A DNA stretch of 61,350 bases from Candidatus Ozemibacter sibiricus (GTDB lineage: Bacteria; Muiribacteriota; Ozemobacteria; Ozemobacterales; Ozemobacteraceae), in contig QOQW01000013.1 in the NCBI GenBank assembly GCA_003327425.1, positions 1 through 61,350 of the forward strand. Direction: 5' to 3'. The notes beneath the pieces are model-generated. The model did no database searches. It was not told where the DNA came from and worked only from the letters and a program-made list of their open reading frames with translations. Both the position numbers and the translations under genes were made by a program. Positions 1-61,350 of the stretch are shown here, piece by piece; the first letter of the stretch is position 1; each line of letters begins with the position of its first letter.

Positions 1-1612
1 CGCCCTGGGCGACGGTCTTCGGGTCTACGTTCGACCCGCCCTGCGCATCGAAGGTTACCTGGTAGGTGGTCACCGCCTGGGCCACCCATTTGGCGTAGAG
101 GGTCAGGTTGGACGTGACGGTGTCGGTGGCGAAGTTCCAGGCGTTGGTGCAGGCCGCTTCCTTGTACCAGCCGGCGAACGTATACCCGGTGCGGGTCGGG
201 TCGGCCGGGGGCGTGACCTTCTCGCCCTGGGCGACGGTCTTCGGGTCTACGTTCGACCCGCCCTGCGCATCGAAGGTTACCTGGTAGGTGGTCACCGCCT
301 GGGCCACCCATTTGGCGTAGAGGGTCAGGTTGGACGTGACGGTGTCGGTGGCGAAGTTCCAGGCGTTGAGGCAGGCCGCTTCCTTGTACCAGCCGGCGAA
401 CGTATACCCGGGGCGGGTCGGGTCGGCCGGGGGCGTGACCTTCTCGCCCTGGGCGACGGTCTTCGGGTCTACGTTCGACCCGCCCTGCGTCTCGAAGGCC
501 ACCTGGTACGTGGTCACCGACTGGGCTACCCATTTGGCGTAGAGGGTCAGGTTGGACGTGACGGTGTCGGTGGCGAAGTTCCAGGCTGTGGTGCAGGCCG
601 CGTCTTTGTACCAGCCCGCGAACGTATACCCGGGGCGGGTCGGGTCGGCCGGCGGCGCGACCTTCTCGCCCTGGGCGACCGTCTTCGGGGCGACCTCTGA
701 CCCGCCCTGCGTCTCGAAGGCCACCTGGTACGTGGTCACCGCCTGGGCCACCCACTTGGCGTAGAGGGTCAGGTTGGACGTGACGGTGTCGGTGGCGAAG
801 TTCCAGGCTGTGGTGCAGGCCGCGTCTTTGTACCAGCCCGCGAACGTATACCCGGGGCGGGTCGGGTCGGCCGGCGGCGTGACCTTCTCGCCCTGGGCGA
901 CCGTCTTCGGGGCTACCGGTGACCCGTCCTGCGTGTCGAAGGTCACCTGGTACGTGGTCACCGCCTGGGCCACCCACTTGGCGTAGAGGGTCAGGTTGGC
1001 CGTGACGGTGTCGGTGGCGAAGTTCCAGGCGGTGGTGCAGGCCGCATCTTTGTACCAGCCGGCGAACGTATACCCGGGGCGGGTCGGGTCGGCCGGCGGC
1101 GTGACCTTCTCGCCCTGGGCGACCGTCTTCGGGGCTACCGGTGACCCGTCCTGCGTGTCGAAGGTCACCTGGTATGTGGTCACCGACTGGGCCACCCATT
1201 TGGCGTAGAGGGTCAGGTTGGCCGTGACGGTGTCGGTGGCGAAGTTCCAGGCATTGAGGCAGGCCGCTTCTTTATACCAGCCGGCGAACGTATACCCGGT
1301 GCGGGTCGGGGCGGCCGGCGGCGTGACCTTCTCGCCCTGGGCGACCGTCTTCGGGGCTACCGGTGACCCGTCCTGCGTCTCGAAGGTCACCTGGTATGTG
1401 GTCACCGACTGGGCCACCCACTTGGCGTAGAGGGTCAGGTTGGACGTGACGGTGTCGGTGGCGAAGTTCCAGGCTGTGGTGCAGGCCGCGTCTTTGTACC
1501 AGCCCGCGAACGTATACCCGGGGCGGGTCGGGTCGGCCGGCGGCGTGACCTTCTCGCCCTGGGCGACCGTCTTCGGGGCTATGTTCGACCCGCCCTGCGC
1601 ATCGAAGGTCAC
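1..1612 (-). repeat. Tandem 222-bp coding repeat, about 7.3 copies
   Basis: A 222-bp unit recurs head to tail with the same phase (for example equivalent positions 330, 552, 774, 996, 1218, 1440). Copies differ at only a few positions, so they are close to identical at DNA level, not just protein level. 222 is divisible by three, so gain or loss of a unit keeps the frame. The array continues beyond the left edge. Confidence 0.95.
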
Positions 1613-2680
1613 CGACACGTAGGTTGTCTGGGCAGAGCCCACCACGATGGGCAGATGCACACGGCAGAAGCCCCGATCCGGGGCGCTGATCTTGACGCTG
1701 ACGGTCGCCAGCCCGGTCGAGGGCGCGATCCAGACGGCGGAGTCAAGATTGCCGGGAGGGGGCGAGAAGGTTCCGCGACCGGGATCCCACTCGAAGGTGA
1801 GGCCGGGCGTCGTCCGGGTGATGTTGATCAAGGTCAGAGCGATGTCGACCCGATCGCCGGGCCTCACGGTATTCGCCTCCGAAATCGGCTTCCCGCCTTT
1901 CTGCGCGATGAATGACGCCCCGATCGGCGGGACCTGATCGGGGGTTCCCGGAATCTGGATCTCGACCGTGGTCGGTTCATCTGTCGAGACCAAATGCACC
2001 GTGACCTTCGGCCGCTCATTCGGGGTCGCCCCGGTCACGACAATGATGATATCGGCGGCCTCGACGTCGTTGGGCAGTTCGGGCGAGGTAAACCGGCCGT
2101 CTTCCTGGACGTAGAATTTCTCTCCCCAGAGCATGAGGACCGTTCCCGGCGGATAGAACGCGCCGGTCGGATCGCGGAGGACCCCCGTGACGATCTTGGC
2201 CGCGGCGGCCAGCATCAACTCGAGCGCGGCCGGCTGGGCCGCGGTCGTTGGGAGGTTTGTGGGTTCCGTCGGTTCAGACCGGACCTTGAAGGTCTTGCCC
2301 GAGCGAACCAACTTGGCGACGACCCGGAATGTTCCGTTCGGAAGCCCGGTGAAGCGGAAGACCCCGGACGCATCGGTCACCTGGGCGGGCAGATCGGGAA
2401 GCTCCTCGATCCAGACGAGGGCGCCGGCGGCAGGGGTGCCCGAACGGCCGGCGGCGGCGCGCCTGGCCGGGTCGACCTCCCGCAGGCCGGCGGGGACCTC
2501 GGCGAGGGAGTCGGGCAGGATCACCTTCCCCGTCAGCTCGAGACCAAGGCTTTCGACCAAGGTTCCATCATCGGAGGGCCCGGTGAGCCGTCGACAGCCG
2601 ACGAAGGAACCGATGAGCATCACGCTGAGAATCAGCGCCGGAAACAGCCACCGCCCACGCCATAGCCAAGATCTTTTCAT
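1..2680 (-). CDS. Lipoprotein with InlB/Listeria-Bacteroides B-repeats (partial, runs off left edge)
   Basis: Predicted surface or secreted lipoprotein. The reading frame is open from an ATG at 2680 to the left edge, so the C-terminus is missing. A good SD (AAGGAG, about 6 nt upstream) supports the start. Residues 1-28 form a signal peptide ending in a lipobox with Cys29. Residues about 85-135 look like a carboxypeptidase-regulatory-type beta-sandwich, followed by Ig-like sequence to about residue 350. From about residue 357 the protein consists of 74-residue repeats. Each has the core VTFDAQGG, the phrase GYTFAGWY, and the end NLTLYAKW, which is the hallmark of the InlB B-repeat (Flg_new) family. 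These repeats are known in adhesins and surface proteins; a role in adhesion is inference. It is separated from the flagellar operon by 826 bp and is probably transcribed alone. Confidence 0.9.
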   Translation of the reverse strand, partial: MKRSWLWRGRWLFPALILSVMLIGSFVGCRRLTGPSDDGTLVESLGLELTGKVILPDSLAEVPAGLREVDPARRAAAGRSGTPAAGALVWIEELPDLPAQVTDASGVFRFTGLPNGTFRVVAKLVRSGKTFKVRSEPTEPTNLPTTAAQPAALELMLAAAAKIVTGVLRDPTGAFYPPGTVLMLWGEKFYVQEDGRFTSPELPNDVEAADIIIVVTGATPNERPKVTVHLVSTDEPTTVEIQIPGTPDQVPPIGASFIAQKGGKPISEANTVRPGDRVDIALTLINITRTTPGLTFEWDPGRGTFSPPPGNLDSAVWIAPSTGLATVSVKISAPDRGFCRVHLPIVVGSAQTTYVSVTFDAQGGSNIAPKTVAQGEKVTPPADPTRPGYTFAGWYKDAACTTAWNFATDTVTSNLTLYAKWVAQSVTTYQVTFETQDGSPVAPKTVAQGEKVTPPAAPTRTGYTFAGWYKEAACLNAWNFATDTVTANLTLYAKWVAQSVTTYQVTFDTQDGSPVAPKTVAQGEKVTPPADPTRPGYTFAGWYKDAACTTAWNFATDTVTANLTLYAKWVAQAVTTYQVTFDTQDGSPVAPKTVAQGEKVTPPADPTRPGYTFAGWYKDAACTTAWNFATDTVTSNLTLYAKWVAQAVTTYQVAFETQGGSEVAPKTVAQGEKVAPPADPTRPGYTFAGWYKDAACTTAWNFATDTVTSNLTLYAKWVAQSVTTYQVAFETQGGSNVDPKTVAQGEKVTPPADPTRPGYTFAGWYKEAACLNAWNFATDTVTSNLTLYAKWVAQAVTTYQVTFDAQGGSNVDPKTVAQGEKVTPPADPTRTGYTFAGWYKEAACTNAWNFATDTVTSNLTLYAKWVAQAVTTYQVTFDAQGGSNVDPKTVAQG

Positions 2681-2748
2681 ACGACTCCTTTCTCGGCTGC
2701 ATCAGCAGATCGGTTCGACGAACCAGCCGCCGTCTGGATGATCCCCGC

Positions 2749-2782
2749 GAGAACGCCTTCAGGCGGGGCAAGGGGCGTTCTC
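2749..2782 (-). promoter_or_regulatory. Inverted repeat upstream of the repeat lipoprotein
   Basis: GAGAACGCC (2749-2757) is repeated exactly in inverse orientation at 2774-2782, with 16 nt between. It lies about 70-100 bp upstream of the lipoprotein start, suitable for an operator or a 5'-UTR hairpin. No clear -10/-35 pair was seen beside it. Confidence 0.35.
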
Positions 2783-3401
2783 CCTTCGCCCTTTCAGGGC
2801 ACAGGCCTTGGGCCCCGCTTCCCTGCCGGGCAACGGTTCACGTTTCCCGGGCGGCCGGCGAGCGGCGCAGGCCGACGAAGGCGTGGGAGCGATTCCCCCA
2901 TTTCAAAGATAAGGGGAGCGAGGTTAATTTTCGGTTAAGGATCGCGATCTTTTTTCACCCTCGGCGTGATGGGCCTGGGTCAGCCGTCGTTTTCCCCGAA
3001 CCCCTTAAGGGGAAGGCCCCTGACCGCAGGCCCTTTTGAGGGATTCCAGGAGGGCCGTTTCTCCTTCAGATCAGAGGCTCCCTGCCCCCATCTCGATGCC
3101 AGATCGAAGGAGAAGCAAGACCGCTCCTTTCGGCGGATCATCTGACCGAAAGTGATTGTGGGTTGAGAGCCGACGGAGGATCTGATCAGGCTGTCACATC
3201 GAGAACGCCATCGGTGTCTTGTCAAAAAAGCCCGAGATCGCATCAACGGAGACAAGAGACTCCTGGCCAGAAAACCTTCTCCCCCCTCGACTAGACCTCA
3301 ACCAGCCCCGACGATTCATCAATAACGTCATCTTCTGGTGCCCCAAGCCAGTTTTGGGCCTCGAGGCCTCGTCCCGGGAAACACTGAGGAAGGGAGGTGG
3401 C

Positions 3402-3446
3402 GATCCTTGCCCTCCCTCTCCCTCGCGATGCTGCGAGGCAAGGATC
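3402..3446. terminator. Possible stem-loop after the flagellar operon
   Basis: Perfect 10-bp inverted repeat GATCCTTGCC (3402-3411) / GGCAAGGATC (3437-3446), about 60 bp beyond the end of the last flagellar-operon gene. No T tract follows on the minus strand, so intrinsic termination is doubtful. Confidence 0.3.
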
Positions 3447-3506
3447 ACCTGAAAGTTATCGGAGGATCGCCCTCTTCATGGCCAGAGCAAAGCGGGCGGA
3501 GGGGGG

Positions 3507-4181
3507 TCAGGGGGTGGTCGGCGGCCGGGGCGAGGGCTGGCGCAGGACTTTGGCGATGAAGCGTTTCGTCTCGGGGAAGGGGGGGATGCCGCCGTGGTTC
3601 TGGACGACGGTGGGGCCGGCGTTGTAGGCGGCGAGGGCGCGGTGCAGGTCGCCCTGGAAGCGATCGAGCATCATCGCCAGGTATTTCGTGCCGCCGGCGA
3701 TGTTCTGTTCGGGGTCGAAGGGATCGGTCACCCCCAGCTCGCGGGCGGTCTCGGGCATCAGTTGCATCAGGCCCAGGGCGCCCTTCTTGCTGACGCTGCG
3801 CGGATCATAGCCCGACTCGGCCTCGATGACCCGTTGCACCAACTGCGGGTCGACGCCGTTGGCCTGGGCGTATTTCCTGATCAGGTCGGCATACAGGGCC
3901 GACCGGCTGGTGGCGGCCATGGCGCCCAGCGAGGCCGGCGAGGGAGCGGCCAGCGGGGCGACCGCCGACAGGTTGGGCCGCGCGGACTGGCCCTGGTCGG
4001 TGCCGGCGGCGCCGCCGGGCGTGCCGGGCGCGCCCGGCCTGGCCAAAGGAGCCTGCTGGGCCTCCTGCAGGGCGCTGGCGAAGGTGGCCTTCTCGCGCCG
4101 GATCCGGCGCGGGGCCATGCCCCGGAACGAGGTGTTGAGTTCGTCGATCCGTTCCATGATCTCGCGCATCCGTTCAAGCAT
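3507..4181 (-). CDS. Flagellar-operon lytic transglycosylase (SLT domain)
   Basis: Predicted periplasmic peptidoglycan lyase, 224 aa. The C-terminal half (from about residue 95) is an SLT/goose-lysozyme-type domain with IEAESGYDP, in which Glu122 is the expected catalytic acid, followed by GLMQLMP (137-143) and the AYNAGP signature. The N-terminal 90 residues are a charged helix and a Pro/Gly/Ala linker, without a clear signal peptide. The ATG at 4181 has a strong SD and overlaps the end of fliJ by 8 bp, so it is translationally coupled to the export genes. By position it probably opens peptidoglycan for the rod, the job done by FlgJ or SltF elsewhere (inference). Confidence 0.88.
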   Translation of the reverse strand: MLERMREIMERIDELNTSFRGMAPRRIRREKATFASALQEAQQAPLARPGAPGTPGGAAGTDQGQSARPNLSAVAPLAAPSPASLGAMAATSRSALYADLIRKYAQANGVDPQLVQRVIEAESGYDPRSVSKKGALGLMQLMPETARELGVTDPFDPEQNIAGGTKYLAMMLDRFQGDLHRALAAYNAGPTVVQNHGGIPPFPETKRFIAKVLRQPSPRPPTTP

Positions 4182-4629
4182 TGCCTTCCTCCTCCCGGTC
4201 GAGCTGGTCGCGCCGCGCGATGAACCCATCGAGGCGCTTCTGGTCGAGCCGCTGCTGGGCCTGCCGATAGGCCTTCTCGTCGCGCTCGCGGAGCTTTTCG
4301 TAGATCTTGCGCTGCCGCCGCTTCTCGGCCAGCTCGGCGACGATCTTCTCCCGCTGGGCCTGCAGGCGGGCCTTCTCTTCTTCATGGTACTCGCGGGTCT
4401 TCTGCAGGCGCACCAGGTAGGGGTGGAACAGCCGGATGGTATCCATGCGGCCGGCCAGCAGCGCCTGCGCTTTCTCTTCCATGGCGGCGTCGTATTCGGC
4501 GGTCAGGCGGGCGATCCTGGCCTCGACCTCGTTGATCTGGCCGTCTTTGACGGCCAGCCGCCGCTTCACCTCGTCTTCTTCATGCAGCGCCAGGGTCAAC
4601 AACGACTGGAACCGGAACGCGAACGCCAT
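4174..4629 (-). CDS. fliJ: Flagellar export chaperone FliJ
   Basis: 151 aa, almost entirely charged coiled coil (Glu/Lys/Arg/Gln-rich heptads), matching FliJ in length and composition. The N-terminus (FAFRFQSLL) resembles the usual FliJ opening. FliJ sits in the central channel of the FliI hexamer and helps hand export substrates to FlhA. The gene follows fliI by 38 bp and overlaps the transglycosylase gene by 8 bp. Identification rests on coiled-coil character plus position, since FliJ sequences diverge strongly. Confidence 0.88.
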   Translation of the reverse strand: MAFAFRFQSLLTLALHEEDEVKRRLAVKDGQINEVEARIARLTAEYDAAMEEKAQALLAGRMDTIRLFHPYLVRLQKTREYHEEEKARLQAQREKIVAELAEKRRQRKIYEKLRERDEKAYRQAQQRLDQKRLDGFIARRDQLDREEEGNA

Positions 4630-4667
4630 GCGCGATCACCCTCTCCGCCCGCCGTCGGCCAGGCCGC

Positions 4668-5975
4668 TCATGCCAGAATGGCCTCGAGCAGCTTCACGCT
4701 CTCGTCGAACGGCACGACCTCGCGGATGCCCTGCCGGATGAAGGCCTGGATGCGGGGCAGCCGTTCGACGGCATCGTCGATCTTGGGGTTGGTGCCTTTC
4801 TTGTAGGCGCCGATGTTGACCAGGTCGGCGGACTGCTGGTAGGTGGCATAGAGATCGCGCACCTTCCCGGCGATCTCGAAATGCCGCTTGGACACGATGT
4901 CGGGCATCAGACGCGAGATGCTGGCCAGGATGTCGACGGCCGGGAAGAGGTTCTGATGCGCCATTTCGCGCGACAGCACGAGGTGGCCGTCGAGGATACC
5001 GCGCACGGCGTCGGCCACCGGTTCATCCATGTCGCCGCCTTCGACCAGCACGGTGTAGATGGCGGTGATCGAACCGGTGCGCGAGGTGCCGGCCCGTTCG
5101 AGCAGCTTGGGCAGCAGACTGAAGACGGAAGGCGTATAGCCGCGGGTGGTGGGCGGCTCGCCGACCGCCAGGCCGATCTCCCGCTGGGAGAGGGCGAACC
5201 GCGTGACCGAGTCCATCATCAACATGACATCTTTGCCCTGATCGCGGAAGTATTCGGCGATGGCGGTCGCGGTGAAGGCCGCCTTGACGCGCACCAGGGC
5301 CGGCTGATCGGAGGTGGCGACGACGACCACCGACCGCCGCAGCCCTTCGGGGCCGAGATCCTTCTCGATGAACTCGCGCACTTCGCGGCCGCGTTCGCCG
5401 ATCAGGCCGATGACGTTGACATCGGCCTTGGAACTGCGGCAGATCATGCCCATCAGCGTGCTCTTGCCGACGCCGGACCCGGAAAAGATGCCCAGGCGCT
5501 GCCCGCGCCCCATGGTGAGCAGGGCATCGAGCACCTTGACCCCGGTCTCGAGCGGAGCGGTGATGCGGCGACGGGCGAAGGGGTTGGGCGGATCGCGCGT
5601 GATCGGCACCCGCTCGAGGGTGGGCGGCAGGTCGCCCTTTTCGTCCTGGGGGTTGCCCAGGCCATCGATCAGCCGACCGAGCAGCGCATCGCCGGCCGGC
5701 GCGGTCAGGGGCCGACCGAGCGGCACCACCTCGCTCCCCTGGCGAATGCCGGCCGTGCTGATGAGGGGCATCAGCAGGATCGAACTGCGGCGGAAGCCGA
5801 CGACCTCGCAGGGGGCCGGCCCCAGGCCGGTCATGACGTGGCAGACCTCGCCGACCGGCACCTGCGGCCCGGTGGCTTCGATGAGCAGGCCGATGACCTG
5901 GGTGACCCGCCCATTGACCCGGATGGGATCGGTCTGTTCGATGACGTTGACGTACTCGGAGAAGGGGAAGTTCAT
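4668..5975 (-). CDS. fliI: Flagellum-specific export ATPase FliI
   Basis: 435 aa, full length for FliI. This F1-beta-like ATPase powers or assists the flagellar type III export apparatus at the cytoplasmic face. The Walker A motif GSGVGKST lies at residues 166-173, followed by the GERGREVREF segment characteristic of FliI/YscN. Further on are the Walker B region (LMMDSVTRFA) and a TTRGYTPSVF segment. It lies 46 bp after fliH, its regulatory partner. Confidence 0.97.
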   Translation of the reverse strand: MNFPFSEYVNVIEQTDPIRVNGRVTQVIGLLIEATGPQVPVGEVCHVMTGLGPAPCEVVGFRRSSILLMPLISTAGIRQGSEVVPLGRPLTAPAGDALLGRLIDGLGNPQDEKGDLPPTLERVPITRDPPNPFARRRITAPLETGVKVLDALLTMGRGQRLGIFSGSGVGKSTLMGMICRSSKADVNVIGLIGERGREVREFIEKDLGPEGLRRSVVVVATSDQPALVRVKAAFTATAIAEYFRDQGKDVMLMMDSVTRFALSQREIGLAVGEPPTTRGYTPSVFSLLPKLLERAGTSRTGSITAIYTVLVEGGDMDEPVADAVRGILDGHLVLSREMAHQNLFPAVDILASISRLMPDIVSKRHFEIAGKVRDLYATYQQSADLVNIGAYKKGTNPKIDDAVERLPRIQAFIRQGIREVVPFDESVKLLEAILA

Positions 5976-6021
5976 CGTCCCGCCCCCTGCCAGGTTCCGT
6001 CGCGCCCGCCCTGCACGCCCC

Positions 6022-7254
6022 TCACTCCGGCCGCTTCAGGTATTTCAGCATCTGGTTCTCGAGTTCCTGGGCCTGGGTCTCGAGGGTGGCATCGATGGTG
6101 CCGACCCCGGTCTCGATCTTGACGCCGCCCGGCGCCAGGGAGGGGTCTTCCACCACCTTGACGTCGGCGACGGCATGAAGCCGGCGCAGGAACTCCTGTT
6201 TGTGCGCTTCGGTCATGCTCTTGTCTTTGAGGTTGATGCGGATGACGATCTTGTCGACCTCGGAGATCTTGTTGAGGGCGGCGTCGATGTTCTGCAGGAT
6301 GATCTCGGGGCGCACCAGCGGTTCGGTCTTCAGCACCCGTTTGGCGAAGGCGATGACCAGCTTGACCATCTCTTCTTCGGCCGCTTTGAGCAGCCCCATG
6401 CGGCTGGTCTGCAGTTCGCTGATCAGCAGCTCGGTCTCCTGCATCAGATTCTGCCAGTCGAGCCGGATCTCTTCGAGCCCGGCCTTCTCGCCGGCCGCGA
6501 TGCCTTTCTCTTCGCCGAGGGCGAAGCCTTCCTTGTAGGCTTTCTGCTTGATGGCCTCGAGTTCGACGGCCAGGCCTTTGCGCAGGGTCTCGGCTTCGGC
6601 CCGGGCGGTGGCCATGATCGTCTCGGCGCTCTTGCGCGCCATCTCGAGCTGCTTTTTCGTCTCTTCTTCGACGGTCTGGCGCCGGGCCATCATCTCATGA
6701 TGGAATTTCTCTTCTTCTTTGAGCAGGGCGCTCTCGCGCTCGACCAGGGACTGCTCCCATTCGCGCAGACGCTGTTCGAGGGCCATCAGCTCGAGGGCCT
6801 TGCGTTTGACCGCCGACATGGCGCTGCCATCGCGCGCAGCCGTGGCCGGAGCGGAGAGAACGGCCTCGATGGCCCCCGGCGGGAGGGGCCCGGCCTGGCC
6901 GCCGCCCGGCCGCGCGGCCCCGGGCCCGCTACCGGGGCTGGGCCCCGCCCCAGGCCCGACGCCGGGGCCGGCGGCGGGGGCAGGAGCGGCACCACCGGTG
7001 GGAGGACTCGCCGCGGGGCCGCCCGGTGGGGCCCCCGGGGCGGTTTTCTCGGGGCCGGCGGGAGCCCTGGCCTCGGGGTCGACCGTTCCTTTGGCGCCGG
7101 TACCGGCCAGGCGATCGGGCGAGAGTTCCCGGAAGAGGCCTTCGATGTCCTCCTCGGTCTCGGCCGGCGGGGCCGCCGGCTGGTTCGCGGTGGGAATGGC
7201 GACTTTGTGGTCCTTGTCGATCTTGACCTGGAAGGCTTTGTAGATGCGGGCCAT
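6022..7254 (-). CDS. fliH: Flagellar assembly protein FliH
   Basis: 410 aa, longer than most FliH. Residues about 45-155 are a Pro/Gly/Ala-rich low-complexity linker including GPG repeats. This is followed by a long coiled coil (about 170-290) and a C-terminal FliH/YscL-type domain. FliH binds FliI and links it to the C-ring. The N-terminal segment MARIYKAFQV resembles the conserved FliH start. The start codon has no obvious SD and lies 14 nt after the preceding stop, so re-initiation from the upstream gene is likely. The extended linker is the main peculiarity. Confidence 0.9.
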   Translation of the reverse strand: MARIYKAFQVKIDKDHKVAIPTANQPAAPPAETEEDIEGLFRELSPDRLAGTGAKGTVDPEARAPAGPEKTAPGAPPGGPAASPPTGGAAPAPAAGPGVGPGAGPSPGSGPGAARPGGGQAGPLPPGAIEAVLSAPATAARDGSAMSAVKRKALELMALEQRLREWEQSLVERESALLKEEEKFHHEMMARRQTVEEETKKQLEMARKSAETIMATARAEAETLRKGLAVELEAIKQKAYKEGFALGEEKGIAAGEKAGLEEIRLDWQNLMQETELLISELQTSRMGLLKAAEEEMVKLVIAFAKRVLKTEPLVRPEIILQNIDAALNKISEVDKIVIRINLKDKSMTEAHKQEFLRRLHAVADVKVVEDPSLAPGGVKIETGVGTIDATLETQAQELENQMLKYLKRPE

Positions 7255-7268
7255 GGCGGAGTCGGGGG

Positions 7269-7718
7269 TCAGTCGACCAGCCGCTCGTCAGGGCGGCCGC
7301 GCTGGATGAAGAGTTCCCGCTTCTCGACGAGCTGGCGGGCGGTGAGGAGGATGCGGTGGCGGGCTTCCTCGATCTCGCTGACCCGGCGGGGCCCGAGATG
7401 GGTGATCTCGTCGCGCAGGTCTTCGATGGCGCGCTGCGACATGTTGGCGGCCAGAGCCTGCAGCACGGCCTCGCTGGCGCCTTTGAGCGCGAGGGCCAGA
7501 TCGCGCAGCGTGGTCAGTTTGAGCAGGCGCTGCAGGCCACGGGCATCGCCGTGGGCGAGATCGTCGAAGGTGAAGAGGCGCTTGCGCAGCTCGCCGGCGA
7601 CGGCCGGCACGCTCTTGGCGAGGTTCTGCAGCAGGGTGCGCGAGGCGGCCGGGTCCATGCACTGCATGATATCGGCCAGGATGTCGATGCCACGGCGGGC
7701 GACGAAGGGGCTAGCCAA
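7269..7718 (-). CDS. Second, C-terminal-domain-only FliG paralogue
   Basis: 149 aa. It aligns along its whole length with the last ~145 residues of the FliG encoded immediately upstream. Matching pairs include RRGIDILADIM with GIDALVNVLN, KRLFTFDDLA with KRLFVFEDVV, ALALKGASEAV with SISLKGVTDEV, and SQRAIEDLRDEI with SKRAAEMLKEEM. The N-terminal and EHPQ middle domains are absent. The torque-helix charge pattern (Arg, then Arg-Asp-Glu, then Gly-Pro-Arg-Arg) is retained. The gene overlaps the end of fliG by 8 bp. It probably arose by partial duplication. A role in the C-ring or rotor-stator interface is inference. Confidence 0.85.
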   Translation of the reverse strand: MASPFVARRGIDILADIMQCMDPAASRTLLQNLAKSVPAVAGELRKRLFTFDDLAHGDARGLQRLLKLTTLRDLALALKGASEAVLQALAANMSQRAIEDLRDEITHLGPRRVSEIEEARHRILLTARQLVEKRELFIQRGRPDERLVD

Positions 7719-8766
7719 TCAGTTCCTCCTCTCCGGGGCGGGCGATGATGATCTCGCCCTTCGCCTCGAGGTTCTTGACGACGGCGACGATGCGCTGCTG
7801 CGCCTGATCGACATCGCGGATGCGCACCGGGCCCATGTAGGCCATCTCTTCCTTGAGCATCTCGGCGGCGCGCTTCGACATGTTCTTGTAGAATTTCTCC
7901 TTGACCTCGTCGGTGACGCCCTTGAGCGAGATCGACAGATCTTTCGGGTCGATCTCCTTGAGCAGGCGCTGGATGCCGCGATCGTCGATGAGCACGACGT
8001 CCTCGAAGACGAACAGGCGTTTCTTGACCTCTTCGGCCAGGCTCGGTTCCTGCACTTCCATGGTCTCGATGATCGTCTTCTCGGTGGCGCGGTCGACCTG
8101 ATTGAGGACGTTGACCAGGGCATCGATGCCGCCGGCGCTGGCCAGATCCTGGCCGAGGACGGCGGACAGCTTCTTCTCGAGGTAGTTCTCGACCTCGCGG
8201 GTGATCTCGGGGCTGGTGCGGTCCATGAGGGCGAGCCGCTTGGCGATCTCGGTCTGGGTGTCGGGCGGCAGCGACTGCAGGATCATGGCGGCCTTCTCGG
8301 GCTGCAGGTAGGCGAGGATCAGACAGATCGTCTGCGGATGCTCGTTCTGGATGAGGGTGGCGAGCTGGCTGGGATCGGCGGTCCGCGCCGCTTCGAAGGG
8401 CCGCACCTGGAGCGAGGTGCCCATGCGGGACAGGATCTCGAGCGCCCGGCCGGGCCCGACGGTCTTCTCGAGGAGGCCCTTGGCGTAATCGAGACCGCCT
8501 TCGGAGTAGAACTCGCGCGCCATCATCAACTGCTCGAACTCGAAGAGAACGGCTTCCTTGGCCTCGGTCGAGATCTTGCGCTGCCGGGCGATCTCGATGG
8601 TGAGCATCTCGATCTCGGCGTCGTTGAGAGACTGGAAGATGGTGCCGCTGGTCTCGGGGCCCAGGAAGATCAGGAGGATGGCGGCCTTGGTGCGGCCGGG
8701 CAGATCGAGGCGCGGGGGCTCGGGCAGGGGGGAACCTTCGGTCGCCGGCGAACGGGGATCGGCCAT
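7711..8766 (-). CDS. fliG: Flagellar motor switch protein FliG
   Basis: 351 aa, standard length. FliG joins the MS ring to the C-ring and transmits torque from the stators. Residues about 20-110 form the N-domain that binds FliF. The EHPQ motif of the middle domain is at 142-145. The C-domain ends with KRAAEMLKEEM and MGPVRIRDVD, containing the charged residues that face MotA. It starts 6 bp after fliF and overlaps the FliG-C paralogue. Confidence 0.97.
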   Translation of the reverse strand: MADPRSPATEGSPLPEPPRLDLPGRTKAAILLIFLGPETSGTIFQSLNDAEIEMLTIEIARQRKISTEAKEAVLFEFEQLMMAREFYSEGGLDYAKGLLEKTVGPGRALEILSRMGTSLQVRPFEAARTADPSQLATLIQNEHPQTICLILAYLQPEKAAMILQSLPPDTQTEIAKRLALMDRTSPEITREVENYLEKKLSAVLGQDLASAGGIDALVNVLNQVDRATEKTIIETMEVQEPSLAEEVKKRLFVFEDVVLIDDRGIQRLLKEIDPKDLSISLKGVTDEVKEKFYKNMSKRAAEMLKEEMAYMGPVRIRDVDQAQQRIVAVVKNLEAKGEIIIARPGEEELIG

Positions 8767-8772
8767 GGCGCG

Positions 8773-10674
8773 TCACTCCTCCAGCCAGATGCGCAGCACC
8801 TGGACCGCATCGTCGGGCTTGGCGGCCACCATCTTGCGCACGCGTTCTTCGAGCTTGGCGCGGGCCTCGGCCTCCTGCTTGAGGCGCGCCAGTTCGTCTT
8901 CGCGGGCCCGATCGCGCTCGGCGATCAGCGCCAGCAGGCGGTTGATGCCCTCCTCGAGCGTGCCATCGGCCTTGCGCTTGAAGGCTTCCTTGTAGAGGTA
9001 CTGCTCTTCGGGGGTCATCTCATCGAAGTCGATGGGCAGGGAATCATTGTCACGCGCATACAGGTAGGCCTTGTAGCGCAGGTCTTGAACCTTGCGGCGT
9101 TTCTCTTCCAAGTCGGTGATCTCCGGGAAGAAGTTGTTGATGTCCTGGAAGCGGCGTTCCCACTCGGCTTCCTGCTGCTCGCGGAGCTTGGCCTTGCGCA
9201 GTTCTTCGGCCTTGCGGATGGCTTCGGCCTCGCGCGCGGCCTCTTCCAGCATCTTCTGCTCCTGGGCCAGCACGCGGGCGCGGGAGACGCGGACGAAGAT
9301 GTAGACCAGGCCCAGCAATACGGGGATGGCCATCAACAGGCCGACCACCATCATGAACATCGTTCTCTCCTGCCGCTGCCGCTCTTCCAGTTCACGCCGC
9401 GCCCGCTCCTCGAGGTCGCGATTGAAGGGCATGACCATCAGGGTGAGCACGTCGCCCCGACGCTTGTTGAACCCGACCGTGGCCTGGGCGATGGAGCGGA
9501 GCTGCTCCTCGGCATCGGTGCCCAGCTGGCGCTGGTCGGCATCGAGGATGATCGAAACCGTCAAGCGTTTGAGGTTGCCTTGCTCTTTGACATATTTCTC
9601 TTTGGAGCGGGTGAATTCGTAGTTGCGAATGGCGGCATTGCGCTTGTATTCGTTCCAGGTCTCGTTCTCGGTGCCCGGATAGGCCGGGGCGCCGGGCGGA
9701 AGGTTGGAATTGACCCCGGGCTCGCCGTCCTGCACCAGATCCTTGCCGCGGTATTCCTCGTTCTCGAGCTTCTCGGAGATGGTCACCCCGGTCGAGCTGC
9801 CCTCGACCGGCGGGATGACGACATCGCTGATCGCTTCCTTCTGGTCGAAGTCCATGGTGCAGTCGACCCGCACCACCGCCTTGCCATAGCCGAAGACCTG
9901 TTCGAACTGGCTCTGCAGCTTCTTCTGCAGATCGCGCTCGACTTCCTTCTTGTGCTTGAGCTGCGCCGACTTGATGCGATCGAGCGACAGCTCCTCGTCT
10001 TCCTCGAGCATGCGGCTGAGATCGCGGGCGTTGCTGTCGGTGATGCGGATGTTCTCGGGCTTCAGACCCTCGACCGCGGTGGTCACCCAGTCGCGGATGG
10101 CCCGGATCTGCTCCTTGGTGATCTCGTAGCCGGGTTTCAGCTTCAGGAAGATGCTGGCCGTCGGTTCTTTCTGGTCTTCCTTGAAGACCTCCTTCTTGGG
10201 CTTGACGATGTAGACCTTGGCATTCTCGATGGGCTCGAGGCGTACCAGCCCGTTCTCGAGTTCTTCTTGAAGACCGCGCACATAGTTCAACTCGAACTCC
10301 TGCTGGGTGGTGCCCGCGAAGATCGAGCGTTCGTCGATCAGTTTCTGCCAACCGGGCCGGGCCTGGGGCAGGGTCTTCTCCTGGGCGAGTTGCAGCAGGA
10401 TGTAGGACTTGTCGGTGAGGGGCACCAGGATGTCGGTGCTGTCCTTGCCCAGCTTGTAATCGATGTTCAGCTCGCGCAGCTTGGCGACGACCTTGCCGGC
10501 ATCCTCGATCTTGAGGGCCTCTTCGAAGAGCTGGATGTACTCCTTCTGGGAACCCCACATGGTCGCGAGGATGATCCCCGCGAACACCAGCACCGTGATC
10601 ACGCCCAGCGCGATCTGCTGACTGCGCGGTAGTCTGGCGATCGGTTCCCATAGCTGCCGCAGAAACTCCGTCAT
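8773..10674 (-). CDS. fliF: Flagellar MS-ring protein FliF
   Basis: 633 aa. It forms the MS ring in the cytoplasmic membrane. TM1 is at about residues 20-43 and TM2 at about 445-470. The periplasmic part contains the ring-building motifs, including the YVRGLQEELE segment and the ASIFLKLKPG stretch. A long charged helical region follows TM2. The extreme C-terminus (PDDAVQVLRIWLEE) is the FliG-binding helix. It is followed directly by fliG. Confidence 0.97.
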   Translation of the reverse strand: MTEFLRQLWEPIARLPRSQQIALGVITVLVFAGIILATMWGSQKEYIQLFEEALKIEDAGKVVAKLRELNIDYKLGKDSTDILVPLTDKSYILLQLAQEKTLPQARPGWQKLIDERSIFAGTTQQEFELNYVRGLQEELENGLVRLEPIENAKVYIVKPKKEVFKEDQKEPTASIFLKLKPGYEITKEQIRAIRDWVTTAVEGLKPENIRITDSNARDLSRMLEEDEELSLDRIKSAQLKHKKEVERDLQKKLQSQFEQVFGYGKAVVRVDCTMDFDQKEAISDVVIPPVEGSSTGVTISEKLENEEYRGKDLVQDGEPGVNSNLPPGAPAYPGTENETWNEYKRNAAIRNYEFTRSKEKYVKEQGNLKRLTVSIILDADQRQLGTDAEEQLRSIAQATVGFNKRRGDVLTLMVMPFNRDLEERARRELEERQRQERTMFMMVVGLLMAIPVLLGLVYIFVRVSRARVLAQEQKMLEEAAREAEAIRKAEELRKAKLREQQEAEWERRFQDINNFFPEITDLEEKRRKVQDLRYKAYLYARDNDSLPIDFDEMTPEEQYLYKEAFKRKADGTLEEGINRLLALIAERDRAREDELARLKQEAEARAKLEERVRKMVAAKPDDAVQVLRIWLEE

Positions 10675-10788
10675 ACCCCTTACTCCCTGCCCTGTGGTCT
10701 TCTCCCGCTATCTCTTTTTATTCTGGTGGCGGGACGACCGGTCCGGTCTCTCTGTTGGCGGTCCGGGGGCTACCCGGTCAGTTCACGC

Positions 10789-11088
10789 TCAGAACTGCAT
10801 GCGCATGATTTCCTTGTAGGCTTCGATGACCTTGCCGCGCACCTCGAGGGTCAGGTTCATGGCGGTGCGCGCTTTTTCGGCGGCGATCATGACATCGTGC
10901 AGGTTGTCGACCCGCCCCAGCACGGCATCCTGGGTCAACCGCTCGCTTTCCTTGCCGAGGCCGTCGACTTCGTCGATGGCCCCCTGCAGCTTCTCGGCGA
11001 AGGCGTACCACTGTTCCTTGGCATTGGTCTGCGCCGGCCGCAAACGACCGGGCAGATCGACGAAGGGACTGCGCTCGAGCACTCTCAT
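10789..11088 (-). CDS. fliE: Flagellar hook-basal body protein FliE
   Basis: 99 aa, typical for FliE, the adaptor between the MS ring and the proximal rod. The C-terminal pattern KARTAMNLTLEVRGKVIEAY and the final EIMRMQF are characteristic of FliE. It is in the expected place between flgC and fliF. A strong AGGAGG lies about 12 nt upstream, inside the end of flgC. Confidence 0.95.
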   Translation of the reverse strand: MRVLERSPFVDLPGRLRPAQTNAKEQWYAFAEKLQGAIDEVDGLGKESERLTQDAVLGRVDNLHDVMIAAEKARTAMNLTLEVRGKVIEAYKEIMRMQF

Positions 11089-11097
11089 GGTCGGTCA

Positions 11098-11547
11098 TCA
11101 CCTCCTGCCGCCGATGCCCAGCGCCGCGTTGAACATGTCCTTGCTCGCGTTGATGCAGGTGACATTGGCTTCATAGGCGCGGGTGGCGGTGATCATGTCC
11201 ACCATCTCGTGGACGATGTTGATGTTGGGCATGCGAACGTAGCCATCCTTGTCGGCATCGGGGTGGTTCGGATCGTAGATCAGCTTGAACGGCGCCTGAT
11301 CGGACATGATGGCGCAGACCCGCACGCCGTAGCCGATCTCCTGGGGTTTCTTGCGATCGAGCAGGGGCCAGCGGGCGAAGGGCTTGCGGGCCTGGAAGAT
11401 GCAGAGCTGGCGCCGGAAGGGGCCGCCATCTTCGGTGCGGGTGGTGTTGACGTTGGCGATGTTGTTGGAGATGACGTCCATCCGGAGGCGTTCGGCGGTC
11501 AGGCCGGACGCGGAGACGTCGATGGCGCGGAACATGCCGATGCCCAT
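11098..11547 (-). CDS. flgC: Flagellar proximal rod protein FlgC
   Basis: 149 aa rod protein exported by the flagellar apparatus. The N-terminus (FRAIDVSASGLTAERLRMDV) and the SNNIANVNT motif are diagnostic for rod/hook proteins. The C-terminal helix with EMVDMITATRAYEANV is the FlgC form. Its start overlaps the flgB stop by one base. Confidence 0.97.
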   Translation of the reverse strand: MGIGMFRAIDVSASGLTAERLRMDVISNNIANVNTTRTEDGGPFRRQLCIFQARKPFARWPLLDRKKPQEIGYGVRVCAIMSDQAPFKLIYDPNHPDADKDGYVRMPNINIVHEMVDMITATRAYEANVTCINASKDMFNAALGIGGRR

Positions 11548-11969
11548 CAGACGCGCCCTCCTCTCGTGATGACGTCGTTGAGCCCTTCGAACATGGCGGC
11601 GAGACGCGCGCTATGGACCTGATAGGTCATGGTGTTCTTGGCCAGGTCGCTCATCTCGACGTCGATGTCGACGTTGTTCTTGTCGTTGCGCATGACGTGG
11701 GCGCGATCGGTGATGGTGGTCGGCTGCACATCCATGTAGTTGACCTGTTCGATCGGGATGTGCCGGTCATCGAGGCGTTTGCCCACCAGCTCGACCTTGC
11801 CGTCGAAGACCTTGGCCATCTCTTCCTCGAACGTGATGATCTGCCGTTTGAAGCGGGGGGTGTTGACGTTGGCGATGTTGTTGGCGATGACGCGATGGCG
11901 GCGGGCCGAGACCTCGAGGCCCTTGGCGAGGAGGTTGAAGGTCGCGGTACCGGTGATGTCCCTAAACAT
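11547..11969 (-). CDS. flgB: Flagellar proximal rod protein FlgB
   Basis: 140 aa. It contains the rod signature ANNIANVNTPRFKRQ near residue 30 and a C-terminal helix (MTYQVHSARLAAMFEGLNDV), both typical of FlgB. It is the first flagellar gene of the unit, 115 bp downstream of hslU. A short ORF with its own SD overlaps its start. Confidence 0.96.
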   Translation of the reverse strand: MFRDITGTATFNLLAKGLEVSARRHRVIANNIANVNTPRFKRQIITFEEEMAKVFDGKVELVGKRLDDRHIPIEQVNYMDVQPTTITDRAHVMRNDKNNVDIDVEMSDLAKNTMTYQVHSARLAAMFEGLNDVITRGGRV

Positions 11970-12069
11970 GACTGGTCCTCCACAGGATGGATCCGCGGCC
12001 GGGCAACCAGCGAAACCGCACCAGCGGCAGGGTTTCGGGGGGCCGAACGACGCGGGGAGACCGTTTCAT
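11962..12069 (-). CDS. Possible 35-aa leader ORF before flgB
   Basis: ATG at 12069 preceded by AAGGAG at a good distance. The ORF reads through the whole hslU-flgB gap and its stop lies inside flgB (8-bp overlap). The product would be basic (Arg-rich) with no recognisable domain. It could couple flgB translation to hslU or be spurious. In Bacillus-type clusters this is where codY sits; nothing here resembles CodY. Confidence 0.3.
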   Translation of the reverse strand: MKRSPRVVRPPETLPLVRFRWLPGRGSILWRTSHV

Positions 12070-12083
12070 GTCGCACTCCTTGC

Positions 12084-13508
12084 TCACAGGATGAAGCGGG
12101 CCAGATCCTGGTTCTGCAGGACAGGCGCCAGGATGCGCTCGACCAGTTCGGGGGTGATCTCGACCTCGCCCTGGCGCTCGGCGGGGGCCTGGAAGCTGAT
12201 CTCGTCGAGGAGCAGCTCCATGATCGTGTGCAGACGGCGAGCCCCGATATTCTCCTGGTTGGCGTTGGCCTCGCAGGCGAAGCGGGCGATCCGGTCGATG
12301 GCGTCGGGGTGGAACCGCAGGGCGACCCCATCGACCTCGAGCAGCGCCGCGTACTGCTTGACCAGGGCGTTCTGGGGCTCGGTCAGGATGCGCTTGAAGT
12401 CATCGACGGTCAGCTTGTCGAGTTCGACGCGAACGGGGAACCGCCCCTGCAGCTCGGGGATGAGATCGGAAGGCTTGCTGACATTGAAGGCGCCCGCCGC
12501 GATGAACAGGATGTGGTCGGTCTTGACCATGCCGTACTTGGTGACCACGGTGGTGCCTTCGACCAGCGGCAGCAGGTCGCGCTGCACGCCTTCGCGAGAG
12601 ACGTCGGGCCCCGTCTTGCTGACGTAGGAGGCGGCGATCTTGTCGATCTCGTCGAGGAAGACGATGCCGCTGTCTTCGGCCAGGCGGACCGCTTCGCGCT
12701 GCAGTTCCTCCTGGTCGAGGAGGCGGTTGATCTCTTCATGGAAGAAGATCTCGCGGGCCTCGGCCACCTTGACCTGCCGTCGCTTGTGGCGGGGCGGGAA
12801 CAGGTTGCCGAGCGCCGACTGGAACCCCTGCAGGTTGAAGCCCATCTCTTCGATGCCGCTCTGGGTGAAGACTTCCACCATGGGGGTCACCGTCTCGGTC
12901 ACGTCGATCTCCACCATCTTGTCGTCGAGGTCTCCTGCGTCGAGCCGGGCCGCGATCCTGGACCGGGCGTGCGACTCGGAATCAGTCTCTATACGGTCCA
13001 TCGGCAGGCCGGGCGTTGCGGTTGAGTCTTTTTCGAAGCCGCTGAGCGGATGCCGCGGGCGCGACGGCGGGAGGAGGACGTCGAGCAGGCGTTCGCGGGC
13101 CCGCTGGCGGGCTTTCGGAGTCAGGGCTTCGAGCTTGCGGGTGCGCAGGAGGCGGATGGCGACCTCGACGAGATCGCGGATCATCGAATCGACGTCGCGG
13201 CCGACGTACCCGACTTCGGTGAATTTGGTGGCCTCGACTTTGAGGAAGGGCACCCCGGCGATCTGGGCGAGGCGGCGGGCGATCTCGGTCTTGCCGACCC
13301 CGGTGGGCCCGATCATCAGGATGTTCTTGGGGCGGACGTCGTCGCGCAGGGGGCCGGTGATCTGGCGACGGCGATAGCGGTTGCGGAGGGCGACGGCGAC
13401 GGCCCGTTTGGCCTTGGCCTGGCCGACGATGTAGCGATCGAGTTCGGCCACCGTTTCCTGGGGGGTGGGTTCGCCGCGCGGCAGGTTGATGACGGGGGAA
13501 TCGGTCAT
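12084..13508 (-). CDS. hslU: HslU (ClpY) ATPase subunit of the HslUV protease
   Basis: 474 aa AAA+ unfoldase that feeds substrates to HslV. The N-terminal motif ELDRYIVGQ is typical of ClpX/HslU. Walker A GPTGVGKT is at residues 67-74, and Walker B is in VFLDEIDKIA. The HslU-specific I domain lies between them, and the C-terminus ends in an exposed hydrophobic tail (LARFIL), as needed for HslV activation. The start overlaps hslV by ATGA. Confidence 0.97.
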   Translation of the reverse strand: MTDSPVINLPRGEPTPQETVAELDRYIVGQAKAKRAVAVALRNRYRRRQITGPLRDDVRPKNILMIGPTGVGKTEIARRLAQIAGVPFLKVEATKFTEVGYVGRDVDSMIRDLVEVAIRLLRTRKLEALTPKARQRARERLLDVLLPPSRPRHPLSGFEKDSTATPGLPMDRIETDSESHARSRIAARLDAGDLDDKMVEIDVTETVTPMVEVFTQSGIEEMGFNLQGFQSALGNLFPPRHKRRQVKVAEAREIFFHEEINRLLDQEELQREAVRLAEDSGIVFLDEIDKIAASYVSKTGPDVSREGVQRDLLPLVEGTTVVTKYGMVKTDHILFIAAGAFNVSKPSDLIPELQGRFPVRVELDKLTVDDFKRILTEPQNALVKQYAALLEVDGVALRFHPDAIDRIARFACEANANQENIGARRLHTIMELLLDEISFQAPAERQGEVEITPELVERILAPVLQNQDLARFIL

Positions 13509-14038
13509 TCCAGGATCTCCAGGGTGATCTGGGCGTTGGTGAAGATGCACTGCTCGGCGGCGATCAACAGGGCCTCGCGGGCGATCTCCTCGGCCGACAG
13601 CGAGGTATGCCGGAACAGGGCCCGCGCCGCTGCGAGGGCGACCGGGGCGCCCGAGCCGATGGCGGCGATGGGCTCATCGGGCTCGAGAATGTCGCCCTGC
13701 CCGGAGACCATCAGGATCTGCTCGCGGTCGCCGACCAACAGCATGGCTTCGAGGCGGCGCAAGGCGCGGTCCATGCGCCAGTCCTTGGCCAGGTCGACCG
13801 CGGCGCGCTTGAGGTTGCCCGAGGCGGCCATGATCTTGGCTTCGAACCGTTCGAAGAGGGTCAAGGCGTCGGCGGTATGGCCGGCGAACCCGCCCAGGAT
13901 GCCATCTTGATAGAAGCGGCGGATCTTGCGGGCCTTGCTTTTGACGATCTGCTGGCCCAGAGTGACCTGGCCGTCGCCCGCCATGGCCAGACGGCGATGG
14001 CGCAGCACGGCCAGAATGGTGGTGGCACGCATGTTCAT
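13505..14038 (-). CDS. hslV: HslV (ClpQ) peptidase subunit of the HslUV protease
   Basis: 177 aa Ntn-hydrolase. The sequence begins MNMRATTILAV. By alignment to HslV the mature protein should start at Thr6 after loss of a five-residue propeptide, so the nucleophile is Thr, not the Ser of Bacillus ClpQ. AGDGQVTLG and GGFAGHTADALTL are conserved blocks. The ATG at 14038 has GGAGG 6-7 nt upstream and overlaps the xerC stop by ATGA. A second in-frame ATG lies two codons downstream. Confidence 0.96.
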   Translation of the reverse strand: MNMRATTILAVLRHRRLAMAGDGQVTLGQQIVKSKARKIRRFYQDGILGGFAGHTADALTLFERFEAKIMAASGNLKRAAVDLAKDWRMDRALRRLEAMLLVGDREQILMVSGQGDILEPDEPIAAIGSGAPVALAAARALFRHTSLSAEEIAREALLIAAEQCIFTNAQITLEILE

Positions 14039-14934
14039 TTCCGACCTCCGGCCCGGGGGTGAGACTGAAGGTAGACCGTCTTGAGCTTTTCTTTGCTCAG
14101 GTGGGTATAGATCTGGGTAGTGGAGAGGGAGGCATGCCCGAGCATTTCCTGGACGGCCCGCAAGTCGGCGCCGCCGTCGAGCAGATGGGTGGCGAAGGAA
14201 TGGCGCAGGGCATGCGGACGCACCGTTTTCATCAGGCCCGCCCGGCGGGAATGCTTGTCGAGGAGGCGGGCGATGCTGCGCGCGGTCAGCGGCGTGGCGA
14301 ATCGGCTCAAGAACAAGGCAGGGTGCCCGGCGGCCTCGGGTTGTTCGGCGCGGCGGCGGGCGAGGTAGGCCTCGATCGCCTGCGCGGCGGCCGGGGTGAG
14401 GGGCACCACGCGGTCCTTGCGTCCCTTGCCATGAACGCACAGGGTGCGCCCGGTCAGATCGACGGCGACGAGCGTCAGACCAGCCGCCTCGGACACTCGC
14501 AACCCACTTCCATAGAGGATTTCGAGGATGGCGCGATCGCGCAGGCCCAGCAAGGAGTCTTCGGGGGCGGCGAGCAACCGCTCGGCTTCCCCGGCCGTGA
14601 GCACCTGCGGAAGGGGCCGCCCGGTCTTGGGGGAGTCGACTCCTTCCATGGGGTTGCGGGTGAACCACTGCCGGCGAAGCCCGAAGCGGAAGAAGGCCCG
14701 CAACGCCGACTGGGTGCGGCGGAGGCTGATGGGGGCCAGCCCCTCCTGGCGGCGCAGCGACAGGAAGCTGCGGATCTCGGCCGGCCGGAGGCGCTCGAGG
14801 CGGCGCGGGTCGAGGCTGCCGAGGGAACGGCGGGCCCAGTGGAGGAACCGTTCGAGGTCGCCCCGATACCCCCGCACCGTATGCGGCGAGAGGGATCGCT
14901 CCTTTTCGCACGCCTGGAGGAATTCCAGGATCAT
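14035..14934 (-). CDS. xerC: Tyrosine recombinase XerC/XerD type
   Basis: 299 aa, the usual length of Xer recombinases that resolve chromosome dimers at dif. An N-terminal SAM-like DNA-binding domain (about 1-85) is followed by the catalytic domain. Its active-site residues are Arg146 (SGLRVSEA), a Lys in GKGRKDR (about 170-173), His241 and Arg244 (HALRH), His267 (LGHASL) and Tyr276. The start at 14934 (GGAAG 5 nt upstream) was preferred to an ATG 45 codons upstream because the extra segment is unlike any Xer protein. Its place before hslV matches codV of Bacillus. Confidence 0.93.
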   Translation of the reverse strand: MILEFLQACEKERSLSPHTVRGYRGDLERFLHWARRSLGSLDPRRLERLRPAEIRSFLSLRRQEGLAPISLRRTQSALRAFFRFGLRRQWFTRNPMEGVDSPKTGRPLPQVLTAGEAERLLAAPEDSLLGLRDRAILEILYGSGLRVSEAAGLTLVAVDLTGRTLCVHGKGRKDRVVPLTPAAAQAIEAYLARRRAEQPEAAGHPALFLSRFATPLTARSIARLLDKHSRRAGLMKTVRPHALRHSFATHLLDGGADLRAVQEMLGHASLSTTQIYTHLSKEKLKTVYLQSHPRAGGRK

Positions 14935-14976
14935 CGCTTCCAAAGGGGGTGACCTCGTTTGGTTCAGGGATGGCCC

Positions 14977-15005
14977 AACATAGCATAAGGGGGTGGCCCC
15001 GACAA
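14977..15005 (-). promoter_or_regulatory. Sigma70-type promoter for xerC-hslVU-flg
   Basis: Minus strand TTGTCG, 17 nt, TATGTT, ending about 43 bp upstream of the xerC start. It is the best promoter-like pair in the gap. Confidence 0.5.
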
Positions 15006-15131
15006 GAGGGTGTGCACGAATTTTTTTACAACGTTCGAAACCTCGCGAAGATATTGATGGATTGAGCATCTTAGGGCATACGGCGGGGTGGCGGATCGAC
15101 GTCCTGGTGCCCCGACCCGGGGAAATGGAAG

Positions 15132-15203
15132 GTGCCCTTCGGTCGGGGGCATTCTAAAGGGCACGTCAATCGCGGGCGGGCGGATCGCGAAACCCGCGAT
15201 CCG
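15132..15203. promoter_or_regulatory. Two perfect inverted repeats between xerC and the lux-like operon
   Basis: GTGCCCTT (15132-15139) pairs with AAGGGCAC (15157-15164). CGGATCGCG (15181-15189) pairs with CGCGATCCG (15195-15203) around a 5-nt loop. Both lie upstream of the -35 of the plus-strand promoter and could be operators. The second could also form a hairpin. The 14935-15307 gap contains no gene. Confidence 0.4.
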
Positions 15204-15236
15204 AACACGGATGAGCGCCTCTCGCATCGGCTTTCC

Positions 15237-15265
15237 TTGACTTGTACAAATATGGGCGGTATACT
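15237..15265 (+). promoter_or_regulatory. Strong sigma70-type promoter of the GNAT-luxE-luxC operon
   Basis: TTGACT, 17 nt, TATACT: near consensus. The spacer begins with the 8-bp palindrome TTGTACAA (15242-15249), a candidate operator. Transcription would start near 15272, about 36 nt before the first ATG. Confidence 0.75.
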
Positions 15266-15307
15266 GACGAGGCGGTCGAAGATGCGATTCCGCCGCCGAG
15301 AGGAAGC

Positions 15308-16495
15308 ATGCAACGCATAACCCTGGAGGACGGTCGCGAGGTCCACTGCCAGCCTGGGCAGGAGCAGGACATTCCTGGCATCATCCGCTTGTATGAGCGG
15401 GTCTACAAAGGTCGTTACACCCTGCGGGATGTCTCAGACCCCGCCTCGATGCGGAAGAAGCTGAACGATCCCAACTACTTCTGGGTGCTGGCCCACCTCG
15501 GCGAGGAGATCATCGGCTCGGTCATCTTCGCCATCGACCCGGTCAACAAAATCGGCAAAGTCTATGGCGCCGTCGTCCTCGAGGAATTCCGCGGGCAGGA
15601 CATCATGCGCACCATCGTCAAGCATGGCCTCGAACGTCTGACGAAACGCACGCGCACCTGCGATGTCATCTATGCCACCACCCGGACGGTCAGCGTCGCC
15701 CCCCAGGTGGTCCTCGAGCACCTCGACTTCCGGCCGATGGGCATTTTCCCGAATGTCCGCAAAGTCGAATCGTTCGAGACGCACGGCCTCGAGATCTACT
15801 TCCGCGAGGGCACCCTGGCCGCGCGGCGGCGCAGCCCGCAGCTGGTTCCCGAGGTGCGGGAGTTCTACAAGATCGTCCGGGATGTCCTGTCGCTGGAGGC
15901 CGAGACCCCCGTCGACCTGCCGTTGTCCGACCCGCGCCAGATGGGAGAGCCGCTCGAATTCCGGATCGAATCCGACGAGAACCGTCTGCGCAAGCGGTTC
16001 GACGACCTGCAAGACCGCGATCTGATGGACAAGGTCTTCTTCCCCTTCATGGAGCCCAACCTGCTGGTCACCACCCCCGACCAGACGGCCGAATTCTTCG
16101 TCCATTTCAACGAAGCCGATGGCAACGGCATGATCCTGGGCTACCGGATCGGTTCGGTCGACCTGCGGCGGGCGCTGATGTGGTTCAGCGAGGCGGCCGC
16201 CCGCTCGGGGATGCGCTACATCGAACTGCTGGTGAACGCCTTCCGGCCTGATCTGCAGCGGATCGCCGTCGATGCCCGCTTCCTGCCGACCGCCTATTTC
16301 CCGGCCATGCGCATGACGCCGGAAGGCCTGCGCGAGGACTACGCCGTCTTCTCGCGCTCCTTCGAAAGCCTCGATTTCATGAACATCCATTTGATCGACA
16401 CCAACCGGCGGTTCCTCGATGCCTTCATGAAATGCTGGTACGAGATGCTGGTGCGGTGCCAGCCCGATTTCGACGAGGTGTGGCGGATTGGCTGA
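15308..16495 (+). CDS. GNAT-type acyltransferase, two-part protein, first gene of lux-like operon
   Basis: 395 aa. Residues about 10-150 resemble a GNAT N-acyltransferase: an IIRLYERVYKG-type first helix, then beta strands with EEIIGSVIFA, then VVLEEFRGQDIMRTIVKHG, where the acyl-CoA pyrophosphate loop would lie. The second half (about 190-395) may be a further GNAT-like fold, but this is not certain. The start at 15308 has AGAGGA upstream; an earlier in-frame ATG (15242) lies inside the promoter. It overlaps the next gene by 8 bp, so it belongs with the acyl-activating and reducing enzymes. The acyl acceptor is unknown. Confidence 0.75.
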   Translation: MQRITLEDGREVHCQPGQEQDIPGIIRLYERVYKGRYTLRDVSDPASMRKKLNDPNYFWVLAHLGEEIIGSVIFAIDPVNKIGKVYGAVVLEEFRGQDIMRTIVKHGLERLTKRTRTCDVIYATTRTVSVAPQVVLEHLDFRPMGIFPNVRKVESFETHGLEIYFREGTLAARRRSPQLVPEVREFYKIVRDVLSLEAETPVDLPLSDPRQMGEPLEFRIESDENRLRKRFDDLQDRDLMDKVFFPFMEPNLLVTTPDQTAEFFVHFNEADGNGMILGYRIGSVDLRRALMWFSEAAARSGMRYIELLVNAFRPDLQRIAVDARFLPTAYFPAMRMTPEGLREDYAVFSRSFESLDFMNIHLIDTNRRFLDAFMKCWYEMLVRCQPDFDEVWRIG

Positions 16496-17615
16496 GCGCA
16501 ACGTCTTTCAGGCCTGTGGACGCTTGTTCGCCCTCGCCGACGCCTTCGATCACACGCCGGCCACCGCGCGGCTGTTCGATGAGGCCATGGCCGAGGCGCT
16601 GCGCTGGCACTGGGAGCGCTGCCCCGACTACCGGCGGTTCCTGGAACGGCATGGGGTCACGGCCGAGCGCCTGCCCGAGCGCCCCGAGGAGATTCCTCCC
16701 GTCTTCGTGACGATCTTCAAAGAGCACCGCCTGATCTCCATTCCCGAACACCAGATCGACATCGAGCTGACCTCGTCGGGCACCGGCGGGCAGCGCAGCG
16801 CCATCGTCCTCGATCGCCGCTCGCGCCGCCGCATTCTGCAGATCGTCGATCACATCTTCGGCTCGCTCGGCCTGATCGACCGCGAGGAGACGGCCAACTA
16901 CCTGTGCTTCACCTATGATCCCCGGGTGGCCCGGAACGTCGGCACCGCTTTTTCCGACAAGATCCTGACCGGGCTGACGAAACGGCGGCGGGTCTTCTAC
17001 GCCATCCGTTGGAATTCCGCCAAAGGGGAGTTCGAATTCGATCTGGCCGCCACCGTGGCGCAGGTGCGGCGGTTCGCCCGGCGCCCCGAGCCCCTGCGCA
17101 TCCTCGGGTTTCCCGCCCACCTGTGGCAGGTCTGCGACGCGCTCGAGCAGGCCGGAGAGCGCCTGGCCCTGGGCCCCCGGTCGTTCGTGATCACGGGCGG
17201 CGGCTGGAAGGTGCACAAAGACCGCGAAGTCACCAAGGAAGTGTTCCGGGAGCGGGTCTGCCGGGTGCTCGGCATGCCAGAAGCCAACCTGCGCGACACC
17301 TACGGCATGGTCGAGCACGGCATTCCGTATGTCGATTGCGAGCACGGGCGGCTGCACGTGCCCATCTATGCCCGGGTGCGGGCGGTCGACCCCGAGACGC
17401 TGGCGCCGCTGCCGGCCGGCAGCCGCGGGCTGCTCCATCTGATGACGCCGTATCTGTCGAGCTATCCGTCGATTTCTCTGCTGTCGACCGATCTGGCTGT
17501 GGTCGAATCCGGCTGCCCCTGCGGACGTCCGGGCGACACCCTGCGCATTCTGGGCCGGGCCGGGCTGGCCAAACACAAGGGCTGCGCCATCACCGCCCTG
17601 GAATTGCTGAAATGA
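16488..17615 (+). CDS. LuxE-like acyl-protein synthetase
   Basis: 375 aa, close to the length of LuxE (about 370-380). It belongs to the adenylate-forming acyl-protein synthetase family, which activates a fatty acid with ATP and passes the acyl group through the enzyme to LuxC. The phosphate-binding motif TSSGTGG is at 95-101, ITGGGWK at about 228, and the YGMVEHG motif at about 270. Cys366 (KGCA), nine residues from the end, is placed like the acyl-carrying Cys reported near the C-terminus of Vibrio harveyi LuxE (from memory). It begins with TTG, with GAGGTG 7 nt upstream, overlapping the GNAT gene. No luxAB genes are in the window. Confidence 0.85.
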   Translation: MAERNVFQACGRLFALADAFDHTPATARLFDEAMAEALRWHWERCPDYRRFLERHGVTAERLPERPEEIPPVFVTIFKEHRLISIPEHQIDIELTSSGTGGQRSAIVLDRRSRRRILQIVDHIFGSLGLIDREETANYLCFTYDPRVARNVGTAFSDKILTGLTKRRRVFYAIRWNSAKGEFEFDLAATVAQVRRFARRPEPLRILGFPAHLWQVCDALEQAGERLALGPRSFVITGGGWKVHKDREVTKEVFRERVCRVLGMPEANLRDTYGMVEHGIPYVDCEHGRLHVPIYARVRAVDPETLAPLPAGSRGLLHLMTPYLSSYPSISLLSTDLAVVESGCPCGRPGDTLRILGRAGLAKHKGCAITALELLK

Positions 17616-17713
17616 GGGCCCTGACGGCGATGCACGGCACCACGAAGCTGCGCGGAAGGGACGGCCGGGCCAGCCGGGGCGCGGCACCGGCGAGGAAAGC
17701 GAGGCCACGATGA
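17612..17713 (+). CDS. Possible 33-aa bridge ORF between luxE- and luxC-like genes
   Basis: Starts at an ATG overlapping the luxE-like stop (ATGA) and ends at a TGA overlapping the luxC-like start (ATGA), filling the 94-nt gap exactly. The product would be basic (about nine Arg/Lys) with no known domain. The SD is weak. It may be a small protein, a coupling device, or chance. Confidence 0.35.
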   Translation: MRALTAMHGTTKLRGRDGRASRGAAPARKARPR

Positions 17714-20295
17714 TCGGGTATACCCTGGCCTTCGGCCACAAAGTTCCCCCCACCCCACCGGTCGAAGACGGGCTGCAGAGCCTGCTCGCCGAGGCCCGAG
17801 CGGCCGCGCGGCGCGCCGCCGACACCCCCATCGAGAAGACCCTGGAAGTCCTCGATCGGGCCAGTCGCCGGTGGGCCGACCCCGCCGATCCCCTCCGGCG
17901 GAAGGCCCTGGAAGAGCTGCCCGACCGGATCGGGTTCAGCCGCGCCATGGTCGAGGAAGGGCTGGCGACGGTGGCGGCGATCTGTTCGCGCGCTTCGCTC
18001 GAACGTCGCCTGCTGGGCGAACTGGGCGGCAAGCACTTCCGTCAGACCTGGCAGGCCCGCCCCGGACTGGACCACGACGTGCTGGCCGTGCCGCGCGGCG
18101 TGGTGGTGCATCTGGCCGCGGGCAACGTCTTCGTCGGCGCGGTCGACAGCCTGGTGGCCGGCATCGTCACCGGCAATGCCAATCTGTTGAAGATGTCGAG
18201 GGTCGACCCGCTGTTCCCGATCCTGTTCCTGGAAAGCCTGCGCGAGTGCGATCCCGAGGGATACGTCTGGCCCAACCAGGCGGCCTTCCTCTGGCGAGGC
18301 GGCGACCTGGCGGTGGAAGGGCCGCTGTTGAGCGCCGACCTGACCGTGGTCTTCTGGGGCGGGCAGGAAGCCCTGGCCGCCGTGCGGTCGCGCCTCGGCC
18401 CGGCCACCCGGCTGATCGAGAACGGGCCCCGCTATTCGTTCGCGGCGGCCGAGGGCGAGTATCTGGAACAGGCGCTCGACGCCCCGCTGTTGCGGGGGCT
18501 GGCGCTCGACCTCTGCCGCTGGGATCAGCAGGCCTGCTCGTCGCCGCAGATGGTCTACGTGATCGGCGGCCGGCCGGGCCTGGTGCATACCCTGATGGAC
18601 CGCCTGGCCCCGGTGCTCGACGACCTCGAGCGCACGCTGCCCCTGGGGCGGCTGTCGTTCGACGAGAAGGTCGAGATCCGCCGGGTACGGGAGCTGGCGA
18701 TGATGGCCGAGGCCAAAGGCCAGGGCCGCCTGGTGGCGCCGGCCCCGTTCATCTACACCCTGATCGCCTCGAACGATCCTGCCTTCCGCATCTCCTGCCT
18801 GAACCGCACGCTGTTCTTCGCCCAGGTGCCCAGTCTCGAGGCCCTGCTCGAGCAGGCGGCGCCGGTGGCCTCGTATCTGCAGACGGTCGGCCTGGTCGTG
18901 GCGCCGACCCACCGGGCCGAATGGGAACGCCGCCTGCTGGAGATCGGCGTCAAGCGCCTGACGGAATGGGGCGGGATGAGCCAGGGCAGCGACGGAGCCC
19001 CGCATGAAGGCGCCTACCTGCTCGGGCAGCTGGTCAACTGGGTCAGCCGGGAACATCTGCCGGAAAAGCGGCTCACCAAGCTGCTGCGCGAGATCCGGGC
19101 CGCCCCCTACTACGCCCGCCTGCTCGCCGATCTTCCTGGCGAAACGCCGGATTTCACGGCCATTCCCCTGCTCGACCGGGCCACCTTCTATGCCCATTGC
19201 CCGCCGAAATCGCACGACATCCTGACCGGGCCGATGCGCGATGCGTATGTCTACACCTCGGGCGGCACGACCGGCGATCCCAAGGTCACCTTGTACTCGA
19301 ACCGCGAATATCGCACCGCGACCGACGTGCTGGCCTTCATCTACCGCACGGCCGGCCTCACCCCCGACGACGTGGTGGGCAACCTGTTCATCGCCGGCTT
19401 CCTGTGGACCAGCTTCAACGTGGCCGGCCGGGCGCTGGAGAACATCGGCTGCCTCAATCTGCCGATCGGCGGGGCCACCGAATTCGCCCAGACCATCAAG
19501 TATCTCGAGATGTTCGAAGCCACCGGCGTGGTGGGGCTGCCCTCGATCATCGTCAAGCTGGCCGAGGAGGTGCGGGCGCGGGGGTCGCCGCTGCGGATCC
19601 GCAAGATCTTGTACGGGGGCGAGCACATGCGGCCGCAGACGGCCGAGTTCCTGAAGCAGACGCTGGGGGCGGAATGGGTGCGCTCGGCCGGCTACGCCTG
19701 CGTCGATACTGGGCCGATCGGCTTCCAGTGCCCGCACCTGACGGGGGCGGTCCACCACGTGCTCGAGGACTACCAGTTCGTCGAGATCCTGCATCCGGTC
19801 GATCAGCGGCCCTGTTCGGTGGGCACGGTCGGCGAGATCGTGGCCACCAACCTCGATCGGGTACTGATGCCGGTGGTGCGCTACCGCACCGGCGATCTGG
19901 GCCGCTGGGTGAGCATGGCCGAGTGCCCCTGCGGCTTCCGGGGGCGCACGTTCGAGCTGCTGGGGCGGTGCGATGATCAACTGGTGATCGGCGGCATCAA
20001 CCTGCTGCCGCCCGATGTGGCGGCCGGCCTGGCGTTGCTGCCTGGGGTCAGCCCCAATTTCCAGGTGGTGGCCCGCACCCAGGATCGTCACGACCTGCTG
20101 GTGGTGCGCCTAGAGGCGGAACACCCCCTGCCCGACGCGACGGTCATCGAGGCGCTGAAGAAGGGAAGCTACAAGATCGCCGAGGCCTTGACCAAGCGCT
20201 GGCTGGTCATCGAGATCGAGTGGTTCAAGCCGGGCGGCATCCCCCGCAACCCGCGCACCGGGAAACTGAAGACGATCATCGAAGAGCGATCGTGA
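17710..20295 (+). CDS. LuxC-type acyl-CoA/acyl-protein reductase fused to a PaaK-like adenylating domain
   Basis: 861 aa, about twice the length of LuxC. Residues 1 to about 435 are LuxC-like (NADPH-dependent reduction of an activated acyl group to aldehyde). They include HLAAGNVFVGAVDS and WDQQACSSPQ, where Cys276 is the likely acyl-accepting residue (compare Cys286 of V. harveyi LuxC, from memory), and the IGVKRLTEWGGM closing segment. Residues about 445-861 form a second adenylate-forming domain related to phenylacetate-CoA ligase. It has TSGGTTGDPK at 516-525, YRTGDLGRW, and GRCDDQLVIGGINL at the hinge. The operon therefore has two separate acyl-activating modules for one reductase. The product could be a fatty aldehyde, alcohol or acylated compound (inference). 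Confidence 0.88.
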   Translation: MIGYTLAFGHKVPPTPPVEDGLQSLLAEARAAARRAADTPIEKTLEVLDRASRRWADPADPLRRKALEELPDRIGFSRAMVEEGLATVAAICSRASLERRLLGELGGKHFRQTWQARPGLDHDVLAVPRGVVVHLAAGNVFVGAVDSLVAGIVTGNANLLKMSRVDPLFPILFLESLRECDPEGYVWPNQAAFLWRGGDLAVEGPLLSADLTVVFWGGQEALAAVRSRLGPATRLIENGPRYSFAAAEGEYLEQALDAPLLRGLALDLCRWDQQACSSPQMVYVIGGRPGLVHTLMDRLAPVLDDLERTLPLGRLSFDEKVEIRRVRELAMMAEAKGQGRLVAPAPFIYTLIASNDPAFRISCLNRTLFFAQVPSLEALLEQAAPVASYLQTVGLVVAPTHRAEWERRLLEIGVKRLTEWGGMSQGSDGAPHEGAYLLGQLVNWVSREHLPEKRLTKLLREIRAAPYYARLLADLPGETPDFTAIPLLDRATFYAHCPPKSHDILTGPMRDAYVYTSGGTTGDPKVTLYSNREYRTATDVLAFIYRTAGLTPDDVVGNLFIAGFLWTSFNVAGRALENIGCLNLPIGGATEFAQTIKYLEMFEATGVVGLPSIIVKLAEEVRARGSPLRIRKILYGGEHMRPQTAEFLKQTLGAEWVRSAGYACVDTGPIGFQCPHLTGAVHHVLEDYQFVEILHPVDQRPCSVGTVGEIVATNLDRVLMPVVRYRTGDLGRWVSMAECPCGFRGRTFELLGRCDDQLVIGGINLLPPDVAAGLALLPGVSPNFQVVARTQDRHDLLVVRLEAEHPLPDATVIEALKKGSYKIAEALTKRWLVIEIEWFKPGGIPRNPRTGKLKTIIEERS

Positions 20296-20363
20296 TCGGG
20301 AGCCACCGCTGGTGAGCCGCCACCGGCCGAGGGTTCCGGAGGCTGCCCTGGCCGAACTGGCGG

Positions 20364-20987
20364 TCAGCGTTGTTCGAGCGCCTGCTTGAGGGCTTCGCCG
20401 GCTTGACGCAGGCGGCGAGCGGCTTCGACCCGCTCCCGGATGGAAGGCAGGCCGATCTTCTGCAGGAGGTCGCCGTCGCCACTGGGTTCGGGAGGGGCCT
20501 GGTTGAAGGCCAGTTCCGACACCCAGCCCTGGTAGCCGACGCCGGCGCTGTCGGTGCCGACCAGGCGGAACCAGCGCACGCCGTCGATGATGGCCCAGTC
20601 TTCCCCGCGCGGGACCGCCACCGCGGCCGGGCCGGCGGCGGGACGCCAGCGTTCCCGGACCAGGCGATCGAGCGAGATTCCTTCGTGCAGGCAGAAGACG
20701 AACAGCCCGATGACGCCGCAGATCACGGCATACCGCCCCGCCGCGAAGGATGAGCGGGGCGACGCGACCGCGAATGCAGCGGCATCCGGTTCTTCGGCGA
20801 CCCCGGGATGGGCGGAGGCGGCCTCGGCGGCTCGCTCGCGGACGGCGGCCCGGACGGCTTCGCCGAGGGCGGCGGCTCCCTCGTCGGCCATGGCCTTGAA
20901 CCGCGCGAAGAAGAGACGGCCGAACGCCATGCCGAAACTGACCACCAGCAGGACGAAGAACAACGGATCGATGTCGGAGAGCGGCAT
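20364..20987 (-). CDS. Membrane protein with SH3-like extracellular domain, function unknown
   Basis: 207 aa. Hydrophobic segments are at about residues 9-25 and 87-105. Between them is an Ala/Glu-rich helix. After the second segment a domain contains WFRLVGTDSAGVGYQGWV, which resembles bacterial SH3-like wall-binding repeats. The C-terminus is a charged helix. It ends 68 bp from the convergent luxC-like gene and lies 18 bp after the pilin-like gene, so these two are probably co-transcribed. Not recognised beyond this. Confidence 0.7.
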   Translation of the reverse strand: MPLSDIDPLFFVLLVVSFGMAFGRLFFARFKAMADEGAAALGEAVRAAVRERAAEAASAHPGVAEEPDAAAFAVASPRSSFAAGRYAVICGVIGLFVFCLHEGISLDRLVRERWRPAAGPAAVAVPRGEDWAIIDGVRWFRLVGTDSAGVGYQGWVSELAFNQAPPEPSGDGDLLQKIGLPSIRERVEAARRLRQAGEALKQALEQR

Positions 20988-21005
20988 GACTGGCGCTTCC
21001 CGGGG

Positions 21006-21326
21006 TCAGGGGTGGGCGCGGCAGACTACGCGACCGGACGGGTCAAGGGTATAGGAACAGGGGCACCCTGGCGGGGTAGGCAGACCGCCGGGGAACAGCC
21101 GCCCCAGATCGAGCTGCTTCATCGGTTCGTTCTGGATGGCATGGAGCTGCAGCGCCTGTTCGATGGCGGTACGGGTGGCCTGGCAGCGCGCTTCCCAGCT
21201 GCGGTCGATGGCGGTACGGGGGTCCTGGCCCGTCGTGGTCACCCCTTGCCGCGCGAGCTGGGCCGCGAGAAAGGCGATGACCAGGATGCCCAGCACCAAC
21301 AGGATGATGGATGATCCTCTTTTCAT
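21006..21326 (-). CDS. Small membrane-anchored protein with pilin-like C-terminus
   Basis: 106 aa. An N-terminal signal anchor (residues 5-24) is followed by a helix (ARCQATRTAIEQALQLH). The C-terminal motif GCPCSYTLDPSGRVVCRAHP resembles the disulphide-closed ends of type IV pilin-like and ComGC-like proteins. It lacks a normal prepilin cleavage motif, so it is not a clear pilin. The ATG at 21326 lies directly before the hydrophobic segment; an in-frame start 12 codons earlier is possible. Confidence 0.65.
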   Translation of the reverse strand: MKRGSSIILLVLGILVIAFLAAQLARQGVTTTGQDPRTAIDRSWEARCQATRTAIEQALQLHAIQNEPMKQLDLGRLFPGGLPTPPGCPCSYTLDPSGRVVCRAHP

Positions 21327-21384
21327 AGGTTCGATGATAGAACAGCCCAGCCTCTCCCGCAACCCTCATTCCCTCCTACCCGAT

Positions 21385-21840
21385 TCATCGGTGAGTGGAA
21401 GAAGACGAGGCCGGAGTCAAGCGCAGCCGCATCAGCCGATGGGGGATGCCTGCCTCGAAGAAGCGATCCCCTTCGGCCTGGAACCCGAGGCGGGTATAGA
21501 AGGGAATCACCTGTTCCTGCGCATGCAGGAACACCTCGACATGGCCGGCCGCCCGGGCGATGGCCAGCACCGCCGCCATCAAGGCCCGGCCGAGGCCCTG
21601 GCCGCGCCAGGCGGGCAGGACGGCGACCCGCCCGATCTGGCCGTCAGGGAGCAGGCGGGCGGTGCCGATCGGCCGGCCGGCGGCATCGCAGGCCAGGACA
21701 TGCCGGGCGGTGGGATCCAGACCGTCGAGTTCCAGTTCGCGGGGAACCTGCTGCTCCTCGACGAAGACGGCGAAGCGAACGGCGGAGAGCGCGGCGGCGT
21801 GCGTGGCCCACCGCACCTCTTCGATCCGGCACTGGTCCAT
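21385..21840 (-). CDS. GNAT family N-acetyltransferase (ElaA/YjcF type)
   Basis: 151 aa single-domain GNAT. The acetyl-CoA-binding loop is WRGQGLGRALM (motif A, V/I-x-x-x-x-R-G-x-G-x-G/A). The N-terminal RFAVFVEEQQVPRELELDG and the end FYTRLGFQAEG are typical of the ElaA/YjcF group. The start at 21840 has AGGAGGAAG upstream. It is divergent from prs. Confidence 0.85.
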   Translation of the reverse strand: MDQCRIEEVRWATHAAALSAVRFAVFVEEQQVPRELELDGLDPTARHVLACDAAGRPIGTARLLPDGQIGRVAVLPAWRGQGLGRALMAAVLAIARAAGHVEVFLHAQEQVIPFYTRLGFQAEGDRFFEAGIPHRLMRLRLTPASSSSTHR

Positions 21841-21875
21841 GACCTTCTTCCTCCTGGCCAACGGGCTTTTCCAGG

Positions 21876-21904
21876 TTGACATTTCCCGGGCGTGCTTCAA
21901 TAAT
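21876..21904 (+). promoter_or_regulatory. Sigma70-type promoter of prs
   Basis: TTGACA, 17 nt, AATAAT: a full-consensus -35 and a 5/6 -10. Predicted start near 21911, about 24 nt before the prs ATG, with the SD GGAAGG in between. Confidence 0.8.
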
Positions 21905-21934
21905 AAGCCCGAACCCACGGGAAGGAAAACTGCC

Positions 21935-22876
21935 ATGATCGATACCCTGAAGATCTTTGCCGGTTCTTCGCATCAGGCCTTCACCGAGGAGATCTGCCGC
22001 CATCTCGGCATCATGCCTGGCCGCCTCGAGGTCAGCCGGTTCTCGAACGACAATCTGTGGATCCAGATCCGCGAGAACGTGCGCGAGCGCGATGTGTTCG
22101 TCGTGCAGTCCTTCACCGAGCCGGTCAGCGACCATATCCTCGAGCTGTTCATCATTCTCGACGCGTTGCGCAGCGCCTCGGCCAAGCGGATCACCGCCGT
22201 CATCCCCTACTTCTCCTATGCGCGCTCCGACAAGAAGGACGCCCCGCGCATCTCGATCACCGGCCGGCTCGTCGCCGATCTGCTGCGGACGGCGGGCGCC
22301 GACCGGGTGCTGACCATGGATCTGCATTCCGATCAAGTACACGGGTTCTTCAGCATGCCGGTCGATCACCTGACCGCCATTCCCACCATCGCCAGCCATG
22401 TCCGCCGGCAGTATCCCCTCGACCAGGCCGTGGCGGTGGCCACCGATGCGGGCGCCGCCAAGCGCGTGGGCCGGTTCGCCGAGTATCTGAACATTCCGAT
22501 GGCCATCATCGACAAGCGGCGCGTGAGCGACACCAAGGTCAAGCACGGGCTGGTCGTCGGCGAGGTGGCCGACCGCGATGCCTTCATCTTCGACGACGAG
22601 ATCGCCGCCGGCAGCACCGTCGTCTCGACCGTCCAGATCCTGCGCGACGCCGGCTGCCGGTCGATCTACGCGGCCGCGACCCACACCGTCCTGTGCGGGC
22701 CAGCGGTCGAACGCTTGCGGGAATGCCCGGTGCAGGGCATCATCGGCACCAACACGGTGGCCCTGCCCGACAGCAAGCGGCTGCCCAAGCTGACCACCCT
22801 GAGCGTGGCGCCGCTGTTCGCCGAGGCGATCAAGCGCATCCACACCGGCGAAAGCGTGGGAGCCCTCTTCACCTGA
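21935..22876 (+). CDS. prs: Ribose-phosphate pyrophosphokinase (PRPP synthetase)
   Basis: 313 aa, standard length. It makes PRPP from ribose 5-phosphate and ATP for nucleotide, His, Trp and NAD synthesis. Conserved elements are KIFAGSSH near the start, FSNDNLWIQI, the FTEPVSDHILEL segment, IPYFSYARSDKKD (ATP flexible-loop region) and FIFDDEIAAGST (the ribose-5-phosphate/PRPP loop). Good SD 9 nt upstream. It precedes nadE, which fits a role in NAD supply, though 238 bp separate them. Confidence 0.96.
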   Translation: MIDTLKIFAGSSHQAFTEEICRHLGIMPGRLEVSRFSNDNLWIQIRENVRERDVFVVQSFTEPVSDHILELFIILDALRSASAKRITAVIPYFSYARSDKKDAPRISITGRLVADLLRTAGADRVLTMDLHSDQVHGFFSMPVDHLTAIPTIASHVRRQYPLDQAVAVATDAGAAKRVGRFAEYLNIPMAIIDKRRVSDTKVKHGLVVGEVADRDAFIFDDEIAAGSTVVSTVQILRDAGCRSIYAAATHTVLCGPAVERLRECPVQGIIGTNTVALPDSKRLPKLTTLSVAPLFAEAIKRIHTGESVGALFT

Positions 22877-23070
22877 CCTCCTGCCTACCGGCCCCGCCGC
22901 GCGGAAAGCGAGCCGAGAACGACGGCGCTGGGGCCCGGACGGTGACAGGGCGCTTCGCCCCGCGCGGCAGATCAGGCGACGACAGGCCCCGGGCGCACCT
23001 CAGGCCGGGCAACGACAGGAAGGGGCCGGCCGGTCTCGCCGGCCGACCACCACCGAGCAGAGGAGATGAC

Positions 23071-23118
23071 ATGAACAGCCGAGCGAACCCCATCGACCGA
23101 GAGGGACGACAGTCATGA
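23071..23118 (+). CDS. Possible 15-aa leader ORF before nadE
   Basis: ATG with a strong SD (AGGAG, about 6 nt upstream). It encodes [15 protein letters not shown] and stops at a TGA that overlaps the nadE ATG (ATGA). The SD is better than that of nadE itself, so nadE translation may depend on termination of this ORF. The rest of the 22877-23070 gap shows only GC-rich inverted repeats near 23031-23055. Confidence 0.4.
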
Positions 23119-25196
23119 CCCGTGGCGTGCCGTTCCATTCGATCTATGCCCATGATTTCGTGCGGGTGGCGGTCGCCGTGCCGGAGGTAGCCCTGGCCAA
23201 CCCCGCCGCCAACCTCCGGCAGACCCTGGCGCTGGCCAGACGGGCAGCGCAGCAGCAGGCGGTCCTGGTCGTCTTCCCCGAACTGGGATTGACCGGATAC
23301 AGCCTCGACGATCTGTTCCAGCAGGAGGTGGTGCTCGGGCGCGCCGCCGACGCGCTTCTCGAGCTGCGCAGCGCCAGCACCGACCTCGACCCCGTGCTGG
23401 TGGTGGGCCTGCCCTGGCGGTGCCAGGGCCGCCTGTTCAACTGCGCCGCCGTGGTACATCGGGGCCGGATTCTGGGCTTGATTCCGAAGACCTACCTGCC
23501 CAATTATCGGGAATTCTACGAGAAACGGCAGTTCTGCCCGGCCGCCGCCGCGCCGGCCGCCGCTGTCGAGATCGAGGGGGAACGGGTGCCCTTCGGCAAT
23601 CATTTGCTGTTCCGGGCCGTGACCGTGCCCCACTTCGCGTTCGCTGTGGAGATCTGCGAAGATCTGTGGTCGCCCATCCCGCCGAGCACCTTCGCCGCCC
23701 TGGCCGGCGCCACCGTGCTGGTCAACCTGTCGGCCAGCAACATCACCATCGGCAAGGCCGAGTACCGGCGGGCCCTGGCCGCCTCGCAATCGGGGCGGTG
23801 TCTGGCCGGCTACCTGTATGCGGCGGCAGGGTTCGGGGAATCGACGACCGATCTGGCCTGGGACGGCCACGGCATGATCTTCGAGAACGGCCGGCTGGTG
23901 GCCGAGACCACGCGGTTCGCACCGCAGGCCGAGCTGGCCCTGGCCGACCTCGACCTCGGCCGCCTCGTGCAGGAGCGGCTGCGGGTGACCAGTTTCGCCG
24001 ACACTGCGGTGGCGCACCAGAGCCAGGTCGGGTGCGTGCAGGAGGTCGCGTTCGAGCTGGCGCTGCCGCGCGGCCGGGTGCCGCTGCTGCGCCCGCCCGA
24101 GCGCTTCCCCTATGTGCCGAGCGACCCGGCCCAGCGCCACCGACGCTGCGAAGAGGCCTACCACATCCAGGTGACCGGCTTGCAGCGCCGCCTGTGCAGC
24201 ACCGGCTATGACACCCTGGTGGTCGGCGTGTCCGGCGGGCTCGATTCGACTCAGGCCCTGCTGGTGGCCGCCAAGACGATGGATCGCATGGGCCTGCCTC
24301 GCTCCCAGATCCGGGGCTATACGATGCCGGGCTTCGCCACCAGCCGCCGCACCCACCACAATGCCCTGGCCCTGATGAAGGCGCTCGGGGTGCATGCCGA
24401 AGAGATCGACATCCGGCCGGCCTGCCGCCAGATGCTGAAAGACCTGCGGCACCCGTTCGCCCAGGGACAGCCGGTCTATGACCTCACCTTCGAGAATGTC
24501 CAGGCCGGCGAGCGCACGTCGCACCTGTTCCGGCTGGCCAACCAGCATCGAGCGCTGGTGCTGGGCACCGGCGACCTCAGCGAGCTGGCGCTCGGCTGGT
24601 GCACCTACGGGGTGGGCGATCACATGTCGCACTACAACGTCAACGCCTCGGTCCCCAAGACGCTCATCCAGCACCTGATCCGGTGGGTGCTCGCCACCGG
24701 CCAGTGCGGAGAGGCGGCGGCGCCCGTGCTGCGCTCGATCCTGGACACCGAGATCTCCCCCGAACTGGTGCCCGGCGCCGGTCGCCGCGGACGGGCCGGC
24801 GAACGCCAACCCGCCCAGAGCACGGAGAGCATCATCGGGCCTTTCGACCTGCAGGATTTCCACACCTACTATGTGACCCGGTTCGGATTCCGTCCCAGCA
24901 AGGTGGCGTTCCTGGCCCATCAGGCCTGGGGCGAGGCCAGCCCCAGCCCCTGGCCGGACGACCTGCCGGCCGCGCACCGCCACGTCTACGATCTGGCGAC
25001 CATCAAAAAATGGCTGCGGGTGTTCCTGCAGCGGTTCTTCGGGTCGTCGTCGCAGTTCAAACGATCGTGCGTGCCGAATGGGCCCAAGGTCGGGTCGGGC
25101 GGCTCGCTGTCGCCGCGGGGCGACTGGCGGGCCCCCAGCGATGCCGAAGCGACCGCCTGGCTCGAAGAGCTGGAGGAGAACGTTCCCGACCGGTGA
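23115..25196 (+). CDS. nadE: Glutamine-dependent NAD+ synthetase
   Basis: 693 aa, the large form with both domains. The N-terminal nitrilase-type glutaminase (about 1-310) has the triad Glu56 ([10 protein letters not shown]), Lys125 ([11 protein letters not shown]) and Cys181 (EICEDLW). The C-terminal synthetase has the ATP pyrophosphatase P-loop GVSGGLDST at about residue 373. It converts NaAD, ATP and Gln to NAD. It starts overlapping the 15-aa leader ORF. The last ~60 residues are basic and low in conservation. Confidence 0.95.
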
Positions 25197-25250
25197 GGCC
25201 GGTGTCGGGGCGAGGGGGGCGTCGCCACCCATGGCGAGGCTTCCGGCGAG

Positions 25251-25270
25251 GGGAATGCCGCAGGCATCCC
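25251..25270 (+). terminator. Possible hairpin after nadE
   Basis: GGG-A-ATGCC pairs with GGCAT-CCC around GCA, with one bulged A. It lies in the convergent nadE/STAS gap. No T run follows, so it is a weak candidate. Confidence 0.25.
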
Positions 25271-25417
25271 GACGGCCGGTCTGACGTGACCGCCGGGCCG
25301 CTGTCCGTGCGCCGGCAGCCATTCGCGCCACAGGGGCAGTAGCCCGCCGACGGCGTTCAGACGAGCGTTCGGGGGGGGTGGCGGACGACCGACCTCAGAC
25401 GGCCGGGCGCCGAGCCG

Positions 25418-25759
25418 TCAGCTCAGGGCGCGACGGGCTTCCTCCATGGTCAGGATCTGGCTGACCAGGTTGAGCAGGCCGGCGGCCTCGAGGATGGCTC
25501 GCAGGTCGTTGCGAACATCGACGAACCACATCTCCGCCCCGGCATTGTCGATCAGATCGAAGGTATCGATCAACTCGCTCATGCCCAGGCTGTTGACCCG
25601 ATTGACCTCGGCAAAGGAGATGACCACGTTCTTGTTGCCCTGTGCGAGCACGGTCTTGACCGCGTTCTTGATCGCGACCCCGAGGTCGCGCTCCAGATAG
25701 CCCGATGGGACCAGCAGAACGCTGTTGGTGGTGAAATCTTCGATGCGTACGTTGTCCAT
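25418..25759 (-). CDS. STAS-domain anti-sigma factor antagonist
   Basis: 113 aa, a single STAS domain (SpoIIAA/RsbV type). The phosphorylatable Ser is expected at residue 57 in EVNRVNSLGMSELI. In partner switching, the dephosphorylated antagonist binds an anti-sigma kinase and frees its target; a SpoIIE phosphatase reactivates it. It is transcribed downstream of the two SpoIIE proteins on the same strand but has its own promoter. The ATG at 25759 was chosen because the sequence before it is promoter, not STAS. Confidence 0.9.
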   Translation of the reverse strand: MDNVRIEDFTTNSVLLVPSGYLERDLGVAIKNAVKTVLAQGNKNVVISFAEVNRVNSLGMSELIDTFDLIDNAGAEMWFVDVRNDLRAILEAAGLLNLVSQILTMEEARRALS

Positions 25760-25789
25760 AGAAAATGGAATCCCTGAGGTTCCGGAAGC

Positions 25790-25818
25790 ACTATACCATG
25801 TTTTCTTCCCGGATGCAC
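25790..25818 (-). promoter_or_regulatory. Promoter of the STAS gene
   Basis: Minus strand GTGCAT, 17 nt, TATAGT, giving a start near 25783 and a 24-nt leader. The -10 is good and the -35 is weak. Confidence 0.5.
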
Positions 25819-25944
25819 CCCCGAGCCGCTCCGACCAGCCACCTTCACGCCGCGGTCTGAAGCTGTCTTGGGGAAGGGGGTCCGGCGGGCTCCTCATCGC
25901 CAACCGCTCTCATCCTCATTCGCTCGCGGCGGCGGGCCGCAGGG

Positions 25945-28900
25945 TCAGAGCGTCGATGGGCCGGGCGTGCCATCGTCAGCGCCCGCGGCCGCGGCCGAGG
26001 AGCTGGCCGAGCGGCTGATGACCAGGACGGTGAGGTCGTCCTGACGGGGCCCGTGGCCGGTCCATTGCCCGACCCGCTCGAAGATCGCGGCGATGATGGC
26101 CTCGGGATCGCCCGACGGCGGCGGATCGAACCAGGCCTGGAACCCCTCGTAGCCGAGCAGGCGACCATCGGGGCGAGTGGCTTCGATGACCCCGTCGGTG
26201 CAGATGATCAGGGTTTCTCCCGGCTGGAAGAGGAGATCGTCTTTCTTGTAGGCGCGGTTTTTCAAAGATCCCAGGGGGAGGTTGATCTGCTTGAGGTACT
26301 GCGAGCCGCGCCCGGGGGAGATGAGCAGAGGATAGTTGTGGCCGGCATTGGTATAGGACAGGACTCCGGTGCTGGGCTGCAGCAGGCCCAGGAAGGCGGT
26401 CATCATCTTGGTCCGTGACAGCAATCGCAGCAAGGTCTCGTTCATCTGGCGGGCGATCTCATCGATGCCGATCGGCTCGGCGGCCAGGACCAGCAGACCG
26501 GATTTCAGCATGGCCATGACGATGCCGGCCGGCAGTCCATGCCCGGCCACATCGCCGACCACGACCAGGATGCGATCGGGGCCGGCCGGCAACAGATCGA
26601 AATAATCGCCCCCGACCTGGGACATCATGACCGACTGGCCGCGCAACGCGAATTGGCCGGCCTGCAGCCCGGTGGTGGGCAGCAGGTTCTCCTGGACGGT
26701 GCGCGCGATGTTCATCTGCCTAAGCTGATCGAGCGTCTGGTTGAACAGGGCGGCCACCGCGCCCATTTCGCCCAGGGCGATCGACGCGCGGCTCGCCGCC
26801 GTTTCTCCGCGCCCCATGGCCTGGACGCAAGAGCGCAGATCGGCCAGGGGGGCGAGGAAGACGCGCCGCAGCAGGACCACCCCACCGCCGCCCAGCATCA
26901 TCATCAGTAGCAAGCCGACATGGAACCAACGTTGCAGGCGTTGGGCCCCGGCCACCAGGTGAGACAAGGGCAGGGCCGCGAACAGGACATGGGAAGTCAG
27001 GCGAGCGCTGCGGCGAGCCAGGATCAGATGCGGTTCCTGGGGGAACGACGGCGGAATGATCTGGGCCGGCTGCTCGATCTCGGTGATGGTGGCCCGCATG
27101 AGGGCGGCCAGGGTCGGCGGCAGCTCGGGGCCATAATCTTCCTTGAGGGGGTCGAAGGACACCGCCCCCAGGAGATACGGCCCTTCTCCCCCGACGGCCC
27201 GACATCGCAACCGCAGGAACTGATCAGCCAGGTTGGTCACCCGATGGAACAGCATCACCACCAGTTGGCTGACCCCGTGGCGATCCCGTACCACATCGAC
27301 GAACGACATGCCTTCGAAATTGGCCATGCGGAACGTCGACAGGGTGCCGAGGCGAGCGAGCAGATCGTTGAGGAATTCCAGTTCGCGGCCTTGCAGGGCG
27401 AGGTTCAAAAGAACGCCCGATTTCGACGCTTCGATATCGCTGGGACGGATGGTGGTACGGCGGTCGACGGCCTGGCAGAGCATGCGCGAAATGACCGAGA
27501 AGATGGCGGGATTGAGCAACCGGCCGCTCCGGCGTCCCTCGCGGAACAAGATGCGGCGCACCGCCCGCTCGGCTTCCACGGGCGAAGAGGCCGTCATCCC
27601 GATCATGTCCAATTCATGCTGGAGAAGGTATGCCCCCCGCGGGATCCGCTCCTGCAGGAACGCTTCCCGGCGCGCCGGCGGCATGCGGAAGATATGGTAG
27701 GCGGCCCACGAGTACGGCCCCCGCGTCATCAAGCGCTCGCCATCCGCGCGCAAGAGGTAGCAGGCATTGGCTTGATGCAGGCCCGCCAAGCGATCGAGGA
27801 AGCGCCCGCCGCGGATGGGATCCCACGGGTAAGGGAACTTCCGGATCTGCCGGCGGTAATCCACGGCCACCTGCTCGAGGTAGCGCTCGAAATCCTCTTC
27901 CAGGCCCCGCAGTCCCTGTTCCATCAGGACGAGCGAGGTCTGCAGGTCGCGGAAGAAGCGGGCGCCCACCATCCCCTGCGCGATGACCAGCGCCAGCAGC
28001 AGAGGGAATCCGGCGCCCAGCATGATGCCCCATCCCAAGCGCCGCCCGACCGACAGCGGCCGGCCGGTGGGCGGGCCCAGCCACCGCCAGGCCACACCGG
28101 CCGCCGCCACGCTCAAGGCCAGGTTGGCCACCCAGGCCAGGCCCCAGATCGTCCACAGCTCCAGCGGCAAGGTCGAACGCACTTCCAGAATGCCCTGCTT
28201 CTCATCCAGTTCGGTGAGCACCAATTCCCGCCCCTGGCGCTGCAAGCCGCCGATCTCGGGACCGTCCCCGGCCGCCTCGCCCCGCCCTCCGCTCGCTCTG
28301 TCCTCGGCGGCCTCGCGACGGGACGTGCCGTGCCGGTAGAGGGCGACCGGCAGGCCCTGCCGCCGGGCTTCTGTCAGCGCCATGCTCTGCAGGACGGCAT
28401 CCGGCAGATGCTCCCGATGGAACGTCAGCAGATACAGCCATCCCGGACAGCCTGGCACCCGGCCGAACGCGGCCCAGGAGTTGCGCGGCGTGTTGGCTCC
28501 GAAATAGACGTAGTCTGCTTCCCAGGCCCGATCGAAGATGCGGTTGGGCATGCCCGGGAAGATCGGCAGGGCGATCCAGCGGAACTTGGCGAACCGCTCG
28601 TGGCCGCTGTAGTCGAAATCCTGGCGCAGCCGGACCATGGCGGCGAACATGCTGGCCACGCTGCCGGTCGATTCGGCCTTCATGGTGCAGGTGGCCAGGA
28701 ACCCGGCCAGCGGCCCCGGATCGAACCCGGGCGCCGGCGGCAGGATGGTCCGGCCATCGGTCAGGAACAGGTCGAAGGCTCCCGGCGGCACGGCCAGATT
28801 CGAGACGACGCGCTGGCGCCACATCTCCGGGGTGGTGGCGCCGGCCGCCGCCGCCCGCGCCGAGCGCCACACGCAGGTCAACGCCGTGGACGGATTCAGC

Positions 28901-29091
28901 AGTTGCCGGAACCGCAGCAGGGTATGCCCCATCTCGCGCTGCCGCAGGGCGGTGTGGGCCGCCAGCCAGGCTTCCTGCGACAAGTGCAGGCCGTACAGGA
29001 ACAGCAGTTCGAGAGGCAGCCAGATCACCACCAGGGCGAGCCCCGCGCCCAGCAGCCGCCCTCCTCGCGTGATCGGTGTCGACTCAGACAT
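25945..29091 (-). CDS. Membrane SpoIIE-type serine phosphatase (HAMP + PP2C)
   Basis: 1048 aa. TM helices are at about 15-35, about 310-335 and about 350-375 (GIMLGAGFPLLLALVIAQG), with a further one before a HAMP-like segment (VFLAPLADLRSCVQAMGRGE). Large periplasmic sensor regions lie between. The PP2C/SpoIIE domain (about 790-1030) has SQVGGDYFD, VVVGDVAGHGLPA, ICTDGVIEA and RQDDLTVLV, which supply the acidic metal ligands. It probably dephosphorylates a STAS antagonist, for which the protein encoded just downstream is the obvious candidate. The start overlaps the preceding phosphatase gene by 8 bp. Confidence 0.9.
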   Translation of the reverse strand: MSESTPITRGGRLLGAGLALVVIWLPLELLFLYGLHLSQEAWLAAHTALRQREMGHTLLRFRQLLNPSTALTCVWRSARAAAAGATTPEMWRQRVVSNLAVPPGAFDLFLTDGRTILPPAPGFDPGPLAGFLATCTMKAESTGSVASMFAAMVRLRQDFDYSGHERFAKFRWIALPIFPGMPNRIFDRAWEADYVYFGANTPRNSWAAFGRVPGCPGWLYLLTFHREHLPDAVLQSMALTEARRQGLPVALYRHGTSRREAAEDRASGGRGEAAGDGPEIGGLQRQGRELVLTELDEKQGILEVRSTLPLELWTIWGLAWVANLALSVAAAGVAWRWLGPPTGRPLSVGRRLGWGIMLGAGFPLLLALVIAQGMVGARFFRDLQTSLVLMEQGLRGLEEDFERYLEQVAVDYRRQIRKFPYPWDPIRGGRFLDRLAGLHQANACYLLRADGERLMTRGPYSWAAYHIFRMPPARREAFLQERIPRGAYLLQHELDMIGMTASSPVEAERAVRRILFREGRRSGRLLNPAIFSVISRMLCQAVDRRTTIRPSDIEASKSGVLLNLALQGRELEFLNDLLARLGTLSTFRMANFEGMSFVDVVRDRHGVSQLVVMLFHRVTNLADQFLRLRCRAVGGEGPYLLGAVSFDPLKEDYGPELPPTLAALMRATITEIEQPAQIIPPSFPQEPHLILARRSARLTSHVLFAALPLSHLVAGAQRLQRWFHVGLLLMMMLGGGGVVLLRRVFLAPLADLRSCVQAMGRGETAASRASIALGEMGAVAALFNQTLDQLRQMNIARTVQENLLPTTGLQAGQFALRGQSVMMSQVGGDYFDLLPAGPDRILVVVGDVAGHGLPAGIVMAMLKSGLLVLAAEPIGIDEIARQMNETLLRLLSRTKMMTAFLGLLQPSTGVLSYTNAGHNYPLLISPGRGSQYLKQINLPLGSLKNRAYKKDDLLFQPGETLIICTDGVIEATRPDGRLLGYEGFQAWFDPPPSGDPEAIIAAIFERVGQWTGHGPRQDDLTVLVISRSASSSAAAAGADDGTPGPSTL

Positions 29092-31927
29092 GGGTCGGCT
29101 CCTCCGCCGGAGGCCGGGCGCGGGTCACCACCATGATGCTGCGGTCATCGCCCTCCCGGTCGGTGAATCCGGCCATCACCAGCTCCTGGCGGAGCGCCTC
29201 GATCATCGCGCCCGGATCGGGGCGCTGCGCGCGGCGCAGGCAGGCGGCGAACGTCGCGAAGCCCAGCGGATGGCCCTGCTGGTTCATGGTTTTGATCCAG
29301 CCATCGGTATAGAGGATGAGAGTATCGCCAGGGGCCAGGGTTTCCCGGTAGGCCTGGAATGGGCGCTGGCTGCCAGCGCCCAGGGGCGGATGGCCCGCCG
29401 GCAGGTACCGACCTTCGCCCTGGCGGATGAGATAGGGCGGGCAGATGCCGGCCCCGATCCATTCCAGACCGCCGTCGCGCCGATCGAGCAGGCCCAGTCC
29501 GAAGGCCATGTGCTTGACCACGCTGCGCACCTGCAGGAAGTGCCGGCGCAGGGCCTCGGCCACCTGCGGCGCCGCCCGATCGGGAGCCCGCTGGACCTGA
29601 AGGCGCAGGGCCACCCGCATGGCCGCCACCAGCAGGGTGGTCTGCCACCCCTCGCCGAAGACATCCCCCACCGCCAGCACGTAACGCTCGGCCCCGATGG
29701 GGAACGCATCGAGGAAATCGCCCCCCGGGTCGGATCCGGCATCGAACCCGCCGGCCAGGAACCATGCCGGCCCGGCCAGCGGCTCGCATCGCACCAGGGT
29801 TTCCTGGATGGGCAAGGAGGAATAGACCTCTTCCAGAGTGACGGCCGCCCGTTCCAGGCCGCGCGCCACCTCGCCGAACTCGTCGCCGTCGGGGCAGGCC
29901 ACGGTGATGGCGGGCCGATGCGCCGCGATCTGATCGATGCCGCGGGCGACCTCCCGCAGCCGCCACAGCAGGTACTCGACCAGCGACAGGCCGACCGCCA
30001 GGGCCAGCAGGATGCCGCCAGCCAGCGAAGCGACCATCCAGGCCCGCAGCCGGCGCGCGGTCGCCTCCACCTGTTCGGCCTCCACCGCCCCGACCAGCAG
30101 GAATTCGCCCAGATGGCGGCCTTGCAGACACGTCACCAGATAGGATCTCCCCGAGGGAGCGGTCAGCCGGGCATCGATGGTCTGCCCTTGCCGCAGCACC
30201 TTTTCCCCGAGGCGCTGCCCCTCGAGCCAGGATCGGAACGCGCGCGGCAGCGCTTCCACCAGGGTTCCCTCGTCGCACGCCACCAGGGCGAACGCGATCC
30301 CGCCCCGCTGGCGGGGATCGCTCAGGATCTGCCGGCAATAGGCCTGGACGGTGGGCCCTCGATCCTGGGTGAGGAACAGGCTGGTCATGCCCTGGGGACG
30401 CCGGGGGTCGGGCCGCAGATCGAGGATCTGGAAGCGGCGGGAGTGCAGCACTTTGTTCTCGACGAACCACCCGAGGTTCCGCACATAATGCACGAAGAAG
30501 TTGTCTTCGACATCGGCCATGGCCCGCGTCCCCTGGATGTAGCCCATCAGCTTGCGGCCGGTCTCCAGAGCGAGCTGCTGATCATTGGCCGGGTTCTGCC
30601 GCGCCGCATGCAGGGTGCGAGCCCGCGACGCCGCCTCATCGATCAGGTAGGCGCTATAGAGCCCCTGGGCCCCCGGCACCTGACGCAGGGCCTGGGCGAT
30701 AGCCGCATCGCCCGTGGTCAGATGGCGATGGAAGGCCTGCTGGTAGCCACGAGCGATCCGTTGCAGGAAGAGCGAGAAATTCTGGTCGATCTGGCGCAAG
30801 CGGGCTTCGATCCGGCGATGGGTCTCGTAGATGTCATTGTCGACTTGCCGCCGACGGTGCTCGGTCATGGCCAGACCGAAGAAGACGACGATGGGCAGGG
30901 CGATGGCCAGCAGGAGACCAGGCACCACCCACCGCAGGGAGATGGCGCGGGGCGGCTCGAACACGATCAGCCGCGCCAGGCCGAGGCTGGTCAGGGCGGC
31001 CAGGGCGAAGATGACCACCTGCCCCGCGTCCCGCTGCGGGAAGCGGCCGGCCCCGCGCCGCTGCCAGGCCACCAGATACCCCAGGCGACCCGCCCGCCGC
31101 ACCACCCCGTGCCAGACGGGGGTCAGCACCTCCCCCTGCCCGCCTGGCAGTCGGCGGATGGCCTGCTGCAGCGGCCGAGGCAGACGCCGGTAGGAAGGCG
31201 AGCCGATAGGGCCGGTCAGCGCCAACCGGAACAGCGGTCGCACCCGGCCCGCCACCCGGACCACCCGCGACCGCAGCAGATCGCGCCCGCCGCCCCACCG
31301 ACTCTTCAACAGGACCAGCAGATGGTACCGAATGGGCGCCAGCCGGCTCGGCCCGGCGGCCGACCGCCGCGGGCCGACCCGCAACCGCCACCAGGCCCCA
31401 TGCGAGTAGCGGGCCGGAGTGCCGAGGGCCCGGAAATGGCCTCGGCTCTCCGCCAGGATGGACAAGCCCGCCTCATCGCCCAGAATCTGCTGGGCGAGCT
31501 TTTCGTCGACCTTGCCGGGGGGCAGCCGGTCCTGCCGGCACCGGAGCAAGGCGGCGAACAGGCGACGCCACGCCGCCGCTTTGGTCACGGGGTGACCGGG
31601 CAGGGGCAGCGGCCGGCCGGCGGCATCGAACAGCACCGCGTCGATGGCGGGGCCCAGCCGGGCCAGCACCCGCCGCAACGCCCGCTCGGGCGGAATACCG
31701 CGCCGGATGCGGAAGAGCGTCCGTTCGACCAGGGCGCGCACCCGGCCTTCCGGGCGGCTCTCGACCAGCAGCCGATGCAAGACATCTTCCATCTCGCGCC
31801 GGAAGCCGGCCGCCTGCCGCTCGCGATGCTCGTCGAACGAGGCGTTCCAGAGCCAGGTGGCCCCGATGGCCGGCAGGATGACCAGCAGGGCGACGCCGAG
31901 CAGGGCGCCGCGCCAGGTGCTCACCAT
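29084..31927 (-). CDS. Second membrane SpoIIE-type serine phosphatase
   Basis: 947 aa. An N-terminal TM (about 8-28) and central TMs near residues 315 and 345 flank large extracytoplasmic regions. A further TM near 640 leads to a HAMP-like linker. The C-terminal PP2C/SpoIIE domain (about 710-940) keeps DPGGDFLDAF, VGDVFGEGW, ILYTDGW and GDDRSIMVV, so the metal-binding Asp residues are present. Overall plan matches the neighbouring phosphatase, suggesting an old duplication with different sensor domains. The ATG at 31927 (GGAGG at 5 nt) was preferred over the ATG 7 codons upstream, which has poor SD spacing. Confidence 0.88.
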   Translation of the reverse strand: MVSTWRGALLGVALLVILPAIGATWLWNASFDEHRERQAAGFRREMEDVLHRLLVESRPEGRVRALVERTLFRIRRGIPPERALRRVLARLGPAIDAVLFDAAGRPLPLPGHPVTKAAAWRRLFAALLRCRQDRLPPGKVDEKLAQQILGDEAGLSILAESRGHFRALGTPARYSHGAWWRLRVGPRRSAAGPSRLAPIRYHLLVLLKSRWGGGRDLLRSRVVRVAGRVRPLFRLALTGPIGSPSYRRLPRPLQQAIRRLPGGQGEVLTPVWHGVVRRAGRLGYLVAWQRRGAGRFPQRDAGQVVIFALAALTSLGLARLIVFEPPRAISLRWVVPGLLLAIALPIVVFFGLAMTEHRRRQVDNDIYETHRRIEARLRQIDQNFSLFLQRIARGYQQAFHRHLTTGDAAIAQALRQVPGAQGLYSAYLIDEAASRARTLHAARQNPANDQQLALETGRKLMGYIQGTRAMADVEDNFFVHYVRNLGWFVENKVLHSRRFQILDLRPDPRRPQGMTSLFLTQDRGPTVQAYCRQILSDPRQRGGIAFALVACDEGTLVEALPRAFRSWLEGQRLGEKVLRQGQTIDARLTAPSGRSYLVTCLQGRHLGEFLLVGAVEAEQVEATARRLRAWMVASLAGGILLALAVGLSLVEYLLWRLREVARGIDQIAAHRPAITVACPDGDEFGEVARGLERAAVTLEEVYSSLPIQETLVRCEPLAGPAWFLAGGFDAGSDPGGDFLDAFPIGAERYVLAVGDVFGEGWQTTLLVAAMRVALRLQVQRAPDRAAPQVAEALRRHFLQVRSVVKHMAFGLGLLDRRDGGLEWIGAGICPPYLIRQGEGRYLPAGHPPLGAGSQRPFQAYRETLAPGDTLILYTDGWIKTMNQQGHPLGFATFAACLRRAQRPDPGAMIEALRQELVMAGFTDREGDDRSIMVVTRARPPAEEPTHV

Positions 31928-32458
31928 CGGGGCCTCCGAACCGGCCATCGCTCCGTTTCGACCTCGGGTGGTCTGGGATGGGGTCTCGCTGCCATTCTAG
32001 CGCATGTCCCCACCCCTGCCAACGGGCCGGCTCGGCACCCTGGGGAACCGCGAAAGGGCGCGCGCCACCGAGAAACGGGCGCAAGGGCAGAGGCGGCGCC
32101 CAGGGGAACCGACAACCGTCAAGGGCGCCCGAAAGGAGAGGGGCCACTCCACACGGAGAGGACCACCAGGGGCTGCCGGCCCCTGGACCCCGCGGCGGAC
32201 GCCCCGCCGAACGCTCCGCGGTCGGCGGGCGGACGGTTCCTGCGCCGATGGGAAGGCGGAGGCGTCACGGCGGACAAGGCAGCGTTCGTCCCTTTATGCC
32301 TCAGCCCGCCGAGGTCCTCGTTCTTCCACGCCGGAAACGAGGCGCCCGGCGGCCAGGCCACCGGGTGGGGCGAACGATGACAGCCGGGCTGGTCGGGGTC
32401 GCCCGGGCTCCATCGCCGTCGGCCCCCGACGCCATCGACGTCAGAGCATTGGCGCCGC
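31928..32458. other. 531-bp stretch without a convincing gene
   Basis: Only the phosphatase promoter and GC-rich hairpins are visible. The clearest is an 8-bp perfect stem CCAGGGGC/GCCCCTGG with a 5-nt loop (32166-32186). Open frames here have no family resemblance. Confidence 0.5.
31994..32022 (-). promoter_or_regulatory. Sigma70-type promoter of the SpoIIE phosphatase pair
   Basis: Minus strand TTGGCA, 17 nt, TAGAAT (5/6 at each element), with a predicted start near 31987, about 60 nt before the chosen ATG. Confidence 0.7.
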
Positions 32459-33121
32459 TTAGAGGGTCGGGTCGGCCTGGCGTTGCGCGAGCCGGCGGCG
32501 GGCCTCTTCCAGCCAGGATTTCTTCAAAGAGGCCGGCGAAGGGAACCCATCGCGAGCCGGCGCGAGCGCCGGTCGCTGCATGCCGGCCGGCGCCGCGGCT
32601 GGGGCCGGGGCGCGGTCGGAGGCTTTCGACGGGCCAGGGGCACCCTCCACCCCTGCCCCGTTGCCCGATCCATTCGGCCCAACGGAGGCGCCCGACGGGG
32701 AGGAGGTCGAATCGGTCGCCGAAGAGGGGCCGTTCTCGCCTTCATGGAAGAGGATCAGCACTTTGACGTCCTGGCGATGCTCGAGGGCTTCGCTTTCCAC
32801 CGCGAGATCCGCCAGAGAACCGCCGGGGCCGGACGACGCCGCCGCTTCGATGGAGACGGGGGCAACCGACGGGGCGGCAACGGCCGGAGCCGGCTTCGCC
32901 CCGGCGGCTTCAGCACCGCCTTCGGATCTGATCGCGTTCGCCGCCTGCGAACCGGCTTTCTTGGCGGCAGCGTCCCCCTTGCCCTGGCGGAACTGCTGGA
33001 GGCGATCCCGCAGCGCCTGGATGCGCTGGGCAATCGCCTTCGTGTCGTCATCCGCCTGGGCAGGACCTGTCGCGGCCAGCAGCAAACCAACTCCCATCAG
33101 AACCAGCCATTTCTGCTTCAT
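32459..33121 (-). CDS. Secreted Ala/Pro-rich protein of unknown function
   Basis: 220 aa. A clear Sec signal peptide ends about residue 23 (GPAQA before DDD). It is followed by a short helix (RIQALRDRLQQFRQG), a long low-complexity Ala/Pro/Gly/Ser region with a brief ordered segment (QDVKVLILFHEGE), and a charged C-terminal helix (LEEARRRLAQRQ). AAGGAG precedes the ATG. No family recognised. The 290 bp upstream hold no gene that I can support. Confidence 0.65.
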   Translation of the reverse strand: MKQKWLVLMGVGLLLAATGPAQADDDTKAIAQRIQALRDRLQQFRQGKGDAAAKKAGSQAANAIRSEGGAEAAGAKPAPAVAAPSVAPVSIEAAASSGPGGSLADLAVESEALEHRQDVKVLILFHEGENGPSSATDSTSSPSGASVGPNGSGNGAGVEGAPGPSKASDRAPAPAAAPAGMQRPALAPARDGFPSPASLKKSWLEEARRRLAQRQADPTL

Positions 33122-33411
33122 TGTGCGTTGTCTCCTTGCCGGGCCACCCGCTTCTTGGTGCGGGGGCAGTTGATCCGTATCTCAGCTATCGGCAGGCCTG
33201 ACTTGGGTGATTACGGGAGAGACGGGTTCGGCCAGCCTGGCGAGGTCTCCGCCCGCCACCAGAGGCCGATACTGGAGCCTGGGATGACGCTGAGGAGGCC
33301 TGTCCGCCGTTTCGCAACCAAGGAAGACCGGCCTTGTCCCTCATAAAGCGCAGGGTGGACCGCCACTCGCGGACGGAACAACGGCGCAACCTGAGCCGGT
33401 GGCTGTCGGCG

Positions 33412-35493
33412 TCAGTCCTCGGTCCAGCCGTAGGCGCCCATTTCGCCGCCGTTGTCGGCGGCCCGCTTCAGCACCGAACCATCCTGCAACCGGTAGTCGT
33501 AGGTTTCGCCGGTTCCCCCGATGAACAGCGGATCGGTGTTCAGGATGGGCGCTCCCTCCTGGGTGCAGTTCTTGGTGACCAACGCAAAGCCGAAGATGTT
33601 GTTCCAGGGATAGGCCCGGCCGGCGATGCGCTCTTCGAGACCGATCCCCGTTCCGGGCGCGGTGCGGTTGACCAGGATGCAGTTGCGCAGGTCGGGTTGA
33701 TCGCCCCCGTCGATCAGCACGCCGGCCGGCGCATCGACCGTCAGGAACTGCACATCGGCCCGCCCGCCCTTCACACTGACGCCCAGACGAGACGCCGCCA
33801 CCACACCGGCCCGCACCGAGGCCGACGCCGTGTCCTCCAGGCGCAAGCCGGTATCGAGGGCGCCACGCACATCGAACCGGCGCAGGGTGAAGCGCTGGTT
33901 CCCCCGCAGCCGGATGCCGGTCTCGCCGCCCCGCACCGTCACGCCAGCGACCCGGCAGTCGGTGGTGCCTTCGGCCGCCAGGCCGGTCTGGCAGTCCTGG
34001 CAGGAGAGACCATCAAGCACGGTGCCGCTGGCTCCTTGCACCAGCACCCCCGTTTCGCAGCGCCGGACGGTCAGATCGCTCGTGAACAGCCCCGGGGCGT
34101 TGATCAGCACTCCGGCTCGCGCGTTGTTCACCTCGAGACCGATCAGCTCGGAGACCCAGGGACCGGCCGGCGTGCGCAGGCGCAGACCCATCCAGTCGGT
34201 GCGCCCGGGCTGCGACGACGACGAGAGGAAGCGCACCGGCGCCGAGTCGGTGGCGCCCGCCCGCAGCACCCCGTCGACGACGATCTCGACCGTGTTGGGA
34301 TCGTAGCCGCGTTGCGCCAGATCGGTCGGCGAGACGCGCACCGTCACGCCGGGCTCGATGGTGAAGACGCGCCCCGCCCCCACCTCGAGGTCGCCGCTCA
34401 GGTCGATGGGGCTCCAGGCCGCGCGCCAGGTCACATCGCCGGTCAGCGCGCCGGCCGGAAAGATCGTCACTTCCGCCGTGCGCGACGAGACGTTGTCATC
34501 GAGATCGACCGCTTCGAGGGCGAAACGCAGACGCACGCCGGGCGAGGCGAATTCATCGACCACCGACCGCTCGGCCCCGAAGACGAAGGTCTCGTCGCGC
34601 CACAAGGTCAGCGGCTGGTCTTCGATGCCGCGATAGATCCGGAAGCCGCGCAGCGGATCGGTCCCCGTGTAACTCCAGGTCAGGCGGGGGCCATCGCGGG
34701 TCTGGACGACCGCGACCGCTTCAGGCGCGGGCGGCGGCCCGGGTTCGTCGCCGGTGGGCAGCGGACGGAACGTGCCGCTGGCGGCGGCATAGCGCCGCCC
34801 GTCCGCCGTTTCCCCCCACACCTCGAGGCGATACGCAATATCGGGGATCAGCGGCGACAGCACGAAGCGGTGCTCGAGGCCGAGCTCGCTGGGCGGCGTC
34901 CGGATGGCGGGCAGATGTTCGCCTTGGTAGGTGATGGTGCAGCGCATGGGTTCGACGCTGGTGACATCGATGGTGACGGCGGTGCGCTCGCGCCGGAAGA
35001 CCTGCCAGCTCAGGCGGTCGGGCAGCGGCGTCAGCCGGAAATCGACCGACGGCAGCACCTGCCCGAACTCGAGCGTGATCGTGCGCGAGGCCGAGAGATA
35101 ACCGGCCCGTTCGACCAGCAGCCGGTGGGTGCCGGCATCGAGCGAGGTGAAGGCGAACCGGCCGTCCTGGCCCGTCACGGCCTCGTACAACGAGCGGTGC
35201 GAAGTCACGCGCGCTCCGACCACCCGGTGGCCGTAGGTATCGAGCACGTAGCCCGAGACCACGCCCCGCTGGATCTTCTGCTCGTTCTCGCACCCCCACA
35301 GGCCGACCAGCAAAATCAGTCCCAGCCACAGCAGAAGCGCGCGAGGGCCGCGGCCCGGCACGGATGCCGGCGGCGGGGCGGCCCGGCGCGACGAAGAGGC
35401 AGGCCGCCGGCCGCGCAAAACGCGGACGATGTCGCGGCGCAGCCGTTCCTGGAAGGATACGCGGGTCACCCGATGAGGCGAAACGTTGTTCAT
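33412..35493 (-). CDS. Beta-helix lipoprotein with carboxypeptidase-like and Fn3-like domains (paralogue 3)
   Basis: 693 aa. A hydrophobic segment ends in a lipobox at Cys68 (LVGLWGC). The preceding region is long and basic for a signal peptide, so a GTG start at about codon 45 is possible. Domains in order: a carboxypeptidase-regulatory-like sandwich (VVSGYVLDTYG, about 80-150), Fn3-like modules (about 165-370), then a right-handed parallel beta-helix (about 390-690) with repeating short strands and many VLIDG/TGLRLED-type turns. The last ~60 residues (LNTDPLFIGG, YDYRLQDGS) are typical of cell-surface beta-helix proteins. It starts 4 bp after the upstream paralogue stops. Confidence 0.85.
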   Translation of the reverse strand: MNNVSPHRVTRVSFQERLRRDIVRVLRGRRPASSSRRAAPPPASVPGRGPRALLLWLGLILLVGLWGCENEQKIQRGVVSGYVLDTYGHRVVGARVTSHRSLYEAVTGQDGRFAFTSLDAGTHRLLVERAGYLSASRTITLEFGQVLPSVDFRLTPLPDRLSWQVFRRERTAVTIDVTSVEPMRCTITYQGEHLPAIRTPPSELGLEHRFVLSPLIPDIAYRLEVWGETADGRRYAAASGTFRPLPTGDEPGPPPAPEAVAVVQTRDGPRLTWSYTGTDPLRGFRIYRGIEDQPLTLWRDETFVFGAERSVVDEFASPGVRLRFALEAVDLDDNVSSRTAEVTIFPAGALTGDVTWRAAWSPIDLSGDLEVGAGRVFTIEPGVTVRVSPTDLAQRGYDPNTVEIVVDGVLRAGATDSAPVRFLSSSSQPGRTDWMGLRLRTPAGPWVSELIGLEVNNARAGVLINAPGLFTSDLTVRRCETGVLVQGASGTVLDGLSCQDCQTGLAAEGTTDCRVAGVTVRGGETGIRLRGNQRFTLRRFDVRGALDTGLRLEDTASASVRAGVVAASRLGVSVKGGRADVQFLTVDAPAGVLIDGGDQPDLRNCILVNRTAPGTGIGLEERIAGRAYPWNNIFGFALVTKNCTQEGAPILNTDPLFIGGTGETYDYRLQDGSVLKRAADNGGEMGAYGWTED

Positions 35494-35497
35494 GGCG

Positions 35498-37510
35498 TCA
35501 CAAGAAGCTCTTGCCGTAGCGCCCGATCTCGAGACCGTAGCGGTCAGCCCGTTTGAGCGGCGAGGCGGTTTCCAGGTGCCAGTCGAAGGGCGAACCACCC
35601 ACGAAGGCCGGCGGCCAGGCGGCGGCGCCGGTGCCGGGATTGCACCCCTCGTAGGCCCGCCCGAACCCATAGACATTGTTGAATTGGAAGGTGAGGGCAT
35701 TCGGTCCGGTGACCTGGATGCCGTAGGTGCCCTGTTCACGGAGGTTGACGATCAGGTTGTTCTCGATCTGCGGCGCCCCGCTGGCGATGCGGATGCCGAT
35801 CTGCGCATCGATGGTGCAGTGGTCCACCGCGTTCTCCTGGCCGGTCGCGGTCAGGAAGTCGAAGCCGACCCCCTCGGGGCAGACCACCAGGTCGTTGGCG
35901 AACACCGACCGGCTGAAGCGACCGGCCACGCCCTGCCGGAGCGCGAAGAGGTGCGTCTCGCGCATGGTCAGGCGGTCTTCGGCGGCGACCGCCTCGTGCC
36001 ACAGCCCGATGGCGGCCGCGGTGACGGTGCAGCGCTCGATGTGGAACCGACGACAGCCCCGCACGCTGATCGCGGCCGAAGCGATGTCATCGAACCGGCA
36101 GTCGACGAGGGGCGGCGGGTTGCGTGTATTGGCGTAGCGAACGCCGCCTTCGGCGTAGCGCACGGCCAGGTCGTGCAGGTTGGCTTCGACGCCGTCGACG
36201 TCGACCGCCCACGGCGCACCGCCGAACAGCTCGACCCAGGCCAGTTCGGAAGCTCCGGTGCCGCCCGCCCGCAGCCGGATGCCGCCCCAATGGGCGCGCG
36301 ACGACGCCCCGTCGAGCGCGGTGAACCGGATCGGCCGGTCGACGGTGCCGGTCATGACCATTCGGCCTTGGACAAGAATCTCGACCTTGTCAGGGTCTTC
36401 CCCCAGCCGGAAGACATCGCCGCTGGCCACGCGAATTTCGACTCCCGGCTCGACGAAGAGGGTGACGCCCGCCCCGACGATCAGGTCGCTGACCAGCACG
36501 TAGGGCGAGGCCGAAGCGGTCAGGCGCAGGTCCTGCAGCAGGAACCCGGGCATGAAGACAGGCGCGGTCACCGTCTTGGCCGAGGCCGCGCCGAACCCAT
36601 CGACGGCCGTCACCCCATACTGATAGAACCGGCCGCCCTGGGCCGTGGCATCCCGAAACTCGCGGGTGGTGCGATCGAGCCGGTCGGTGGTCATCAGCTC
36701 CCAGGGCCCGTCGTCGGTGCGCCGCCAGACATCGTAGCCGACGGCCGAGGTCGAGGTCGACAGATCCCAGCCCACCACGATCACGCCGTAGGCCGGCAGG
36801 CTCTGGAGGCGAGCGATCGGGGGCGGGAACGGCCCGTCCCCTGTGGCGGTCTTGAAGGGCAGGTCGTAGGAATACCAGGTGATCGACGATTCATCGGTGA
36901 ACCGGATGCGGGCATGGTAGACGGTTTCGGGCAGCAGCCCGGTCAGGGTCAGGCGATGGTCTTCGGCGGCTTCCCGCTCGGTGGCGGTCTGGCCGTAGCC
37001 CATCGTCGTGCCGTACTCGACCTGGCAGAGCAGCGGGCGATAGGTCTTCCAGGTGAGCGTGGCGGTCGAGGAGCCGACCGTTTCGACCCGCACCGGGCTG
37101 ATGAACTGCGGAGCGGCGCCCTGCGACAGCCGGATGGCCTCGAGCCGCGTCACCTCGTTGGCGGTGATCATCACTTCCCGTTCCTCGAGCCGGAACTTCG
37201 GGTGCGTGATGACCAGCCGGTTGCGCCCGGCCGGCAGTTCGGACAGGTAGAAGACTCCATCGTCGCCGCTGAAGACCTTCTCATACTCGCGATGGATGGA
37301 ATAGACCTGCGCCCCGACCACGACGTTGCCGGCGGCGTCGAACAGGCGGCCGTGCAGACTGCCGGTCTGGGCCTCGCGCAGGCCGCAGCCGACGGCGCCG
37401 ACGAGACCGGCCAGCAGCAGGAGCGCGACGCCGCGCACCAGGGCGGCGCGGGCGGCGGCCCGACGGGCGAGGGCCGCCCTGGCACCGACCGCGCGACGGT
37501 CAGGGGACAT
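35498..37510 (-). CDS. Beta-helix lipoprotein with carboxypeptidase-like and Fn3-like domains (paralogue 2)
   Basis: 670 aa, same architecture as its two neighbours. The lipobox Cys is at about residue 42 (GLVGAVGC). A carboxypeptidase-regulatory-like domain (LHGRLFDAAGNVVVGA), two Fn3-like domains (one with ATLTWKTYRPLLCQVEYG) and a C-terminal parallel beta-helix ending LETASPLKRADRYG follow. The ATG at 37510, with GGAG upstream, overlaps the end of the preceding gene by 11 bp. Probably anchored to the outer membrane or cell surface; the ligand is unknown. Confidence 0.87.
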   Translation of the reverse strand: MSPDRRAVGARAALARRAAARAALVRGVALLLLAGLVGAVGCGLREAQTGSLHGRLFDAAGNVVVGAQVYSIHREYEKVFSGDDGVFYLSELPAGRNRLVITHPKFRLEEREVMITANEVTRLEAIRLSQGAAPQFISPVRVETVGSSTATLTWKTYRPLLCQVEYGTTMGYGQTATEREAAEDHRLTLTGLLPETVYHARIRFTDESSITWYSYDLPFKTATGDGPFPPPIARLQSLPAYGVIVVGWDLSTSTSAVGYDVWRRTDDGPWELMTTDRLDRTTREFRDATAQGGRFYQYGVTAVDGFGAASAKTVTAPVFMPGFLLQDLRLTASASPYVLVSDLIVGAGVTLFVEPGVEIRVASGDVFRLGEDPDKVEILVQGRMVMTGTVDRPIRFTALDGASSRAHWGGIRLRAGGTGASELAWVELFGGAPWAVDVDGVEANLHDLAVRYAEGGVRYANTRNPPPLVDCRFDDIASAAISVRGCRRFHIERCTVTAAAIGLWHEAVAAEDRLTMRETHLFALRQGVAGRFSRSVFANDLVVCPEGVGFDFLTATGQENAVDHCTIDAQIGIRIASGAPQIENNLIVNLREQGTYGIQVTGPNALTFQFNNVYGFGRAYEGCNPGTGAAAWPPAFVGGSPFDWHLETASPLKRADRYGLEIGRYGKSFL

Positions 37511-39497
37511 CGTAGGCTCCGATGTCCTCGCCGGCATACCCTTTCCCCTTCAGGTTGCTGCCGACCGGGCGGTAGTCGAAATGCAGACTGGGGAATTCGA
37601 CGAAGGGATTGCCGCCCGCCAGTTGCGGATCGAGCGACCAGGGATTGCCGATGCCGGTGAGGGGATTGCCGCTGGCGTCGATGTAGCGGCGGCGATCGGT
37701 GCTGGGCAGGTTCCAGACATCGTTGGCATCGATGGTGTGCGAAGCGGCGACGTAGAGAGCGTGGCCGTTGTAGAACACGCCGATGGCGTTGCGCGCCTGA
37801 TCGGCCAGGATCAGATTGCTGCGGATGATGGCGCGGGCATTGCCCCTGATCTCGACCCCGACCTGGCCTTGCAGGGTATTGCGACGGAGTTCATCGTTGC
37901 CGCGCAGCACGACGGCCGTCCCGTTCGAGCCGGGGGCCACCACGTTGCGGGAGGCCAGCGCCGTCCCGGCGGTATTGCCCAGGTCGAGCCCGCTGACGCT
38001 CCAGAACTGCACTTTGTTGCCAATGATCTCCGACTGGCCGTTGTCACGCGAGACGATGCCATAGAAACAGCGCAGGGCCGTGCAAGAGGCGACCCGCACC
38101 AGCACGCCGGTATTCGAGGCGAGCAGGAACCCACTGGTGCAGCTGTCGGCGGTCACCCCGGCGAGGCGGACGTCGGTGCGCGCCGCCCGGCACTCGATGC
38201 CCGACTCGCTGCAGAAGGCGAAGGCCGAATCGGTGATCGGCGGCACCCCCCGTTCGCCATGCACGCCATCTCTGGCGAACGACAGAGTCAAGCCGGTCAG
38301 ACGAGAGGTATTGAGATTGGCAAGGGCGTCGAAGGTGATGCCAGCCCAGTCGCCGGCGGCGGGGTGAGCCGCCGCCGAGGTGATGGTCACCGGGTTGGTC
38401 TTTTCGCCCTGCACGATCAAGGCCCCCGAGACTTTGATGCCAACCTTGCGATCGGAAGCCGGGTCGGCATCCCAGCTATCGCTGGCCGCCACCTTGACCA
38501 CCACGCCCGCCGTGATGGTCAGGCTGTTGGCATCGCGGATCCAGAGATCGCCGGTCAGCTCGTAGGGGTTGTTCTCTGGCGTCCAGACGAGATTGACGCG
38601 AGTGGTTCCCGGCAGCAGGAACGCTACGACCGGGCTGGGCGGGCTTTCCTCGCCCGACCCCGCGACCCGGGTGACCCGGTAGTAGACCTTTTCGCCAGGC
38701 GTGACCGCGGTATCGATGTAGGTGGTCTGGCGGGTAGGACCGGCATCGACCGGGGTGAACGGCCCGCCCGCGCTGGTGGCCCGGTAGAGGCGGTAGCCGG
38801 CGAGATCGGCGGCGGTGTCGGCCGCCCACGAGACCACCACCGCATCGACGCCCGGCTCCTTGCGGGCGGTCAGCCCGGTCGGGGGGTTGCCCCGGGCGGT
38901 GGCCGCGGTGGTGAAGGTCGTGCCGGCGCCGGTCAGCGAGCGCCCCTTGTGATCGGTGGCCCGCCCGCGCACATGGTAGGTGGTGGCGGGTGTCAGATTG
39001 GCCAAAGTGAACTGGTGCAGCATGGTTCCCGAGGCGGTAGGCGGCGTCGACGTCTCGTAGAGCGTGTTCGGGCCATACTCGAGCCAGCCGGTGGAGGGAT
39101 TCCTGGTATAGAACGCAACATTGGCACCAGTCGAAGTCACATCGGTCACCGTCAGTCCGTAGAGGGCGCCTTTCTCGAGCAGGGCGAACAAAAGATTCTC
39201 GACGATGGTGCCCGACAGCACCTCGACCTCACGGCTCTGCGACTCGTAGCCTTCCTTCTCGGCAAGCACCGAGTAGAACTGCGGCTCGAGGTCGTCGAGG
39301 GCGAACGCCCCAGCGCTGTCGGTAAAGGTGCTCGCCCCGCCGGCGGTGACCCTGACCCCGCTGAGGCGCTTGCCCGCCACGTCGGTGACGACCCCGCGCA
39401 GCCCTCCCCGGGCCGGCGTGGAAGACGAAAGACACCCCTGCAACCCCCAGAGCAGGAGGGGAAGGGCGAACATGACGAGGAGGCGCCGATGGTTCAT
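37500..39497 (-). CDS. Beta-helix lipoprotein with carboxypeptidase-like and Fn3-like domains (paralogue 1)
   Basis: 665 aa. Classic lipoprotein signal peptide with Cys22 (LLLWGLQGC). Residues about 33-95 are carboxypeptidase-regulatory-like (LRGVVTDVAGKRLSGVRV). About 110-310 are two Fn3-like domains (TTYHVRGRATD; YRLYRATSAGGPF). The remainder is a parallel beta-helix with repeated short strands (NGTAVVLRGND, QVGVEIRGNA). It is first of the three tandem genes, divergent from the aminotransferase. Confidence 0.88.
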   Translation of the reverse strand: MNHRRLLVMFALPLLLWGLQGCLSSSTPARGGLRGVVTDVAGKRLSGVRVTAGGASTFTDSAGAFALDDLEPQFYSVLAEKEGYESQSREVEVLSGTIVENLLFALLEKGALYGLTVTDVTSTGANVAFYTRNPSTGWLEYGPNTLYETSTPPTASGTMLHQFTLANLTPATTYHVRGRATDHKGRSLTGAGTTFTTAATARGNPPTGLTARKEPGVDAVVVSWAADTAADLAGYRLYRATSAGGPFTPVDAGPTRQTTYIDTAVTPGEKVYYRVTRVAGSGEESPPSPVVAFLLPGTTRVNLVWTPENNPYELTGDLWIRDANSLTITAGVVVKVAASDSWDADPASDRKVGIKVSGALIVQGEKTNPVTITSAAAHPAAGDWAGITFDALANLNTSRLTGLTLSFARDGVHGERGVPPITDSAFAFCSESGIECRAARTDVRLAGVTADSCTSGFLLASNTGVLVRVASCTALRCFYGIVSRDNGQSEIIGNKVQFWSVSGLDLGNTAGTALASRNVVAPGSNGTAVVLRGNDELRRNTLQGQVGVEIRGNARAIIRSNLILADQARNAIGVFYNGHALYVAASHTIDANDVWNLPSTDRRRYIDASGNPLTGIGNPWSLDPQLAGGNPFVEFPSLHFDYRPVGSNLKGKGYAGEDIGAYDVP

Positions 39498-39566
39498 TCC
39501 CTAAGTAGATCGGAAGAATCGGCCGCAAACCTTAATCCCCGTTCGCGGGAAGACGGCACGGATCGG

Positions 39567-39595
39567 TTGCATTCTGCCGCGGAGGGAGGTACCCT
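39567..39595 (+). promoter_or_regulatory. Possible promoter of the aminotransferase-dut-dapB group
   Basis: TTGCAT, 17 nt, TACCCT: spacing is right but both hexamers are weak. Predicted start near 39602. Confidence 0.35.
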
Positions 39596-39666
39596 GACCG
39601 GGTGGACATGGCGCCCCCGACCGAGGGCGACCGCGCATCACGCCTGGAACAGGAAGGATTGGACAG

Positions 39667-40902
39667 ATGAAGAACCTGGCTCTTTCGCAGCGGGCCACCC
39701 GCATGCCCGCCTCCCCCATCCGCAAACTGATCCCGTTGGCCAATGCCGCTCGCAAGCGCGGCGTGACGGTCTACCCGCTGAACATCGGCCAGCCCGACAT
39801 CCATACGCCGGAACCCGTTCGCGAGGCGATCCGGTCGTTCGATCAGAAAGTGCTCGCCTACAGCCCTTCCCCCGGCGAAGACTACCTGCTGGAGGCGTTC
39901 GCCACCTACTACAAGCAGAATCAGATTCCGCTCGAGCCGGAAGACATCATCGTCACCACCGGCGGCAGCGAATCGATCTTCTTCGCCTTCCTGGCCATCT
40001 GCGATCCCGGCGATGAGGTCATCGTCTTCGAGCCGTTCTATACCAACTACAACGGCATGGCCTACGAGACGAACGTCACCCTGAAAGCCCTGACCACCTA
40101 TGCCGAAGACGGCTTCCAACTGCCACCGGTCGATGTCATCGAGAAGGCGATCACCCCCAGGACCCGCGGCATTCTGATCTGCAACCCCAACAACCCGACC
40201 GGCACCATCTACTCGCGCCAGACCCTGGAAGGGCTGGCCTACCTCGTCAAGAAGCACAACCTCTATTTGCTGGCCGACGAGGTCTATCGCGAGTTCACCT
40301 ACGACGGGCTGACCCACACCTCGATTTTGCAGATCCCTGGGCTGGGCGAGCATGGCATCCTGCTCGACAGCATCTCCAAGCGGTATTCGGCCTGCGGAGC
40401 ACGCATCGGCACGATCTGCAGCAAGAACAAGCAGATCATGGACGCCTGCCTGCGCTTCGCCCAGGCCCGCCTCAGTTCGCCGACCGTCGAGCAATGGGCG
40501 GCCCGCGCCGGCCTGCTGATGGATCCCTCGTATTTCCGGCCCATCCTCGAGGAATACCAGCGCCGGCGCGACGCGGTGATGGCCGGCCTCGCCGAGATTC
40601 CAGGGGCGGTCTGCAAAACCCCGACCGGCGCCTTCTACGTCATCGTCAAGCTGCCGATCAAGGATGCCGAAGCCTTCGCCCGCTGGCTGCTGACCGACTT
40701 CCAGCACCAGAACGAAACGGTGCTGGTGGCGCCGGCCGCCGGTTTCTACGCCACCCCCGGCCTGGGGAAGGACGAGATCCGCATCAGCTATGTGCTCGAG
40801 GTCGAAAAATTGAACCGGGCCATGAAGGCCCTGGCCATCGGGGTCAAGCAGTTCCAGAAGATCGAGGGCCATCCCCGGGCCGAGAACGTGGCGGTGGCCT
40901 GA
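39667..40902 (+). CDS. PLP-dependent class I aminotransferase (aspartate aminotransferase-like)
   Basis: 411 aa, fold type [17 protein letters not shown] opens the substrate lid. [19 protein letters not shown] and [10 protein letters not shown] are the usual PLP/substrate motifs. The Schiff-base Lys is in [15 protein letters not shown] at about residue 239. Substrate cannot be told from sequence alone. The nearby dapB raises the possibility of a role in the aspartate/lysine family. The next gene starts one base after its stop. Confidence 0.92.
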
Positions 40903-40903
40903 G

Positions 40904-41461
40904 ATGGAACGCCGCCACGCCAGCGCCGACGCCCACCCATCAGGAGGGGGGCGGCCGCCCGCCTGGCCGCCGGCCGGCGGCGCCAGATCCGATGGCCAGG
41001 CCGAGGCGGCGGCGCCCCGCGCCGCGCCGCTCCGAGTGGATGTCGAACGGCTGGAAGGCCCCGGCGCCACTCTGCCGCTGCGGGCCACGGCGGGCGCCGC
41101 CGGCTACGACATCTGCGCCGCTGAGACGGTGACGCTGGCGCCGGGCGCCTTCAGCAAGGTCCGCACCGGACTGAAGCTGGCCATTCCCCCCGGCTTTGAA
41201 GCCCAGGTGCGGCCGCGGTCGGGCCTGGCGGCCAGGCACGGCGTGACCGTGCTCAACGCGCCGGGCACGATCGACAGCGATTATCGCGGCGAGGTCTGCG
41301 TGGTGCTGATCAACCATGGCCGCGAGCCCTTCGTCATCGAGCCGGGCATGCGCATCGCCCAGCTGGTCTTCGCCCCCGTGACCGCCGTCACCTTCCGGGA
41401 TGTGCCGACCCTCGATCCGACGGCGCGCGGCGCGGGCGGGTTCGGATCGACCGGCCGCTGA
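40904..41461 (+). CDS. dut: Deoxyuridine 5'-triphosphate nucleotidohydrolase (dUTPase)
   Basis: 185 aa. It hydrolyses dUTP to dUMP. The five dUTPase motifs are present: [33 protein letters not shown] (with the catalytic Asp), the [10 protein letters not shown] segment, and the C-terminal [10 protein letters not shown] that closes over the substrate. The first ~44 residues are Pro/Gly/Ala-rich and absent from typical dUTPases. A GTG at 41036 could be the true start, but no better SD is seen there. Confidence 0.94.
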
Positions 41462-41524
41462 CCGATAGAAAGAATGGCGAGACCGCCAGGACCGCCCCCA
41501 CCGGGGTGAGAAGGAGCGAGCGAG

Positions 41525-42274
41525 ATGGGCAAACCACGCGTGTGTGTGATCGGATGCGCCGGCAAGATGGGTCAGGTGATCTGCCGCGGCCTGCTGGCCA
41601 GTCAGGACTTCCAACTGGTGGCGGGCGTCGACGTGGCCCGGGTCGGCGACGATCTCGGACAGGTGGTCAACGTCGGTCACGTCGGCATTGCCGTGACTTC
41701 GAACCTGCAGACCACCCTCGCCGAGGCGCGGGTCGACATCGCCATCGACTTCACCACGCCGACCGCGGTGACGAACAACGTCGCGCAGTGTCTGCAAGAG
41801 AAGGTGTCCGTGCTGGTCGGCACCACCGGGCTGTCGCCCGAAGATATCGAGAAGCTGCAGCATCTGGCCGCCAAGACCGGTACAGCGGTGCTGATCGTAC
41901 CCAATTTCGCCATCGGGGCGTTGCTGATGATGGAGTTCTGCCAGAAGGCCGCCCGCTACATGCCCCACGTCGAGATCATCGAGCTGCACCACCCGCAGAA
42001 GCTCGACAAGCCTTCCGGCACGGCCAGGCGCACGCGCGAGTGCATGATGCAGGCGATGGGCCGCACCGACCTGGAAAACCCCGAGCAGGTGCCGATCCAT
42101 TCGGTGCGCCTGCCTGGGCTGGTCGCGCACCAGGAGGTCATCTTCGGCGATGTCGGGCAGGTGCTGACCATTCGTCACGATTCGTTCCAGCGCGAGTCGT
42201 TCATGCCCGGCGTGCTGCTCGGATTGAAGCAGCTCGGCAAGACGAAGGGCCTGAAGATCGGCTTGGAATTGTGA
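41525..42274 (+). CDS. dapB: 4-hydroxy-tetrahydrodipicolinate reductase
   Basis: 249 aa. It catalyses the second committed step of diaminopimelate/lysine synthesis. The NAD(P) loop GCAGKMG is at residues 10-16. VGTTGLS and VPNFAIGA are the standard middle motifs. HHPQKLDKPSGTA (about 155-167) contains the catalytic His and Lys. A strong SD (AAGGAG) precedes the ATG. Confidence 0.96.
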   Translation: MGKPRVCVIGCAGKMGQVICRGLLASQDFQLVAGVDVARVGDDLGQVVNVGHVGIAVTSNLQTTLAEARVDIAIDFTTPTAVTNNVAQCLQEKVSVLVGTTGLSPEDIEKLQHLAAKTGTAVLIVPNFAIGALLMMEFCQKAARYMPHVEIIELHHPQKLDKPSGTARRTRECMMQAMGRTDLENPEQVPIHSVRLPGLVAHQEVIFGDVGQVLTIRHDSFQRESFMPGVLLGLKQLGKTKGLKIGLEL

Positions 42275-42297
42275 GCAGAATTGTGTGCTGATCCGAC

Positions 42298-42322
42298 GCC
42301 GCCGCCGCGCCCCGGCGGCGGC
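42298..42322 (+). terminator. GC-rich hairpin after dapB
   Basis: Ten-bp perfect stem GCCGCCGCCG/CGGCGGCGGC with loop CGCCC, followed by TCTGTCTC. The T content after the stem is modest, and the SD of the next gene follows at once, so it may act as partial terminator or attenuator. Confidence 0.45.
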
Positions 42323-42343
42323 TCTGTCTCAGGAGGAGAAGGC

Positions 42344-42604
42344 ATGCCGGTCGATTCCGATTTCGGGGGCTGTTTCAAGGTGGTGGTGATCCTGGCCGTG
42401 ATCCTGGTGGTCTTCGCCTGGATCTTCGTCCAGAGCGGCACGCTCGAAACGCGCCAGGAGGTCTTCATCAAAGACGGTATGCCCTACACCACGACCCGCT
42501 ACTTCTTCCACTGGGACCGCTTCTTCGGCTACATCAAGGCCCTGCCGGGCCGGGCCAGCCGTCTGTTCACCTCGACCCCCGACCCTCTGGCGCCGATGAA
42601 GTGA
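42344..42604 (+). CDS. Small single-pass membrane protein, unknown function
   Basis: 86 aa. One strong TM helix (about residues 12-32, VVVILAVILVVFAWIFV) is followed by a short soluble part with YTTTRYFFHWDRFFGYI. AGGAGGAG gives an excellent SD for the ATG at 42344. It lies 69 bp after dapB. Not recognised. Confidence 0.75.
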   Translation: MPVDSDFGGCFKVVVILAVILVVFAWIFVQSGTLETRQEVFIKDGMPYTTTRYFFHWDRFFGYIKALPGRASRLFTSTPDPLAPMK

Positions 42605-42625
42605 GGAGGGCCCGCCGCCCCGCGG

Positions 42626-43234
42626 TCAGGGCGCCCCGGTGGCCAGCAAACGCTTGATCCGCTCGGCGATGCGGGCGTAGAACGCCTTGGTGAGGGGCCC
42701 CTGTTCGTGCCAGGCGAACCGGCCGGACCGGTCGATGGCGATGAGGTTGGGCGTGTCGTAGCAGATACGCAACGAGCGGCCAACCAGGGAATGCCAGTCG
42801 AGCAACACCGGGACCGGCGGTTTGAACTGTTGCCACAGTTCCTTGGCGTGGTGTTTTTCCACCGTCCATGGGTACCGGCTCAGGTTGTGGACCCATAGCA
42901 AATGAATCTGGCCGGACCGGCCGAACTCGGCATTGAGCGCCTCGGCCCACTTGCGCAGATCGTAGCGGAGGTCGCGGTGGGCGGTCAGCAGGATGACGGG
43001 CTTGCCCCGCAGGCCCTCGAGGCTCCAGGCCCGATCGCCCACATCGTTGATGACGAAGGGGTGGAAGGGCTGCCCGGGCGAGATCTTCTCGATCCAGAAC
43101 GGCGGGAAGTCGCCCACCCCGGCCCTGCTGGCCATCGGCAGGGCGACCAACGTTACGGAGAAGAGCGCCCCCGCCAGGCGCCCCCACCAGGCGTTCCTTT
43201 TTTCCCCATGCGTTGGCCATCGGCGGCGTGCCAT
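42626..43234 (-). CDS. Secreted thioredoxin-fold (AhpC/TSA- or YtfJ-like) protein lacking redox cysteines
   Basis: 202 aa. Signal peptide to about residue 38 (PMASRA). The mature part has the layout of a TlpA/AhpC/YtfJ-type thioredoxin fold: VINDVGDRAWSLEGLRGKPVILLTAHRD, then a helix, the LLWVHNLSRYPW strand, the VPVLLDWHS strand, and PNLIAIDRSGRFAWHEQG, as expected before the last helix. The position where CxxC or a peroxidatic Cys would lie reads TAHRDLRYD. The start at 43234 has GGAGG upstream. Confidence 0.7.
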   Translation of the reverse strand: MARRRWPTHGEKRNAWWGRLAGALFSVTLVALPMASRAGVGDFPPFWIEKISPGQPFHPFVINDVGDRAWSLEGLRGKPVILLTAHRDLRYDLRKWAEALNAEFGRSGQIHLLWVHNLSRYPWTVEKHHAKELWQQFKPPVPVLLDWHSLVGRSLRICYDTPNLIAIDRSGRFAWHEQGPLTKAFYARIAERIKRLLATGAP

Positions 43235-43441
43235 TCCTTCCCTCCACTTCGGGTTGCCATGAGTATCCCAGATGCTTCCTCCCCCGGTCAATCCTGGCCG
43301 GCCGGCCACCCCCACCTCAGGCATGGTGGTTCGCACAGATCGTACACCGCTTATCCTGAGGGGCCCACCAGGGGCCCCGGGCCTCTGCCCCCCCTTCTTG
43401 CGGCCTTTCGCATGACACCATGGCCCTGGCCAGCACACGGG

Positions 43442-43470
43442 TTGCCGGAAGGGCAGGGCTCTGGTACCAT
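43442..43470 (+). promoter_or_regulatory. Promoter of the TerB/TPR protein gene
   Basis: TTGCCG, 17 nt, TACCAT, with start near 43477 and GTG codon at 43502. Confidence 0.45.
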
Positions 43471-43501
43471 CGGGTCGAGACTACCAGCGGAGGCGCATGG
43501 C

Positions 43502-45844
43502 GTGGAGAAGAACGAAGGACTGTCGATCCAGTTGGCGCAGCGGGTCGACCAGATGCCGCCCGACGCGCAGGGCGCCTGGCGCGACCTGGTTCGGGCCCTC
43601 GAGGCCGGCCATGACAAACGGGTCGAGCTGGCCCTCAAGAAGGCGACGGCCACCGACGTGTTCACCATGCCCACCCCCGAGCAGGCGGTCCCGGTGGCCC
43701 AGTTCCTGTTTTTGGCGGTACGCGAGACCTACGCCCGGCCCCACACCGGGCAGTTCGAGCTGTACACGACGCTGCTGCCGGCCTTCACCGAATTCCTCTG
43801 CCGTCAGGCCCGGCACCCCGACCTGAAAGACCACCCCAAGCTGCTGCTGACGCTCGGCGATCAGTTCGCCCTCGCCTTCCACGATCCCGCGCAGGGGCGC
43901 ACCGTCGCCTACGACAATTTCTACGAGTTCCAGATGCAGAACGTGCGCGACTTCCTGGCCTCGCCCGGGTTCAAGGGGTGGCGCGCCCAGCCGGGCACCG
44001 ACGAGTTCTTGAAAGCGATCGTCGGCCGCTGGCTGGTCCATCTGGGCAACTTCGCCCGCAACCGCCGCGAGAAACCCTTCCTGAACCTGCTCGACACCGC
44101 TCTGCTGCTGTTGCGCACGGTGCCGGAGCTGCTGCCCCAGTTCCAACCGATCGTCCTGGTGCTGCCCGGCGCCAAGAAGACCTTCCACTACCTGTATGCC
44201 GAAGGCGAAGACGCGATCGCCAAGCTGCTCGGACGGGCCAAAGCCGCTTCGAATGCCGAGCTGCAGGCGGTCATCCGCGAATGGATCGATCTCTACACGA
44301 TCGGCGCCCTGCCCGAAGTGCCCCGCACCGGCGAGATGGAGGAATCGCCCGATCTCACCGTTCCCTTCGTCTACCGCTCCCTGCTCGAAGAGGTGCTGGG
44401 CGACGGCGTCATCTCGGCCGAAGAGGAGTGGGTGGTCAAGAACATGCGCGACTTCGTCGAGATCTCCAACGAGCGCTACCAGAAGATCTTCGACCAGGTG
44501 CAGGAAGCGCGCTCCCTGGGCAAGCTGCCCGTGCTCGACCGCGACTTCTCGCCCCGGGCCTTCCTGCACCGCATCTTGACCAAGACGGTCGAGGACGGGG
44601 TCATCACCAACGACGAGAAAGCCCTGATCGGCCAGGTCGCCAACGCGCTGCTGCTCGATCAGGCCACCCTGGCCGAGGTGTTCGCCCAGGTCAAGGAGGA
44701 ATTCAAAGCCAGGGGCGGGCCGCCGCCCACCGTCGGCCGCGACCTCGAGAAGCTCCACGACCTCGTCCGCTACACTGCGATGGAGGAGCGCATCCGGTCG
44801 GTGCTGGTGTCCGATCGGGGCATGAAGATCTACCACAAGGCCGGGAAGATGCTGGCCCAGCTCCGCCAGGAGGCGAAACAGCGGGCGCCCGACCGCGCCG
44901 CCGAGCTGCTGGGCCAGTGGCCGGTGGTCTGCTTCTTCTTCGAGCCGCAGGTCTACCTCTACCCGGTCATCATGCTGTTCATCGAATCGCCCAATGTCCA
45001 TCCCGCCCGCCTCGCATTCAAGGGCGGCCGGATCGACGTCGAATTCCTCGAAGAGGTCGCCTCTCGGAAAGGCGAAGATGTCTGGGTCGCCGACCGCCCG
45101 CTCATCCGGTTCGTCAATGAAGGATTCGAGGCCGAGATCCCCGTCAAAGGGGTGCTGGTGGGCGACAGTTTACAGAATTTCATCGAAGGCTGCCGGGAAG
45201 AAACGCACGGCCGCTACGCCATCATGATCATGCATCACTCGCGCATGGCGTCCATTTTGGCCCTGCAGAAGGCCGGTGATCTCGATTTCTCGGGCACCTT
45301 CGCCGAAGCCCGCCGCCTGCTGGCGAGCGCCCGGCACCAGGAGGCGATCACCCTGCTGTCGGCGCTGCGACAGCGGTCGCCGGCCATGCACGAGATCGCC
45401 TACTGGCTGGGCGTCGCGCATGAACAGATGCTGGCCCGCCTGCCCGACCAGACCGAGCTGCGGGCCCGGGCCCTCGCCTTCTACCGGCAGGAGCTGGCCC
45501 TCAATCCTGCGTCCGACAAGGCGATGCGCGCTATCGGCCGCCTGCTGGCCGAGGAGGGCCAGGTCGACGAGGCGGTGACCTGGCTGCGCCGGGCCTGCGA
45601 AGCCGCCCCGGCCAGCATCCTCAACCTCGTCACCCTGGTCGAGATCTCCTTCAAGCGCGACCTGGCGGCCGGCCACCACCTCGACGCCCCGCCCGACTAC
45701 ATTCTCAAGACGCTGGGAGAGGCCTTCCACCTGCACCCGACCCATCCCCGGGTCAGACGCCTGGTCGACGAGTTCTCGGTGCGGTTCGGCCTCGATCTGG
45801 CGGCGCACTTCCGTGGCCAACCCGTGGCCACGCTGTACCAGTGA
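43502..45844 (+). CDS. Large cytoplasmic TerB-like/TPR protein, function unknown
   Basis: 780 aa. Start taken as GTG at 43502 (GGAGG 8 nt upstream); the frame is open further upstream but covers the promoter. No signal peptide or TM. Two repeats near residues 290-380 (LGDGVISAEEEWVVKNM and VEDGVITNDEKALIGQV) look like the acidic helix pairs of TerB/DjlA-N domains. Residues about 600-740 are TPR-like helices (EARRLLASARHQEAITLL). A globular part between them (about 430-600) is unrecognised. It has its own promoter. Confidence 0.8.
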   Translation: MEKNEGLSIQLAQRVDQMPPDAQGAWRDLVRALEAGHDKRVELALKKATATDVFTMPTPEQAVPVAQFLFLAVRETYARPHTGQFELYTTLLPAFTEFLCRQARHPDLKDHPKLLLTLGDQFALAFHDPAQGRTVAYDNFYEFQMQNVRDFLASPGFKGWRAQPGTDEFLKAIVGRWLVHLGNFARNRREKPFLNLLDTALLLLRTVPELLPQFQPIVLVLPGAKKTFHYLYAEGEDAIAKLLGRAKAASNAELQAVIREWIDLYTIGALPEVPRTGEMEESPDLTVPFVYRSLLEEVLGDGVISAEEEWVVKNMRDFVEISNERYQKIFDQVQEARSLGKLPVLDRDFSPRAFLHRILTKTVEDGVITNDEKALIGQVANALLLDQATLAEVFAQVKEEFKARGGPPPTVGRDLEKLHDLVRYTAMEERIRSVLVSDRGMKIYHKAGKMLAQLRQEAKQRAPDRAAELLGQWPVVCFFFEPQVYLYPVIMLFIESPNVHPARLAFKGGRIDVEFLEEVASRKGEDVWVADRPLIRFVNEGFEAEIPVKGVLVGDSLQNFIEGCREETHGRYAIMIMHHSRMASILALQKAGDLDFSGTFAEARRLLASARHQEAITLLSALRQRSPAMHEIAYWLGVAHEQMLARLPDQTELRARALAFYRQELALNPASDKAMRAIGRLLAEEGQVDEAVTWLRRACEAAPASILNLVTLVEISFKRDLAAGHHLDAPPDYILKTLGEAFHLHPTHPRVRRLVDEFSVRFGLDLAAHFRGQPVATLYQ

Positions 45845-45943
45845 GAACCGGCTGCGGGCGCCCTCCCACGTCCTCCCAGGGAGCCAGCCTGGTTCGCCGA
45901 CCACCCGCGGGCGCCGGCCGGCGGCCAGCCGATCGCCGTCCGA

Positions 45944-45989
45944 ATTGTACCACAAACTATTTTAGTGCTAATTTGTACAATGTTATCAT
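45944..45989 (+). promoter_or_regulatory. A/T-rich promoter region of the SAM hydrolase gene with inverted repeat
   Basis: A/T-rich island in GC-rich DNA. Candidate -10 elements are TACAAT (45976-45981) and TATCAT (45984-45989). ATTGTAC (45944-45950) and GTACAAT (45975-45981) form an inverted repeat. The latter contains the palindrome TTGTACAA (45973-45980), also found in the lux-like operon promoter. Confidence 0.5.
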
Positions 45990-46004
45990 TTGGAGGGAAC
46001 GGCG

Positions 46005-46790
46005 ATGCGCCTCATCACTCTGACCACCGATTTCGGCACCCAGGACTGGTTCGTCGGCGTCATGAAAGGCGTCATCATGAGTCTCAGCCCGCAGGCCATG
46101 TGCATCGACCTGACCCATGACATCCCGCCGGGCGACGTGCGAGCCGGCGCCTTCGCCCTGGCCTCGAGCTATGCCTACTTCCCGCGCGGCACCGTGCACC
46201 TGGCCGTGGTCGACCCCGGGGTCGGCACCGACCGGGCCGCCATCGCCGTGGCCACCGACTCGTACCTGTTCGTCGGCCCCGACAACGGCGTGCTGTCGCT
46301 GGCGCTCCAGCGCGAGACGGTGCGGGCCTGCCATCGCCTCGAGAACCCCGATTTCTTCCGCCAGCCGGTCTCGACGACTTTTCATGGCCGCGACATCTTC
46401 GCCCCCATCGCCGCCCACCTGACCCGCGGGGTTCTGCTCGAAGAGATGGGCCCCCCCCACCCCGCGCCGGTCCAGATCGAGTGGCCCCGGCCGGTGTTCG
46501 GCCTCGATCGGGTCACCGGCGTCACCGTCTACGTCGACCGGTTCGGCAATTTCCTGACCAACCTCCCGGGCGAAGAGATCGTGCAGCGCGGCGGCCAGCC
46601 GCGGGTCAAGGTGGGCCGGCGGATCCTGCCCCTGGTCAGCACCTTCCAGGGCGTGGCCGAAGGCGAGCCGCTGGCCTACATCGGCTCGACCGGTCTGATC
46701 GAGATCGCGGTCAATGGTGGTTCGGCCCGGCAGGTGCTGAAACTGAAGCTCGACCAGCCTGTCGAAGTGACCTGGGAGCGGGCCCGATGA
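46005..46790 (+). CDS. SAM hydroxide adenosyltransferase / SAM hydrolase (DUF62)
   Basis: 261 aa. This family splits S-adenosylmethionine with water to adenosine and methionine and is related to fluorinases and chlorinases. Family motifs are TTDFGTQDWFVGVMKG, VVDPGVGT, GPDNGVLS, FHGRDIFAP and DRFGNFLTN. The start at 46005 has GGAGGG at about 7 nt; a TTG five codons earlier is less likely. The 23-residue insertion loop of the fluorinase is not evident, favouring plain hydrolase. Confidence 0.93.
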   Translation: MRLITLTTDFGTQDWFVGVMKGVIMSLSPQAMCIDLTHDIPPGDVRAGAFALASSYAYFPRGTVHLAVVDPGVGTDRAAIAVATDSYLFVGPDNGVLSLALQRETVRACHRLENPDFFRQPVSTTFHGRDIFAPIAAHLTRGVLLEEMGPPHPAPVQIEWPRPVFGLDRVTGVTVYVDRFGNFLTNLPGEEIVQRGGQPRVKVGRRILPLVSTFQGVAEGEPLAYIGSTGLIEIAVNGGSARQVLKLKLDQPVEVTWERAR

Positions 46791-46993
46791 GCGACCGATC
46801 GCTCCAGCGCCCGCCGGCGCCGGCCATGCCCCATCACCACGCGCTTCGGGGTTTCTCCCTGGCGCTGTTCGTCTGGCCGAGGCGCGCTCAACCCACGGGC
46901 CTTTGGCCAACTCCCGTCTGGCCACGGCTTGCGCCCTCTCCCGGTGCGGCCTCGGCCAGCGGCTATCCCACCACCAGAGCCAACCTGCCATGA
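46787..46993 (+). CDS. Possible 68-aa bridge ORF between SAM hydrolase and phosphatase genes
   Basis: Its ATG overlaps the SAM hydrolase stop (ATGA) and its TGA overlaps the start of the next gene (ATGA). It fills the 200-nt gap exactly and in frame. The product would be Pro/Arg/Ala-rich with no family resemblance. The real gene downstream has no clear SD of its own, so coupling through this ORF would make sense. Confidence 0.4.
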   Translation: MSDRSLQRPPAPAMPHHHALRGFSLALFVWPRRAQPTGLWPTPVWPRLAPSPGAASASGYPTTRANLP

Positions 46994-47700
46994 CCACCTA
47001 CCTCGCCACCGTCTCGCCGTCCGCCGTCTGGCGCGGGGTCATCTTCGATCTCGACGGCACCCTGCTCGATTCGCTGGCCGACCTGGCCGATTGCATGAAT
47101 CGGGTCCTGGCGCGGCAGGGGCTGCCGATCTGGCCCCGTGACGCCTACCGCCAGTTCATCGGCGACGGGCTGCGCATGCTGGTGCAACGGGCCCTGCCCG
47201 AAGACTGGCGGCATCCCGAGGTCGTCGACGCCTGCACCGCCGCCATGAATGCGGAATACGCCGCGCACTGGGCCGATCAGACCCGGCCGTACGACGGCAT
47301 TCCCGAGATGCTGGACGGCCTGGCCGCGCAGGGGGTGGTGCTGGCCGTCTTCTCGAACAAGCCCGATGAGTTCGTCGCCCCCACCGTGCGGCGGTTCTTC
47401 CCCGAGGTGCCGTTCGTGGCCACGGTGGGCGCCCGGGCGGGCGTTCCCCGCAAGCCAGATCCGACCGGGGCCTTGCAGATCGCGGCGGCAGCCGGCCTGG
47501 CCCCGACCGAATGCCTGTATCTGGGCGATTCGGGCATCGACATGCAGACCGCGGTGCGGGCCGGCATGCTGGCGGTGGGCGCCCGGTGGGGCTTTCGCGA
47601 CGCCGCGGAACTGCAAGCCCACGGCGCTGCCGTCCTCATCGACCATCCGACGCGGTTGTTGACCGATTTCCGCTTCGCGGCCAGCTCCTCGCGGGCTTGA
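46990..47700 (+). CDS. gph: HAD-superfamily phosphatase, phosphoglycolate phosphatase-like
   Basis: 236 aa. HAD motif I FDLDGTLLDS with Asp20 (nucleophile) and Asp22, motif II in AVFSNKP, motif III KPDP, and motif IV LGDSGIDMQTA. The helical cap between residues 30 and 100 is the Gph/PGP type. Likely clears 2-phosphoglycolate from DNA repair or oxygenase activity, but HAD substrates are hard to predict. Start chosen at 46990, where homology begins. Confidence 0.85.
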   Translation: MTTYLATVSPSAVWRGVIFDLDGTLLDSLADLADCMNRVLARQGLPIWPRDAYRQFIGDGLRMLVQRALPEDWRHPEVVDACTAAMNAEYAAHWADQTRPYDGIPEMLDGLAAQGVVLAVFSNKPDEFVAPTVRRFFPEVPFVATVGARAGVPRKPDPTGALQIAAAAGLAPTECLYLGDSGIDMQTAVRAGMLAVGARWGFRDAAELQAHGAAVLIDHPTRLLTDFRFAASSSRA

Positions 47701-47814
47701 GGTCGCCGGACGAACCGGCCGTCTCACCAGCCGCGGCCCTGGCTTGGAGTTCGTGCCCTCTTCAGGTCGCCGCCAACCCGACCTGGCACCAGAAGCCGCC
47801 AGAACCGCGAATCG

Positions 47815-48570
47815 TCAACCGGTCGGCTCGCCCGGGGAGGAAGCGCCAGCAACCCCGATTTCGCCCTCGACCGGCCGGTCTTGAATGCCCAAATGCCGTT
47901 CGATCATGTATTCCATATAGCGCAACAGATCGCGATCGACCTGACCGGTGAGAAGGTCGCGCCGCAATCCATTCTTGAGCAGAACATGGAGAGAAAACCG
48001 GGTGCTCTTGTCCCCATCGCTGTCGGTGGTGGTTTCGGCCCGACAGAACAGTTGATCGAGCTGCTCGACGGATAGCTCGATGTTCCCTGTCGTCGGAATC
48101 GGCCCGTGCCGAACTCGCAAGGACTGTCGATCAACCGTGATGGTGGTCGAATTGAACAGCACCGTCAGACAGGAATACAGAAGAGCCAGACCGACCGCGA
48201 CATGAGCGAGCGGGAACACGAGCAACAGCCAGGCCAGCGGATTGGACAGAGGAACCTGCGTCAGCGAGAACCCGTACCAGAACACCAGGAAGCCATTCCA
48301 GGCGATGGTGAAGGGAATGAGGAAGACCAGAACCGGCGACCGCCAAGAGAAAGTCATGGTCAATCGGGCAGGCGTTTCGTCCACCGACAAGGAGGAAGGC
48401 CTGGGCGGTACCGGCTTTTCCCGCCATCCGCTCCTGCTTCCCGACGAACCGGCGGCAGGAAACCGATCAGCGAACGAGAACACCTCTTCGCAGGATCGAC
48501 AAGTCGCCACCATGTGTGCGATGTTGATATCGGCCCCGGCAATGCGCCGTCCGCAGGTCGGACAATCCAT
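47815..48570 (-). CDS. Zinc-ribbon membrane protein
   Basis: 251 aa. N-terminal treble: CPTCG (Cys3/Cys6) and CRSC about 25 residues on form a zinc ribbon. Two TM helices follow (about 85-105 and 120-150, with SNPLAWLLLVFPLAH). The C-terminal part (STTITVDRQSLRVRHGPIP) resembles a bacterial PH-like domain. Start at 48570 follows AAGGAGGT with ideal spacing; the ATG six codons upstream contains that SD. Function unknown. Confidence 0.75.
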   Translation of the reverse strand: MDCPTCGRRIAGADINIAHMVATCRSCEEVFSFADRFPAAGSSGSRSGWREKPVPPRPSSLSVDETPARLTMTFSWRSPVLVFLIPFTIAWNGFLVFWYGFSLTQVPLSNPLAWLLLVFPLAHVAVGLALLYSCLTVLFNSTTITVDRQSLRVRHGPIPTTGNIELSVEQLDQLFCRAETTTDSDGDKSTRFSLHVLLKNGLRRDLLTGQVDRDLLRYMEYMIERHLGIQDRPVEGEIGVAGASSPGEPTG

Positions 48571-48617
48571 TCCCCCACCTCCTTCCAAAGATTCGGACTA
48601 GAAGCTCTTTCACGGTC

Positions 48618-49232
48618 TCATGGGATGGCCGATCCACCGCACAAAGAAAGAATGGTGTTGATCATGGCCTTCAACTCGGAGCATAAGCGGATAGCGATGA
48701 TAAGGTCATTTTCCCTGAGAATCCGTCCGGCATCGCGCGCTTTGACGTAGCTGTCACGACACTTGCCGATTTCGAAAATTTCCTTTATCCGTCGAGCAGG
48801 CGGCTTTTGGTGGTTCACTGTTTCCGGGTTCCCACGAGGTGCGCTCTTATTATGCTTCGCCAGCTTTTGAATCGTCGGCCAATAGGGCAACAGCCAGGCT
48901 TCGAAGTCATATTGGGCCGCATGGGGATGAAACCTCGGTTCTGGTCCTACCCATTGCCTCATTTTTTCCTTGGCATCTCGAGCATCGGTGAAATCGGGGG
49001 GAGTCGTTCCGGTGTATACATCGGTCAGCGCAATCACATGGTCCCTGGGGTCCTTTCCCCCCAACAGGAATTCCACGATCTGTTTGAGTTGGTCCCCTTT
49101 CGGGATACGTCCGTGATATGGGATCGGGTCGATGCGCGGCATTTGGCCAGACAGGCGATTTTTCAGGAACGCCTCCAAAGAGGGTAGGAACGCCTTCTCG
49201 GTTTTTCCTTCCACGATGAGCGCGATCTTCAC
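48618..49232 (-). CDS. DUF4276 family protein (TOPRIM-like), partner of AAA ATPase
   Basis: 204 aa. The start IALIVEGKTEKAF (Glu8) matches the first acidic motif of TOPRIM-like folds. ALTDVYTG (Asp71) and QYDFEAWLL (Glu111) are the other conserved acidic positions of DUF4276. By analogy with OLD and PARIS-type pairs it could be a nuclease controlled by the ATPase next to it (inference). It overlaps the ATPase gene by 4 bp (ATGA). The stretch is visibly richer in A/T than its surroundings, suggesting horizontal transfer. Confidence 0.85.
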   Translation of the reverse strand: MKIALIVEGKTEKAFLPSLEAFLKNRLSGQMPRIDPIPYHGRIPKGDQLKQIVEFLLGGKDPRDHVIALTDVYTGTTPPDFTDARDAKEKMRQWVGPEPRFHPHAAQYDFEAWLLPYWPTIQKLAKHNKSAPRGNPETVNHQKPPARRIKEIFEIGKCRDSYVKARDAGRILRENDLIIAIRLCSELKAMINTILSLCGGSAIP

Positions 49233-50377
49233 GATCTCCCTCCCAGGCGGCCCATCCGCCAGACCTCATCCAAGCTGTATTCGGCCAGCCATTTGTCCAA
49301 GTCCATGGAATCCGCCCAGGCCGCAGACGCACCCCCCTCTTCGTCGATGTCCATGACGACTACTTCACGCGGATCCAAAAACCGAATGAACCGATCGGAA
49401 TGCGTGGCCACGACAATTTGGGTTCGCCTGGAGGCCTCGCGCAGGAGATCGGCTATCAGGCTGAGCAATTCGGGATGCAGACTGACCTCCGGTTCGTCAA
49501 TCATGGTGATGGTGGAAGGATGGGGGCTTTGCAACAACGCCGCAAGCCAGAGGAATCGCAGAGTCCCTTCAGAGAGTTCATGGATGTAGATCGGCTGGCG
49601 CAACTTCTTGTCCTTCCATGTCATGGACAACATTCCCGCCGCTACGGGAGGGAAACTCAGCTCCTCGAAATCCGAAAAAGCCGTTTTCAATGCGTCCAAA
49701 ATGGCTTCATACCGATCGCGTTCCGTTTCCCGGAGATAGTACAGGTAGGGAATCAGTTCGGCGCCGTCTGGCCCTGGCAATGTTGCGGGTTTCATGGGTT
49801 GGGGCATTTTCACGGGAGCACGGGGGCTGACATCCAGAGCATGGTATTGGGTGGCGGTCGTCAGGATGCGCCTCAGCTCCTCGGGCTGCCGAAACGTTTT
49901 CGGGACCTGCGAGAGCGAGGTTTCCAAGGGGTTGTGCTCCCAATCAGGACGGACCAAACGCCTTCTTTCTGTTTCGTAATATCTGATGTCGCCATCGGAC
50001 GAATCGATGTGCTTGAAAGGCTGAGGGTGACCAGACTGTCGCTGGAATAACAATTCTCTACAGATAGAGTAGCCCTGCCCCTTAGGGGCAAGGCTAAGTT
50101 CATACTTAAGAGGCTCATGGCCGGGAACTGTCATATCGACCAGGAAGGAAAGGTTTTCGCTTTTTCCACGGCTCAGGAGGCTGGCGATACCGCCGAATTG
50201 CGACAACGTCCGGTTCAGATTGCCTGATGCCGAGGCAGAAAGGATGGAGAGGGCATCCAAAAATGAGGTCTTCCCGACGCCATTCGGACCGATCAGAACC
50301 ATGAGCGGCCTGATTGCGAGGTCCAGATTCATCAGCCTCCTGAATCCGGTTATCTTGATTCGGTTGAAATTATACAT
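49229..50377 (-). CDS. AAA ATPase (AAA_21/ABC-type) of a two-gene defence-like module
   Basis: 382 aa. SMC/OLD-like ATPase: Walker A GPNGVGKT at residues 30-37, signature-like LSEGTLRFLWLAALL, Walker B TITMIDEPEVSLHPE, and the H-loop VATHSDRFIRFL. This arrangement is typical of AAA_21 proteins paired with DUF4276 or TOPRIM partners in phage-defence loci. Start at the ATG 50377; a GTG five codons upstream has poor SD spacing. Function in defence is inference from the pair. Confidence 0.87.
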   Translation of the reverse strand: MYNFNRIKITGFRRLMNLDLAIRPLMVLIGPNGVGKTSFLDALSILSASASGNLNRTLSQFGGIASLLSRGKSENLSFLVDMTVPGHEPLKYELSLAPKGQGYSICRELLFQRQSGHPQPFKHIDSSDGDIRYYETERRRLVRPDWEHNPLETSLSQVPKTFRQPEELRRILTTATQYHALDVSPRAPVKMPQPMKPATLPGPDGAELIPYLYYLRETERDRYEAILDALKTAFSDFEELSFPPVAAGMLSMTWKDKKLRQPIYIHELSEGTLRFLWLAALLQSPHPSTITMIDEPEVSLHPELLSLIADLLREASRRTQIVVATHSDRFIRFLDPREVVVMDIDEEGGASAAWADSMDLDKWLAEYSLDEVWRMGRLGGRS

Positions 50378-50683
50378 TGGTATTTTATTCACCTCTCTGC
50401 AGACCAGGAGCTTCTACCTTTGCGGAAAGAGCATTTTCGGGCAAGTAGCCTGTTAGGTATTGGAAAGATGGACCGCCCCTTACATTATTGGTGGATGATC
50501 GTAGCAACATTTGGTTGGGAGAACGGCCTTCGCGGATTTTAAACGGCTAATTCCGCCTTTGGCAAGAACTTTGGTTCATCTGAAAACGCCGGCATTTGAC
50601 TGGGGGTTGACGTTTCCGGTCGGACCGGTCACAATCTTCTCATCGCCAGCCTCTTCCCCATCTTGTCGCCACCGAGGAACGAC
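50378..50683. other. 306-bp divergent intergenic region between the AAA gene and dinB
   Basis: A/T-rich on the ATPase side. Apart from the dinB promoter I see no gene. Confidence 0.5.
50607..50635 (+). promoter_or_regulatory. dinB promoter with palindrome in the spacer
   Basis: TTGACG, 17 nt, CACAAT. The spacer holds a perfect palindrome CCGGTC-G-GACCGG (50616-50628), well placed for a repressor such as LexA. The site does not match the E. coli or Bacillus LexA boxes. Confidence 0.6.
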
Positions 50684-51916
50684 GTGCCCAGGGACGACGG
50701 ACCGCGCTGCATCATGCATCTCGACATGGACGCCTTCTACGCGTCGGTCGAGCAGGCTGATGATCCCACCTTGAAAGGCCGCCCGGTGCTGGTTGGCAGC
50801 ACGACGCGCGGGGTGGTCTCGGCCGCGTCGTATGAAGCACGCCGCTACGGGGTGCGGTCGGCGATGCCGATGGCGACCGCCCGGCGCCTCTGCCCGCAGG
50901 CGGTCGTCCGGCCGGTGCGCATGGATCGCTACCTCGAGGTCTCCGAGCAGATCATGGCGATCCTGCGCGACATCTCGCCCCTGGTCGAGCAGACCTCGAT
51001 CGACGAGGCCTTCGTCGATCTATCAGGCACCGCGCGCCTGTTCGGCCCCCCCGCCGAGCTGGCCCACGACCTCAAGCAGCAGATCAGGGCCCAGACCGGG
51101 CTGACCTGTTCCATCGGGATCGCCCCCAACAAATTCCTGGCCAAGCTGGCTTCGGAACAGAACAAGCCCGACGGCCTGTTCATCCTCGAGGAGAAGCGGG
51201 TGCGCACCTTTCTGCGCTCGCAACCGATCGCGCGGCTGCCGGGCATCGGCCCCAAGGCGGAAGAACTGCTCAAAAAATTCCAGGTGTACAAGGTGGAAGA
51301 CCTCTTCCGCTTTCCGGCCGAGTTCTGGGAAACCCATCTCGGCAAGCTGGGCGCGCTGCTCTACGAGCGGGCCCTGGGCATCGACCCCTCGCCGGTGGAG
51401 CCCGACAGCCAGCCCAAGTCGTTCGGCGCCGAGGACACCCTGCCGCACGACACGCGCGACTGGCGCGTGCTGACCATGTGGCTGCTGGCGCAGGCCGAGC
51501 GCCTGGGCCGCGAGCTGCGGCTCGCCGACTGGCTGGCCGGCAAGGTGACCCTCAAGCTCAAATTCGCCGATTTCACGCAGAAGACGAAGACCGCCTCCCT
51601 ACCCGAGCCGACGCAAGCCACCCAGACCATCTTCGAGACCGCCCGTCGCCTCCTGCAGGAGACTCCCCTGCCGCTCGACGTGCGTCTGATCGGCATCGCG
51701 GTCAGCCACCTCTGCCGCACGCCGGTGCAACCAGCCCTCTTCCCCGATCCTGAGCTGCGGCGCCGCGAACTGCTCGACCGTGCTCTCGACGCCATCCGCG
51801 AGAAGTTCGGGCCGGGCGCCATCCAGCGCGCCCCTCTGACGGAGGGCGAGCCGGGCCGAGGGGCGCCGCGTGCGCCGGTCTCCCGCTTCGGAAGCGGTTC
51901 CGCGAACAAGCGCTAG
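50684..51916 (+). CDS. dinB: DNA polymerase IV (Y-family)
   Basis: 410 aa. Translesion polymerase. LDMDAFYASVE carries the first metal-binding Asp (residue 14), with a steric-gate Tyr after Phe. TSIDEAFVDL supplies the other catalytic acids. The HhH region LPGIGPKAEELLKKF and the little-finger domain follow. QPALF at 349-353 is a beta-clamp binding motif. GTG at 50684 has GAGG 6 nt upstream; a TTG seven codons earlier and an ATG ten codons later are alternatives. Confidence 0.95.
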   Translation: MPRDDGPRCIMHLDMDAFYASVEQADDPTLKGRPVLVGSTTRGVVSAASYEARRYGVRSAMPMATARRLCPQAVVRPVRMDRYLEVSEQIMAILRDISPLVEQTSIDEAFVDLSGTARLFGPPAELAHDLKQQIRAQTGLTCSIGIAPNKFLAKLASEQNKPDGLFILEEKRVRTFLRSQPIARLPGIGPKAEELLKKFQVYKVEDLFRFPAEFWETHLGKLGALLYERALGIDPSPVEPDSQPKSFGAEDTLPHDTRDWRVLTMWLLAQAERLGRELRLADWLAGKVTLKLKFADFTQKTKTASLPEPTQATQTIFETARRLLQETPLPLDVRLIGIAVSHLCRTPVQPALFPDPELRRRELLDRALDAIREKFGPGAIQRAPLTEGEPGRGAPRAPVSRFGSGSANKR

Positions 51917-52224
51917 GCGACCGGCACGCAGCAGCTCGGATCGACGCGCAGGGCAGACGGCTCGTCAATGCACCGCCGCCCATCGATCGGAGCGCCCATT
52001 ACATACAAGTCGGCGCCGGTTCGAGCGACAAGATCCCCGCGCTGGCAGGCGGAGACGCGGCGCGGCCATCCGGCACCCTGCCTGGTGCGACGGTCTTCAG
52101 CGGGTTTCGGGAGATGAGAGGGGCAGCCCGTCTTGGAGGGGCGGGGCGGGTCAGAAACGGGCGAGAGCGGTTCAGGAGCGGGCGAGAGCGGCGAAGAGGC
52201 GCACCAGCAGCTCGCGCAAGCCAT
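51913..52224 (-). CDS. Doubtful Cys-rich small ORF downstream of the spermidine-synthase-like gene
   Basis: The last ~50 codons before the stop at 51913 read like protein (RTGADLYVMGAPIDGRRCID, then a CC pair near the end), but the only start codon lies inside the preceding gene. Could be a small gene, a decayed remnant, or chance. The 51917-52171 gap has nothing else. Confidence 0.22.
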   Translation of the reverse strand: MACASCWCASSPLSPAPEPLSPVSDPPRPSKTGCPSHLPKPAEDRRTRQGAGWPRRVSACQRGDLVARTGADLYVMGAPIDGRRCIDEPSALRVDPSCCVPVA

Positions 52225-53752
52225 CGCGGACGAGGGCGTCGAGGATCTCCTGGGTGAGGAACTCGACAGGCGCCCGGTCGTCGGTCAGCACCAACGGCCC
52301 CGGCGGCTGCTCGACCGCCAGGGCGCGCACCTCGCGCAGCAGGGGGGCCAGGGCGTGGTCGCGAGGCCAGGCCTCGACGTGGGCGCGGAAGGCTTCCCAG
52401 GCGTCGGGATGGCGCGTGGCGAACAGCAGCGAGTTCATGTTGCCCGGCACGTCGAACCGCCGCACGCAGGGGAACACGGTACGCATGGTCTGGGCGAGGT
52501 GGGCGAGCAGGCCGTCACGCCCCTCGAACCGGAGGTTGACGTTGGCGACCAGCACGCCGTCGGCGGCCATCCGAGCGGCGACCTCGGCGAAGAACTCGCG
52601 CGTGGCAAGGTGGAAGGGAACGGTGACATCCTGGAAGGCGTCGAGCAGCACGACATCGTAGCGAGCGGGGTCGGGCCGCCGCAGGAAGGCCCGGGCATCG
52701 TCGATGACCACCCGCGCGGCCTCGGTGGCCAGATCGAAGAAGCGATGACCGACCTGGACGATGGCGCCATCGATCTCGACGCCGGTCAGCGTCGCCCCGG
52801 GCAGGAAGTGACGGGCCTGCCGGGCGAAAGTGCCGGCCCCGAACCCGAGGATGAGGCCATGCCAGGGCTGGCCGCGAGCGAAGCCCGGCCGCAGCAGCGC
52901 CGCCGCCAGCGCGTATTCCCAGTAACTGCTCGACAGCTCGTGATGCGGGTAGAACACCGACTGATGGCCGATCTCGACGTGGGTCGAGAGGGCGAGGCCG
53001 CCGCCGGCAGTGCGGGCGACCTGGAGGTAGTTGTAGAGGGATTCCCCTTCGAACAGCGGATCCTTCCAGAAGGCGAACGAGGTGGGCAGCGGCGCCAGCA
53101 GCAGCCCGACGAGCAGCAGGGTGACCGCCGCCAGGCGCGGGCGGCCGACGGCCCGCGACAGGAAATGGACATCGGCGATCAGATTGAGCACGACGGCGAA
53201 GAGCAGGAAGGTGCGGGCCGTGCCGAGCAGCGGAATGGTCAGGAAGGTCGGCACGAAGGTGCCGATGATGCTGCCCACCGTCGACAGGGCGTACAATTCC
53301 CCGGCCACGCGCCCGGTGCGGTCGAGGTCGGGCAGACAGAGCTTGACCAGACAAGGAGTGGTCGCCCCCAGCAGCAGGCAGGGCACCCCGAAGATGGTCA
53401 GGCAGCTGAAGATGGTGCCGGCCAGCAGCAGCGAGTCAGGAAAGACCAGAGCGAGCAGGAAGAAGGACCCGGTAATGACATAGCGACCCACCAGCGGAAT
53501 CAAGGCGATCCAGAGGGAGGCGACCCAGATCAGTTTGAAGAGTGTATCTTCGGTGCCGGGACGGTCGGCCAGGCGCCCGCCCAGGACGTTGCCCAGACTG
53601 AGAGCGAGCATGACCAGGCCGATCAGCACGGTCCAGGTGATCATCGAGCTGCCGTAGTAGGGCGCCATCAGACGGCTGGCGCTGAGTTCGACCGCCATCA
53701 CCGTCATGCCGCAGATGAACGTGGTAGCATACAGGAACAGGTTCCGACCCAT
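52172..53752 (-). CDS. Fused membrane transporter-like / spermidine synthase-like protein
   Basis: 526 aa. The N-terminal ~215 residues contain about six TM helices, starting with LFLYATTFICGMTVMAVELS, followed by SASRLMAPYYG. The C-terminal half is a spermidine synthase-type Rossmann domain: GLILGFGAGTFARQA for the nucleotide, VEIDGAIVQVG, VVIDDARAFLR, and VVLLDAFQDVTVPFHL at the catalytic loop. Such fusions are common in environmental bacteria and their substrate is unknown; an aminopropyl transfer is not proven. Start at 53752 preferred over 6 codons upstream. Confidence 0.85.
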   Translation of the reverse strand: MGRNLFLYATTFICGMTVMAVELSASRLMAPYYGSSMITWTVLIGLVMLALSLGNVLGGRLADRPGTEDTLFKLIWVASLWIALIPLVGRYVITGSFFLLALVFPDSLLLAGTIFSCLTIFGVPCLLLGATTPCLVKLCLPDLDRTGRVAGELYALSTVGSIIGTFVPTFLTIPLLGTARTFLLFAVVLNLIADVHFLSRAVGRPRLAAVTLLLVGLLLAPLPTSFAFWKDPLFEGESLYNYLQVARTAGGGLALSTHVEIGHQSVFYPHHELSSSYWEYALAAALLRPGFARGQPWHGLILGFGAGTFARQARHFLPGATLTGVEIDGAIVQVGHRFFDLATEAARVVIDDARAFLRRPDPARYDVVLLDAFQDVTVPFHLATREFFAEVAARMAADGVLVANVNLRFEGRDGLLAHLAQTMRTVFPCVRRFDVPGNMNSLLFATRHPDAWEAFRAHVEAWPRDHALAPLLREVRALAVEQPPGPLVLTDDRAPVEFLTQEILDALVRDGLRELLVRLFAALARS

Positions 53753-53882
53753 GCCATCCCTTTCTTTCACGGCGCCGCCGACGTCCCACCATGGTGCGGG
53801 AACGCCTGCGCCCTGTCAAGCCGGCGACGCGCCGGCCCTGGTCGGCCGGCCGCCAGATCCAGACCCGGAGGGCCGCTCACCC

Positions 53883-54617
53883 GTGGCGCAGCGCGGCCGT
53901 GGCCGTTGGGGCTGCCTGGGGGTGGCGCTGCTGGTGGCGCTGCTGGGCTGGTGGGTCGGCGCCCGGATCTGGCAGACCTTGCGCTGGGGCTGTGCCGAGG
54001 CGATGCCGTGGTCGACCGAGCGCACCGCCCGCCGGTGCGGCCTGCCGCCAGCCGTGACCGACGCCGTGCTGGCCGCCGTGCGACCGGTGGCCGACCGCGT
54101 CCAGGACGGCCGGCTCGATCTCGCCGCCGGCCTCGCCTTCTTGCGGGGCCTGGAGAGCCGCGAGATCCTCGCCCCCTGGATGGCGGCCGGCCTCCTCGAG
54201 CTGCTGGCCGAGCAAGGGCCGGCCGCCACCACGCTCGGGGAGGCCTCCTCGCCCGAGGGAGCCGCCGCGGCGACCGACGGGCTGGCGCCACCGACGACGC
54301 CCCTGGCCGCTCTGGCCATCACCTTTTGCGAAATGTACAAGAACGGGAAGATCGGCCCCGTGTCGTGGTCGGCCCTGGAAGAGCTGGTCGTGGAAGAGCG
54401 GGAGGTGCCGATCAGCCGCCCGTCCGGTCTGGTGATCACCGATCGCGTGCGCCAGATGAAACGCACGCTCACCGAGGAAGAACTGGCCCGGTTGTCCGGC
54501 CTGCTCACCGCCGCCGTGGGACCGCCCCCGCCCGGCGGGTTCCACCCGACCGCCCCTGATCCCATGGCGGCGTTGCATGCTCTTCTCAGGCGGGTCCAAA
54601 ACGGCGTCGAACGATGA
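53883..54617 (+). CDS. Single-pass membrane protein of unknown function
   Basis: 244 aa from a GTG at 53883 with GGAGG about 11 nt upstream. The frame is open further upstream (ATG 53751), but that segment is Pro-rich and overlaps the divergent gene's start. TM helix near residues 11-27 (LGVALLVALLGWWVGARIW), then helical domain with LAAGLAFLRGLESREI, a low-complexity linker, and ITDRVRQMKRTLTEEELARL. No family recognised. Confidence 0.55.
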   Translation: MAQRGRGRWGCLGVALLVALLGWWVGARIWQTLRWGCAEAMPWSTERTARRCGLPPAVTDAVLAAVRPVADRVQDGRLDLAAGLAFLRGLESREILAPWMAAGLLELLAEQGPAATTLGEASSPEGAAAATDGLAPPTTPLAALAITFCEMYKNGKIGPVSWSALEELVVEEREVPISRPSGLVITDRVRQMKRTLTEEELARLSGLLTAAVGPPPPGGFHPTAPDPMAALHALLRRVQNGVER

Positions 54618-54746
54618 TCTTCCGCTAAGACGGCCCCCAGGCCCGCCTCCAGCCCTGGCCCCCAGCCTCGAATGCTTCTCGCCAGCCCGCGCCGGCCCGC
54701 CTGGTTCCGCCCGGGGAACGGCTCTTCGACCGGGCCTGAACCGTTC

Positions 54747-56375
54747 CTAACGGCCAGCTTCGACCACGCCGGTGGGCAGGGAAAAGCGGACTTTGCTGTC
54801 GATGAGGTGCAGACGCAGGGGGAAGAGGGCCACCGACTGGCGCGGGCCGGCCGCATCGGGCCAGGATTTCCACCGCGAGGCAGCGCGGGTCTGGGCCTCG
54901 CGCGAATCGATGATCAGCACCGACGCCTGCTCGGTCATCGGTAGCGGCGTCAGCCAGCCGGCCGCCTCGACTTCGGCCTTGGCCCCGCGATCGAGCAGCA
55001 CGCCGACCTGCCCCGGCTGCTGCGACAGGGCCCAGAAGACGCCCCCGATGCGGTTCTCGATCAGCTCGGGCGCCGCCGCCATGTTCGGCATGAGCACCGC
55101 CCACGGCACCGTCCGTCGCCCGGCCACGCGGTGCAGCAGGCCCAGTTGCAGGGCCAGCGGCTCATGCGTATGCTGCAGGATCTGCATCTCGCCCGCGGCG
55201 GCCGCTTCTTCGCGCGAGCCATCGATCGTCCAGAGCGTCCAGGGCGAGGCGGGCGGCGGATCGGGAAAGGCCGGCACCGCTGAGGACGGCGTGCTCACCA
55301 CCTGGGGCCCGGTCAGGTCGACGACGAACCCTTCGGTCAGCAGAGCGGCGCGCACATCGGTGAAGACCGGCGGCCGCCGCGGATCCAGGCGCACCACCGA
55401 CGAAGCGGAAGGAACCAGGAACCAGACGGTCCCCTCGCCCAGAACGGTGGCCGGCCCCCCGGCCTCCATGACCAGCGCCGTCCGCTCATCGAGACCGAGG
55501 CCGAGCAGCGGTCCACGCCAGGCGAGCCCGCGGTCTCCAGGCCGAGCGGCCGCCCTGGCCCTCTCAGCCGTAGCCCCGTCAGACGTGGCCCCGTCAGCCG
55601 TGGCCCCGGTGGCCGGGCCGGGCATGCCCGACGGTTCCCTTGCCAGGCCCGGCGAGCCCCATCCTCCCTCCCCTGGCCACCTGGTCGCTCCGGCCTGGCG
55701 AGCCGCCAGTCCGAGCAGCAGGGGGGGTAGGCGTCCTTCGCGCAGGAAGGCGGGCTCGATCAGCACCCCGGGCAGCACCTGCAAGAAATCGTCGGTAAAG
55801 GTCAGGCGCGGCGGGCGCGGGCACCGCAGGGCTTCCGAGGCGGTCAGCACGCCGAGGCGGCGGTCGGCCAGCGGACTGCCCAGCAGCATGGCCCCGGCGC
55901 CGAAGCCGGCCAGCACCTTCCCGGCTCGCCAGTGGTCGCGAATGGCGCTCTCGGTGCGGGTGCCCCGCCAGGTCGTCACCGTCTTCCACGGCGCGACATC
56001 GGGGAAGACGAGGGCGTCGGCCCCGGCGATGGTCCGGTAGAGGTCGGGGGCATCGGCCTGATAGCGGGTGGGGATCTCGACCACCTCGGCCGAGGCCGCC
56101 CCCAGGTGCAGGAAGTAGCGGGCCAGTTCATCGACCAACGGCTCGGGCGTCAGCACCAGCACCCGCCCCTGCCGCGCCTGGCGCAGGATCCAGCGGCCGA
56201 CGCCCTCCGACCACGAGCCGGGCCGGAAATCGGGACGGGCGCTGCCGACGAGGGCCACCGGCGCCGCCGCGGCCTCGACGCGACCGCCGGCCACCCAGCC
56301 CAGACAGGCCATGACCAGAACAACCCCGCTCATCCAGCGCCACCGACCGTGGCGCCTCCCCTTGCTCCCTTTCAA
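54747..56375 (-). CDS. Secreted cyanophycinase-like (S51) protein, catalytic residues lost
   Basis: 542 aa from a TTG at 56375 (GGAG 6 nt upstream) that gives a normal signal peptide (MSGVVLVMACLGWVAG). The region to about residue 300 resembles cyanophycinase: VFPDVAPWKT, then AGFGAGAML at about 156-164, LLGLGLDERTALVMEAGG, and TVWFLVP. In active S51 enzymes the second motif is GTSAGA with the nucleophile Ser; here it is Gly. The DQHF catalytic His block reads EPAFLREGR. A 15-bp DNA repeat (55568-55612) encodes a GAT-rich loop. The C-terminal ~200 residues are an unrecognised domain. Likely a pseudo-enzyme. Confidence 0.7.
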   Translation of the reverse strand: MKGSKGRRHGRWRWMSGVVLVMACLGWVAGGRVEAAAAPVALVGSARPDFRPGSWSEGVGRWILRQARQGRVLVLTPEPLVDELARYFLHLGAASAEVVEIPTRYQADAPDLYRTIAGADALVFPDVAPWKTVTTWRGTRTESAIRDHWRAGKVLAGFGAGAMLLGSPLADRRLGVLTASEALRCPRPPRLTFTDDFLQVLPGVLIEPAFLREGRLPPLLLGLAARQAGATRWPGEGGWGSPGLAREPSGMPGPATGATADGATSDGATAERARAAARPGDRGLAWRGPLLGLGLDERTALVMEAGGPATVLGEGTVWFLVPSASSVVRLDPRRPPVFTDVRAALLTEGFVVDLTGPQVVSTPSSAVPAFPDPPPASPWTLWTIDGSREEAAAAGEMQILQHTHEPLALQLGLLHRVAGRRTVPWAVLMPNMAAAPELIENRIGGVFWALSQQPGQVGVLLDRGAKAEVEAAGWLTPLPMTEQASVLIIDSREAQTRAASRWKSWPDAAGPRQSVALFPLRLHLIDSKVRFSLPTGVVEAGR

Positions 56376-56549
56376 CGATCGCTCCGTCTTCTGCGTGATG
56401 AAAGCCTGATCGGGCGACCGCGGGGTTTTCCGAAGAGGTGGACCATCAGGCCATGACCGGGTTGGAATGCCAGGAACCGCCTTCGCCATGGCGACAAGCT
56501 GGTCGACGCGCACCGGGAACGGCGCTTTTCTTTTCATCGCCGGACAGGT

Positions 56550-56555
56550 TATACT
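56550..56555 (+). promoter_or_regulatory. Probable -10 element upstream of the Ca2+-ATPase unit
   Basis: TATACT in a short A/T-rich patch, 62 bp before the 67-aa ORF. The -35 region (TTTCTT around 56527) is poor. The 56376-56617 gap shows nothing else. Confidence 0.35.
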
Positions 56556-56617
56556 CAGTCGGCCTCGGAAAGCCTCGCCTTTCTGGGGTAACGAATGTAT
56601 TCAGGAGACACTCTAGC

Positions 56618-56821
56618 ATGGGTACAGATAGCCTTTCCAAGAAACATGAGTCGCTGCTGGCTCAGGTGCCAGAGCATCTCGAACATCGTGGCCAGGTGGG
56701 CTTTCCCCAGGAGGTCGAGGGCAAAGCGTTGGCGAAGACAGGTCGTTGGCCGGGCACGGTCCATCACCCGCAGCCTTTTTCATCTGTAGGGTTGCTAGAG
56801 TGTCATTCAGATACGCCATGA
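56618..56821 (+). CDS. Possible 67-aa ORF coupled to the Ca2+-ATPase gene
   Basis: ATG with AGGAG about 9 nt upstream, stop overlapping the ATPase start (ATGA). The product (MGTDSLSKKHESLLAQVPEH at the start) has no TM and no family I recognise. The ATPase ATG itself has no visible SD, which favours translation by coupling. Confidence 0.45.
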   Translation: MGTDSLSKKHESLLAQVPEHLEHRGQVGFPQEVEGKALAKTGRWPGTVHHPQPFSSVGLLECHSDTP

Positions 56822-59784
56822 GTCACCCACCTTCCCCAACTTCCACCCATCCCTCCCTGCACGGGTTGACCGCCGCCCAGGTCGAAGAGAGTCGCCGTCG
56901 CCACGGGTCGAACCTGATGACCCCGCCCGAGCGCGACCCCTGGTATATCCAGTTCCTCGAGAAGTTCGAGGATCCGATCATCCGGATTTTGATGATCGCC
57001 GCCGTCATCGCCATCACCGTCGGCTTCATCGACGGCCACTACCTCGAAGGGCTGGGCATCGTCATCGCCATCCTGCTCGCCACCACGCTCGCCTTCCTGA
57101 ACGAATACCGGGCCAACCAGGAATTCGACATCCTGAACAAAGTTTCTGACGAAGTGCCCATCAAGGTCATCCGTGACGGCCGGTATACGACGGTCCCCAA
57201 GTCCGATCTCGTGGTGGGCGATCTCGTGCTGATCGAAACGGGCGACGAGATTCCGGCCGATGGCGTGGTCGTCGAAGCCGTCTCGCTGCAGGTCGACGAA
57301 GCCAAGCTCACCGGCGAATCGCACCCGGTCAATAAATTTCCGGTGCCGGACGGCGACCTCGACCGGTATGCCGAGCATGCCTATGCCCCCAACCGGCTCC
57401 TGCGCGGCACCATGGTGGCCGACGGCCACGGCGTCATCGAGATCACCGCGGTCGGCGACCACACCGAGATCGGCAAGACGGCGCGCGCCGCCGCCGAGGA
57501 TCCCAAGAGCGACACGCCCCTGAAGCGCCAGCTCGAGCGGCTCAGCAAAGTCATCGGCGTGGTCGGCTTCGCGGTGGCGCTCGCCACCTTCCTGGCCCTG
57601 GTCGGCCGCGACATGGTCAATGGCGAGCTGCCCCTCACCGATCAGCAGTGGCATTTCGCGCTGATCCTGGGCGCGGCGGTGATGACCGGGCTGATGAAGG
57701 TCTGGGTTCCGATCGTCGGCGACGCGTTCGAGCTGGCGGGCCGCCGGCTCGACCTGCCCGAGTGGCTCGAGGCCGAGGGGGTCGGCCCGTGGCTGAAGTC
57801 GCTGGGGTACGGCGCCGCCCTGTTTGTCGGCGCGGTGCTGCTGGGCACCCTGACGGGGGTCGTTCCCGCCTCGCCGGCCGAATGGCTTCCCCTCGCCGCC
57901 GCCCAGGAATTTCTGAAGTTCTTCATGATCTCGGTGACCATCATCGTGGTCGCCGTCCCCGAAGGGCTGGCCATGAGCGTCACCCTCAGCCTGGCCTACA
58001 GCATGCGGAAGATGACAGCCGCCAACAATCTGGTGCGCCGGATGCACGCCTGCGAGACGATCGGCGCGGCCACCGTGATCTGCTCGGACAAGACCGGCAC
58101 GCTGACCCAGAACAAGATGCAGGTGCAGGCCGCCTTCTTCCCCTCGCTCGAGAAGGCCCTGCTGGCCGGCCGGCTGCAGACCGAAGGGCAACGCCGCCTG
58201 GCCGAGTCGATCGCGGTCAACAGCACCGCCAACCTGTCGCGCCAGCCCGGCAAGGAGACCACGGCGCTGGGCAACCCCACCGAAGGGGCGCTGCTGCTCT
58301 GGCTCGAGGCCCAGCAGCACGATTACCTGCCGCTGCGCCAGGGCTTCGCCATCGAACGCCAATGGACCTTCTCGACCGAGCGCAAGTTCATGGCCACCCT
58401 GGGCCGCTCGGCGCTCGACGGACGGCGCGTGCTGTATTTCAAAGGGGCCCCCGAACAGTTGCTGGCCCGGTCCACCCATATTCTGACCACCGACGGCGTG
58501 AAACCGCTCGCCGACGAGCGGGCGACCATCGCCCGCGACCTGCGCGACGCCCAGGCCCGCGGCATGCGCACGCTCGGGTTCGCCTACCGCGACGATCCGC
58601 AGATCGCGCCGGACGCCGACGCGCAGGCCATCGGCCAGGATCTGATCTGGCAAGGGTTCGTGGCCATCGCCGACCCGTTGCGCCCCGAGGTGCCCACCGC
58701 CATCAAGGCCTGCCGCGCCGCCGGCGTGCAGGTCAAGGTCATCACCGGCGACAATTCGGAGACCGCTCTCGAGATCGCCCGCCAGATCGGGCTGGTCGAA
58801 CCGACCGACGGGCCCGAGGTCCACATGACCGGTCAAGCGTTCCAGGAGCTGCCCGCCGAGGAGGCCCGCGCCGCCGCCCAGCGGCTGAAGGTGCTGTCGC
58901 GGGCCCGCCCGGCCGACAAGATGCGCATGGTCAAGCTGCTGCAGGAAGCCGGCCACGTGGTGGCGGTGACCGGCGACGGCACCAACGATGCGCCCGCCCT
59001 CAACCACGCCAATGTCGGCCTGGCCATGGGGCAGACCGGCACCTCGGTCGCCAAGGAGGCCAGCGACATCATCCTGCTCGACGACAGCTTCCCCAGCGTC
59101 GTCAACGGCATCATGTGGGGCCGGTCGCTCTACGAGAACATCCAGCGGTTCGTGCTGTTCCAGTTGACCATCAACGTGGTCGCCCTCGGCATCGCCCTCT
59201 GCGGACCGTTCATCGGGGTCAAGCTGCCGCTCACCGTCATCCAGATGCTCTGGGTCAACCTGATCATGGACACCTTCGCCGCCCTCGCCCTGGCCACCGA
59301 GCCGCCGCACTGGAAGGTCATGACCCGCCCGCCCCGCCATCCCGAGGAGTTCATCGTGACCCCGGCCATGGCGCGCGGCATCTTCGGCACCGCCGGCGCC
59401 TTCTTCCTCTTCCTGATCTGGTATCTGCGCTCGATCCAGGCCGATGGCGTGACCACCACGCGCGAACTGTCGATCTTCTTCAGCGTCTTCGTCATGCTCC
59501 AGTTCTGGAACCTGTTCAACGCCCGCTGTCTCGGCCTGAACAGCTCAGCGTTCAAAGGGCTGCGCCGCAACCGCGGCTTTCTGATCATCGCGCCCACCAT
59601 CTTCATCGTGCAGATCCTGATCGTCCAGTTCGGGCAGGAGATGTTCCGCACGGTCCCGCTCTCGCTGGAGGAATGGATCGAGATCATCGCCGGCACGTCG
59701 GTGGTGCTGTGGATCGGGGAAGTTCTCCGCTGGTGGCGCCGACGTCAGGAGCCGCCCCGCCCCGCTCCCGCCCCGACCCGCTGA
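56818..59784 (+). CDS. P-type Ca2+-transporting ATPase, PMCA/P2B-like
   Basis: 988 aa membrane pump exporting Ca2+. N-domain start GLTAAQVEESRRRHG; A-domain TGES (LTGESHPV); M4 with VVAVPEGLAMSV; phosphorylation site CSDKTGTLTQNK with Asp at about 424; hinge TGDGTNDAPAL at about 719; C-terminal M5-M10. Between M3 and M4 there is about 100 extra residues with two hydrophobic stretches, instead of the usual short loop. No autoinhibitory tail. Start at 56818, where homology begins; an ATG 24 codons earlier is in the small ORF. Confidence 0.93.
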   Translation: MSHPPSPTSTHPSLHGLTAAQVEESRRRHGSNLMTPPERDPWYIQFLEKFEDPIIRILMIAAVIAITVGFIDGHYLEGLGIVIAILLATTLAFLNEYRANQEFDILNKVSDEVPIKVIRDGRYTTVPKSDLVVGDLVLIETGDEIPADGVVVEAVSLQVDEAKLTGESHPVNKFPVPDGDLDRYAEHAYAPNRLLRGTMVADGHGVIEITAVGDHTEIGKTARAAAEDPKSDTPLKRQLERLSKVIGVVGFAVALATFLALVGRDMVNGELPLTDQQWHFALILGAAVMTGLMKVWVPIVGDAFELAGRRLDLPEWLEAEGVGPWLKSLGYGAALFVGAVLLGTLTGVVPASPAEWLPLAAAQEFLKFFMISVTIIVVAVPEGLAMSVTLSLAYSMRKMTAANNLVRRMHACETIGAATVICSDKTGTLTQNKMQVQAAFFPSLEKALLAGRLQTEGQRRLAESIAVNSTANLSRQPGKETTALGNPTEGALLLWLEAQQHDYLPLRQGFAIERQWTFSTERKFMATLGRSALDGRRVLYFKGAPEQLLARSTHILTTDGVKPLADERATIARDLRDAQARGMRTLGFAYRDDPQIAPDADAQAIGQDLIWQGFVAIADPLRPEVPTAIKACRAAGVQVKVITGDNSETALEIARQIGLVEPTDGPEVHMTGQAFQELPAEEARAAAQRLKVLSRARPADKMRMVKLLQEAGHVVAVTGDGTNDAPALNHANVGLAMGQTGTSVAKEASDIILLDDSFPSVVNGIMWGRSLYENIQRFVLFQLTINVVALGIALCGPFIGVKLPLTVIQMLWVNLIMDTFAALALATEPPHWKVMTRPPRHPEEFIVTPAMARGIFGTAGAFFLFLIWYLRSIQADGVTTTRELSIFFSVFVMLQFWNLFNARCLGLNSSAFKGLRRNRGFLIIAPTIFIVQILIVQFGQEMFRTVPLSLEEWIEIIAGTSVVLWIGEVLRWWRRRQEPPRPAPAPTR

Positions 59785-59845
59785 CAGGCGGCGTCGCCCA
59801 GGCAGAAGGACAAGAGAGAAGGCCGAGCGCGCCGCTGGCGCCCCC

Positions 59846-59884
59846 AAAAATGACGCATCCCTCGGCTGGGAAGGCCGAGGGATG
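59846..59884 (-). terminator. Intrinsic terminator
   Basis: Perfect 11-bp stem CATCCCTCGGC/GCCGAGGGATG (59856-59866, 59874-59884), loop TGGGAAG. On the minus strand it is followed after 5 nt by TTTTT, so it suits termination of the 78-aa gene; the stem may also stop read-through from the Ca2+-ATPase on the plus strand. Confidence 0.75.
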
Positions 59885-59980
59885 AGGTCGTCCACCGCAC
59901 GGGACCCCGCCCCCTGGGAAGATCGACGGGCGCGGGCCGCCGAGCGGAACGATCAGGTCAAGAAGGCGTGGCCCCCCCGA

Positions 59981-60217
59981 TCAGGCGGCGACCTTGCGGG
60001 CGTCGGCCGGGCGCAGATCGATGGCCCCGTGACTGGCATCATACAGCATCTGATGCACCCTGGCCTGGAGCAGATCGAGGCCGTTGGGCAGATCGAGCAG
60101 CTTCAGATCGGCCGGCGACAGCAGATCCTTGAAGGTGGTGCGGATGTGGTGAATCATCCGGATCCGGAACTCGGCGTCGGTCTTGGAGTTGTAGAGGGGG
60201 GTGTCGGGCAGGATCAT
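59981..60217 (-). CDS. 78-aa protein, unknown function
   Basis: Strong SD (AGGAGG, 7 nt). Sequence begins MILPDTPLYNSKTDAEFRIR and is mostly helical, with LLSPADLKLLDLPNGLDLLQ and a C-terminal Arg/Lys/Ala tail. No TM or signal. Flanked by a clean terminator, so it is probably a monocistronic gene. Not recognised. Confidence 0.7.
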   Translation of the reverse strand: MILPDTPLYNSKTDAEFRIRMIHHIRTTFKDLLSPADLKLLDLPNGLDLLQARVHQMLYDASHGAIDLRPADARKVAA

Positions 60218-60382
60218 TCGGGTGCCTCCTGGTTGTTCGTCTTGGAAGATCTCGAGATCTTCATCGGCCGAATCCCCGGCATTCCGAACCCCTTTTCGCC
60301 GAACGACCGACCGATTTCGTGGTAAACTGCAGAGGCTCTTCTCGACCGCCGTTTCCCCCTGGGGCAGAAGATACGCGCCCGC

Positions 60383-61350
60383 ATGTCCGCTCCCGACCGC
60401 CATCAGGACCGTTCTTTCCTCACCAGCGACCGCCTGTTTCTGCTGGCCGTGGTGCTGCTGACGATCGCCGCCTATGTTCCGACCCTGGCCGGCGGCTTCG
60501 TCTTCGACGAGCACAATCTGGTCCTCGGCAATCCCCGATTGTCGAGTTGGGACGAACTGCCGCGCGCGTTCTTCCGATTGGAGGAAGAGACCACCACCCT
60601 GACCCAGGAGGCAGGAACGGCCGGCCGCTATCGCCCGCTGCCGACCTGCCTGGGCATCCTGGCCTGGCAGGCCTTCGGAGCGAATCCTTTCTGGTGGCGG
60701 CTGATCAACCTCGTCCTCGCGCTGGTCATGCTCACCGCCGCCACCTCGCTCTTCCGGCGCCTCTGTCCCGATCCGTGGGTCTGGCGGCCCGCGGCCCTGT
60801 TCTTCGCCCTGCATCCCGTCCATGTCGAGGCGATCTCCTGGGTCAGCCTCTTCGGGAACACGCTGCTCGGGGTGTCTTTCGTCCTGGCCTTGCACTACCA
60901 CATCGCGCATCAGGACACCGGCCGCCCGACCGCCCGCTTCGCCTCGCTGGCAGCCCTGCTGGCCGGCCTCTTGTCGCGGGAGGGAGCGTTGGCCATTCCG
61001 GTGATCTTGCTCGCCTGGGAGCTGATCTTCGGTCGAGACCCGACGCCAGCTCTTCCCGCCGCGGCCTCGCCGAACGTCTCGCCACCGGAGGGCATCTCCA
61101 CCGACCCCTGTTCAGAGGCCGCCTCTCTTCAGGATACCAGCCGCCGGCCGAGCGAGCCGACGTCGCCCCCGGCACCCAGCTTCTGGCCACGGATCGGCCC
61201 GGCCCTCCAGGCCATCTGGCCGGCCCTGGCCACGGTGGCTCTCTATCTGGCCATCCGCTGGCTCGCCCTGGGCGGCACGCTGCGCGTGACCGCCGACCAC
61301 AGCCCGCTGCCGTGGAATGTCGCCTGCTATACGCTGCCGATCATCCTGCT
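60383..61350 (+). CDS. TMTC-like multi-pass GT-C membrane protein (partial, runs off right edge)
   Basis: 323 residues visible and open to the right edge. TM1 about 17-37 is followed by GGFVFDEHNLVLGNPRL; Asp42-Glu43 fits the acidic pair in the first luminal loop of GT-C glycosyltransferases (PMT/TMTC). RYRPLPTCL and ALHPVHVEAISWVSLFGN are the hallmark of the TMTC/DUF1736 family, in which TPR repeats usually follow the membrane part. A Pro/Ser-rich loop lies at about 225-265. Probable role: transfer of sugar to secreted proteins (inference). Confidence 0.87.
   Translation, partial: MSAPDRHQDRSFLTSDRLFLLAVVLLTIAAYVPTLAGGFVFDEHNLVLGNPRLSSWDELPRAFFRLEEETTTLTQEAGTAGRYRPLPTCLGILAWQAFGANPFWWRLINLVLALVMLTAATSLFRRLCPDPWVWRPAALFFALHPVHVEAISWVSLFGNTLLGVSFVLALHYHIAHQDTGRPTARFASLAALLAGLLSREGALAIPVILLAWELIFGRDPTPALPAAASPNVSPPEGISTDPCSEAASLQDTSRRPSEPTSPPAPSFWPRIGPALQAIWPALATVALYLAIRWLALGGTLRVTADHSPLPWNVACYTLPIIL

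Follow-up and report, generated by a model that had tools for sequence, protein, structure and literature searches.

The genome of Candidatus Ozemibacter sibiricus contains an operon that, on balance, probably encodes a luciferase-independent carboxylate reductase with two entrances for acid activation, a GNAT protein in the same pathway, and an undescribed small molecule as its product. An acid-reductase operon that works independently of luciferase had been proposed in an earlier note on this DNA, and the intact cysteines of LuxC and LuxE, the complete second ligase and the absence of luciferase agree with it. The three outcomes listed in that note as able to refute it were all checked, and each turned out in its favour. 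The window, the whole stretch of 61,350 nucleotides analysed here (contig QOQW01000013.1), comes from a genome of 5.68 Mb that is 98% complete. Its closest named relatives are Candidatus Riflebacteria, in which the LuxC-PaaK fusion is 78% identical. The operon is located at 15308-20295 and consists of a same-strand trio of genes for GNAT, LuxE and LuxC-PaaK, with a conserved promoter upstream:

15237..15265, + strand: sigma-70-type promoter, TTGACT-17 nt-TATACT; hexamers and spacing recur before the GNAT gene in relatives
ATG 15308 to stop 16495, + strand: tandem-GNAT protein, 395 aa; from Pfam, AlphaFold and conservation
TTG 16488 to stop 17615, + strand: LuxE acyl-protein synthetase, 375 aa; from Pfam and the alignment to LuxE of 7xc6
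17710..19053, + strand: LuxC domain (acyl-CoA/acyl-protein reductase), fusion residues 1-448; from Pfam and the alignment to 7xc6_A
19054..20295, + strand: PaaK-type adenylate-forming ligase domain, fusion residues 449-861; from Pfam and the matches to 4r1l and 2y27

The fusion is a single open reading frame of 861 amino acids (ATG 17710 to stop 20295). The TTG start of LuxE overlaps the stop of the GNAT gene by 8 nt, and the ATG of the fusion is placed 94 nt downstream of the LuxE stop. The genes had been described as overlapping or tightly linked; the first pair does overlap, and the second is linked only. The GNAT start codon at 15308 is preceded by AGAGGAAG, and the relatives start at the equivalent site. 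A TTG at 15242 was rejected as the start of this gene because it sits within the promoter. The operon is flanked by xerC/hslUV, named from their translations alone, on one side and by unrelated genes on the opposite strand on the other side. The promoter matches 10 of 12 hexamer positions and is the sole match in the region, against 0.7 expected by chance; taken alone it is weak. The identical -35/-10 pair, with a spacer of 17-18 nt, is located 41-51 nt upstream of the GNAT start in eight relatives from four genera, and a ninth relative has a near match (TTGATA/TATATT). Because the pair recurs at this place, the promoter at 15237-15265 is very likely genuine, which bears out the suggestion of one promoter ahead of the three genes.

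LuxE and the LuxC half of the fusion were identified by their Pfam domains (PF04443, E-value 5.7e-46, and PF05893, 1.4e-69, respectively), and both score far under the cut-offs of the corresponding NCBIfam equivalogs (122 vs 750 bits for LuxC and 141 vs 550 bits for LuxE). LuxC Cys276 (DQQACSS) aligns to the DQQACFS motif in LuxC of Photobacterium phosphoreum (7xc6_A), and LuxE Cys366 (HKGCAI) aligns to QKGCSL in LuxE of the same complex (7xc6_E). The acylation cysteines in P. phosphoreum, LuxC Cys286 and LuxE Cys364, are known by experiment (PMC8301110). In the family alignments, Cys276 is kept in 34 of the 35 fusions, and Cys366 is invariant among the fusion-associated LuxE proteins. A paralogous fusion at locus L066 lacks the LuxC cysteine. 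Both cysteines noted earlier in the window are thus conserved in the family and not peculiar to this genome. The A3 loop of LuxE reads TSSGTGGQ. LuxE lacks the C-terminal ANL domain, which is complete in the fused PaaK, and this suggests that LuxE should transfer its acyl group to protein cysteines, while a CoA thioester is possible for PaaK.

LuxC and LuxE are textbook enzymes of light organs. No member of the luciferase family was identified in the genome of the window, and a luciferase elsewhere in this genome was therefore rejected. Nor was any intact luciferase-family gene identified among the 40 genomes of the phylum, the 39 relatives contributing a single fragment of 93 codons at a contig end, whereas 10 of 14 control genomes gave a positive result. 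The operon contains no luxD. The description of the locus as luciferase-free thus extends to these 40 genomes, and no luxAB genes turned up that could tie it to light production.

The ligase half of the fusion contains the AMP-binding (PF00501, 1.1e-10) and AMP-binding_C_2 (PF14535, 1.1e-7) domains, and all its motifs are intact, namely the A3 loop YTSGGTTGDPK, YRTGDL with D729, CPCG, and the C-terminal catalytic Lys852 (RTGKLK). K852 and D729 are present in all 35 aligned fusions, which span three phyla; the A3 loop is also kept, as expected if LuxC is fused to a complete second adenylate-forming domain, as had been read from the window. To judge from its motifs, the fused PaaK is in principle equipped for both the adenylation of an acid and its conversion to a CoA thioester. 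With the phenylacetate-specific PaaK equivalog TIGR02155 it scores 111.5 bits, under the 646.3 bits required. Structure prediction of the fusion, which had been suggested as a check, gave an AlphaFold model with a pLDDT of 88 and a pTM of 0.64, in which the mutual placement of the halves is unreliable. The LuxC half matches LuxC of 7xc6 (TMt 0.78), and for the other half the matches are PaaK-type ligases (TMt 0.79). Among the latter, BT_0428 (4r1l), PaaK1 (2y27) and ClxA (9s3l) resemble the C-terminal half of the fusion in fold and motifs, but they are stand-alone proteins, whereas the PaaK domain of the operon is fused to LuxC.

The GNAT protein has a Pfam match to Acetyltransf_1 (9.9e-8), and its AlphaFold model (mean pLDDT 90, pTM 0.89) contains two GNAT folds per chain. 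The alignments used for structure prediction consisted of Riflebacteria sequences alone. The same arrangement is found in the tandem GNATs 3tt2 and 9emd (histidine acetyltransferase), the alignments to which cover most of the protein; however, the whole-chain superposition scores are low, and the P-loop is altered in the Riflebacteria proteins. GNAT enzymes hold the CoA pyrophosphate through a (R/Q)xxGx(G/A) loop. In the N-terminal domain, the loop that joins strand 82-90 to helix 99-114 reads R95-G-Q-D98-I-M100 and departs from the canonical RxxGxG/A. The P-loop glycine position is occupied by Asp in 17, Asn in two, Ala in one and Glu in one of 21 Riflebacteria proteins, and the canonical Gly with the following Ala is present only in three GNAT proteins of the Streptomyces group. 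The residues Y122, R126, E157, Y304 and E306, across both domains, are invariant, and simple decay is disfavoured because R126, E157, Y304 and E306 are among them. The Riflebacteria protein may bind CoA in another way or use an acyl donor other than CoA, and its atypical loop weakens the idea of a plain acyl-CoA transfer.

To learn how widely the fusion occurs with GNAT and LuxE as neighbours, a search that the earlier note had called for, we examined 40 Riflebacteria genomes. Of these, 26 contain the full-length fusion and three more have contig-end fragments of it, while profile matches to GNAT and LuxE were obtained in 27 and 35 genomes, respectively. Neighbour extraction gave the gene order GNAT-LuxE-fusion in most loci. 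The GNAT is present in 26 of the 29 fusion-positive genomes versus one of the 11 fusion-negative genomes (Fisher p 3e-6, a descriptive value that ignores the kinship between genomes); this co-occurrence, together with the synteny with LuxE and the fusion, supports the view that it is part of the system. In two of the three fusion-positive genomes without GNAT, a contig ends beside the operon, and G031, a genome that is 78% complete, has the fusion together with LuxE and lacks a GNAT. The sole fusion-negative genome with GNAT, G009, probably also carries the fusion, since its intact LuxE gene is located at a contig end that cuts the locus.

In the phylogeny of the fusion, the main-operon copies of the families f1, f3 and f8 form supported groups, and separate paralogous copies are present in G001, G010, G011 and G031. 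The tree follows the families, from which the operon looks like an old trait that has been passed on vertically within Riflebacteria. The pairwise distances of the four modules show correlations of 0.95-0.98, although common descent alone would predict a correlation. No general recurrent extra partner was identified among the scanned neighbours in the Riflebacteria loci. An MFS gene recurs at some loci (L054, L064, L072 and in Streptomyces), and genes for TPR proteins, an RND pump or TldD-like proteins are located beside the operon in single families each. A GenBank record titled Candidatus Methylomirabilis (DYKG01000009.1, L006) carries the operon of the Riflebacteria contig G006:C24 and is probably a mislabelled MAG.

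In the genus g10, the PaaK domain and the GNAT are gone, and so are the LuxC cysteine and the LuxE A3 loop. This joint loss supports the suggestion that the parts of the operon serve one chemistry. LuxE/LuxC pairs without PaaK and GNAT are located in g10 at L068:8816-11256, L069:8826-11309, L070:2383-4940 and L075:8084-8785, and the pairs in L068, L069 and L075 lie next to the genes that are found downstream of the operon in other genera. In these pairs, the QQAC of LuxC is replaced by QKSS or similar, and LuxE misses both the A3 loop and the C-terminal cysteine. The pairs are full-length unless cut by a contig end, with dN/dS of about 0.2-0.4, and apparently represent a selected pseudoenzyme pair. 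At L076:2323-5466 and L078:1266-3575, single open reading frames unite LuxE-like and LuxC-like parts that have lost their catalytic motifs. The one in L076 apparently adds a PaaK-like part, and its genome, G009, contains the intact LuxE and GNAT on a different contig.

Six records in the plasmid collection contain the full fusion, four from Streptomyces/Streptantibioticus and two from Salmonella, and the distribution outside Riflebacteria is to be read as a lower bound. The gene order in Streptomyces sp. NBC_00158, PaaK - MFS transporter - GNAT - LuxE - LuxC-PaaK, is repeated on two further megaplasmids, and the order on the Salmonella plasmids is LuxE - LuxC-PaaK - PaaK - GNAT. A paralogue cluster in Riflebacteria (L064) consists of PaaK, a second GNAT, LuxE, the fusion, MFS and GNAT. 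The recurrence of an MFS exporter hints that those hosts secrete a small molecule, and the product of the Streptomyces relatives is probably exported. The C-terminal part of the 496-aa protein encoded between PaaK and LuxE at L064:11278-12765 is similar to the Salmonella cassette GNAT (E 1.3e-7); the extra N-terminal part of this protein appears anti-sigma/HATPase-like by eye and has no Pfam hit. The Salmonella enterica cassette (L037:8560-14318) is mobile: it is carried by a conjugative plasmid of the IncF type, where its neighbours are recombinase and toxin-antitoxin genes. Only two full copies of it were found, which are near-identical, and there was no DNA match to this version in E. coli genomes. 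A phage-borne or viral origin of the operon was rejected, as the matches to viruses and phages were partial and unrelated.

Other relatives of these genes have different neighbours. A gene for an encapsulin-like shell protein (Linocin_M18, 2.2e-61; L072:11702-12535) adjoins a paralogous LuxE/LuxC-PaaK pair. On a plasmid of Streptomyces europaeiscabiei (L080:3010-11468), LuxE and LuxC follow genes for YcaO, MBL-fold and DUF692 (MNIO) proteins, a RiPP-like cluster by its gene content in which the lux-type reductase possibly acts on a peptide carboxylate. A LuxE-LuxC pair on a Chloroflexota plasmid (L081:8935-11336) is located by a gene for a RecD-like helicase, with a heliorhodopsin gene close by.

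In P. phosphoreum, the acid is activated as an LuxE-bound acyl-AMP, transferred to the LuxE cysteine and from there to the LuxC cysteine, and reduced with NADPH to the aldehyde (PMC8301110). By homology, LuxE of the operon would adenylate a carboxylic acid with ATP and hold the acyl group on Cys366, from which it would be passed to LuxC Cys276 and reduced there with NADPH to an aldehyde. More tentatively, the fused PaaK could load LuxC in cis or ready a second building block, and the GNAT might belong to this pathway as well, its target being a partner or product that bears an amine, to which it would join an acyl group before or after the reduction. Its altered CoA loop hints at an unusual acyl donor. 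The further PaaK and the MFS exporter that accompany GNAT, LuxE and LuxC-PaaK in Streptomyces count in favour of such a pathway. A bolder version, which we regard as possible but doubtful, is that an undescribed pathway ancestral to the phylum makes a new class of acylated, aldehyde-derived metabolites, with a GNAT that dispenses with canonical acyl-CoA and draws on the LuxE/PaaK side of the complex for the acyl group; plasmids of Streptomyces and Salmonella would then carry mobile relatives of this pathway.

The two ligases could also be accounted for if PaaK supplied acyl-CoA or acyl-AMP to the GNAT for an N-acyl compound, the carboxylate of which would be activated by LuxE and reduced by LuxC to an N-acyl amino aldehyde or a cyclising compound. 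The co-occurrence of GNAT and the PaaK domain, their joint absence in g10, and the several ligases found with a GNAT and an exporter in Streptomyces would fit such a division of labour. However, the P-loop of the Riflebacteria GNAT is atypical, and it is LuxC, not the GNAT, that carries the fused PaaK, which favours direct delivery to LuxC; the losses in g10 came as one set and do not single out a coupling of PaaK and GNAT. We consider this scheme rather improbable. Less probable still is a lipid or envelope route, in which the operon would supply a fatty aldehyde to ether lipids, to alkyl or acyl sugars or to the glycan of flagella; roles of this kind have been proposed for the luxC/luxE genes of flagellin islands and for the ElbD pathway reductase. 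Homologs of LuxC and LuxE classically take fatty acids, luxE and luxC are present in flagellin glycan islands, and inheritance across the phylum would suit a structural component, but no glycosyltransferase, ACP, FabG or flagellar genes are located by the operon in the window or recur in the scanned selection of the relatives' neighbours, and PaaK-type ligases usually prefer aromatic or short acids.

It is very unlikely that PaaK survives only as a relic for docking or regulation, with the catalysis left to LuxE and LuxC. One donor per LuxC is enough, LuxE alone suffices in the lux systems, and related LuxE/LuxC pairs without PaaK exist; a relic would nevertheless be expected to decay, and D729 and K852 are kept throughout the fusions, with the A3 loop kept as well. 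The source genomes are metagenome-assembled, which raises the question of an assembly or annotation artefact, but the same fused reading frame is full-length in independent assemblies of 26 genomes and in six plasmid records, four of the Streptomyces group and two of Salmonella, so that this explanation has a negligible probability and was ruled out. The preferred reading remains that of a carboxylate reductase with two acid-activating entrances. It would make lux-type light enzymes part of what is apparently an inherited character of an entire phylum that yielded no intact luciferase gene. Being small, self-contained and expressible, the operon opens a putative undescribed metabolite pathway of an uncultured phylum to direct testing, and a one-chain ligase-reductase from acid to aldehyde could serve as a compact biocatalyst.

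Among the known systems, the LuxC-LuxE complex of P. phosphoreum (7xc6) shares near-full-length domains, the acyl-transfer cysteines and the adenylation loop with the operon, although LuxC is only about 23% identical and the operon lacks luxA, luxB and luxD and contains the LuxC-PaaK fusion and the tandem GNAT. The flagellin glycosylation islands of Aeromonas and Enterobacteriaceae carry luciferase-free luxE and luxC genes together with an AMP-dependent ligase (PMC7874193, PMC4875605), but the ligase is unfused, and ACP, 3-oxoacyl-ACP reductase, glycosyltransferase and flagellar genes are located alongside. The presence of two acyl-activating modules for one reductase had been called unusual, which is too strong, since an AMP-dependent synthetase, luxE and luxC occur together in the Aeromonas islands (PMC7874193). 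In the biosynthesis of the small molecule grixazone, a carboxylic acid is reduced by GriC/GriD, an AMP-binding enzyme and an aldehyde-forming reductase (PMC10179220); these are two separate proteins, described with no mention of LuxE or GNAT, and are likened to the operon by description. The ElbD ether lipid route was rejected as a match, as only the concept of an acid-to-aldehyde step is common to both. No LuxC-PaaK fusion or GNAT-LuxE-fusion operon was found in the open-licence literature, which is weak evidence of novelty. Luciferase-free luxC/luxE with an extra ligase is thus already known, as is a ligase-reductase pair from grixazone, while the fusion of LuxC to PaaK, the regular occurrence of LuxE and a tandem GNAT beside it, and its conservation throughout a phylum are apparently undescribed.
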